Shown here piece after piece: positions 1 to 41,523 of a stretch of 41,523 nucleotides of DNA. This DNA is from Methanobacteriota archaeon. GTDB lineage: Archaea > Thermoplasmatota > Poseidoniia > Poseidoniales > Poseidoniaceae. The notes below the pieces were generated by a model, which saw only the letters and a program-made list of their open reading frames with translations, did not search any database and was not told the DNA's origin. The stretch's first letter is position 1. Each line of letters begins with the position of its first letter. The stretch lies in contig JABJMO010000012.1 of NCBI GenBank assembly GCA_018659375.1, positions 1 to 41,523 of the forward strand, in the 5' to 3' direction. The translations under genes and the position numbers were made by a program.

Positions 1-86
1 GAATGCTCGGTTTTCAACCAAAGCCGTGTATTCTAACAATTGTCAACCTGCAAAGTCATGCGACAACTTCAATTCCATTTGTTTGA

Positions 87-764
87 TTACTCTAGGCCAA
101 GCAATGGCTTTAGATTGAGCAGGTTCTTTTCATAAACTATTGGAACACCAGCAGCTTTGAATGCAGCAAGAGAAGATTCTCTACTAGGATTAAAACCGAT
201 AAATCTACTACCTTCTACTTGCATTGACAAATCCATCTCCGAGTCTCCCACTGAAACACAATCCTTGACATCAAATCCTTGCATTGATAATATTCTTTCA
301 ATTACTGCATCTTTCTTAGTTGCATGCAGGCGACATATCCCCTCATCCGACAAAGTATCATCATCATTGAACTCAAATCCATTGGCAATCCAGTCATCCA
401 CTTTTAGCATACCGGCAATTGATGATACAAAGATGTCAACACCTGCACTTACTATGGCGACAAATATACCTGCATCCTTTAGTTGGGCGATGAGTTCCTT
501 AGCACCAGGCATTAGTTTAACCCCTGAATATGACCTAAACAGTTCATCGCGATAGATTGGATCTTGTACCGCTTTCCACATTTGAATATCCGAGCGCATG
601 AACTCCAAATCGGTGAATTCACCATTGATAAAACGCGTCAGATTCTGGGAATTATCTGTCCCGAAATAATCGTGCAGGGTTTTCCATGAGCTGACTGAAT
701 CTACCAAGACTCCATCACAATCAAAGACGACGACCTTAGGCTGGCTAACAACTGTTCCCGACAT
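87..764 (-). CDS. HAD-superfamily phosphatase, SerB-like
   Basis: A 225-residue cytosolic protein with the full set of haloacid dehalogenase motifs. Motif I is FDCDGVLVDS, with nucleophile D15 and acid/base D17. Motif II is VSAG, with S106. K151 lies in ATKKDAVIERIL, and the Mg-binding motif is GDSEMD with D174 and D178. The length and the helical cap between motifs I and II fit phosphoserine phosphatase-like small-molecule phosphatases, but the substrate cannot be read from sequence. The ATG start at 764 is followed closely by the first beta strand. The gene lies downstream of the giant surface-protein gene on the same strand, separated by a strong hairpin, so it is probably transcribed separately. 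An alternative is phosphoglycolate phosphatase or another HAD subfamily I member. Confidence 0.85.
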   Translation of the reverse strand: MSGTVVSQPKVVVFDCDGVLVDSVSSWKTLHDYFGTDNSQNLTRFINGEFTDLEFMRSDIQMWKAVQDPIYRDELFRSYSGVKLMPGAKELIAQLKDAGIFVAIVSAGVDIFVSSIAGMLKVDDWIANGFEFNDDDTLSDEGICRLHATKKDAVIERILSMQGFDVKDCVSVGDSEMDLSMQVEGSRFIGFNPSRESSLAAFKAAGVPIVYEKNLLNLKPLLGLE

Positions 765-844
765 AGTCTTGAGTTATTGTTTTCCTAAAAAAACACTCGT
801 CACTGACCTCACCTAGTTCTCACTATGCAATAGTCGAGCGAAGC

Positions 845-880
845 ACGTCAGTGAAAGGGCCGAAACCCCTTCACTGACGT
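845..880 (-). terminator. Hairpin downstream of the giant surface-protein gene
   Basis: The inverted repeat starts 25 nt after the giant gene's stop. As minus-strand RNA the arms ACGUCAGUGAAGGGG and CCCUUUCACUGACGU form 15 pairs, including one G-U wobble, around the loop UUUCGG. On the plus strand that wobble would be an A-C mismatch, so the functional RNA is minus-strand. No U-tract follows directly; seven U residues occur about 50 nt further on (793 to 787). The core and loop match the hairpin at 17481-17510. It could be a terminator, an mRNA-3'-end stabiliser or a processing site. Confidence 0.65.
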
Positions 881-905
881 CTTGTCTTAGTGTTCTTTAG
901 TCACT

Positions 906-1472
906 TCAAACTGCTTGATTCCAACTTAATCCTCGGTAAGTCTTCAAGGTTGCACCTTCAGCGTCACCTGGAGGATTGTAGATAATTCTAATTGTTGCAT
1001 CAACAAGTGGAGTTCCATCAGCCAAGTGAGTCTTGACATATATGTCATCACCAGTACTAAAGGTAGATATCACTTCTTCACCATCAAGTGTCACTACGTC
1101 ACCGAAAGTAACTAGTGAATCACTGTTAGATGGTGAGAAACCGTATACTTGAAGTGGCGAAGCTAGGTTGATTGTCTGAGATTCCGGATCACCTGTTGCA
1201 TTGATATAGGCTACTGTTACTTCCACAGCTTGTGTTGCAAGAACTGTTTGTGCTTGCCCAATTGTGATCTTCCAGTGGGCTGTTTCAATGCTACCAGTAT
1301 CGACGTTTTCAGCGCTAAATGTCACTACAGGGACTCCCTTGGTATCTGTATCAGCAAGTTGTGCTGCCCACACATAAACAACACCAGAAAGTACCACAGT
1401 AATAGCAACCATTAGGATAGTAGCGATAACTGGGCTCACAGCAGATTCGTCATCTGAAATAGTTTCTTCCAT
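906..1472 (-). other. Pilin-like domain inside the giant protein; possible internal translation start
   Basis: The last 188 residues of the giant protein begin at an internal ATG (1472-1470) and read as a free-standing pilin precursor: MEETISDDESA, then the hydrophobic helix VSPVIATILMVAITVV continuing to VYVWAAQL, then a roughly 150-residue beta-rich head. This matches the archaeal Pilin_N (DUF1628) pattern, in which prepilin peptidase PibD cuts just before the hydrophobic helix. A GAGGAAG stretch lies 5 nt upstream of the ATG. It also encodes the acidic Asp/Glu run, so it may be coincidental. Either a fused domain or an additional independent product is possible. Confidence 0.6.
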
Positions 1473-4400
1473 GAATTCTTCCTCATCGTCGTCTCTTCGT
1501 CCGGCAAAGACAAGAGCACTAACAAACAAACCAGTTAAGGCAACCGCTATGATACTTGGGGCGAATGATGCCACAGATAGTGCACCAATAGTCGAAACTG
1601 TAACAGGTAATTTGTCATCTCCAGTTTGCCAGTCTTCTAGAATTGCTCCACCGTATCCTTGCTCTGTGTGACCACATTGGCTTGCTTCACTCCATGCTAC
1701 ACTAGTTCCTGCAGCATTGGAGGTCATCAAGTTGTTACACCAGTTCTTGTCTTCAAATGCCGGTCTTCTATTAGATTGAGTGCCGTCTGCGGACTCACCA
1801 ATTCTACCAGGTTCTGACCACTTGCCAAATACTTGGTTTCCTTGAACAGCGTTGTGAGATTCTGGTGAATCAGACTGTATGCTGTTACTGGCTGGAGTGC
1901 AGACTTGACCTGGATTACAGGTGACTACATCCACTTCAACCCAAACCTCTGTTGTCTGGTCAGTAACGTATACTTCCCAATCATCAATGTCAAGTGAAGT
2001 ACCAAATGCTGGCGGTGTGTATAGACGTGGTAATTGAACTTCGGTATGACCGTCGGTTTGTAGAGTAACCTTGAGCAGGTGATCGTAGGTGTAGGCACCG
2101 TCATCTCCTCCAGCGTTAATGCTAAAGTCGACTGGAACCCATGTACCAGGCATGATGTTGTTAACCCCGTTGAAGTCAAATCCTTCAGCGTCATCTAGGT
2201 AGTAGTCTGGGACATTTTCTACAACATTGTCAACCTTAATTGCCAGTGTAACAGATACTGATTCTTGCACGTAGTTGTTTGGTGACAATGCAGTATAGTT
2301 AGGCATGTAAGATGGTTCAAGAACAGAATCAGATAATGTAAGAGTCATCTCACAGTATCCGTTAGCAGTTCTTGTTTGGTGTATACCATTGTTGTTTAGC
2401 ATGTCTACTTCCCATGGTTCAGCGTTAGTTGTAGCATCGGTAATCAAATTGAATGATAGTGTATCTCCAACGATTGAGTGGCTGTAGTAGTTACTAGATG
2501 TACAGGTGTTGGTGTCTTCAAGAACCCATGTCAAATCTGCATCAACATGATCGATGTCTGACTTAATCGCCGACAAATCAAAGGTTAATGCATCAGAATC
2601 TGTTGTATCCTCTACTAGAGTCACTCGGTAATTACCGTTTAATTCACCAGTGAAACTGTTGGATGCATCAGTACTTGGTACTTGACCAGATACTGCAATT
2701 ACTGGTTCATCATTTACCGGAGTAACTGAGAACGGTATTACAACTGGGTTAGCTTGTTGGTTTTCTGCACCATCATCTTCTAGAGTCAGTGTAATGTCGC
2801 AAATACCTCCTTCTTCCCATGCTTGGTTCTCGACGATTACAAGTTCATCGACTCCATTTACATTGGTTTGAAGGGATATCCCAATTTGGTCACAATCCGC
2901 TGCAGCGTCCCAAGTATATACTTGGTCTACTGGGTCTTGCTCATTGGCCATATCTCTGATGAACGAGTTTATTGTATCATTAGCAACCTTACCAAGTGGT
3001 TTGGTGTAACTAGTAAATCCTTCATCTCTAGAGTTGAAACGGTTACCAGCTGCGTCAGCATAAAGGTAGACATTTCCATTATCGCAGTCTGGGTCAGCAT
3101 CAATTCTTGCATCACAGATAACTGGTGCATCGTTAACATTGAGGACTGTGTAGACAATAGTCTTAGTAGCAGTTTGACCATGGCTATCAACAACTTCATA
3201 GGTTAACTCAACAGTACCGAATTGATCGTTAATTGGAGTAACTGTAAATGTGCCTGATGCACCAGTCAAATCAGTAAAGTCTGTCAATATACTCGCAAAG
3301 GCATCCATATTATCAGCAGTTACATCCCATAGCATAGTTGCTTCATCATCTTGTTCGTCATCAACAAAGGTAGACAAATCATAAGTAAGTGTTCCAGAGT
3401 CTTCTAGAACTCTTACATCAACGACCAAGTCAGTTATTTCTGGACATGCACGCAAGATATCAAATGTCAAAGTCTGGGAAGTTGACATTACCAAGCTAGA
3501 TTCTGTAGCCCAATCATATTGGCAAGTGTGTCTTGCTTCAGCAGCAGTCTTAACCATAACTTGGTAATTGTTTGCAGCAGTTGGAACATTACTAAATTCG
3601 AATGAACGATGTATTAGTACTTCGTTATCGATTGTACCATCTGCGAGATCTAACTTATTCATTACCAGTTCATAACCTTCTGTTAGTGTCTCTGCACCTG
3701 TTCCAACTGTAGATTGTAATGGAGCGACTGACGTGACATCATCAGTACCTACATTTTGTACAGTTGCAACAATAGTCATGCTATCTGCGCTAGTACCACC
3801 AATTGACGATACAGGCACTGAAATTTCTAGGTAACTGCCTTCAACTGAAATTGCATTAGCAGTAGGATCTAGTACCCATGTAGGATTGTTGTAGTAATAA
3901 ACATCTGTTGAGGTACTTGTTACTACAACTGCGTAATCTGCCGCATAAGGCAGTGTATGAACTCCATTAAAACCAGTGGTGGACCCAGCCATATCGTTGC
4001 TGTCTACATAGATGTAAACATCGTTAGCAGCGCTAGTGATACTGTCAAGTCCAAAGAACAGGTTTCCAGCATCATTGGTTAGGTACATTGGACCACCAAT
4101 TGCACCAGGCATAGCATATCCTGATGGATTTAATACATTGTTACCAAACCAGTCATCTGAAACTCCATCAGCAACCATTGTCCCTTCAAATACAGGAGAG
4201 CTATAAGCTGTGTAATCGCCATCAGATATAATCGACAGGCCTACAGATGCAGTAGGTTCTAAGCCAAGATGGTTCGCATCGATATCTAGCCAGTTTGCTT
4301 CATCAACAATGGATGTAGTATCAACTAGCATTCTTGTTTCATCAAGCGGGAAGTCAATTACAGTTAGCCTAGAGTTTGTCTGAGCATCAATTTGATTACC

Positions 4401-7400
4401 ACCTGTATCGGTTATTGATTGCACTGTACCGCGTACGTTTTCAGCAAGCAGTGATGTGCTTGCATCAGTTAATCCACCATCCCAAAGGATTTCTGAATCA
4501 ATCGCATGAACACCAACAAATCCGCTGACATCCATTGGATACAACCAAGCATAGTTGCTGTTCTCAATCATGATTCCAGTACCAGTTGCTCCACCGTCAA
4601 ATGTAGCGTCTATTACGCTAACATCGATTCCATCTGTGTGAACACCCATTCCACCAGCACCAGCGGTAATTGTAGCACCGTTGGTAATAGTCAAGGCACC
4701 TCCACCGGCTTTGTAAACACCAGTTTCAAACCCGGAGATAGTAGTTCCATCTAATGACAAGTCGACATTGAAAGTATTATCGTCGTTGTATCCCATTGAA
4801 CCTGACAAGTCGAATCCAGTGATTGTGGAACCTACATCAGACCATGAACATCCGTTGTTGACTACAGCATTTTGCCCAATATCAATAGTATTGGATTCTG
4901 TTGTTATGGCATAATCTTGTACGTCACAATTAGTCAAATCAAGTCCTATAGCATTCGGATTGTTATTTACTGAGTCGAAATTAATGTCGTTGTTGGAAAT
5001 GGTTGGTCCGTCCCAGGAATTATCTACAGCTTGGGCTTCTTGGATTTGCAGAGCTAGTTCACCACACCATGATGAACAGTCTATTTCAAATCTCATAGCA
5101 TCTCCAGCATTTAGTGTAACTGAAAGTGGTGTTGAGGAAGAACCGCTTGTAAATTCTACGACTGGATAGGCCGTATTAGTGGTATATCCTCCAATCTGAC
5201 CTACTGTTGTTCCAATTCCGCCGCCAGTGTTTCCTGATTGTGGTGGAGCACCGGTGGTAGTAACAGACCATAGACCTACTGGGGCTGTTTGGGCTCTAAT
5301 CCAACCACCGTCAAATCCGTCGCCATAGGTGTCAATACCAATCAATTCGTAATCAATTGGGTCAGCACCGTTGTTTTCGATAATTACTCCGTCCATTGTA
5401 TTGGAATAACCATTGTCTGCATAGTTCGAGCTCCAAGCGTATCCAACACTGTAACTTGTAGGTTGAGTAGTCAATAATCCAGCAACCCCAGGATCCCAGA
5501 ATTGCGGGGGATTGGTATTTCCAGTTGCAGACCATGCTCCAGTTTGGGATTTGATCACTTCAAATCCTCCTCCGTTAGCACCGTCGCCCCATATATCCTC
5601 TAGATTGAAGAAGTAGACACCTGGAGTGTTGAAAATTAATCCAGATGGAATTCCATCGACATTTGAGGTATCTCCTTCACTGCCTGGATTCCATTGTCCT
5701 AAGGTACCAGATGGGTCTTTGTAATTAACTCTAAGTTCAGAAATGTATGAACCACCTTCATGCAGACGAATAATCATTTCTTCGCCGGACCCTAGTGTTG
5801 TAGTAACGTCAGGTGAAGTACATTGTGGGCCACCGGTTCCAACACCATTACCCCAGCCACCACAGGAGCTGGTCCAGGATATGTAGGAAACTCCGTCATC
5901 AGGTTGTGGTGAGTTAACACCTGCAACGATGGATTCTACAATCTCCCCAGGCTTCTCCAGGCTGTCTGCTAATATGGCGGTAGTACCAGGATTATTGATA
6001 GTATTGCCTGATGCATCAAAATCACCATTTTGAGCACGGATAGCAATGTTCTCTTGATTATTAAATACGTTGTTATCAATAGTTACAAATTCTGTATCAT
6101 CTGTGTATACACCAAATCTGCCACCGTTGAAAACGTTGTCAGAGATTGTTGGCATTACAGATGTGTCATCCATGTATCTTACGTGTATACAGGTGTTACA
6201 ACTCATGACGTTATTAGTAATCTGAGTCAAATCTGTGTCTGAACCAGACCAAGCCATTACGTTGTAACCAGATGAGCCTACGAATGTATTCCCATCAATT
6301 ACTACATTGTCAGAACCAATTTGCTCATGAGCAACGGCTGTAGTTCCACCAGAATTCCAATTTGAATCAAAGAATGATACACCAATAGTACAATCTGAGA
6401 ATGTATTGCCAGCGATTGTTGCAGATATAGTACCAGACAGTCTAACGCAATAATCTAAGTCAGAATACAATGTTGGATAGAAGTAATATCCTCGATAGTG
6501 ATTGATGAAACTGTTTTCGATATCAACAATCGATGGAACATACGTATTATATGATCCTGTAATTGATGAAAAGGTTCTGTCTCCTGTTCCTGTGGCAAAT
6601 CCTACTACATTGTTTAGGTTAACTCCATCAATATCTAAGTTGAGTGCGCCTTCGCCTGAACCTTGTAGTCCACCAATTATAAGACCAACTACGTCTCCGT
6701 TTTCAGTCTTAGGATATAGACCATTGATTTCTCCGCCGTTCATGGTAATGGTAACTCCATATGGTACATCTGTAGTCCATTCTGTAATCCCCATAGAACC
6801 ATATTCAGTGGTATATCCAGTGTCAAATACGATTGCGTTGTCAAGTATGTAGTTAACTCCGTCTCTCAAGACCAAATTTCCTGTATCAATCATGATTGCT
6901 TTACCAGTTAAGTCTAGACTTGAAGTACCATCATTGAACCCCTCGATGTCACTATACTCGACCATTCCGTTTGTATAGGTTCTACTGGAGCCGCTCGACA
7001 ATGTTCCAGAACATGGAGCAACTACCACGTGATTTGAATCGCTGCCACATATACGGGCATCGATTGGGTCAGTCAATGCAAATTGTTCATAGTTAACACC
7101 GCTGCCAATGTCAGTTGCTCCATCACTTAAGATAGGTGTAGTTTGGATGTATCTAAAGTCAGCGTCATTTGTTGTGATGTCAGCCCATGAATAAGAGACC
7201 ATAGCAACAGAAGATAGTGTGTAGGTGTTAAACAAGACAGAGTAGTCTGTAGTTCCCGTTCCATCTATGTCGTAAACCGAGAAGGCTAGACCTTCAGTAA
7301 TTCCTGACCCGTCTGTAGTTCCAGAAGTAGAGGTTGCAGCATCTCTGCTTGACATAACCACATTAGTGTTGACTAATGGATTTCCATCGGCAGACAATAA

Positions 7401-10400
7401 AGCAGTGTAGCTTCGGTCTCTGTCAAATGTACCTGTAGAAGAAGAGTCGACTGAAACCAGGGTGCTATCAACAATTCCGTCTAGGAAGGTAACGGTGTTA
7501 CCGTCTGTGATATTTACATCTTTAGTAACAGAGGTTAGAACTACGTCAACCATAGTTAGCGACCCGGTTCCATCTGCCTGAATACCAATATCGTTGTTGT
7601 TGAATGTCACTGTGTCAAAGTTATGGTTAGCGCTACTCTGAGAACCTACTTTCAGACCTGTGGCACCATTAGAGATGAATGAATTCGAGATAGTTGTATC
7701 AACATCATTTGTCAGGTAAACCGCAGTCCCAAGTCCATTGAAGTCAGAATTAGTAATTGACTGCTTACCACTACTAGTGGATTCTGTATAGAAACCATAG
7801 TTAGGATTAGCTCCAGCACTTGAATCATCAATTTCTAGACCATCTATGTATATGTTGTTAGCGCCGGAGGTTCTAACACCGTAAGCTACTGGATTGTCGA
7901 TCTCAACGTTATTTAGCACAGTGATTGTATCCCCTTTCAAATCTACTCCTACAGTGGCATCAATAATATTTGAGTTAACAAGAGTTACCCCTTTTCCAGC
8001 AACCGCTTCTGAATAGGTTCCAAAGTTCGCTGGGTTTGAACCTGAACGGGCAAGTACCTCTACATTGTCTGGATTGTTGTTGTTGTTCCAATTTGCATAG
8101 GAGCCGGTATACCTGTGCCACATGTCAAATTGAAGTTCAACTTTGTCTATACTAGGATCTCTTAAATCCAGTGTAGGCCATTCAAGCAGCATATTTGAGC
8201 CAACTGTACTCGAAGATGAAGCGCGAGCCAAACATGCTTCGTAGTTAGTACCAGTAGGTCTTGTAGCACCAGTTGATGTGTCGTGATAAGTTCCTGCATT
8301 GTTGATGTTACCCAAACCTGGTCCAAATCTTCCGTCGATTGGATCATCGTATCCCCAAGTGAATAGTGGTCTGCTAGATACAGAAACAGGTTCTGGCGTG
8401 TCGCCTACTCCAACTCTGAATCCAAATTCATCTGGATATCCGTTACTGGACATTCCAAATAATCCACCAACGCTTGGCACAGAACTTGAGTAATAATTAT
8501 AATACATGTTTGTTCCATATCTCCATGGGTTTAGTGTGGTACCCAAATAATTGCAATCCCAGAACGGAATTCCGCCCAATCCGCCTTGATATCCTACAGT
8601 GGTTGTTCCCAATGTAGAACCAACCGCAGCATCTGCTGTACCGTACGGATAGTATCCTACGTCATCAGCGCCATCAATGACATACTGATTGCCTGAAATG
8701 TCTGTAACCTTTATCATCAAATTGTCCAAAGCGACATATGGATATTGTCCACCAGTTGAGTGGTAAGACCAAGTTGGGAATCCTGTGCCACCATAATTAA
8801 TCATCATACTTGGTTGAATGAAATCTTCTTGTCCAACCCAGCTTGATAAGTCTACTGTGTATTCTTCCCAATCATAACACCCATACATGTGATAGATGAA
8901 GCAGTTATTCATTCCAGGTATTTCTCCATAGACACTACCGTAGTTTCCAAACGGATAGTTGCTTGTGATTCCTTGAAGGACTGCACTAGTGAATACCTGT
9001 GGTAGTTTAGGTCCATCTTGAGCCACAACTCCATTGGAGTTGGCGGTAGAAGTATAGCCATCAAGGTTCAGTGAACCGCCATTTGAATCGATTCCAGTTA
9101 GCATATTGCTAACTGTGAATGTGTCTCCAGAGATTTCACCAGCATTGGTTAGAGCAACACCTACACCGAGGTTACTAGAACCTGCTAAGAAGGCGTTGGA
9201 AACTGTAACTATACCACCATTGACATTTAGCATTGGGAAATCATTAGTACCACTGGTAGACAAATCAGATGCAGTAAGGTATGCGCCACCAGCCATATTT
9301 AAGGTAGCACCAGTTGGAACTTCCAATTGACCTGCCTTTCCTTGGCCTAGAATGAAGTTCTTCATTGTACCTGACTGCATATCTAAAGTTCCACCTACGC
9401 CAATTACGACATCTACTACGTCAAGGTTACCTTCACCGTATATCTTAGGCAAATCACCTGTATCTGAATCAAGTGTCATTAGTAATGTTCCTAAGTTAGA
9501 TATGGTCAATGTTGGATTATTTATTGGAGCGGTTGAATCTTCTCTGAAGATCAATTTTGAACCCTGTAATTCAACAGTACATCCATCGATATCCATGTCA
9601 CCTGCTAAAACCATAGTAGCACCCTTGAAAACATAATTTCCAGAATTTACGTCTACAGCATTGGCGAATGTGGTATTACTGGCCATCCATGCACAATTCA
9701 TGACGGAATCGTCGAAGGTTACTGGTGGTGACAAGAGTCTTACATCTGCGTAAGAGCCGATTGTGTAAGTCTCAAAGGATGGTAGAGGAATCGTAGTTTG
9801 TAGTACTCCGTCGATAAATTCAACATCGGTAGCAGGGGTACCGTCAGCAAGGACAGGGTTTGCTTCACCTGCTCCTGCAGCACCACTGGCTCTCACTATG
9901 TGAGAATCATACACGTTACCGTCATCATCGCCTGTAATTACCGCGACTTCGTCAGTTCTTCCATCTGCACCAGTTACTGCCTTGTAGATTACTCTTGATG
10001 GTAAAATTTCAGCGCCGTTCGAGTCAAGAGTAGATGCTGTGATAGTTACACCTGATTCAGGAATTTGTACCGAGGTTGGTGGTGTTGTTGACATATCTTG
10101 TCCAAGTCTGAAGGCTAGTGAGTTAGCGAATGCACCATAGTATATCTCTGGGACTGAAACCCCGAAACCGAGGGTAGTCTTACCGGTAAAACAATCTGCG
10201 GTCTTTCCACCAGCATCTGCACAGTCGAAAGAAGCACCAGTACCATCGACGTGTTTGACGCCGATTAGGAACAGGTCTGTTGCAAAGTCTGCATATGCTA
10301 GATATGGCCCCGAAGCAGTAATTGTACTGCTTGTTACAGTGACGTTGACAAATATTCCGTTGGTTTTTTCCAGATATAAGGCAGAGTTGGTTGATGTGTG

Positions 10401-13400
10401 TGCGATCTCAGAGTTAACCATACTTATTGAGCTAGTGCCTACAGCGCTTGGGCAGAAAGAATCTAGTTGTCCAAATGTGGAGTCTAAAACTTCGATATTT
10501 GCATCACAACCATCAGAGATGAATTTGCCTACGACGGTAGAATCTGTAATTGCTATTGCATCACTTGGAGCGCCAGAAACAGCGAACTGGGACATCTTTA
10601 ACTCGCCTGAAACTTGAATATCGTTAGCAGTACCCGGGAAGGTTCTGTAGATAGTCAACTCCGGTACAGTGAAGCCATCCAATACTGAATCTGCCCCGTA
10701 AGTACCTACAGTACTGGTTATAGCACCACAGTGAGGGTTAATGTTGAAGTAGTGATCATTAGCAAAACCGGTTCCCAAATTCACATTGTTTAGTTGCATT
10801 TTGCCAACTGCACAAATCCATCCGTGATGGTAGTTTTGTGCATCGAAATTAGTAATCATTACTTCTGAATTAGCTCCATGGCTCAGTGCTATACTCACAC
10901 CAGAGTTTTCAGTATTCCATGTACTGCTTGTATCTGGATTCCAATTGACGTTATTGGTTGTAGTGGCAGTTACATCACTAATAGTTACTTTTTGCAAGTC
11001 TACTCTAATTAGAGATACATCCGAATCAACTATGTCAACATATGACATAATTAATTCACCACTTGTACTTCCTGGCATGTTAACAACAGCTCCACCCCAA
11101 CTGTAGCCACCAGTGTTACAGCCGTTCATTGTTGACGGAGAACCAGCAGTACCGGTCAGTGTTGCAAATGTGTTTTCAGCAAAGTTGAAACATGCACTTC
11201 TTGCGTTGTTAACTGCGAAGTTGGACATTGTCACGACAGTTCCTTGTCCGCTACCATGAGAGAATGCAGAGTCTACGTTAGAGTATGTGACATCTTGCAT
11301 AACGAATTCACCGATGTCACAGTTTTGTTGTGCAGTTCCGCAACTTGGTCCGTTAGGATCAGCAGGTCTGCTACCAGCTTGTATTGCAGCATGGTTGGTA
11401 TTACTGATATCGACCATGTCGAAATTGTGTCTAGCTGTTTCACCCTGCCCTCCACAATCATTGGTAAATGCTAAGCCATGCCAAAGAGCATTGGCGTTCA
11501 GACTTGTATCTACGTCGAATGTTATTCTGTCGCTTCCAGAACCAAGGGCGGTAAATTGAGCACATGAACCGTCAGCTTGCAATCCTCCATCAAAAGAGAT
11601 ACCTTTGTCTTCGCCAATTATTACTTCAACACCTGGTTGAATCGTCAAGTCTGCATTAATTGACAAGTATCCGTCAGTAGATGTCGGGTTGACCTTAATC
11701 GGGCTGTCAATCAAGTACCATACAGTATCATCAACAATATCTGCTGTTATTGTCTTTCCTTGACCATCGAATGGCAATGTTCTGTACCAAACACCTTCAC
11801 AAGTTCTTGAACCTGACGAATAACAATAATCCATGGTTTCCCTTGACCACCAAGGTGACATCATTTCGTCTGGGAATAGAGTAGATGTAGAGTCTAAGTC
11901 ATACATAGCTCCATTGGAATCCCAACTCGTTTCATGTCTGTAGGTACCGGTATCGCCATTGTCAATAAAGTACAGCATACCGCTTCCTAAGACATGTATT
12001 CTATTATTAGAATCAGCGCCAGAGTAACTGTCGCCATAGAATTCAAAGTCAAAGTCATCTGGGATGTCAAAGTTACCAGCACAGTACAAGCCATTGCTTG
12101 CAAAGTCAGCATTAGAGTCACAGTTGTTATCATTACTGAATGTTGTAGATCTAACTGGAATTGTTTGGGATGATGATGCTAAAGGAAGGAAATCCATTCC
12201 TAGGTCGAAATATTCATACACATATTCTCCAGAATCATCTAAAGTAAATCTGATATTGCTCATGTGTGGATTTCCTGGTTCTGTGTTGCTGGTGTAGGTA
12301 GAGTATCTTGAAGTTGGGTCATTCCTTACCTGAAGAACATTGCTTGCATCTTCCCTAACACCAACCAGCCCCACTATATCATCGACATAACAATTGTTGT
12401 CATAATGGTATTCAAATTCGTTAGTCACGTCATACATTACAACTTGCATGCTACATGGTTGAGATGCAGATGAACTGTAAGCATATTCGTGCCACTCAAC
12501 AACCAAAGTATTGGTAGGGTTAGCAACATCGAATGTGGTAGTAGCAGAGGTAACGGAGTTAGCACCTGGTGGATATGTATCCTTTGATGTGATGAAATAA
12601 CTCACAGAGTCACCTCTAGCTAAACCAGTTATGTCTGCAGTCCATTCACATGCCGTTTCAACACATGTATTTCTATCCCCAACTGGTTGCAAAGCCACAA
12701 GTGAGTTTGTTACAACACCTGTGTCACTAGTAACTGTTAGGTCTAAAGTAGGACCTACACCTGGCACTGGACTAACATCTAATCCTGTGTCGTATGTGGC
12801 TGTGTCAGAAATGATGGCGGTGATTGTTCTATCCAACGAGTGTGAATCTCCAATAACTCCACCGATTATTGATGGTGCGTTTATGTCTGGATCTGGAGCA
12901 ACATCTCTTACCTGCCATAGCATTCCATTGCCATTGTATTGGAAGTTAGTTTTCCCTGCACCAAGAGCGAACCCTTGCCATTGACCACCTGCGCTAGATT
13001 CGGTAGCGTCTGGAACACATTGAAGTGCTGAATCCATGAACATAATGTGACCTGCAGTAGTGACACAGATCATGCTAAATTCGCCTGATCCTGCCCCAAA
13101 TGGCACTCCGCCAAAGCCGGAATTAGTGCCAAGTGTTGGTGCTGAAGTAGCGCTCAAGTCAATAACATATGATTGCGCTTGGTAGGCAGTGGTACTAGTT
13201 GATCTGCCATTGTACAAGTTAGTCTCATATGGTCCTGAAGGAGCTGAGGAAAATCCTGAAGTAGCTGCAATAGTTTCTAGATATAGCGCGTTACCATCAG
13301 TGGAATCACCATAAGTATCCCAGAAATAAATGTTGTAAGTTCCTGCAGCCAATACGCCATTGTTAGGCAAATTATTATTGACGCTAGAACCTAGGCTATT

Positions 13401-16400
13401 AGACCAAGAATAACTACCACTGGAGGTGTATCCAAATGAACAAGTAGACGATGTACATTGAGAGGATACATAATTGCTCGGGACTTGATAAGCGGATCTC
13501 GAAAAGGAATAGTATGTTCTACCTAGATTATAGATTGCACCAGTAGCAGTATCTTCTACAGTAACACCTTGTTCGGTATTACAGCAACCACCGTCATAGT
13601 AACCGATCCTTCCTACATCGCCCGCAGCGATAGTGATTGGACCGACAAGTCCACCAGCACCGCCCATACCGGAAGAAATCAAGCTTCTTACTGGTGTTGC
13701 ACCTACTGGAGTGACAATGTTAGAAGTGAAACTAGACATTGAATTTACATCAGGAAGAGCAGAATCCAAAGGATTTGATAATCCTGTTCCACTTCCTGCG
13801 ATAGCCCATGCGTTGTTCACATTATCATAAACGAGAATTAGGTTTCCTGCACCGATTGCACGAGAGATTCCCAAAGGACCTCCAAAGTATGAGTCCAACT
13901 CTAAATTGTTAGCAGCCGCACCAGTACATCCGGTAACACCAGGCGAACAATCATTTGCTACCCCTTCCCAATTTACGTCCCAGTGTCCTGCTTGTTCGCC
14001 AAAACTGGTGTAGTAATCAATATCAAAGAAACAACTTCCTTGTCCATCAGTACCTGGGAATCCACCACCGCCGGGGAAACTGGTACCACAGTTATCCAAG
14101 CCAAATTCAAAGTGGAATTCACCAGAGTTAGTGTAGTAGGTCATTTGACGGTCTACATCAGCAGCATAATCAGCACTAGAGACACCAGTGTGAGGTTCAG
14201 CGCTTCTTATGTTATCCATGTAAGTGACTATTTTCATATCACTTCCATCAGTTGGAGCTGAATATTTATCGGCAATTGTGAATGTTAAGTCTGCTGAGCC
14301 AGCAACTGGGAATCTTCCTGGGTTTGGTGTTTGTGCAGGAATCTTAGTGTTGTCATTTGCTGCGGCATCGGTATATGTCCAGTAGTAATCGACTGTATCT
14401 CCTGCAGTTAGATCTCCTGTTAGAGCGCTAAAACCGCAAACTTGGTTTTTAGCGTTACAGGTTCCAGAAGAGGTTGCGGATACGGTTGTGTATGAGTTTC
14501 CGCCATCTACGCTGTAGTGGAGTGTAGGACCTGATGCTGTTGTTGTGTCGATTGGATTGTTAGTATCCATTAGCGATAAGAAAAGAGTCTTGGGTCCGTC
14601 AATGTAAGTTGTGAAACCAGTGTAATGTCCGTCGTACTCAACAGTAGGTGGAGTAGTGTCTGGAGTGGTGTCTTCTAATTCCACTACTAAGTAGAAATCG
14701 GAGAAGTAAGCTCCACCATCTAAGTTTCCGCTTACTGGTCCGTTAGGATTGTTTGCGCCGTTAGGGAACCCAAAGGCAAATTCAAGATATCCTGTGTTCT
14801 TGTAAGCGTCAACAAACATACCCATAGCGCCGGTATTACAATCTGTAACTGAGGTGCATAGTTGGACTGGAAGATTAGTTGCAGTAGATGAAGATATTTG
14901 GAAAGTACTAATTTGCTCGCTGCTCACCAAAGATACAAGTCTCATGCCTGATGGCGAGTTTTGGACGCCCAAACCGGCTGAACCTGCAGCGTCTATAATG
15001 ACTGATCCGCCAGAACCGACACCTGACCCATCGCCAAGTGTATCCCATACTAGAAGTTCATAGGTTCCGGGTGTTTGGAAGAGTACTGGGGCTGTAGGAT
15101 GCTCATAAGAGTTGTACAGAGTTGCCGGAATACAGGTAGTTCCTGTACACAAATCCCAGACATCGCTCCAGCCAGTTGTTCCAGCCAGACGATAATAGAT
15201 CACTGTTTCCTCTGCGTCTCCAGTGGCCTGACCAGTGGTAAAGGCCATGTAGGCTTCTTCCCCTGTTGCTAGATTAAATGTTGTTGTTGCTGCTTCTGTA
15301 CCTATGGGGGTACCACCAGCGCCAGCAGCAATTGCAGGTATGGATGGCGGAGGAGTGTAAGGTGTAAGCGTCATTGAATTTTCACCTGACCAACAATTCG
15401 ATGTCCCTGGACAGTCGTATGCTAATCTCATTTCGTCTCCACTTGCCACAGTTATGCTACCAGCAATCCCGTTGCTTCCAACAAACCCTGACTCAGATTG
15501 AACTGTTGTCCATGTAGTTGAACCGATAGTACGGGTTTCAAAATGAATTGCAGCCCCGCCGTCTAGGCTATCGCCGGCTGAATCTGAAATCAGGTAGTTG
15601 TATGTAGCACTAGAGAATATTCCACCATTCTCTTCTGGACCAGATGCTGAACCAGATGAACCTACACCAATCCAGTCGTATGAATTACCGTATTGACAAG
15701 AAGTCATGTCTGAAGTCAAATCATATATGTAATTATTAACGGAACATTCGTAGTGGTATTCGAAATTTCCTGTACCCCATGTTGGGTGGAAATCGGCGAA
15801 GGTGTAGGTTGTTGGTGCACCCGGAGCAGGCGGTGGCGGAGTATATGATTGAAGAGGATTGCCTGTACAGCCTGCTGGGTTTGCAAAGTTATTCAAATTG
15901 GCCTCTGAGCCATCAGGTAAAGTACCGCCACAATCTTCCATAATTTGTATAGAAGTGAATTCTGAGCCTGATTGAGACCAAATTCGGCTACTCCACGAAA
16001 TGTAAGCATTTACCTGTGCAACTGAAAGTCCGGTCCCTTGAGTGAAGGAAAAGTCGAACCATGGAGAGAATTCATGTTTTCCCGAACCATAGTCGTGCTC
16101 GTAACGGCCGTCTGTTTGAGTGAAACAATCAACATCTTCAACCACACATACATTGTAATTTCCTGGAGTTGTCAGTGTTGTTGCAGTGTTTGATCCTACC
16201 GATGGGTCGATTACCACAGGGAATAGTGTGGAATCATCCAGTAGCCAATCAGTGCTAACGGCAGTGATAAAATCGAGGTTTATTCCATCTTGGTTCATTT
16301 GAATGAAGTAAGTAGCGTCTGATTTAGATTCAGGTGTGACAATCTCAGAATCTTTAACGGATGGGGAACCGTCAATTGCTACAGGTGCTTGTATGAAAGC

Positions 16401-17339
16401 TACTATTTGACCCGTAACTGAATCTTTAATCAATAGCTCTGAATTATATTCAAAGACGCCATCATCAGCAGTAATTAGATGATCTCCTGCCCATAACTGA
16501 GTACCTTCTGGAAGGACCATGGTCTCCTTCAATCCGAACATACTTTCCATATGCTCGGCGTCTGCGGGCTTAATTGTTGATTCTTCAAGGAGCACCTCAA
16601 AGTCAGGAGTTAGACTATCAAGAACTAATTCTTGTTTGACTTGGTTTTCTGAAACATGATAAATCAAATCCATGTTTGAAGTCATTGGGTATGAAATACT
16701 TGAACCACCAATTTCAACAAACTCTGTTGGGGCTGTGAAGTATTCAGTGGAAATATCTTCCACTAAATTAGTCATTTGCCCTTTCATACCTGGCAGTTGA
16801 ACTTCTGATGGCAAGCCTGTTTTTACCATTACAGGCACTGGATTGATACCGGTTGATAATTCAGCATCACCGATGTGCATGGTTAGACCGTCATAAGCAT
16901 GAATCCCAAAGTAGACAGGAGTGTATATGTCTTCTACATAGAAGCCGTTATCCCAAGTCTTGATCGAAGTATCTAGGTCAACAAGTTGTCCCAAATGATT
17001 TTCATAGTGCATAGCTTTATTTGAGATTACAGAATTTAGTTTACCATCCTCATCAAGATATGTTTTACTATTTTCGGTCCTCATGCCGAGCATTTCATTT
17101 TCTTCTTCGAATCCAAATCGCTCGGCTTCAAAGTTGGTCATTGGACTTTCAACATCGGTTTTTACGGTGTTGTCAGTTTTAACGTCTTCAGTTTCAGAAT
17201 TTTCTGTAACTACGCTGTTGATGTCTGAGTTAGTAACCATTGCCGACCACGACATTAGCACCATCAAAACGCACAACAGAGCAGCAACTCCAATTCCGCC
17301 AAATACGCCATTATTTTTCTTATTGTTATATTCTTCCAT
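906..17339 (-). CDS. Giant modular surface protein with C-terminal archaeal pilin domain
   Basis: A single uninterrupted frame of 5477 residues, presumably a cell-surface adhesin or scaffold. Approximate layout: cytosolic Lys/Asn-rich start and membrane segment (13-35); a module resembling the N-terminal region of WapA/Rhs/DNRLRE proteins (about 85-460, with RTENSKTYLDEDG and FPVVIDPSV); Ig-like blocks and five D-x-x-GD-x-x-x-G loops (to about 1700 and again near 3900-4016); long right-handed beta-helix stretches (about 1870-3800 and 4080-4330, NosD/pectate-lyase style); a CBM9/DOMON-like patch beginning DGVSDDWFG (about 4383-4480); cadherin-like segments with VNDAP and VNDEP (about 4640-5060); a second membrane segment (about 5259-5280); then an archaeal type IV pilin N-terminal motif and head (5290-5477). 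The ATG start has GGGGGAA just upstream. Family assignments are from recognisable motifs only; the ligand is unknown. Confidence 0.9.
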   Translation of the reverse strand: MEEYNNKKNNGVFGGIGVAALLCVLMVLMSWSAMVTNSDINSVVTENSETEDVKTDNTVKTDVESPMTNFEAERFGFEEENEMLGMRTENSKTYLDEDGKLNSVISNKAMHYENHLGQLVDLDTSIKTWDNGFYVEDIYTPVYFGIHAYDGLTMHIGDAELSTGINPVPVMVKTGLPSEVQLPGMKGQMTNLVEDISTEYFTAPTEFVEIGGSSISYPMTSNMDLIYHVSENQVKQELVLDSLTPDFEVLLEESTIKPADAEHMESMFGLKETMVLPEGTQLWAGDHLITADDGVFEYNSELLIKDSVTGQIVAFIQAPVAIDGSPSVKDSEIVTPESKSDATYFIQMNQDGINLDFITAVSTDWLLDDSTLFPVVIDPSVGSNTATTLTTPGNYNVCVVEDVDCFTQTDGRYEHDYGSGKHEFSPWFDFSFTQGTGLSVAQVNAYISWSSRIWSQSGSEFTSIQIMEDCGGTLPDGSEANLNNFANPAGCTGNPLQSYTPPPPAPGAPTTYTFADFHPTWGTGNFEYHYECSVNNYIYDLTSDMTSCQYGNSYDWIGVGSSGSASGPEENGGIFSSATYNYLISDSAGDSLDGGAAIHFETRTIGSTTWTTVQSESGFVGSNGIAGSITVASGDEMRLAYDCPGTSNCWSGENSMTLTPYTPPPSIPAIAAGAGGTPIGTEAATTTFNLATGEEAYMAFTTGQATGDAEETVIYYRLAGTTGWSDVWDLCTGTTCIPATLYNSYEHPTAPVLFQTPGTYELLVWDTLGDGSGVGSGGSVIIDAAGSAGLGVQNSPSGMRLVSLVSSEQISTFQISSSTATNLPVQLCTSVTDCNTGAMGMFVDAYKNTGYLEFAFGFPNGANNPNGPVSGNLDGGAYFSDFYLVVELEDTTPDTTPPTVEYDGHYTGFTTYIDGPKTLFLSLMDTNNPIDTTTASGPTLHYSVDGGNSYTTVSATSSGTCNAKNQVCGFSALTGDLTAGDTVDYYWTYTDAAANDNTKIPAQTPNPGRFPVAGSADLTFTIADKYSAPTDGSDMKIVTYMDNIRSAEPHTGVSSADYAADVDRQMTYYTNSGEFHFEFGLDNCGTSFPGGGGFPGTDGQGSCFFDIDYYTSFGEQAGHWDVNWEGVANDCSPGVTGCTGAAANNLELDSYFGGPLGISRAIGAGNLILVYDNVNNAWAIAGSGTGLSNPLDSALPDVNSMSSFTSNIVTPVGATPVRSLISSGMGGAGGLVGPITIAAGDVGRIGYYDGGCCNTEQGVTVEDTATGAIYNLGRTYYSFSRSAYQVPSNYVSSQCTSSTCSFGYTSSGSYSWSNSLGSSVNNNLPNNGVLAAGTYNIYFWDTYGDSTDGNALYLETIAATSGFSSAPSGPYETNLYNGRSTSTTAYQAQSYVIDLSATSAPTLGTNSGFGGVPFGAGSGEFSMICVTTAGHIMFMDSALQCVPDATESSAGGQWQGFALGAGKTNFQYNGNGMLWQVRDVAPDPDINAPSIIGGVIGDSHSLDRTITAIISDTATYDTGLDVSPVPGVGPTLDLTVTSDTGVVTNSLVALQPVGDRNTCVETACEWTADITGLARGDSVSYFITSKDTYPPGANSVTSATTTFDVANPTNTLVVEWHEYAYSSSASQPCSMQVVMYDVTNEFEYHYDNNCYVDDIVGLVGVREDASNVLQVRNDPTSRYSTYTSNTEPGNPHMSNIRFTLDDSGEYVYEYFDLGMDFLPLASSSQTIPVRSTTFSNDNNCDSNADFASNGLYCAGNFDIPDDFDFEFYGDSYSGADSNNRIHVLGSGMLYFIDNGDTGTYRHETSWDSNGAMYDLDSTSTLFPDEMMSPWWSRETMDYCYSSGSRTCEGVWYRTLPFDGQGKTITADIVDDTVWYLIDSPIKVNPTSTDGYLSINADLTIQPGVEVIIGEDKGISFDGGLQADGSCAQFTALGSGSDRITFDVDTSLNANALWHGLAFTNDCGGQGETARHNFDMVDISNTNHAAIQAGSRPADPNGPSCGTAQQNCDIGEFVMQDVTYSNVDSAFSHGSGQGTVVTMSNFAVNNARSACFNFAENTFATLTGTAGSPSTMNGCNTGGYSWGGAVVNMPGSTSGELIMSYVDIVDSDVSLIRVDLQKVTISDVTATTTNNVNWNPDTSSTWNTENSGVSIALSHGANSEVMITNFDAQNYHHGWICAVGKMQLNNVNLGTGFANDHYFNINPHCGAITSTVGTYGADSVLDGFTVPELTIYRTFPGTANDIQVSGELKMSQFAVSGAPSDAIAITDSTVVGKFISDGCDANIEVLDSTFGQLDSFCPSAVGTSSISMVNSEIAHTSTNSALYLEKTNGIFVNVTVTSSTITASGPYLAYADFATDLFLIGVKHVDGTGASFDCADAGGKTADCFTGKTTLGFGVSVPEIYYGAFANSLAFRLGQDMSTTPPTSVQIPESGVTITASTLDSNGAEILPSRVIYKAVTGADGRTDEVAVITGDDDGNVYDSHIVRASGAAGAGEANPVLADGTPATDVEFIDGVLQTTIPLPSFETYTIGSYADVRLLSPPVTFDDSVMNCAWMASNTTFANAVDVNSGNYVFKGATMVLAGDMDIDGCTVELQGSKLIFREDSTAPINNPTLTISNLGTLLMTLDSDTGDLPKIYGEGNLDVVDVVIGVGGTLDMQSGTMKNFILGQGKAGQLEVPTGATLNMAGGAYLTASDLSTSGTNDFPMLNVNGGIVTVSNAFLAGSSNLGVGVALTNAGEISGDTFTVSNMLTGIDSNGGSLNLDGYTSTANSNGVVAQDGPKLPQVFTSAVLQGITSNYPFGNYGSVYGEIPGMNNCFIYHMYGCYDWEEYTVDLSSWVGQEDFIQPSMMINYGGTGFPTWSYHSTGGQYPYVALDNLMIKVTDISGNQYVIDGADDVGYYPYGTADAAVGSTLGTTTVGYQGGLGGIPFWDCNYLGTTLNPWRYGTNMYYNYYSSSVPSVGGLFGMSSNGYPDEFGFRVGVGDTPEPVSVSSRPLFTWGYDDPIDGRFGPGLGNINNAGTYHDTSTGATRPTGTNYEACLARASSSSTVGSNMLLEWPTLDLRDPSIDKVELQFDMWHRYTGSYANWNNNNNPDNVEVLARSGSNPANFGTYSEAVAGKGVTLVNSNIIDATVGVDLKGDTITVLNNVEIDNPVAYGVRTSGANNIYIDGLEIDDSSAGANPNYGFYTESTSSGKQSITNSDFNGLGTAVYLTNDVDTTISNSFISNGATGLKVGSQSSANHNFDTVTFNNNDIGIQADGTGSLTMVDVVLTSVTKDVNITDGNTVTFLDGIVDSTLVSVDSSSTGTFDRDRSYTALLSADGNPLVNTNVVMSSRDAATSTSGTTDGSGITEGLAFSVYDIDGTGTTDYSVLFNTYTLSSVAMVSYSWADITTNDADFRYIQTTPILSDGATDIGSGVNYEQFALTDPIDARICGSDSNHVVVAPCSGTLSSGSSRTYTNGMVEYSDIEGFNDGTSSLDLTGKAIMIDTGNLVLRDGVNYILDNAIVFDTGYTTEYGSMGITEWTTDVPYGVTITMNGGEINGLYPKTENGDVVGLIIGGLQGSGEGALNLDIDGVNLNNVVGFATGTGDRTFSSITGSYNTYVPSIVDIENSFINHYRGYYFYPTLYSDLDYCVRLSGTISATIAGNTFSDCTIGVSFFDSNWNSGGTTAVAHEQIGSDNVVIDGNTFVGSSGYNVMAWSGSDTDLTQITNNVMSCNTCIHVRYMDDTSVMPTISDNVFNGGRFGVYTDDTEFVTIDNNVFNNQENIAIRAQNGDFDASGNTINNPGTTAILADSLEKPGEIVESIVAGVNSPQPDDGVSYISWTSSCGGWGNGVGTGGPQCTSPDVTTTLGSGEEMIIRLHEGGSYISELRVNYKDPSGTLGQWNPGSEGDTSNVDGIPSGLIFNTPGVYFFNLEDIWGDGANGGGFEVIKSQTGAWSATGNTNPPQFWDPGVAGLLTTQPTSYSVGYAWSSNYADNGYSNTMDGVIIENNGADPIDYELIGIDTYGDGFDGGWIRAQTAPVGLWSVTTTGAPPQSGNTGGGIGTTVGQIGGYTTNTAYPVVEFTSGSSSTPLSVTLNAGDAMRFEIDCSSWCGELALQIQEAQAVDNSWDGPTISNNDINFDSVNNNPNAIGLDLTNCDVQDYAITTESNTIDIGQNAVVNNGCSWSDVGSTITGFDLSGSMGYNDDNTFNVDLSLDGTTISGFETGVYKAGGGALTITNGATITAGAGGMGVHTDGIDVSVIDATFDGGATGTGIMIENSNYAWLYPMDVSGFVGVHAIDSEILWDGGLTDASTSLLAENVRGTVQSITDTGGNQIDAQTNSRLTVIDFPLDETRMLVDTTSIVDEANWLDIDANHLGLEPTASVGLSIISDGDYTAYSSPVFEGTMVADGVSDDWFGNNVLNPSGYAMPGAIGGPMYLTNDAGNLFFGLDSITSAANDVYIYVDSNDMAGSTTGFNGVHTLPYAADYAVVVTSTSTDVYYYNNPTWVLDPTANAISVEGSYLEISVPVSSIGGTSADSMTIVATVQNVGTDDVTSVAPLQSTVGTGAETLTEGYELVMNKLDLADGTIDNEVLIHRSFEFSNVPTAANNYQVMVKTAAEARHTCQYDWATESSLVMSTSQTLTFDILRACPEITDLVVDVRVLEDSGTLTYDLSTFVDDEQDDEATMLWDVTADNMDAFASILTDFTDLTGASGTFTVTPINDQFGTVELTYEVVDSHGQTATKTIVYTVLNVNDAPVICDARIDADPDCDNGNVYLYADAAGNRFNSRDEGFTSYTKPLGKVANDTINSFIRDMANEQDPVDQVYTWDAAADCDQIGISLQTNVNGVDELVIVENQAWEEGGICDITLTLEDDGAENQQANPVVIPFSVTPVNDEPVIAVSGQVPSTDASNSFTGELNGNYRVTLVEDTTDSDALTFDLSAIKSDIDHVDADLTWVLEDTNTCTSSNYYSHSIVGDTLSFNLITDATTNAEPWEVDMLNNNGIHQTRTANGYCEMTLTLSDSVLEPSYMPNYTALSPNNYVQESVSVTLAIKVDNVVENVPDYYLDDAEGFDFNGVNNIMPGTWVPVDFSINAGGDDGAYTYDHLLKVTLQTDGHTEVQLPRLYTPPAFGTSLDIDDWEVYVTDQTTEVWVEVDVVTCNPGQVCTPASNSIQSDSPESHNAVQGNQVFGKWSEPGRIGESADGTQSNRRPAFEDKNWCNNLMTSNAAGTSVAWSEASQCGHTEQGYGGAILEDWQTGDDKLPVTVSTIGALSVASFAPSIIAVALTGLFVSALVFAGRRDDDEEEFMEETISDDESAVSPVIATILMVAITVVLSGVVYVWAAQLADTDTKGVPVVTFSAENVDTGSIETAHWKITIGQAQTVLATQAVEVTVAYINATGDPESQTINLASPLQVYGFSPSNSDSLVTFGDVVTLDGEEVISTFSTGDDIYVKTHLADGTPLVDATIRIIYNPPGDAEGATLKTYRGLSWNQAV

Positions 17340-17351
17340 TTGTCATTCCCC

Positions 17352-17367
17352 CATGCGGTACCGCATG
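17352..17367. promoter_or_regulatory. 16-bp perfect palindrome in the giant gene's leader
   Basis: CATGCGGTACCGCATG is a perfect 16-bp palindrome centred 20 bp upstream of the giant gene's ATG, next to the GGGGGAA ribosome-binding site. It could be an operator for a dimeric regulator or an RNA hairpin that shields the ribosome-binding site. The inner GGTACCG also occurs at a similar distance from the start of the neighbouring 1029-residue surface-protein gene (20678-20684). A weak TATA-like CATAAGG lies further upstream at about 17391-17397. Confidence 0.5.
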
Positions 17368-17463
17368 TAATGCCAACCACGATTTAATCCCCTTATGAGC
17401 ATTGGGGTGCATAAATTTTGATTCCAATACAAACTCTCACAATTACACTAAAAATAAATTGTT

Positions 17464-17510
17464 AAAAAAATAAAAAAAAACCGGAGAAAGGGCCGAAACC
17501 CTTCCCCCGG
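17464..17510 (-). terminator. Intrinsic-type terminator of the 1029-residue surface-protein gene
   Basis: As minus-strand RNA, CCGGGGGAAGGG pairs with CCCUUUCUCCGG over 12 positions (two G-U wobbles) around loop UUUCGG. The stem is followed immediately by nine U, one A and seven U. The wobbles are A-C mismatches on the opposite strand, which fixes the orientation. It lies 57 nt after the surface-protein stop and shares its core with the hairpin at 845-880. The stem and U-tract layout is like a bacterial intrinsic terminator; archaeal terminators often need only the U-tract. Confidence 0.8.
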
Positions 17511-17567
17511 CAATTATGCTAAATCCTCAGATTTAACGTGCTAAAAATACTCGTGATTTAGCTATAA

Positions 17568-20500
17568 TCAGTAATCCCATTCTTTGTCATCATCGTCTTC
17601 GCTTTCGCCTCTCGACAAAATGAATGCTCCAACAACAAATGCTACGACAACTACCGCGCCAATTACGCCCCAAGTCCAAGTTGGAACTCCACTGGATGCG
17701 TCGTTATCAGTCGTTGAACTTCCATCATCAGGATTGGTAGTGTCTTGTGCTCGATCATACAGTATCGAATCGGTTGAAGGTCCGTAAGCAACGTTCATTA
17801 CTACGTCATAAGGCACTATTCCGAAGTGTACCTGAGTGGTTTCGGCACTAGTGTACTTTGCGATTGTTGCTTCAGTCCCACTATCAATCATTGTACAAGC
17901 ATCAGCATCAATCAAAATTTGCATCTCAGAAGCACTAAACTCGCCACGATTGTAGCAAACGTACCAGCCATCAACATCTGCATCTTCTGATGATTCAGCC
18001 CATCGGACTACCCAGTTTTCACCAGACTCTTCAATGGTAACTGTAGTTGCTGTAACCATTGCGACTTCAGAGTCTGAAGTGACAGATACGCTTACAGCAG
18101 CACCACAGGAATACTGGTTGCACAACTGTGCTGAAACATCATAAACTTGGGCGTGAGTACCAGAGGCATAAGTTATTGATCTTGCATCTGTATCAACTCT
18201 GTCGTAGACAACCTCAGGCGTTGCACAATCGGCCGAATCTAAACAAACTGTCACTCTTACATTTTCACCGCTCAACATTGCCGAATAATTGTAAGCAATA
18301 GTTACGGCTCCACCTTTACCAGCTGTGGCAGTAAGTTGTGTAATGGTACCGGTAGGAGGTTCTGGTGTATCACATTCTTCAGCGATCAAGTAGAAATTAG
18401 TACCTGGAGATATCAGATCTGAACCAACTGGGAAGTCATATGTGTAACCTTGAGTGGTTGAATCAACCTCTGTACCATCACCATCGGCAAGTTGCACTAC
18501 AGAATTTCCTACTCCCATCCACATGTACATGACACCCATGTCATTAGGATAATGAACTGTAATTGAATGAGAAACTAATATCGACGAGTCATAGGTAGTA
18601 GATGGAGTAACTGTTACCGCACCTACTGGGACTGGGCTGTTTGCGCATGCGGCAGTTGTAACTGCATCCAATGGTCCGTCAGAAAATGTTACTCCCAAGC
18701 CAGAGGATTTTGTCGTAGTAGTGTAAATCGCAGCAAATCCATCAGCTAGTCCACTAGCAGTGAATACGTCTCTAGTTAATACATCAACCATTTCAGATTT
18801 CACATCACTGTCGTAATCATCCGATGCAGTCACCCTAACTTCTAGAGCAGGAACCATCGACACATCAAGCGTGAAGAAACATTCACCTGCTAGTGCAGCA
18901 TCTTCTTGGTCGCAATTCAATTCTTGCCCGCTTCCATCTGCCCAAGTGAACACGATTTTGTCGCCTTCAACGTCAAACGCTGTTGCGCTGATAGAAACAC
19001 GATTACCAACAATGAAATCGGCATCACCAAATTTAATTGTCAGGATTTGTGGTTTGAAGTTAACCACATCAACATCGTAAGAATAATCATTGTTTACAGA
19101 CACCATGTCGGAAGTTTTCTCATCAAGCATCATCAATGATTCATCATATTCACCTAACATGTTGAGTGTTGCTTCTACGATGTAACTTCCTTGACCAAAG
19201 GTGTATTGTACGCAAGCAAAACCAGACATTTCTGCATCTGTTCTTTCTGTTTGCTCACCCAAATATGTGTGAGTGTAATCAAACATATCAACACAAGAAT
19301 CTGCGAAGATATCCACTGACTGACTTGTTTCAGTATCGGTAATGGTAAATGTCACATTCCAATCATAAATCGGAGATAATGAGGTAGAGGTATGGGTAAC
19401 TTCTGCAACTAAGTCAAAAGTTCCAGTCGAAAGAGGTTCGTCGATCGATCCGCCAAGGAATCCGTATCTGTCAGAATCACCTGCATTCATATCATCTTCA
19501 TTTTCTTCTTCACCTTCACCTTGGTTGTCTTCAACTACCTGCAAATAAAAGTCTTGAAGAGTTATGTCATGGACAGTAGTTGCTGAACCAAATATTGAAT
19601 CAAAGTTGTTTCCACTGTACTCATCTTCTGAGTCAGCTCCAGCAATAAGTCGCTCACATGTAGATTCACTTGTGGCACAAGATTCCGAATCATACACGTA
19701 ATATGTCTCGATAGAGACACTCACTGAATACGTACCATCGGCAGGAGGAGTCAAGGTGTAAGTCTTGGAATCTGAGAATGTGTTCAAAGTTGAATAGTCC
19801 TCATCATGTCCAATAATCGACCTAAAGTCAGTAATTTGGTTTCCTGAACCGTCATCAGAAATGGTTACTGTTTTTGTGACCCCGTATGTTTCGACGATGA
19901 GATTTGAATTGTCAACCAGTCCACCGGTAATTTGTATAGACATGTTTGTGTTTCTAATATTCATGTTTGGGATGGACCCAACCATGCTTAGATCGACTTG
20001 GAAATCAACATCATCTACACCCTCAACATTTCCTGAAGTCGCAACTCCATTGGAATCAAGCCAAGTGATTCCAACTTGAATATCGTGGTAATCTTTTACC
20101 CCTACCTTGAACGAAATTTCATTGTTACCTGGGTCACCGAGAACCTGGGAAGTAACCTTCACTTCGACTATGTAAACACCTGAGGTAGGAGTCCATAATA
20201 TCTCTGCACCTGCAGTTGTGACAAGCGTGGACTCTCCTCCGTCTAAGTAAGCACCAGCGACCAAAACTGAATTTTGGCAAGAATTGGCACAAATTGCTTT
20301 GTCGTTTGCCCATTGTAAATCTGCTCCGCTTGTATCGGTTGCGATATCTGATCGTACACCGTTTTGGGTTGTGAAAACGGTCACAGTGTACTGCATGTTT
20401 GTTAAATCTCCATCACCACTATTGCGTAGATAAGCCTTGAAATTTACTGGTTCACCTGCTAAAATTTCGTTTGTTGCTTGTCCATCAACAAAAGTGGTTT

Positions 20501-20657
20501 CTCTTGGTGAAGTTACGTAGGACACTTCAGGATCTGCTCCAGCACGTGCACTTGTCTCTTCATTATTGCTTTCTTCTTGTAACTCGTAGATATCTACTGC
20601 TGACAAAAAACTGGTCAACATTAGTATTACGAGAATCATTGGGGTCATTTTCTTCAT
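17568..20657 (-). CDS. Secreted, C-terminally membrane-anchored surface protein
   Basis: This 1029-residue protein starts with a Sec-type signal peptide (MKKMTPMILVILMLTSFLSA). After it comes a beta-sandwich region resembling CARDB/Ig-like modules (for example AGEPVNFKAYLRNSGDGDL near residue 65), further Ig- and fibronectin-III-like segments, and an acidic stretch near 380-395. A Ser/Thr/Asp-rich stalk leads to a membrane helix (about 993-1015) and a highly acidic cytoplasmic end, RGESEDDDDKEWDY. Paired cysteines are frequent and suggest disulfides. The layout is that of an S-layer-like or adhesive ectodomain on a stalk. No enzymatic motif was seen. The ATG start is supported by GGAGGT 6 nt upstream and a TATA box. 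It is followed by its own terminator and then the giant surface-protein gene on the same strand. Confidence 0.88.
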   Translation of the reverse strand: MKKMTPMILVILMLTSFLSAVDIYELQEESNNEETSARAGADPEVSYVTSPRETTFVDGQATNEILAGEPVNFKAYLRNSGDGDLTNMQYTVTVFTTQNGVRSDIATDTSGADLQWANDKAICANSCQNSVLVAGAYLDGGESTLVTTAGAEILWTPTSGVYIVEVKVTSQVLGDPGNNEISFKVGVKDYHDIQVGITWLDSNGVATSGNVEGVDDVDFQVDLSMVGSIPNMNIRNTNMSIQITGGLVDNSNLIVETYGVTKTVTISDDGSGNQITDFRSIIGHDEDYSTLNTFSDSKTYTLTPPADGTYSVSVSIETYYVYDSESCATSESTCERLIAGADSEDEYSGNNFDSIFGSATTVHDITLQDFYLQVVEDNQGEGEEENEDDMNAGDSDRYGFLGGSIDEPLSTGTFDLVAEVTHTSTSLSPIYDWNVTFTITDTETSQSVDIFADSCVDMFDYTHTYLGEQTERTDAEMSGFACVQYTFGQGSYIVEATLNMLGEYDESLMMLDEKTSDMVSVNNDYSYDVDVVNFKPQILTIKFGDADFIVGNRVSISATAFDVEGDKIVFTWADGSGQELNCDQEDAALAGECFFTLDVSMVPALEVRVTASDDYDSDVKSEMVDVLTRDVFTASGLADGFAAIYTTTTKSSGLGVTFSDGPLDAVTTAACANSPVPVGAVTVTPSTTYDSSILVSHSITVHYPNDMGVMYMWMGVGNSVVQLADGDGTEVDSTTQGYTYDFPVGSDLISPGTNFYLIAEECDTPEPPTGTITQLTATAGKGGAVTIAYNYSAMLSGENVRVTVCLDSADCATPEVVYDRVDTDARSITYASGTHAQVYDVSAQLCNQYSCGAAVSVSVTSDSEVAMVTATTVTIEESGENWVVRWAESSEDADVDGWYVCYNRGEFSASEMQILIDADACTMIDSGTEATIAKYTSAETTQVHFGIVPYDVVMNVAYGPSTDSILYDRAQDTTNPDDGSSTTDNDASSGVPTWTWGVIGAVVVVAFVVGAFILSRGESEDDDDKEWDY

Positions 20658-20663
20658 AGGTAT

Positions 20664-20711
20664 ACCTCCGACGGTTCGGTACCCTCACCCACGCAAAAGG
20701 TCGTATTTATA
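20664..20711 (-). promoter_or_regulatory. Promoter and ribosome-binding site of the 1029-residue surface-protein gene
   Basis: Read on the minus strand, a TATA box TATAAATA (20711-20704) lies about 50 bp before the ATG. That predicts a transcript start near 20680 and a short leader. A strong Shine-Dalgarno sequence GGAGGT (20669-20664) sits 6 nt before the ATG. The leader region also contains GGTACCG (20684-20678), shared with the giant gene's leader. Confidence 0.6.
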
Positions 20712-20879
20712 GTATAGGAAGGATTTTGCATGCCCACAGTGATGCGTTTTCGACTGAAACAAGTAGTTAGTAGGGCGTTTAACCAGTTGAGTGGAGTGAA
20801 AGTTTTGTACGTAAGGCCGTACCCACATGAAGCCGTGAAAACTTAGAGTTTTTTATTAAAATACGTGATTTTTTTACAT

Positions 20880-20893
20880 GATTTTGCAAAATC
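20880..20893. repeat. 14-bp palindrome after the permease gene
   Basis: GATTTTGCAAAATC is a perfect palindrome 7 nt beyond the permease stop codon. It may mark the transcript end of the transporter operon, but no U-tract follows on the minus strand, so a terminator role is weakly supported. The rest of the gap to 20657 holds the surface-protein promoter and AT-rich sequence, with no gene seen. Confidence 0.35.
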
Positions 20894-20900
20894 TAACATC

Positions 20901-23900
20901 TCAAGCCTCTCGTAAAGCGGCAGAAGGTGGCACCATAGTGGCGCGACGAATTGGTATTGCTGTAGCCAGCAAAACTAGTAACCAACCGCCTAGTATCACT
21001 GTCAGAATAGTTGACCATGGCAAAGTAAACTGAGCGCCTTGCTCTTCCCAAAATGCCACATAAAGTGCTCGGTGAAAGCCTACTGCAACCATGACACCGT
21101 TGATAATACCAAGCAGCGCCACCCAAGAAACTTCGATTAAGAACGACAACATAACCATGCTTTTGCGATAACCTAGCGCTCTTAGAATGCCTATTGTTTT
21201 ACGCCGTTCAGATACTGAACGGACAGTTACCACCCCAATTCCACCAATTCCCACTATTAAGCCAAGTGCTAGATATGCCTCAAAGATACCAAGAATAGCG
21301 ATTACTAAAGATTGTATCAGCATAACATCATCTGAAATGATTGATATTGTCACGCCTTCACCGCTTAAATTACCTGCTAAATCCTCTGATAATTCCGCAG
21401 CAGCTATTCTAACATTTTCCGGCTTGCCAGTGGCTGAGAAAGTTTTGATTCCCGAATCATCGAAGTCACTGGAAGGGGCTGCGGAATCACTCAAACTAAC
21501 ATACATTCTTGTCACCCTTCCATCGAACTGATCCGCGACAATGTCACCACTCATCCATACCCCTGGCGAGAATAAATATGACGACTGTTCAAGATACCCT
21601 GCGACAGTAACAATTCGCTTGTTTCCAGGATTAGATAAATCAATTAGCGAAATCGAATCCCCAATTGAAAAACTAAGCATAGAAATACCAGTTCCATCAG
21701 TGCTTAATTCCAGTCCAAAAGAAGCATCTAATAACACTAAATCAGACCGACTTTCCACTGTTTGCCAAACCTCTATTTCACTACTACCAAGTTCGCGATC
21801 CCACTCATGAAGTGGCAGACCGCCATGGTCAGCAAATCCTTCATCAAACCCGCGTAGGATATACGGCATTCGCTCCTGCTGGCGATCTTCTAAAAACACC
21901 TCAGAGCGATAAACCAAACCAACAGCATCAATTTCGCTGGCAAGACCGGAAGACAAATTCCACTCCATTGGGTCATTTGATAATTCAATTGGTCTTGACC
22001 GGGACGATGTCAACATCAATTCAAATTCACCTTCAGTCTCTTCAACAAAGGAACTAGAATAATTATCAAATTGTTCTGTATAGCCACTGAGTACTACCAC
22101 AGAAAATACCGTGATTGAAAACATCGCCATAACTACTGCAGTGCGCACTGGGCTGGCCAGTGGATGAGCCAATGCTACGGGAACTGTCGGCCCCATACGT
22201 TTGGTTAACAAACTTGACCGCCCAATACGCGAAACCAACATTGGCGCTGCACTAGTAAGCAGCATGACACCAGCAAAGACTTCAACTAAGCCAAGTAGAA
22301 TAAAGGAAAATTCATCAGGAGTCATATCACTTCTAATCGGGTCAACTCCGGCTAAACCAATCGTCCAAATCAGCAATAGTCCACCAAGCCAAGCAAAGGT
22401 ATTACGGCTGGCGTGGCGAGCCAGTCGAGCCCACATACCGCCTTTAGCGCGCAACACAATTGGCAATTCCCAAGTGAAAATTGGCGTGAATGTAAAGATG
22501 ACAAATACCCCACCCATAGTCCACAGTAAGTAAGCAAAGGCTGAATCAAAACCAAGTAGAATTAGCATCAATAGGCTTAGTGCCCCACCTGCCAGAGTAC
22601 AAATTTGTACGATTAATAACGGCCACGGCAGTCCTGCTTGAACTCTCACTAGACCGCCCCGGAGTGCTGAAACAATATTCAAGTTCGCCGTCCACATTGC
22701 TGAGCCCCATAGGGTAATCATCGCTAACATGAAACCCCAAGCCCAGCCGGCAAATAGTGACGAAAAGGTCCATGAGAAGGTGAATAAGTCTGAGCCGGCT
22801 GAGGCAAATATGCTGCTAAATCCAGCACTGATGCCCATCGCTAGCAGTAAACCAAGCAATGCACCAACAACCCCTGCCATCGCCGCTATCACCACTCCTT
22901 CTAGGACCGCTAATGCTCTAACATCAGAGCGAGTAACACCAATGGCTCGAAGCACACCAAGTTCACTACGCCTTGCTTCGGCTAACATCAACACGATAGT
23001 AAGCACCAGCAAGACACCAGCAGCGATAGTAAATGTGCCAAAGACCAGGAACATTCCTGAAATAACGCCAGATGATTGAGCAGCAGCCTTAGCCGCCTCT
23101 ACTTTAACGGCAGTAAATCGCAAATTGATATCTTCACTATCGGATAATTCATCAAACCACTGAGTAATGTTATTCAAAGCGGACAAAGTACTTGCTTGGT
23201 CAGTGGAATTTAGCACTCCCCCACCAATGATTAAGATTGACCGTTCATCTACTCCAGCAGCAGATAATTGCTCACCATAATCAAGGGAAATAAATCCCAA
23301 CACTACATCATCTAATTCTGCTAGAGACTCTAGACCCTCAAGTTCACTATACTCCCCGTCATGGGTCAATCTAAGTGCACTATCATTACCAAAGGCGTAT
23401 GGTATCAAACCCTTGACCCAAATATTGCTCAGTCCTGGCGTCATTGCCAAATTAGACAAACGATTTGACACAGCCACATTATCATCCTCAACAGTGATAG
23501 GCGACTGTCCACCACCAAAGGCAAGGAATAATTGTGGCAGTTGACCAAAACCGCCGGCAGATGAAAGAATTGGTAATCTAATGGTTACCACTTCGGCCCC
23601 GCTATACTGCAAGATGCCTTGCTCGTAGCTACACCAATTTCCTAGAGTTGCCGAAGATAGCCCGGCAATTCCATCACAAGCAGAGTGGGTACCAACAAAT
23701 TGTATTACCGATTGTGGCCAATAATCTCCATCTTGCCACAGGTTAAATGAGGCATTAACATCCAGACTTTGACTGACATAACGTTGCACTGAAAGCAATC
23801 CTTCGATTTCTAAATACAGCAAATCGTCAACTAACAGATCTAATGAAAGCACGGTTGATGGTAAATCCATCCCTAGAGTTTGATTAGCAGAATCAGATAA

Positions 23901-25523
23901 ATCAAGTTGATAATCATACAGTACCAAACCATTGTCATTACTCTCAAGAGCCCACCAACCAGTATTACCAGCGGCAATGGCCTCCATTTCACCTGCCGAG
24001 TCAATCTCGGCCCAAACATCATCATCAAGGTCCTGCTCACTAGCAATAACAATACCACTACTGTGGGCTACTGCACCGTAATCACCACTTAGTGACAAAG
24101 CATAGCCATTGATTCTTTCATCATCAGCGGCTTGCCATAACCATGCTTCACCCTGACCTGCAATTTGATGACCAAAGCCAGAATCAGCAAAATGCCACAA
24201 TGACCGGTTGCCTTCCTCTAGACTGGATACTTGCCTGGATGCTAGAGTGAGAAGTTGTTGATTTTGATATTCCATTTCGATAATTGGCACTTGCAAAACC
24301 TCTAGCAGTGTTGAGTCTTTTGATAGTACTGACAGATTTTCTCGTAAAGCCAAAACGTCTTCACCAGCTATTCTGCCTAGGCCTTGGTCGGTTGAGATCG
24401 ATAAGGAGTTAGCACTCTCTTGGTAATCCAAAGAAAACCCTACATCCTCTGCGGTTAAACTATCATTTAGTAAAACTCCTAAATCCTCTATTACTGATTC
24501 AATTTCACCCTCTCCATCATATCTTGAATCAACAGCGTAGTAAACGGTATTTACCTGGCTATCGAGTAGTTGTAGGTCTTGAGCAGTTAGTAAATCAGTA
24601 AACAGAGCAGGTGATTTAGTTCCTGCAAGGTTAGCCATCCCAGCATTATCAACTACCTCATAAACTGCGAAATTCTGCTCGACACGCTTGCGTGAGTTAT
24701 CCTCAGTCACGTACCAGCCAATTTCTATTTCATCACCCGTCGTCACCGACAATTCATCAGCGAGCACCTCATTTATCGCAATATTTGGCATTGTAGCAAT
24801 ACGATTTAATTCTTCAAGTTCAATAAAACGAAGACCATCATTACCACCAATCTTTGGCCATATTTCTTGGCTATCAATTGTTGCATTCATCGCTGCCCAT
24901 GTCACTACTGGAAGTGATTTACCATTGGTTGACTCAACGCTTACTCCAGTGATTATTCCCTGTTGCTGACCGTCGATTATCTTTGACAAATCATTGTCTT
25001 GAAGGACATCTTGCCATACCTTACCCGCTACAGATTCCTCAATTAGCACCCGTTGACCGGTACTCAAATCAAATCCAGATAAGGTAATGTCAGTCTCGCC
25101 CCAACTACCTTCAACCTCTTTGGTGATAGTTGCATCCAAAGAATCTCCAACCACCAAAGACGAGGTTATGATGGCTGAAGCAATTATCAATCCAGCCATC
25201 AATAATGCTGCTTGACGCTTACGACGGATGATATTCTGTTTGGCTAAGCGCCAGACTACCAGCCTTTGTGGCACCAGTACTGGTTGGAGAAGAACGTGAC
25301 TTATCAGCGCAATACTTAGGCAGCCAACCCACAGAGTGATGCCGGTAATCCCCAACCACTCAAACAAATAGTAAGCAATTATTCCATCTGCTACTGGTCC
25401 AAAGATAAGTAGTGCTTTAGTTCCAAAAGACAATTGCCTACTGCGACCAATCATGACGGTCGATAAGCCAGCTGGAATTCCAACTAGCAATAGTAGAATT
25501 ATTGCCTCAAGTAGCAGATTCAC
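20901..25523 (-). CDS. FtsX/MacB-type ABC transporter permease with very large ectodomain
   Basis: A 1540-residue permease. Membrane helices lie near the N terminus (about 3-26, 33-75 and 104-125) and are followed by a roughly 690-residue external region. The first FtsX core (about 818-908) contains the ARRSELGVLRAIGVTRSDV coupling segment. Further helices lead to a second external region and a second FtsX core (about 1394-1488), which contains SERRKTIGILRALGYRKSM. The C-terminal helix ends in PPSAALREA, as in MacB/LolC-type permeases. Two FtsX cores in one chain suggest that one polypeptide supplies both permease halves. The GTG start overlaps the ATPase stop (GTGA), and GAGGAGG just upstream supports it. 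The family moves lipoproteins or peptides, or transmits force; the substrate is not evident. Confidence 0.9.
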   Translation of the reverse strand: MNLLLEAIILLLLVGIPAGLSTVMIGRSRQLSFGTKALLIFGPVADGIIAYYLFEWLGITGITLWVGCLSIALISHVLLQPVLVPQRLVVWRLAKQNIIRRKRQAALLMAGLIIASAIITSSLVVGDSLDATITKEVEGSWGETDITLSGFDLSTGQRVLIEESVAGKVWQDVLQDNDLSKIIDGQQQGIITGVSVESTNGKSLPVVTWAAMNATIDSQEIWPKIGGNDGLRFIELEELNRIATMPNIAINEVLADELSVTTGDEIEIGWYVTEDNSRKRVEQNFAVYEVVDNAGMANLAGTKSPALFTDLLTAQDLQLLDSQVNTVYYAVDSRYDGEGEIESVIEDLGVLLNDSLTAEDVGFSLDYQESANSLSISTDQGLGRIAGEDVLALRENLSVLSKDSTLLEVLQVPIIEMEYQNQQLLTLASRQVSSLEEGNRSLWHFADSGFGHQIAGQGEAWLWQAADDERINGYALSLSGDYGAVAHSSGIVIASEQDLDDDVWAEIDSAGEMEAIAAGNTGWWALESNDNGLVLYDYQLDLSDSANQTLGMDLPSTVLSLDLLVDDLLYLEIEGLLSVQRYVSQSLDVNASFNLWQDGDYWPQSVIQFVGTHSACDGIAGLSSATLGNWCSYEQGILQYSGAEVVTIRLPILSSAGGFGQLPQLFLAFGGGQSPITVEDDNVAVSNRLSNLAMTPGLSNIWVKGLIPYAFGNDSALRLTHDGEYSELEGLESLAELDDVVLGFISLDYGEQLSAAGVDERSILIIGGGVLNSTDQASTLSALNNITQWFDELSDSEDINLRFTAVKVEAAKAAAQSSGVISGMFLVFGTFTIAAGVLLVLTIVLMLAEARRSELGVLRAIGVTRSDVRALAVLEGVVIAAMAGVVGALLGLLLAMGISAGFSSIFASAGSDLFTFSWTFSSLFAGWAWGFMLAMITLWGSAMWTANLNIVSALRGGLVRVQAGLPWPLLIVQICTLAGGALSLLMLILLGFDSAFAYLLWTMGGVFVIFTFTPIFTWELPIVLRAKGGMWARLARHASRNTFAWLGGLLLIWTIGLAGVDPIRSDMTPDEFSFILLGLVEVFAGVMLLTSAAPMLVSRIGRSSLLTKRMGPTVPVALAHPLASPVRTAVVMAMFSITVFSVVVLSGYTEQFDNYSSSFVEETEGEFELMLTSSRSRPIELSNDPMEWNLSSGLASEIDAVGLVYRSEVFLEDRQQERMPYILRGFDEGFADHGGLPLHEWDRELGSSEIEVWQTVESRSDLVLLDASFGLELSTDGTGISMLSFSIGDSISLIDLSNPGNKRIVTVAGYLEQSSYLFSPGVWMSGDIVADQFDGRVTRMYVSLSDSAAPSSDFDDSGIKTFSATGKPENVRIAAAELSEDLAGNLSGEGVTISIISDDVMLIQSLVIAILGIFEAYLALGLIVGIGGIGVVTVRSVSERRKTIGILRALGYRKSMVMLSFLIEVSWVALLGIINGVMVAVGFHRALYVAFWEEQGAQFTLPWSTILTVILGGWLLVLLATAIPIRRATMVPPSAALREA

Positions 25524-26218
25524 TCCTCCTCTGAGCCTCGTTCGTCTTTGACAATTAACCCATCATCCATGCGCAGCACTCTGCTACACTGTTTGGCTAC
25601 ATCACTATCGTGAGTAACTAGAAGGAAAGTTGTACCCATTTTTTCGTTGATACTTTTCAACAATGACATCACACTGGCTGATGTTGCAGAGTCTAGGTTA
25701 CCGGTTGGCTCATCACACAAAATCACTGAGGGACTGTGGACAATTGCTCGGGCAATAGCCACACGTTGTTGCTGCCCACCAGATAATTCACTTGGGCGAT
25801 GTTCGCTACGATCGGCTAAACCTACTGCCTTTAGCGCCTCTAGTGCAGTACTTCTTGACTCAGTGGCTGATTTGCCGAGTAATAGCAATGGTAATTCGAC
25901 ATTTTCTACTGCTGATAATACTGGCAGTAAATTAAAATCCTGAAAAATAAACCCGAGATACTCAGCCCGAATTCTTGAACGCTCATCATCGCTGACCGCA
26001 AATAACGACTTCTTGTCAATCATTACTGTACCTGAAGTTGGCTCATCAATGCCTGATAGCACATTTAGCAAGGTAGTCTTGCCACAACCTGAAGGCCCCA
26101 TGATGGCAATCATCTCACCTTCACCGATGCTGACATCAACGCCTCTAACCGCTTGCACTGTTGATTCACCAGAGGCATACAGTTTCCATAATTCACTCGC
26201 TTCCATTACGGCTCGCAT
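25520..26218 (-). CDS. ABC transporter ATPase, LolD/MacB family
   Basis: A 232-residue cytosolic ATPase that powers the adjacent permease. Its motifs are complete: Walker A GPSGCGKTT (41-49), Q-loop Q93, signature LSGGQQQR (145-152), Walker B VILCDEP (165-171) with the D-loop after it, and switch histidine H203 in LLVTHDSD. Length and motif spacing fit the LolD/MacB/FtsE branch. The ATG at 26218 was taken as start; M5 (MEASELW) is a possible alternative. Translation is probably coupled to the permease through the 4-nt GTGA overlap. The gene diverges from the MoaD-like gene across a 52-bp gap that must hold both promoters. Confidence 0.95.
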   Translation of the reverse strand: MRAVMEASELWKLYASGESTVQAVRGVDVSIGEGEMIAIMGPSGCGKTTLLNVLSGIDEPTSGTVMIDKKSLFAVSDDERSRIRAEYLGFIFQDFNLLPVLSAVENVELPLLLLGKSATESRSTALEALKAVGLADRSEHRPSELSGGQQQRVAIARAIVHSPSVILCDEPTGNLDSATSASVMSLLKSINEKMGTTFLLVTHDSDVAKQCSRVLRMDDGLIVKDERGSEEE

Positions 26219-26270
26219 AAATTTACTACAGAGGAACTGCGTTGATAAACTACCGCTTCAAAGCATCGCC

Positions 26271-26522
26271 ATGGGCGCACAAAACACCGAGTTAACTATC
26301 GCTGTGCTGTGTTTTGGACCGCTGGGGGAAATCCTTGAACGAAATCAATCCATTACCCTTGAAACACCGGCAACTTGCCAGACTGCGATTGTTCAACTCG
26401 GTATTGAAGAATGGCTGGATAAGGGTTTGACGGTCGCAGTAAATGGTGCAATGTCAGCCCTAGATACTGTGCTTCATGATGGTGATGAACTTGCCTTGCT
26501 ACCACCAGTATCGGGTGGTTAA
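26271..26522 (+). CDS. moaD: MoaD/ThiS-family sulfur carrier protein
   Basis: An 83-residue beta-grasp protein ending in LLPPVSGG. The terminal Gly-Gly is the site that is adenylated and thiocarboxylated in MoaD-type carriers, and the preceding DGDELALLPPVSGG is typical of the molybdopterin synthase small subunit. MoaD donates sulfur to precursor Z in molybdenum-cofactor synthesis. The open frame runs further upstream, but that part overlaps the divergent ABC ATPase gene, so the ATG at 26271 is preferred; it gives the usual MoaD length. A ThiS-like or general archaeal SAMP-type (ubiquitin-like) role cannot be excluded. The next gene, 73 bp downstream, is tatA. Confidence 0.8.
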   Translation: MGAQNTELTIAVLCFGPLGEILERNQSITLETPATCQTAIVQLGIEEWLDKGLTVAVNGAMSALDTVLHDGDELALLPPVSGG

Positions 26523-26595
26523 ACCGCTAGTTTTCGCTAATTTACAACCGAAGAGTTCAACAGCACCAACCCATAGCAATAGACGGGGAAGCAAC

Positions 26596-26910
26596 ATGTT
26601 TGGTGGACTTGGACCTCTAGAAATCATTGTATTACTAGTCATATTTTTCGTATTATTTGGCGCTGATAGGCTGCCTAAGATGGCCAATGCTCTTGGCCGT
26701 AGTAAAGGGGAATTCCAAAAAGGACTCGATGAGTCAACTAAGGCTATGAAACTTGAACAGACAATCCAAGATATGGATGCTGGAGGTCGCACACCATCTC
26801 AAGCATTGGCGGCAAGGGCTAAGGAAGTTGGTATCGATGCAACAGACATGGACCCGACTGAACTAGAAAAGAAAGTTACTGCCCTAGAAAAACTCGCTGC
26901 TGAAGAGTGA
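26596..26910 (+). CDS. tatA: Twin-arginine translocase subunit TatA
   Basis: A 104-residue protein with the classic TatA layout: a short external N terminus, one membrane helix (about 6-20) containing E9, the hinge FGADRLP (21-27), an amphipathic helix (PKMANALGRSKGEFQKGL), and an acidic, flexible cytoplasmic tail. TatA oligomers form the passage for folded proteins in the Tat pathway. GGGGAA upstream of the ATG supports the start. No tatC is visible in the window. It is tail-to-tail with NOB1, with a one-base gap. The tail is longer and more acidic than in many bacterial homologues. Confidence 0.92.
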   Translation: MFGGLGPLEIIVLLVIFFVLFGADRLPKMANALGRSKGEFQKGLDESTKAMKLEQTIQDMDAGGRTPSQALAARAKEVGIDATDMDPTELEKKVTALEKLAAEE

Positions 26911-26911
26911 T

Positions 26912-27403
26912 TCACTTAGCTCGTTTGAGCATCATTGGTGAGCCACAAACATCACAATCTTTGACCGGTCCTTGCTTGCTAGTTTTGACATCTTTTGGCA
27001 CCGCTTGCGTAGTTCGACAACCAGTACAGCGTAACTGCCACTGCCAAACCTGCTTGGCCGGTTTTACTCCAACTGGCTTGGTTGACAAGCCAGCATTTTT
27101 CATCACGTTTTGTAAACGGTAATCATCAGTGAATAATTCTACATTCAACCCTAATGCCAGAGCTAAAACATCCAAATCAACATCTGATAAACGAGGTAAA
27201 TCACCACTCTGTGCGGCGACTAAGCGGGCTTCACCTAGCCACTGTGGATCAACATCTCGCCAATCAACGTCAATACTGTTAACCAGCATAAAACGTTCAG
27301 GACTTACCCGCTCAAGTTCTGCTTGCTGACTTGTTGCACATACCCCACCGGCAATCTGAGTCACCGGCCAGTAAAGCAAGGCGGCAGTATCGAGAACTCG
27401 CAT
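26912..27403 (-). CDS. nob1: NOB1-like PIN-domain endoribonuclease with zinc ribbon
   Basis: A PIN domain followed by a C-terminal zinc ribbon, as in archaeal NOB1, which trims the 3' end of 16S rRNA precursor. Acidic PIN residues are visible in VLDTAAL (D5), SDVDLDVLAL and FTDDYRLQN. The ribbon uses C126, C129, C150 and C153. I chose ATG 27403 (163 residues) because family members begin directly at the first PIN strand (MRVLDTAALLYW). The frame continues to an upstream ATG at 27451 (179 residues), which would leave only 32 bp to the divergent membrane-protein gene. No clear Shine-Dalgarno sequence favours either start. Confidence 0.85.
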   Translation of the reverse strand: MRVLDTAALLYWPVTQIAGGVCATSQQAELERVSPERFMLVNSIDVDWRDVDPQWLGEARLVAAQSGDLPRLSDVDLDVLALALGLNVELFTDDYRLQNVMKNAGLSTKPVGVKPAKQVWQWQLRCTGCRTTQAVPKDVKTSKQGPVKDCDVCGSPMMLKRAK

Positions 27404-27483
27404 CAAGAACAATACCCGCCAATCAACCACATCAACCCACCGATTAGGCACACATTCAAAAAAACAAGTGCCAAGCAGGGTAT

Positions 27484-28098
27484 GTGTCGTGGTATAGTGG
27501 GATACTTGATTTCATCCTCGACCGGACTAATTCGGCAGTACTTGGACTAGTCTCATTTACCGAAGCAATCATCCAACCATTGCCACCAGATTTGGTATAC
27601 TTACCCATGTTGTATGAGGCGATGGACAACAAACCACTGGTCATGTGGTATTTCCTAGTGATCACGCTAACTTCAGTAGCCGGCTCTTACGTCGGTTATC
27701 TAATCGGCAAGCGCTGGGGCCGCCAATTACTCGACCGCTTTGCCAAGCAGAAGCATGTTGCTAAACTTGAGGCTTTGACGACGAAATACGGCACTGTAGG
27801 AATATTCATTGCGGCATTTTCGCCAATTCCATACAAAGTATTTGGTTGGGTTGCCGGGATGGGTGAGATGGATAAACGATCATTTCTCATCGCCGGACTA
27901 TTTGGCAGGGGCCTCAGATTTGGCCTTGAAGCCTTACTCATTGGTATTTACGGCCAAAAAGCACTCGATATTATCAATGCCTTGCTTGATAATGAAATCC
28001 TCATTGCTGTTGGGATGATTGCTTTGGGCCTGGTTGGCTATTTAGTGTGGTCATGGTGGTCCAAACTCGGCGACTCAAATAGTCAAGTTACACAGTAA
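27484..28098 (+). CDS. YqaA/DedA-superfamily membrane protein (VTT domain)
   Basis: A 204-residue integral membrane protein. Recognisable pieces are the early helix with PLPPDLVYLPM, the GSYVGYLIGKRWGR segment, the re-entrant motif FSPIPYKVFGWVAGMG (around residue 113), and a C-terminal helix. These are hallmarks of the DedA/VTT superfamily, closest in pattern to YqaA. Members act in lipid flipping (undecaprenyl- or polyprenyl-phosphate recycling, scrambling); the archaeal substrate is unknown. The start is a GTG at 27484. An ATG two bases upstream is in another frame and does not lead into this protein. It diverges from NOB1 and is followed by tRNA-Glu. Confidence 0.87.
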   Translation: MSWYSGILDFILDRTNSAVLGLVSFTEAIIQPLPPDLVYLPMLYEAMDNKPLVMWYFLVITLTSVAGSYVGYLIGKRWGRQLLDRFAKQKHVAKLEALTTKYGTVGIFIAAFSPIPYKVFGWVAGMGEMDKRSFLIAGLFGRGLRFGLEALLIGIYGQKALDIINALLDNEILIAVGMIALGLVGYLVWSWWSKLGDSNSQVTQ

Positions 28099-28155
28099 AT
28101 TTACCTCGTTGTTAAGGCGAATTATTATGAACAGGTGGTTGGTCGGTGGGCTGTC

Positions 28156-28233
28156 GCTCGTGTGGTGTAGCCAGGTCCATCATTGCGGGTTTTCATCCCG
28201 TCGACCCGGGTTCGAATCCCGGCACGAGCACCA
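28156..28233 (+). tRNA. tRNA-Glu (anticodon UUC) with encoded CCA
   Basis: A full cloverleaf can be drawn by hand. The acceptor GCTCGTG pairs with CACGAGC over 7 bp. The D arm has the conserved GG and A14/A21. The anticodon stem GCGGG/CCCGT closes loop TTTTCAT, giving anticodon TTC. The variable region is CGAC. The T stem CCGGG/CCCGG closes TTCGAAT. Discriminator A at 28230 is followed by genomic CCA (28231-28233). No intron is present. An AT-rich element ATTATTATG about 30 bp upstream may be its TATA box. Confidence 0.97.
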
Positions 28234-28290
28234 ATAGCTGTACTGCGAGCCTGTTTTGTAAAATAAACTAATCAATAAGAACTGTCACGG

Positions 28291-28578
28291 CTAAAGTAAA
28301 ACTACCATTTTTAAGGTAAAAACAGAAAGTAGAATATCTTTGAAAGTACTACTCCCACAATCAAAGAAGGAAGGAACCTCCACAGGAGCACAGATACTAG
28401 GATTATAATTAATCAATAATAGCGCTTCGATAATTAATCCAAATAACAAGATAATGATTCCCAAATAACTAGAGAGATGGGTTTGATCACTTTTTTTGAC
28501 CTCAACATATCCATCATAGGCAAATCTTACCTCTGCTAAGTCAAGGCCAGAACTGACGTCCTCTTTCCCTTCGCCCAT
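28291..28578 (-). CDS. Small hypothetical membrane protein
   Basis: A 95-residue frame not assigned to a family. It has an acidic N-terminal half (MGEGKEDVSSGLDLAEV), one clear hydrophobic helix (YLGIIILLFGLIIEALLLIN), a short loop with two cysteines (ICAPVEVPSFFDC), and a second moderately hydrophobic C-terminal segment. The cysteine pair after the helix would be on the external side if the N terminus is cytosolic. The start is the ATG at 28578. It diverges from the large secreted protein beginning at 28721 and is convergent with the tRNA. No ribosome-binding site was seen, so it may be leaderless or not a real gene. Confidence 0.5.
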   Translation of the reverse strand: MGEGKEDVSSGLDLAEVRFAYDGYVEVKKSDQTHLSSYLGIIILLFGLIIEALLLINYNPSICAPVEVPSFFDCGSSTFKDILLSVFTLKMVVLL

Positions 28579-28720
28579 GTAATGTAAATGAGGTTTTTTG
28601 GTTTTAATTTTTCACCGACATTAGCTCTATTAACAATCAATCCAGCCAACCTGAGCGTTTCTAGTCAATATGAAAAGCCAAGTCCAATAGTATTAAGTCC
28701 GCCTGATATAAGGGGCAATC

Positions 28721-31612
28721 ATGTCAAAGACGAGTATGAATAGTAAAATGATTGTTGGGATAATGGCAATATTGTTTGTCAGCGTAGGACCTCTAAGCAG
28801 TGTCAACGCATCCCCGCCTACTGAAGCAACTGAATTCTATTATGGCGTAGAATATGATTGGAACAGTATTAATCCAGATATTGAGAATTTCACGGGACTA
28901 GATTTACCTGAAATTTTTTCTGAGTTTATGGGGGCTGCTGATGATGCTGGATTTGAGTTAATAATCGGACAAATAATGTCTGGCTCTTCAAACATTTACA
29001 CACATTATAGTGAAGATATAACTCCACAAACTATCACTGATTTTGATGGAGAAGATGTAGAAGTTTGGAGTCGGACTAATGATGTAACTATCAGACATGG
29101 CGGACTAATTGATGGAATTTTCATGACTGAATGGGCAGAAACACAATTTAGCTCATCACCTACTGGTTTTGAGGTTGATATGGCTGCAAGCGTTCAAAAT
29201 GTACTGAATGTTGACATGACATATACAGAATATTTTGATGATGCCAATTACTTGGTCGGTGGAGATATGGCGTTTTCGCTGGAAACCTCCTCAGCAATTG
29301 GTTTTTCATTTGATGCAATGATTGAAGGTAATGGCGACGACATCCCAGTTGAATTTGAACTAGGTATGTCTTATGGATACTCAATCATTAATTCTAATTC
29401 TGAATGGAGATTAGATGGACCTTCTCCCATCTATACTCGTTTTTCTTCAAGCCCCGATAATGGCATTTGGGAGTGTAATATCAATGATCACTGCGGAATT
29501 ATTGACGGAGATTACGACGCCTCTATTGATTATAGCTTCAGTGTAAGCGGCATCCCTACTGAAGATCTTGGGTTTGATGAAGGTGAACTCGATTTAGAAG
29601 TTTCTGATTTTATTAGTTCAACTGACAACGATTACACTCGAGAAGTACATGATGTTGCTATTGAAATTCCTAACGGTGATTCAATGATGATAGATATCGG
29701 CGCAGGTGATGGCACAACAACAAATGTGATTGCCTGTGAGTCTTGCCCACCCGGAAATCAGTTGATGTTTCTAATGATGGGGGAGGTAATTACTGGAACA
29801 GCAGAGTCTTTTGCTGAAGATATTGCTGATGAATTTACCGATAACTTAGATGAGGAATTGCAAGAATTACTTGGCCTAGACAATTCTGATGAAGTAAGCG
29901 GTTGCACAGATATGGAAGCCATCAATTATGATGCAGGTGCCACCAATGATGATGGTTCTTGTAATTATGAGGATAGTCAAGATGAGGATGAGCCTATGTT
30001 TGAATGTACAGACGGCACCATGATTTACGAATGGAGAGTTAACGACGAATATTACGATTGCCAAGACCGTTCAGACGAGCATCAATTAATTATAAGAACT
30101 GGTATTTTTATGGATGATGATCCAAATGGTATATCTGGAGGCATGACTGTTTACAATGCAGCCCCTTATCACTCCGGAATTTCTTGCGACAACAATTATG
30201 TCAATTATGAGTCGCTGTTTCTGATTAACGATGGTTATATCAACTGCTATGATGGCTCAGACGAGCCTGAAGATTACGATAATGATGGGTTTGTTGATAA
30301 CTATTTCACCTGTAAAGACGGTGGCTCAGTCACTATTGACAAGGTCATGGATGGCATTGATGACTGCCCTGGTGGTTCGGATGAAGGAAAAACTACTTAT
30401 TATTACGATTTGAATTTGACTCTCCATAACGAGGATGGGACATTACTCAATCATCGTTCGGTTCAGGTTTGTTCGGACCCTGGAGATGAACAGACAAATT
30501 GTAATTCAGCATCCCGACCACATATGTTTGAAAGCATCGGTTATTGGGAAAGTGAACATGATGAGATAGTATGTTTAACCTGGGAACTAAAGGACGAATT
30601 TGAGACTCTATCAACTGGAACTGAATGTATCACTACCGGTGTACAATTCGATTACCTTCATTTGTATCAAGAATGGTCAGGAAGTACTGGTCTGTTTATC
30701 GAGGCGCAAATTATTGGTAGATATCTTGCTGACGGGCACTCGGTTGACTTTACACTCACTGACCCAAATCAACAAGAAATTTGGTCTGAACAAATTTCAT
30801 CCCTCCCACAATGGCATGATGAGTATCTTAACGTTAGAGATTATGGCCCCGGAGATTATTGCTTAACTGGCACAATTTACGACAGGGAAGGAGCAATAGA
30901 AGATACAGTACAAACTTGTACCTATTATGAATATCAAGAATACCAAGATGATGAAGATGATAATGGAGGCGAAGAGATTGGTGACCTATTAGGCATTGAA
31001 TTAAGTGAGAAGTTGAATAACATAATTGATGCTATGATAGATTCGGACTTACAAAATATCATGAGTTCTTTTGGAAGTAATCTACAAGATCGCCTCGATG
31101 ATGTTGAGATGCTTGATGAATTCCCATATAATGATGGAATGTTTACCCCAATGTGGAGTAATGAGCATGCCACTGTAGTCGGTGTAGGATTATATGTCGA
31201 AGATGAAAATGGCTCTTATGTCATGGCTGGTCCAACAACACAAGGTTACAATCCTACTCCACCAACTCAGATGAGCCTTCGGTATCTAACCGGCGATGAA
31301 GCGAAAAATGCCGCTGAAGCCATGGAAGGTTCTGAACAATTAGGAGAAATCGTTAACATTGACGATCATAATTTAGATGCCATCCTTGAAGACCTGGCAG
31401 AAGCCGGAATTGACATCAGTGAAATAGTTATTACAACACCTGAAGTTGATATTGATAACAACGGTAATGGTAATGGTGGAGATTCTACAGAAACGCCAAG
31501 TGAAACCGAAGAGAAAGCGGAATCTGATGGATTACTACCATTTGTTTCACCAATTTCCGTAATTGGAGTAATTGCAATGGCAGGAATCATTTTCGGCATG
31601 CGTAAAGACTAG
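28721..31612 (+). CDS. Secreted anchored protein with LDL-receptor-A-like repeats
   Basis: A 963-residue acidic protein with a signal peptide (about 1-31, ending LSSVNAS) and a C-terminal anchor helix (about 939-960) with a short basic end, FGMRKD. The first 370 residues are beta-rich and unassigned. A C-T-D ... DDGSC motif (C395 to C414) is of the kind seen in secreted marine bacterial and archaeal proteins. Three LDL-receptor-class-A-like units follow: C429/C447 with DRSDE, C489/C509 with DGSDE, and C531/C549 with GGSDE. The Asp/Glu cluster in each resembles the calcium cage of LDLa modules. Each unit keeps only two cysteines where eukaryotic LDLa has six. GGGG lies a few bases before the ATG. 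The function is probably binding or adhesion; no catalytic motif was seen. Confidence 0.85.
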   Translation: MSKTSMNSKMIVGIMAILFVSVGPLSSVNASPPTEATEFYYGVEYDWNSINPDIENFTGLDLPEIFSEFMGAADDAGFELIIGQIMSGSSNIYTHYSEDITPQTITDFDGEDVEVWSRTNDVTIRHGGLIDGIFMTEWAETQFSSSPTGFEVDMAASVQNVLNVDMTYTEYFDDANYLVGGDMAFSLETSSAIGFSFDAMIEGNGDDIPVEFELGMSYGYSIINSNSEWRLDGPSPIYTRFSSSPDNGIWECNINDHCGIIDGDYDASIDYSFSVSGIPTEDLGFDEGELDLEVSDFISSTDNDYTREVHDVAIEIPNGDSMMIDIGAGDGTTTNVIACESCPPGNQLMFLMMGEVITGTAESFAEDIADEFTDNLDEELQELLGLDNSDEVSGCTDMEAINYDAGATNDDGSCNYEDSQDEDEPMFECTDGTMIYEWRVNDEYYDCQDRSDEHQLIIRTGIFMDDDPNGISGGMTVYNAAPYHSGISCDNNYVNYESLFLINDGYINCYDGSDEPEDYDNDGFVDNYFTCKDGGSVTIDKVMDGIDDCPGGSDEGKTTYYYDLNLTLHNEDGTLLNHRSVQVCSDPGDEQTNCNSASRPHMFESIGYWESEHDEIVCLTWELKDEFETLSTGTECITTGVQFDYLHLYQEWSGSTGLFIEAQIIGRYLADGHSVDFTLTDPNQQEIWSEQISSLPQWHDEYLNVRDYGPGDYCLTGTIYDREGAIEDTVQTCTYYEYQEYQDDEDDNGGEEIGDLLGIELSEKLNNIIDAMIDSDLQNIMSSFGSNLQDRLDDVEMLDEFPYNDGMFTPMWSNEHATVVGVGLYVEDENGSYVMAGPTTQGYNPTPPTQMSLRYLTGDEAKNAAEAMEGSEQLGEIVNIDDHNLDAILEDLAEAGIDISEIVITTPEVDIDNNGNGNGGDSTETPSETEEKAESDGLLPFVSPISVIGVIAMAGIIFGMRKD

Positions 31613-31697
31613 TCACAACTAATTTGTGTGGTGAATTGACATTAGACCTAGATTTAATGCGATTTACCAATATCTTAGGCTGTCAATACTAGTAGTC

Positions 31698-33041
31698 TTG
31701 ATTATTCATGTATTGATTTCTGCTTGGTTAGTTGTTGAATTTGATGGAGCATACACTGAAGGTTCACCTGCACCAACAGAAATCAATGCCTTGGTGGTAG
31801 TCGACAAAGATGAAACTTTGATTGATGTCAAAATGGAAAGGTCGACATCATTTATCCTCTACATGCTGTATCGAGATTATGATTCCTCTTATGGACAGAA
31901 TGAGTCTAACAATTCTAGTCAAGAAAATAGTAGCACCAATGATGAAGGTGGTGGAGACAATAATCCTACTGATGATTCCCTTGAATCTAAGGAGGATAAA
32001 ACCTCACCTAAAGAGTGGTTAAAATTAGGCCGCAATAGTATATTCTTTGCCATGGTATTTCTAATAATTAGTGAAATTATGGTCATTTCTTCTATTCGAT
32101 TCTCGACCATTATTCGAGTATTTGCTTGGACATGTTTGATGATTGGTTTCACCATTGTTTTGCCATCCACCTATCTGTTGGACTTAGCTGGTGAGGATGG
32201 GGATGAAGATGCACAATTTGATGAAGAACTCTCTCAGAAGAACTTTGTCGAAAGTACAGAAACTGGATCTATGGTACACGAAAACAATATCTTTGATAGT
32301 GAACTAATTTTACGCGGTATAAAATTCAATCTGGAATATAGCGGTTACGACTTAGGATTAGTTGAACCTGAAGAATATGCAGAGTTACGTGCTGAGGTTC
32401 CACAAAATAACTCTTCGTTAACTGATTCTTATGTTAAATTTGAATCAATATTGGAACTTGAATATGGTAAGAACTTACCATCTCTATTCATAATTCCTTT
32501 TTCATGGTACCTAATTCCAGCTCGTCCAAGGAAAAATAAATCACCCAATATTGTTACCAAACCATTGAGCAATAATGATGTGCCAATGATGTGGGAAATT
32601 AATGAACAAGGATTGCCTGGTACTGGGCAGGTAACACAAGAGGAAATGGCCACCTTGCTTGACTTGTGTGAAGTAAGCCTAGGCGCTTACCAAGACGGGA
32701 AACTCACCGGATTCGTACTTTGCTTACTACCAAAAACCGAGTATGGCAGCCTAAACTATGCTTGGTTTAACCAACGCTACGACCAGTTCATCTATGTCGA
32801 CAGAATTGCGGTTGCTAAAGATTCTAGAAATTCTGGTATTGGGACATTGTTGTATCAGCAAGTGTTTAACTATGCTAGAGAGCACAATATCCCAGTTACT
32901 GCTGAAGTAAGCCTAAAGCCGTCTAATGAAGGCTCAGATCGATTCCATTTACGTCATGGATTTGTCACAGTTGGAGAACTTGACCACGGCGATAAGGCCG
33001 TAACTATGTACATCAAAGACAAAAAGCCCGAAGATGATTGA
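31698..33041 (+). CDS. Membrane protein fused to a GNAT acetyltransferase domain
   Basis: The C-terminal part (about 288-445) is a GNAT N-acetyltransferase of the COG3818-like type. It contains FIYVDRIAVAKDSRNSGIG (acetyl-CoA-binding R/Q-x-x-G-x-G at about 377-382), EVSLKPSNEGS from residue 403, and FHLRHGFVTVGE. The preceding part has an N-terminal hydrophobic segment, a Ser/Asn/Asp-rich loop, two central membrane helices and a fourth hydrophobic patch (LFIIPFSWYLIPA) just before the GNAT domain. The start is uncertain. TTG 31698 falls inside the first hydrophobic stretch, and the frame stays open back to a stop at 31632 with no ATG or GTG in frame, so a non-standard start or an upstream sequencing error is possible. 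Glycosyltransferase and methyltransferase genes follow. Confidence 0.75.
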   Translation: MIIHVLISAWLVVEFDGAYTEGSPAPTEINALVVVDKDETLIDVKMERSTSFILYMLYRDYDSSYGQNESNNSSQENSSTNDEGGGDNNPTDDSLESKEDKTSPKEWLKLGRNSIFFAMVFLIISEIMVISSIRFSTIIRVFAWTCLMIGFTIVLPSTYLLDLAGEDGDEDAQFDEELSQKNFVESTETGSMVHENNIFDSELILRGIKFNLEYSGYDLGLVEPEEYAELRAEVPQNNSSLTDSYVKFESILELEYGKNLPSLFIIPFSWYLIPARPRKNKSPNIVTKPLSNNDVPMMWEINEQGLPGTGQVTQEEMATLLDLCEVSLGAYQDGKLTGFVLCLLPKTEYGSLNYAWFNQRYDQFIYVDRIAVAKDSRNSGIGTLLYQQVFNYAREHNIPVTAEVSLKPSNEGSDRFHLRHGFVTVGELDHGDKAVTMYIKDKKPEDD

Positions 33042-33075
33042 AGCAATTAAGTCACAGTGACCGTTCAGGCTGTAT

Positions 33076-34239
33076 ATGCACATACTGGTGATGACCCGAA
33101 TTGTTTTGGGACATTCACTTGGTGGTATGCAAAAACAAACCATGGACTTGTGCCAAGGATTTGCGAAAGCAGGGCATCGTGTTACCGTAATTACTACTGG
33201 ACGAAAAGACGAAGTGCGCCATGAGGATAATGATGGTATTGAAACACACTACCTTGAAGGCACAAAACCAGGATATTACAGTCGCAAATGGAATTCTGCT
33301 GCTAGGAAAAAAATTAGTGAAATCCACCAATCTACACCTATTGACGTGATTCACAGTCAGTCAATGGGCGGCAATGGAATTCTAAAATGGGCCAAACGTA
33401 ATGCTGTACCTGTTGTGTCGACTTGGCATGGAACCAGCCTAACAGAATTTACCTCATTCTTTGGCTCAGCATCTTACCATCCAAGATACTGGCACTGGCT
33501 ACTCATCACCCCCACTACATGGTTGAAGCGTTATTTCACCATGGAGTTGCCTGTTAGAAGGGCTAGCAAAGCCATAACTCTAGTTTCACCAACCCTAGAA
33601 CATCACATGAAATTATTTGCTAAAGATAAAGTCAAAGTGATTCCCAATGGCGTACATGTTCCAAAACAATTTGAGGCGACAAAAAAGAATGATAAAATCG
33701 AGATTATTTCAATTGGTCGAATTGTCAAACAAAAGGGTGTACAGCATGCAATACATGCTACTGCAAACCTAACAACTCAAGTCAAAAATAAAGTTCATCT
33801 AAACATTGTTGGCTCGGGTGATTACCTCGAATCACTCAAAAGACTAACTACAACACTTGACATGCAGGACATGGTGACTTTTCACGGCAGAACTGTTGGT
33901 GATGAATTAGCTGCGATTTACCAACGCTGTGAAATCCATCTAATGCCTACTACAAGTCATGAAGGATTACCGCTGACTATTCTTGAGGGGATGGCATACG
34001 GTATGGCCACAATTGCCTCTAACATCGGTGGAATACCAAGTGCCATTACCGATGATGTCAATGGATACTTGATAAAACCCGGTAATGTTGAACAGTTAAC
34101 CAATCGATTGCAAGCACTGTTAGAAGATCAACAGCGCATTAGTGAAATTGGTACTGCTGCAAGAAAGACCACGATTGAGCATTACTCAAAGGAGATGATG
34201 GTCGAACAAACTTTGGCAGTTTTTGAACAGGTTTTGTGA
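33076..34239 (+). CDS. GT4-family glycosyltransferase
   Basis: A 387-residue GT-B fold glycosyltransferase. The N-terminal Rossmann half begins MHILVMTRIVLGHSLGGMQ, with the Gly-rich GGMQ loop typical of GT4 enzymes. The C-terminal half has SIGRIVKQKGV, the sugar-nucleotide site SHEGLPLTILEGMAYG with E296-x7-E304, and the following ASNIGGIPSAI. GT4 enzymes are retaining and use activated sugars to build glycans or glycolipids. There is no signal peptide, so it probably works on the cytoplasmic face of the membrane. ATG 33076 lies 34 bp after the acetyltransferase fusion, suggesting co-transcription. The donor and acceptor sugars cannot be read from sequence. Confidence 0.92.
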   Translation: MHILVMTRIVLGHSLGGMQKQTMDLCQGFAKAGHRVTVITTGRKDEVRHEDNDGIETHYLEGTKPGYYSRKWNSAARKKISEIHQSTPIDVIHSQSMGGNGILKWAKRNAVPVVSTWHGTSLTEFTSFFGSASYHPRYWHWLLITPTTWLKRYFTMELPVRRASKAITLVSPTLEHHMKLFAKDKVKVIPNGVHVPKQFEATKKNDKIEIISIGRIVKQKGVQHAIHATANLTTQVKNKVHLNIVGSGDYLESLKRLTTTLDMQDMVTFHGRTVGDELAAIYQRCEIHLMPTTSHEGLPLTILEGMAYGMATIASNIGGIPSAITDDVNGYLIKPGNVEQLTNRLQALLEDQQRISEIGTAARKTTIEHYSKEMMVEQTLAVFEQVL

Positions 34240-34367
34240 AACTGATGAAATAATCCTGCAATAGTGAAATCGCAATGTAATGCATCAATAACTCATTTAA
34301 CAAAACTCTACAATGTCTTTAAGAATGGAATTCCAAAGGACAATATGAGCACGGGAGGGGTTTTAGC

Positions 34368-35021
34368 ATGTCAAAAAAAGTTAGTGAGCATTATGATGAT
34401 GACTATTTTGATTGGCAATCTGAGGCTGGCGAGTTTGGCGGTTGGGCAAATCAAAGCAAGTTTGTTGATTACATCTCACCTGATGATGTGGTTCTAGACT
34501 TTGGCTGCGGTGGCGGATATTTACTAAAAAACCTAGATTGCAAACAGCGAATAGGGCTTGAGATAAATCCTTCAGCAGCCGCTACTGCAAAGAAGAATGG
34601 AGTTGAGATTTACGGTGCGGTTGAAGATATCCCAGATGATTCAATTGATGTCATTATCTCAAATAACGCCTTAGAACATGCTCTTAGACCATTGGATGAA
34701 TTAAAAGGACTGAAAGGAAAACTGAAAGTTGGCGGAAAAATAATCTTTGTTGTCCCGTGTGAAAACATCTCAATGCGCTACAAACCAAATGATATCAATC
34801 ATCACCTTTACAGTTGGAGTCCTATGGCTATTGGAAACCTGTTTACTGAAGCTGGATACTCATTGATAGAATCAAAAGCCTATATCCATAAATGGCCGGG
34901 CAGGGCCAAATTATACCGCAAAATAGGGGGACGATGGTTGTTTGAGTTGGCTTGTCGCATATATGGCCGGTTTAGTCGCACCTGGTTCCAGGTACGTGCG
35001 GTTGGACAGCGAGATGCTTGA
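34368..35021 (+). CDS. Class I SAM-dependent methyltransferase
   Basis: A 217-residue cytosolic protein. Motif I is VLDFGCGGG (D44 to G50), the acidic end of strand two is GLEINPSAAA, and motif IV region is IDVIISNNALEHALRPLDEL, followed by KVGGKIIFVVP. This is the Methyltransf_11/23 pattern common in glycan and lipid biosynthesis clusters. The C-terminal part has aromatic and basic segments that may contact membrane or substrate. ATG 34368 is supported by GGAGGGG shortly upstream. The 128-bp gap after the glycosyltransferase contains no gene. Its neighbourhood suggests methylation of a glycan or lipid-linked intermediate, but the substrate is not known. Confidence 0.87.
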   Translation: MSKKVSEHYDDDYFDWQSEAGEFGGWANQSKFVDYISPDDVVLDFGCGGGYLLKNLDCKQRIGLEINPSAAATAKKNGVEIYGAVEDIPDDSIDVIISNNALEHALRPLDELKGLKGKLKVGGKIIFVVPCENISMRYKPNDINHHLYSWSPMAIGNLFTEAGYSLIESKAYIHKWPGRAKLYRKIGGRWLFELACRIYGRFSRTWFQVRAVGQRDA

Positions 35022-35051
35022 GCATTAAGATTGCAATATCTAATAAGCAGC

Positions 35052-35669
35052 TCAGAGATTCTTCAATTCTGCTACTCTAGATTTCAATTTCGCTCTTTGC
35101 TCATCATTAAGATATGGTAGATATGGATCTTCATCTTCAACAATCTGTTCCCAACCCGACATCGTTCTAGCAAAAATTTCTGTGTCAATATTCCATTTTA
35201 GCCAGCGGTCAATAAAGTCACAATGGCGCATCGCTTCTTCATCATCAGCGGCAATTTTGCGCAGTAAGATGTTAGTCTGCATCAAAAGAACCGAAAAACT
35301 AGGTGTCATTTGGTAGGTTGAGAATGGGTTCCTCTCAGCAATTATCGTCATGTGTTCACGCCATAAACCAAAGGTCACATCATAAATTACCCCAATTAGT
35401 AATACCAGCACAATAACACTAGACCCAATAGCAAAAAGGCCTAGATATGTTGTCGAAACCCCAGCGATGGTTGAATCATTTTCAAAGCGCCAGCTCAAAT
35501 AAGGCCAAATAAGCAATGTTAAGGTGGTTACCCAAAATGCCATCGAGATAATTGTCTGACTTTGTTGAACTCGCCAGTACTGTCGCATGAACCATTTCTT
35601 GAATGGTGAGCCACCGTCAGAAGCACTTTTCCCCTCAGATACCATGACAATCCCAAATAGCGTGTTCAT
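35052..35669 (-). CDS. Hypothetical two-helix membrane protein
   Basis: A 205-residue protein I do not recognise. The N-terminal 35 residues are soluble and basic (PFKKWFMRQYWRVQQ). Two membrane helices follow: TIISMAFWVTTLTLLIWPYL and YLGLFAIGSSVIVLVLLIGV, with a short loop between. The last roughly 100 residues are charged, rich in Glu, Arg and Trp, and probably cytoplasmic (for example DRWLKWNIDTEIFARTMSGW). ATG 35669 was taken as start; M9 is an alternative. It ends tail-to-tail with the methyltransferase, 30 bp apart, and follows the FUN14-like gene on the same strand with a gap of about 65 bp. It could be a signalling or scaffold membrane protein. Confidence 0.7.
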   Translation of the reverse strand: MNTLFGIVMVSEGKSASDGGSPFKKWFMRQYWRVQQSQTIISMAFWVTTLTLLIWPYLSWRFENDSTIAGVSTTYLGLFAIGSSVIVLVLLIGVIYDVTFGLWREHMTIIAERNPFSTYQMTPSFSVLLMQTNILLRKIAADDEEAMRHCDFIDRWLKWNIDTEIFARTMSGWEQIVEDEDPYLPYLNDEQRAKLKSRVAELKNL

Positions 35670-35734
35670 TTAGACTATACCCCTTAATGACGAGGTAAAA
35701 GGCGGTAAATACTACCCGCTGGCATTCTACAAAC

Positions 35735-36046
35735 CTATGATTTGATTAACGATTTCGTGACGATAAAACCAATGATTGCAGCCGTGCCAAATGACCCTGT
35801 TTCGATTAGCGAAGCAAACAGTGAATCCGCTTGTTGCACAAGGTCAGTCTCATCAATTAGACCAAAACTAATCTTACTCCAATCAACAATTACAACCCGC
35901 CTTGATTCTAACCATTTGAGGATTAAAAATTGTACGACCAGTAGGATTTTTATTACTCTAGAGGCAAAATTGAATACAAAAGCCGCAATTATCCCAAGTA
36001 CCAGTCCCTGAACGGCTGCACTGCCTAAGTCTTCGATCCCAATCAT
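35735..36046 (-). CDS. FUN14-like small membrane protein
   Basis: A 103-residue protein with a Gly/Ala-rich first helix (AAVQGLVLGIIAAFVFNFASRVIK), a second helix (ILLVVQFLILKWLES), a polar stretch with RRVVIVDWSKI, and a C-terminal Gly-rich helix ending in TKSLIKS. The arrangement, and the V-x-V-D-W segment after the second helix, resemble FUN14-domain proteins of archaea and bacteria; eukaryotic FUNDC1 is a mitophagy receptor. The prokaryotic function is unknown. ATG 36046. It lies between the PPC/thrombospondin-3 protein gene and the two-helix membrane protein gene on the same strand. The assignment is by pattern and moderate. Confidence 0.6.
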   Translation of the reverse strand: MIGIEDLGSAAVQGLVLGIIAAFVFNFASRVIKILLVVQFLILKWLESRRVVIVDWSKISFGLIDETDLVQQADSLFASLIETGSFGTAAIIGFIVTKSLIKS

Positions 36047-36108
36047 ATCAAGGGATTGATTACCAAGTTAATGGCATTTTGTCATCGAATCACTGATTTA
36101 CCCCAAAA

Positions 36109-39100
36109 TCATAGTCGGTTAAAACTACCATCAGTCATCATTTGCCAACGCACACCATCTGTTTGAACATAGATGGTTTGTCCAGTTGATTGATCGTATT
36201 GACCACCAGGTGGCAAGCCAGTATAATCTGCAACTGTGGTTGGTTGTGCAGGTGGTGCTGGTGCGGTAGCAACCGGTGGTGCTGGAGCAGTCATTGGTTG
36301 AGCTGGCTGTATTGGTTGTTGGTATGCCGGTTGTTGAGCCACTGGTTGAACTGGTTGTTGAACCACTGGCTGTTGATATGCCGGTTGTTGAACCATTTGT
36401 TGACCCATCTGCGGCATTCCAGCAACTGGTGCTTGAGACGTCATATTTGGTTGCTGAGTCCACATTTGTTGGGCGAAGTCTTTGTTATTGTCGCCATTTC
36501 TGCCTCGCATGATAACTACTGCAACCCCAATTACGACCCCGAGTACGCCAATTGTGCCACCAACAATTAATCCAGTATTGGATGACTTTGATTCGGACTC
36601 GCTTGTATCATCTTCTTTGTCCTGCCCACTAGCAATATTGGTCGCTGAAGAATCAGTCCCATCATGCAGACTGGTGTTGCCAGATACCACTGCAGAAGCA
36701 TCTGCAGCAACAGCAGTTCCATCTAGGGTAGATGACTCTGTAACAAAGGCCACAGATGCACTGTGTGCAAGTCCACCATCAAGTGAAACCACATTCAGAT
36801 TGATGGTGTATTCATTACGAGGAATTGAATCATCAACAGCAAAGGTCACGGTAAACGGTAAATCGCCATTCATGTCAATCGCGCCCCAAGTAATTACTGC
36901 AGAATCAATCAAATCTTGATTATAGGGTTCAACCAAAACGTCCAATGCACCACCAAGAGACAGGTCTAGACCATTATGTGCATTGATTACGCCACTAATT
37001 GCCATAGTGCCGTCAGCGATGATTTGTTCACGGTTTTCAATATCGAGTGAGAATTCAGGAATCGATGTCACTGTGAAGGTGATTTCATCAGAGTGTACTG
37101 TCGAGCCAGCCGTACCAGTCACAATAACCGTATAATCACCAGCAGACAAGTTACTAGGAATTGTCAAAGTTAGTACTGATAAAAATGGAGCTGAACCACT
37201 GGCAAAATCTAGTTGAGCGGCAACTCCATCAGGCACAGTCACTCCAATAGTCACATCAGCGCCTGAAAACCCATTTACTGGTTCAATAAAAATTGGAGTT
37301 GGAACAATCCATTCTACGCCTTGAGGAATTACAATCCATGGGTCAAGAGTTACGATATCAAAATCAGGATTATTATCAACGGTGAACGGAACAGAAATTA
37401 AGCGCTCCATTCCACTAGATTCACCAGTAATTGTCAAACTATATTCACCACTTGATAGATTCATAGTATCAACAATTACTGCACCGAGATCATCAACAGA
37501 AAGTTGCATTGAATCGTACATTATTGGTGCATTTTGAGCATTGATACTGGCACTTAGATTAACTGTGGAGGCAAATTCATTGAAACCAACCACATTGACC
37601 CAAGCAGCAAATGGTAAGCCCATTTTTGCTACATCATCAGGGACACTTGGTAACAGTGTGAAATCTGGAGTTGCCCAATCATCATTTCCTTGACGACCAG
37701 CAAATACTTGGATTCCAGTAGCGGTGACTGTCGATTGACCAATAGTAAATGATTGGTCGCCCAAATGCCGATAATTTAGCGGGATTGCGCCTGAATCTTC
37801 GATATCCATTGTCGATATTGTACAGCCACCAAGTTCAATTGACAAGGAAAATGTCCCAGTACCTTCAGCAGCTTCACTCCAAACTTTGTCCTTAACAAGT
37901 GGGAAGTTGATTTGATTCATTCCCGCAGCGTAAATCAAATCAGAGCGTATTACCGTTTCTTGGCTCATGTCGGCACCAGTCGGGATACAACCTAGATCAA
38001 TACCACCAAAGTCGCCGCCGCCGTTGTCGCCGCCACCACCATTGTTGTCACCACCACCATTGCTGTCGCCGCCGTTATCGCCGCCACCATTCTGCGCGTC
38101 TGAGCAGCCAAATGCATCTACTGAATCTCCAGCCATAGTATCAGGACAGTAATCATCGTCATCAATAACTCCATCTCCATCTGAATCGGTATTATCGCTT
38201 CCACCGTTTCCGTCACCATTGCCGTCACCATTACCATCACCGTCGCCTCCATCATCATCCGGGCACCCATCACTATCGGCATCATTTTCTGCGGTTGATG
38301 GCTCATTAGGGCAAGCATCGTTTGAGTCAGGGATTCCGTCTCCATCAGTGTCATCACTTCCACCACCGTTATTTCCATCATTGTCGCCGCCGTTATTTTG
38401 TGCTTCTGAACAGCCCCAGAAGTCAACTTCAGCGCCTAGTGCTGTACCTGGACAATCGTCGAAAAAGTCCTCAACGTCGTCACAATCCTCATCAGGTTCG
38501 CCATCTGATGTTGTGCAACTTCGAGCTGAAGTGCTCATTGCCCCAAAGGCGCCACCAGACATTTCAGTTGAAGAGGTCATAGTTAGATTTTCATGGACTA
38601 GTGCCAAATTACTCTTATCGAAACATGCAACTCCTGATTGCTCATCAATGAATTTGGTAGTCATACCCATGAAGTCCATGTTCAGGGTTGCCTTACCCTC
38701 AATACTTACGGTAAAGCAATTTTTGCCGCCAACATTATCCGAACCCGTTACCGTCATCTGGTGATATTCTTCGTAAGTCGCACCAAACATTTCCGGCATT
38801 GATACTGAGAAGTTCCAATAATCACCATCACTCCACACAGGGGCAGATTGCTTAGTGGTAGTTGCTGAGTTGGCAAATTGATATGATGTTAGACTTGATG
38901 TGTACATCAACTCATCTTTAGCATTGTATTGCTCGGATGTAGCGTACCAGCCAACTTCAGGTGAATACCAATCGACATTGTAACCGGCATCAATCTCCAG
39001 AACATATGCTCCACCACCAGCTTCAGTCATGGTCGCATTTATCGATACAGTATAGGCTCCACCCATTTCAGTTTCCTCTTCGGAAAGGAAAATTGTATCA

Positions 39101-39456
39101 CGAGTCTTGCTAGGATTACTGTCATAGAGGTGAGAATTGTTGTCATCCCATACCGACATTGAAACACCATCACCAGCACCGTGAGACAAAGTTAACAGCA
39201 TTGTCTGGCCACTTTCTAGCCAAACGGTAAACCAGTCGTGTCTGTCATCCCACATGTCAACTGCACCGCTAACCACATCTCCAGGATACACTTCTTGACC
39301 GGCATTATTGGCGTTATTTGGCTCGATTTCTTCAATCACCTCTACTCCAGCAGCCCCGCTAAATTGCGGTTCAGATGCCGTATCATCCAATGCTGATTGG
39401 GAAATCATTGGATGTAATGCTGCTAAAATTAGAATCACTAGTACTGCCTTACGCAT
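36109..39456 (-). CDS. PPC and thrombospondin-3 surface protein with Pro/Gln-rich cytoplasmic tail
   Basis: A 1115-residue protein, taking ATG 39456 as start because it begins an ideal signal peptide (MRKAVLVILILAALHPMISQ). A TATA-like TTATAC about 25 bp upstream suggests a leaderless transcript. The frame also opens at a TTG at 39510, which would bury the signal. Order: bacterial pre-peptidase C-terminal (PPC) domain (about 42-155, EIEPNNANNA to DSNPSKT); an unassigned beta domain; calcium-binding thrombospondin-type-3 repeats with Gly/Asn/Asp linkers (about 316-472); Ig-like segments; membrane helix (about 961-985); and a 130-residue cytoplasmic tail of Pro/Gln repeats ending in a compact motif, LPPGGQYD ... 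WQMMTDGSFNRL. No enzymatic motif was seen. The tail probably contacts a cytoplasmic partner. Confidence 0.85.
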   Translation of the reverse strand: MRKAVLVILILAALHPMISQSALDDTASEPQFSGAAGVEVIEEIEPNNANNAGQEVYPGDVVSGAVDMWDDRHDWFTVWLESGQTMLLTLSHGAGDGVSMSVWDDNNSHLYDSNPSKTRDTIFLSEEETEMGGAYTVSINATMTEAGGGAYVLEIDAGYNVDWYSPEVGWYATSEQYNAKDELMYTSSLTSYQFANSATTTKQSAPVWSDGDYWNFSVSMPEMFGATYEEYHQMTVTGSDNVGGKNCFTVSIEGKATLNMDFMGMTTKFIDEQSGVACFDKSNLALVHENLTMTSSTEMSGGAFGAMSTSARSCTTSDGEPDEDCDDVEDFFDDCPGTALGAEVDFWGCSEAQNNGGDNDGNNGGGSDDTDGDGIPDSNDACPNEPSTAENDADSDGCPDDDGGDGDGNGDGNGDGNGGSDNTDSDGDGVIDDDDYCPDTMAGDSVDAFGCSDAQNGGGDNGGDSNGGGDNNGGGGDNGGGDFGGIDLGCIPTGADMSQETVIRSDLIYAAGMNQINFPLVKDKVWSEAAEGTGTFSLSIELGGCTISTMDIEDSGAIPLNYRHLGDQSFTIGQSTVTATGIQVFAGRQGNDDWATPDFTLLPSVPDDVAKMGLPFAAWVNVVGFNEFASTVNLSASINAQNAPIMYDSMQLSVDDLGAVIVDTMNLSSGEYSLTITGESSGMERLISVPFTVDNNPDFDIVTLDPWIVIPQGVEWIVPTPIFIEPVNGFSGADVTIGVTVPDGVAAQLDFASGSAPFLSVLTLTIPSNLSAGDYTVIVTGTAGSTVHSDEITFTVTSIPEFSLDIENREQIIADGTMAISGVINAHNGLDLSLGGALDVLVEPYNQDLIDSAVITWGAIDMNGDLPFTVTFAVDDSIPRNEYTINLNVVSLDGGLAHSASVAFVTESSTLDGTAVAADASAVVSGNTSLHDGTDSSATNIASGQDKEDDTSESESKSSNTGLIVGGTIGVLGVVIGVAVVIMRGRNGDNNKDFAQQMWTQQPNMTSQAPVAGMPQMGQQMVQQPAYQQPVVQQPVQPVAQQPAYQQPIQPAQPMTAPAPPVATAPAPPAQPTTVADYTGLPPGGQYDQSTGQTIYVQTDGVRWQMMTDGSFNRL
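36296..36395 (-). repeat. Pro/Gln-rich coding repeat in the cytoplasmic tail
   Basis: The DNA repeats a loose GGTTGTTGATATGCC-like unit on the plus strand, encoding QQPAYQQP and VVQQPVQP blocks in the minus-strand protein. It is a degenerate tandem coding repeat of the cytoplasmic tail, likely to vary in length between strains. Confidence 0.6.
38011..38090 (-). repeat. Gly/Asp/Asn-rich tandem coding repeat
   Basis: Short GCC/ACC-type triplet-based repeats encode a GGDNGG/GGGDNN linker between thrombospondin-3 units of the minus-strand surface protein. It is low-complexity DNA and not a CRISPR array, as there are no spacers and no fixed repeat length. Confidence 0.6.
38201..38256 (-). repeat. 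12-bp tandem coding repeat (GDGN units)
   Basis: About three copies of a 12-bp unit similar to CGTCACCATTGC encode GDGNGDGNGDGN in the same protein. The period is a multiple of three, so unit gain or loss would keep the frame. Confidence 0.6.
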
Positions 39457-39549
39457 GAGGCTTGGTCTAGAATCAACAGTATAAGGCTTAGGTTGCGCTA
39501 ATGTAACCAAATAATTGGCCCAATAATCAAAGTATTAGTATTGAAGTAA

Positions 39550-41523
39550 TTACTTTTTCTCGGCTAATTCTTTGGCCTGCTTAGCCCACTCATCACGCTT
39601 GATACGGCCTGAGAAAAATTCGATTGCTTGATTAACTTCTTCTTCAATCTTAGGCGTCATATTACCTACTTGACCAAATGTGTATATGCCCAAAGCATTC
39701 AATTTTTCAGCAATAAAAGGGCCTATTCCTTTGATTACCTGCAAGTCGTCTTGCTCATCAATAGTGGCAACTCCAAGCGTGGCAAAGTCAATCGTCTTGG
39801 CACGAGCTCTTACCCGTGCTAATTCTTCTAACTTCTTGGCTCTCAACTTTTCTGTTTCTGCATCTGCTTTGACTTTTGCTTCTGCTTTTGATTCTGCCTT
39901 TGCTCTTGACTTGGCTTCTGACTCTGCCTCTACAGTGGCTTTCTCGCGTTCAGATTCGAGTTTCTCCTGTTGCATGAGGTATTCAGGGTCCGGATTTACC
40001 TTAACGTCCCAAATCAAGTATACCGAATTTCTTCCAATCTTGATAGTACCTTGGAATTCACCACCGCCCAGAGTCGGCTCTAAACTGTCATCAAAGATTA
40101 GTTGGAATTTAATCACTCCTTCCTCATCAGCCTCAAACATCCTTACTTCTTCATTGCCGTATGTCAAGTCTGCCATTGTGAACTTGTGCCCCGCTTGTTG
40201 GTCTAAGTAATCAATAGATTGTATTTTCAAGCCTGGAGTGATGTTGGTAATGGTAATTAATTCCTCGCTGTAGATTGTATCACCAGGATTGACATCATTG
40301 GCTGGCGTTAGGATGAACGGGTTGTCCTTGGTCCCTTCACCTTCAGCGAACTTAGGCTTTGAAGTAGTATTTTCTGGTTCAGCATCATCAATTACTTGCT
40401 TATTTCCTGGTATAAATATAACGAACAAGAGTAACAACAGCAGCAGAATCAACGGCAAACAGATGTAACCCCAAGCCATTATACCGCTTTCATCTTTATC
40501 ATCATCAGTATCTTGTGAATCTATAACTTCTTCAATGACACTAATTGTGATGTTAAACGATTGACCGTGAGCAGAATTATTTGCCCAAATTGTGAACTGT
40601 GTAGCCTCCATTGCTTTAGTTGGTGTACCTGTTATACTTCCATCAGGGTGTGCGTCTCTGGCTGGACTCCATCCAAAGATTAGACCTGTAGGCAGTTCGC
40701 TACTAATTTCCCAAGTAGCGACATCACCTAGGCCAGCAACAGTTGGTAATTGCACTGCTATTTCTTTACCTATGGTAAGGGTCAATGTGTCTGAAGGATA
40801 TGTCATGGTAAATGGTAAGTCAAGGATTGTATCAAGTGAGTCACAGATTCCATCGCCGTCCTCATCTCCTGGAACACTGTTTTGATCGGTACTATCTGTT
40901 CCACAATCTGCTTCCATTGCGTCTAACCAGGTGTCGTTGTCGTCATCAAGGTCTTCGACAAGAGGTGGCGTACTAGTGGACTGTCCGGTCAAAGTATCTG
41001 GCATTCCGTCACCATCGCGGTCAATGGAACCTGCAGAATCGAACGGGAACGCATCTGGTCCAACAGAACAACCGCCATTGGCAGGGACTTCAGGCCCATC
41101 ACAAACACCATCACCATCGCTATCAGCATTGATTGAATCAGTTCCAGTATTGTTTTGGTCAACGTAAGTTGATGAGTTGGTTTCCACATCATTGAGTAGC
41201 CCATCACCATCAATATCTTCATCAAGTTCATCACAAATGGAATCGCCGTCAAGGTCTGTTATCAATGAATTAGCATCAAGTGGGTTGGTTGCACAATTGA
41301 CTTCTTCAGCATCGCTAAAGCCGTCTGCGTCATCATCCAAGTCTTCGACTAAGCCACCTAATGGATTGTAATCAAGTGGTAATTGATTTGGCATTCCATC
41401 CGAGTCTGAATCATCAAGAACTCCTATTTGGATTACCATCACTTCATTGAACAAACTGTTGTTAGCATAAATGGTGAAGTTAGTCAACTGAATATCATCA
41501 GTTGGCGTTCCCCAAATTGTTCC
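39550..41523 (-). CDS. Thrombospondin-3 ectodomain joined through a membrane helix to coiled coil and HhH domain (5' truncated)
   Basis: The frame is open to the window edge, so the true start lies beyond 41523. Visible order: the end of an Ig-like putative repeat (GTPTDDIQLTNFTIYANNS); calcium-binding thrombospondin-3 repeats (about 41420-40830, many D-x-D-x-DG); another He_PIG-like Ig repeat (40800-40540); a membrane helix of leucines (40480-40400); a small beta domain (about 40370-40000); a charged coiled coil rich in Ala/Glu/Lys (39990-39800); and a C-terminal helix-hairpin-helix, VIKGIGPFIAEKLNALGI, followed by YTFGQVGN (about 39745-39665). HhH units of this type (COG3743-like) are usually linked to nucleic-acid or protein binding. 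With the ectodomain outside, the coiled coil and HhH would be cytoplasmic. Confidence 0.85.
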   Translation of the reverse strand, partial: GTIWGTPTDDIQLTNFTIYANNSLFNEVMVIQIGVLDDSDSDGMPNQLPLDYNPLGGLVEDLDDDADGFSDAEEVNCATNPLDANSLITDLDGDSICDELDEDIDGDGLLNDVETNSSTYVDQNNTGTDSINADSDGDGVCDGPEVPANGGCSVGPDAFPFDSAGSIDRDGDGMPDTLTGQSTSTPPLVEDLDDDNDTWLDAMEADCGTDSTDQNSVPGDEDGDGICDSLDTILDLPFTMTYPSDTLTLTIGKEIAVQLPTVAGLGDVATWEISSELPTGLIFGWSPARDAHPDGSITGTPTKAMEATQFTIWANNSAHGQSFNITISVIEEVIDSQDTDDDKDESGIMAWGYICLPLILLLLLLLFVIFIPGNKQVIDDAEPENTTSKPKFAEGEGTKDNPFILTPANDVNPGDTIYSEELITITNITPGLKIQSIDYLDQQAGHKFTMADLTYGNEEVRMFEADEEGVIKFQLIFDDSLEPTLGGGEFQGTIKIGRNSVYLIWDVKVNPDPEYLMQQEKLESEREKATVEAESEAKSRAKAESKAEAKVKADAETEKLRAKKLEELARVRARAKTIDFATLGVATIDEQDDLQVIKGIGPFIAEKLNALGIYTFGQVGNMTPKIEEEVNQAIEFFSGRIKRDEWAKQAKELAEKK

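What the first reader, a model, noticed from the sequence alone, without database searches (positions are those of the whole stretch)
39550..41523. External calcium-binding repeats linked to a cytoplasmic helix-hairpin-helix domain
One chain carries thrombospondin-3 and Ig-like repeats, a membrane helix, a coiled coil and a C-terminal HhH domain (VIKGIGPFIAEKLNALGI). HhH domains commonly bind nucleic acid. A surface protein whose tail could reach DNA, RNA or a cytoplasmic HhH partner suggests envelope tethering of the nucleoid or ribosomes, or a signalling scaffold.
Basis: partly seen in the sequence, partly recalled or inferred. Interest (0 to 1): 0.6.

Follow-up and report, generated by a model that had tools for sequence, protein, structure and literature searches.

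The report
Giant archaeal surface protein, portable HhH tail
A very large surface protein of a marine archaeon ends inside the cell in a small helix-hairpin-helix domain that relatives also carry on ribosomal proteins, respiratory complex I and, in bacteria, storage-granule proteins; the one member studied experimentally is reported to hold granules to the DNA, so the tail may tie the cell surface to the chromosome or to a shared partner.

Summary
The gene is on the minus strand (657 aa, stop at 39550) and its 5' end runs off the contig of a Poseidoniaceae (marine group II archaea) genome. It encodes TSP3 calcium motifs and Ig-like repeats, one strong membrane helix, a PapD/ASH-like beta domain, a K/E/A coiled coil and a C-terminal HhH domain. 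The closest long orthologue (83% identical) is about 3,650 aa with 17 Ig domains and an RCC1 propeller, and a signal segment lies just upstream in another frame. Composition puts the HhH inside the cell: 46 homologues average 2.1% K+R and 1.4% Cys outside, 16.9% and 0.0% inside. The HhH belongs to a family whose bacterial members sit on NuoE, bL21, uS2, the phasin PhaH and reaction-centre protein-O. In Poseidoniia the same tail also sits on NuoI or NuoJ within nuo operons and on the only eL21 gene of three genomes. PhaH, the one member with a reported function, tethers PHB granules to the nucleoid.

The parts
39550..41523 (-). gene for the surface protein, 657 aa, 5' end missing at the contig end
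   Evidence: open frame; orthologues 83-88% identical over all 657 aa
40534..41523 (-). extracellular part: end of an Ig-like (He_PIG type) repeat, TSP3-like Asp-rich calcium motifs (about 40819-41412), then another Ig-like repeat (about 40534-40860)
   Evidence: TSP3_bac E 2.4e-5; He_PIG in orthologue; boundaries approximate
40414..40488 (-). single transmembrane helix, residues about 346-370
   Evidence: mean hydropathy 3.24; helix in AF2 model
39997..40368 (-). cytoplasmic beta-sandwich domain, PapD/ASH-like
   Evidence: AF2 strands; Foldseek HYDIN 7.7e-6, CEP192 2e-3
39799..39987 (-). K/E/A-rich coiled coil
   Evidence: AF2 helices at model residues 173-200 and 210-235
39559..39798 (-). 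HhH domain of the PhaH / protein-O / NuoE-tail family; hairpin VIKGIGPFIAEKLNALGI at 39685-39738, family signature GR..RD.W..QA after it
36109..39510 (-). next gene downstream, 1133-aa TSP3 surface protein with its own membrane helix; neighbour conserved in five other genomes
   Evidence: tblastn synteny in L054, L056, L053/L160, L055/L159, L117

Best explanation
The gene encodes a giant, calcium-binding, adhesin-like surface protein held by one membrane helix. Its cytoplasmic tail is a spacer (beta domain plus coiled coil) ending in a portable HhH module that recurs on ribosomal proteins, complex I subunits and, in bacteria, granule proteins. Most likely the module gives non-specific attachment to the nucleoid, as reported for PhaH, so that the surface protein anchors the envelope to chromosomal DNA. 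Shown here: the anatomy, the inside position of the HhH (by composition and by the location of all other carriers), membership in the PhaH/NuoE-tail family, and the repeated re-use of the module. Inferred: DNA as the target, and tethering as the purpose.
For: HhH core alone matches PhasinPhaH at 2.1e-10; that model rings in the Caulobacter control genome above its cut-off, as it should. PhaH is reported to bind DNA nonspecifically through its HhH and to spread PHB granules on the nucleoid (PMC13052382; primary paper 10.1111/mmi.15124 not held). Weak sequence matches to DNA polymerase beta and IV HhH, and the GIGP hairpin is kept in most members. In a multi-membrane carrier a C-terminal SAP domain, a DNA-binding type, stands where the orthologue has a second HhH (L192 against L104). 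Inside position: 46 proteins, K+R 2.1% and Cys 1.4% before the helix, 16.9% and 0.0% after it. N-terminal signal segments in full-length homologues and upstream of the direct orthologue. The coiled-coil spacer fits a tether.
Against: No DNA binding was tested. The 61-62-residue core is net -2 in the window protein, 0 in a PhaH-like bacterial protein, -7 in another. The most invariant residues (L19, G24, W71, Q74, A75) include only one of the two hairpin glycines; the second is 74%. In one branch of Poseidoniales carriers the hairpin reads GID while the rest is kept. Partners such as NuoI/J/E and a reaction centre have no obvious need for DNA. Net charge flanking the helix gives only a weak positive-inside signal, and sequons are enriched on both sides, so these do not help topology.
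Confidence: 0.42

Rival explanations
1. The HhH is a protein-docking module: it binds itself or one common cytoplasmic partner and so clusters or positions unlike machines (surface proteins, complex I, ribosomes, granules), mostly at the inner face of the membrane. No nucleic acid is involved.
For: Re-use on complex I on different subunits (NuoI in L100, L165, L167, L168, L173; NuoJ in L079, L086, L091, L094, L096, L179; NuoE in Henriciella L217), on reaction-centre protein-O, on eL21, bL21, uS2, bL27, phasins. NuoJ tails sit among surface-protein tails in the domain tree. Acidic net charge; invariant W/Q/A outside the hairpin. Tandem and triple copies are common in surface proteins.
Against: The window's genome has a single detectable copy, so contacts between HhH tails of different proteins would need the missing part of the assembly; only self-association or a partner of another kind remains. 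The tandem model matched no known assembly. PhaH is reported as a DNA binder.
Confidence: 0.37
2. The HhH binds rRNA or ribosomes, so that the surface protein or complex I recruits translating ribosomes to the membrane.
For: Separate fusions to ribosomal proteins in both domains of life: eL21 in three genomes of one Poseidoniales genus, where it is the only eL21 gene, bL21 and bL27 in bacteria, uS2 and bL21 models in NCBIfam.
Against: Ribosomal carriers already sit on the ribosome, so the added tail more likely reaches out to something else. The other genomes checked, the window's among them, have a plain eL21.
Confidence: 0.12
3. The HhH is a self-stabilising C-terminal cap spread by recombination, without a binding partner.
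For: Short, portable, patchy between genera; carriers of many unrelated kinds.
Against: Residues are invariant between archaea, Alphaproteobacteria and Bacteroidota, more than a mere cap would need. phaH deletion is reported to disturb granule placement (PMC13052382).
Confidence: 0.06

Closest known systems
Phasin PhaH of Caulobacter crescentus (NCBIfam NF045508)
   Same: C-terminal HhH of the same family; proposed single-protein tether between a cell body and the nucleoid
   Different: PhaH is a small soluble granule protein; here the HhH ends a giant transmembrane surface protein of an archaeon, often in tandem copies
Protein-O of the Dinoroseobacter shibae RC-LH1 complex (PDB 8yy9)
   Same: membrane part, long flexible linker, C-terminal HhH (37-44% identity for bacterial rows)
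   Different: two short transmembrane helices in the photosynthetic core, no large outside domain; its HhH was not resolved and its function is called obscure (PMC12079452)
HhH extensions of NuoE, bL21 and uS2 (NCBIfam PRK12373, PRK12278, PRK12311)
   Same: same HhH core (E 1e-17 to 1e-11)
   Different: cytoplasmic complex I or ribosome subunits; in archaea we find it on NuoI, NuoJ and eL21 instead
Thrombospondin-type surface proteins of Ca. Poseidoniales (PMC6461757)
   Same: TSP3 repeats, proposed role in adhesion
   Different: the passages found in that paper count thrombospondin genes and do not describe the cytoplasmic HhH tail; no held paper mentions both HhH and marine group II
HhH of DNA polymerase beta / Y-family polymerases
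   Same: hairpin of the GIGP type followed by a short helix
   Different: only marginal sequence matches (E 0.01-0.09); matches do not extend over the GR..RD.W..QA part

Membership tests
PhaH / NuoE-tail / protein-O HhH family (COG3743 of the literature) | HhH core with GR..R(D/E).W..QA signature | tested here: met
   NCBIfam matches with the 80-aa core alone, phmmer to 8yy9 and 9wqv, invariant columns
PhaH / NuoE-tail / protein-O HhH family (COG3743 of the literature) | match to the COG3743 model itself | not testable with these tools
PhaH / NuoE-tail / protein-O HhH family (COG3743 of the literature) | C-terminal position on a cytoplasmic protein or tail | tested here: met
phasin PhaH (whole protein) | granule-binding N-terminal part and score over 250 bits | tested here: not met
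   48.9 bits, C-terminal end of the model only
DNA-binding HhH | both hairpin glycines (GxG) | tested here: met
   KGIGP in the window protein; second glycine 74% across the family
DNA-binding HhH | binds DNA | not testable with these tools
   needs a binding assay; the domain is net acidic
single-pass surface protein with cytoplasmic tail | N-terminal signal segment and one later membrane helix | tested here: met
   met in homologues L036, L037, L040, L093, L106, L184 and, across a frame break, in the orthologue in L033; the window gene's own N-terminus is missing
thrombospondin type 3 repeat proteins | TSP3 motifs over the Pfam cut-off | tested here: inconclusive
   24.5 against 25 bits in the fragment; 29.6 and 32.9 bits in homologues

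The most novel reading that the evidence does not exclude
Archaea and bacteria share one portable HhH tail that physically links the envelope, respiratory complex I, ribosomes and storage granules to a common scaffold, probably the nucleoid; in Poseidoniia giant surface proteins use it as a direct surface-to-chromosome tether.
Probability: 0.22. Interest if true: 0.88.

Novelty: new variant of a known kind. Interest (0 to 1): 0.62.

Why it matters
How the archaeal envelope is connected to the chromosome is open, especially in the uncultured marine group II. This protein is a concrete candidate for such a link. More broadly, a domain whose function was called obscure in bacterial photosynthesis and complex I turns out to have been fused to ribosomal proteins and to complex I in both domains of life, on different subunits. 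That makes one small, testable question (what does this HhH bind?) informative for many systems at once.

Tried and rejected
Opposite topology (HhH outside): rejected on composition, signal segments, and the cytoplasmic place of all other carriers. Low-complexity artefact (the coil inflating the family matches): rejected, the core alone still matches. The positive-inside rule and N-glycosylation sequons were tried and were not decisive. Foldseek with the tandem HhH model found nothing significant; Foldseek with the single-tail model found only the beta domain. Plasmid records gave only weak alphaproteobacterial matches. The SAP survey showed SAP domains are common in these genomes, 4-9 each, so the HhH/SAP exchange in one carrier is suggestive only. 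A literature search for HhH with marine group II found nothing. The primary PhaH paper could not be read, so its result is taken from two later papers. The domain tree has too few columns to order the fusions. The profile search of the PDB has protein-O among its own rows and is partly circular; one search is the independent one.

Full report
WHAT IS THERE. The window is contig C28 of a 1.9-Mb, 90.65% complete genome. Close relatives are named Candidatus Poseidoniaceae / Poseidoniales, marine group II archaea. The finding lies on the minus strand: an open frame of 657 codons from the contig end at 41523 to the stop at 39550. Its 5' end is therefore missing. Pfam sees TSP3_bac repeats just under the curated cut-off and little else. 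Hydropathy and an AlphaFold2 model of the last 317 residues (20-row alignment, mean pLDDT 74.5) show one long hydrophobic helix, a beta-sandwich, two long helices rich in K, E and A, and a compact helical C-terminus. The beta-sandwich resembles PapD/ASH domains by fold (HYDIN, E 8e-6). A second model, of a tandem HhH from a relative, reached mean pLDDT 82.7 and pTM 0.64, but Foldseek found no convincing match.

FULL-LENGTH RELATIVES. A search of 59 genomes with the membrane-to-C-terminus part found it in 28, on frames of up to 6,547 codons. A scan of one genome per species found 67 loci, nearly all Poseidoniales. The nearest long relative, in G020, is 83% identical over the whole 657 aa; its frame is 3,649 codons long, with 17 He_PIG Ig domains, an RCC1 propeller and a TSP3 repeat. 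That frame begins without a signal, but just upstream in another frame lies MSLTYDANSRTSLGLKSLKSLLLAVLMVSMSLSVGLVE, a typical signal segment, so the gene has a frame break near its start (real or an assembly error). Other complete frames (L036 6,089, L037 5,946, L184 4,329, L106 2,931, L040 2,796 and L093 1,582 codons, counted from stop to stop) each have an N-terminal hydrophobic segment and one strong later membrane helix; two have an extra borderline segment in the outside part. L182 (1,261) and L187 (3,364, open at its 5' end) also show an N-terminal hydrophobic segment.

TOPOLOGY. In 46 surface homologues the part before the helix has 0.9% K, 1.2% R, 11.3% D and 1.4% Cys; the part after it has 13.0% K, 3.9% R and no Cys. 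Together with the signal segments and the cytoplasmic place of the other proteins that carry the domain (ribosomal proteins, NuoI, NuoE, phasins), this supports repeats outside and HhH inside. The flanking-charge rule is only weak (0.61 against 0.85 K+R per 15 residues), and sequons are over-represented on both sides, so neither was used.

THE HhH FAMILY. The last 80 residues alone match NCBIfam models of NuoE (1e-17), bL21 (2e-12), uS2 (5e-12) and phasin PhaH (2e-10), always in their C-terminal ends. The single sequence also matches protein-O of the Dinoroseobacter RC-LH1 complex (8yy9, 2e-12) and a chain named 41-kDa complex I subunit in 9wqv. Over 17 diverse rows the invariant positions are L19, I22, G24, G37, Q43, G64, R65, R68, W71, Q74 and A75; over 150 domains in 50 clusters L19, G24 and W71 remain at 100%, Q74 at 98%, and the second hairpin glycine at 74%. 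The signature therefore extends well beyond the hairpin.

OTHER CARRIERS IN ARCHAEA. Within Poseidoniia the same tail is found on NuoI (L100, L165, L167, L168, L173) or NuoJ (L079, L086, L091, L094, L096, L179), inside nuo operons with the expected neighbours where these were read (L079, L086, L100). It is on ribosomal protein eL21 in three genomes of one genus (Pfam Ribosomal_L21e 4e-31 and 1e-31), where it is the only eL21 gene; four other genomes checked, including the window's, have a plain eL21. It is also on HEAT-repeat proteins of another family of the class (L162), on UPF0227 hydrolases and coiled-coil proteins (L153, L154, L158), and on a multi-membrane protein with EF-hands (L104, L192). 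In L192 the end of the chain is a SAP domain (8.8e-9), where L104 has a second HhH. The window's own genome holds just one detectable copy, this gene. In a sample of 292 genomes of the phylum, 41 Poseidoniia genomes carry it (one of them by a weak match to a cut-off gene), and outside the class only two genomes have matches below 1e-10. Several genera have none in the sample, so it is probably not essential.

CARRIERS IN BACTERIA. One Henriciella genome has four: a PhaH-like phasin, bL21, NuoE and a membrane coiled-coil protein. A Phaeodactylibacter has a PhaE-like PHA synthase subunit and a bL27 with a more distant HhH. Two Bacteroidota MAGs have membrane helix plus coiled coil plus HhH. Fusion to ribosomal proteins (eL21 against bL21, different proteins by Pfam) and to complex I (NuoI/NuoJ against NuoE) thus seems to have happened separately in the two domains. 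The domain tree is too short to order these events, but starred branches force at least three changes of the NuoJ label, with NuoJ tails lying among surface-protein tails; some rows labelled 'surface' there are truncated and may be NuoJ, so that count is an upper reading.

HOW IT MAY WORK. One member has a reported function. Later papers citing Salinas et al. 2023 state that PhaH binds PHB granules by its N-terminus and DNA nonspecifically by its HhH, spreading granules along the nucleoid (PMC13052382; PMC12028471). The primary paper was not available. The protein-O paper calls the domain's function obscure (PMC12079452). Taking PhaH as guide, the surface protein would be a tether from envelope to chromosome, with the coil as spacer. 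Against this, the domain is net acidic (-2), and its fusion partners suggest a general docking module. I give 0.42 to the nucleoid tether, 0.37 to protein docking and 0.12 to ribosome binding.

SURROUNDINGS. The next gene downstream (36109-39510, minus) is another TSP3 surface protein with a membrane helix and a proline/glutamine linker; the pair is conserved, some 40 bases apart, in five other genomes. A joint role at the surface is likely but untested.

VERDICT. The function is a reasoned hypothesis, not a demonstration. Adhesion by thrombospondin-type proteins in this group was already proposed (PMC6461757); the shared inner tail, as far as the held literature shows, was not.

Noticed in passing
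window 36109-39510, minus strand: 1133-aa TSP3 surface protein directly downstream, with a membrane helix, a P/Q-rich linker and a short C-terminal motif GLPPGGQYDQSTGQTIYVQTDGVRWQMMTDGSFNRL; pair conserved in five other genomes.
   Followed up: partly
L151:5098-5772, L176:776-1507, L177:1033-1749: The only eL21 ribosomal protein gene of three Poseidoniales genomes carries the HhH tail; bacteria did the same with bL21 and bL27.
   Followed up: yes
L100:8936-10291; L086:9272-10303; L079:4371-5189: Within archaeal nuo operons the HhH tail sits on NuoI in some species and on NuoJ in others; the NuoJ tail in L086 also has an EF-hand pair before it.
   Followed up: partly
L192:2215-4656 against L104:7673-10261: A multi-membrane protein ends in HhH plus a SAP domain in one species and in two HhH domains in another.
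   Followed up: partly
22 Poseidoniales genomes: SAP domains (PF02037) occur 4-9 times per genome but in none of 14 control genomes.
   Followed up: no
L033:7850-8050: Frame break near the start of the orthologous giant gene in G020, separating the signal segment from the 3649-codon frame; could be an assembly error.
   Followed up: partly
L095 (Rhodobiaceae bin), L103 (Flavobacteriaceae bin): Bacterial MAGs holding contigs with Poseidoniales-type giant surface genes, most likely binning contamination.
   Followed up: no
L093:5639-10384 and L049:6541-8925: Two giants end, after the HhH, in a conserved acidic motif ETF(D/E)DVDWE.
   Followed up: no
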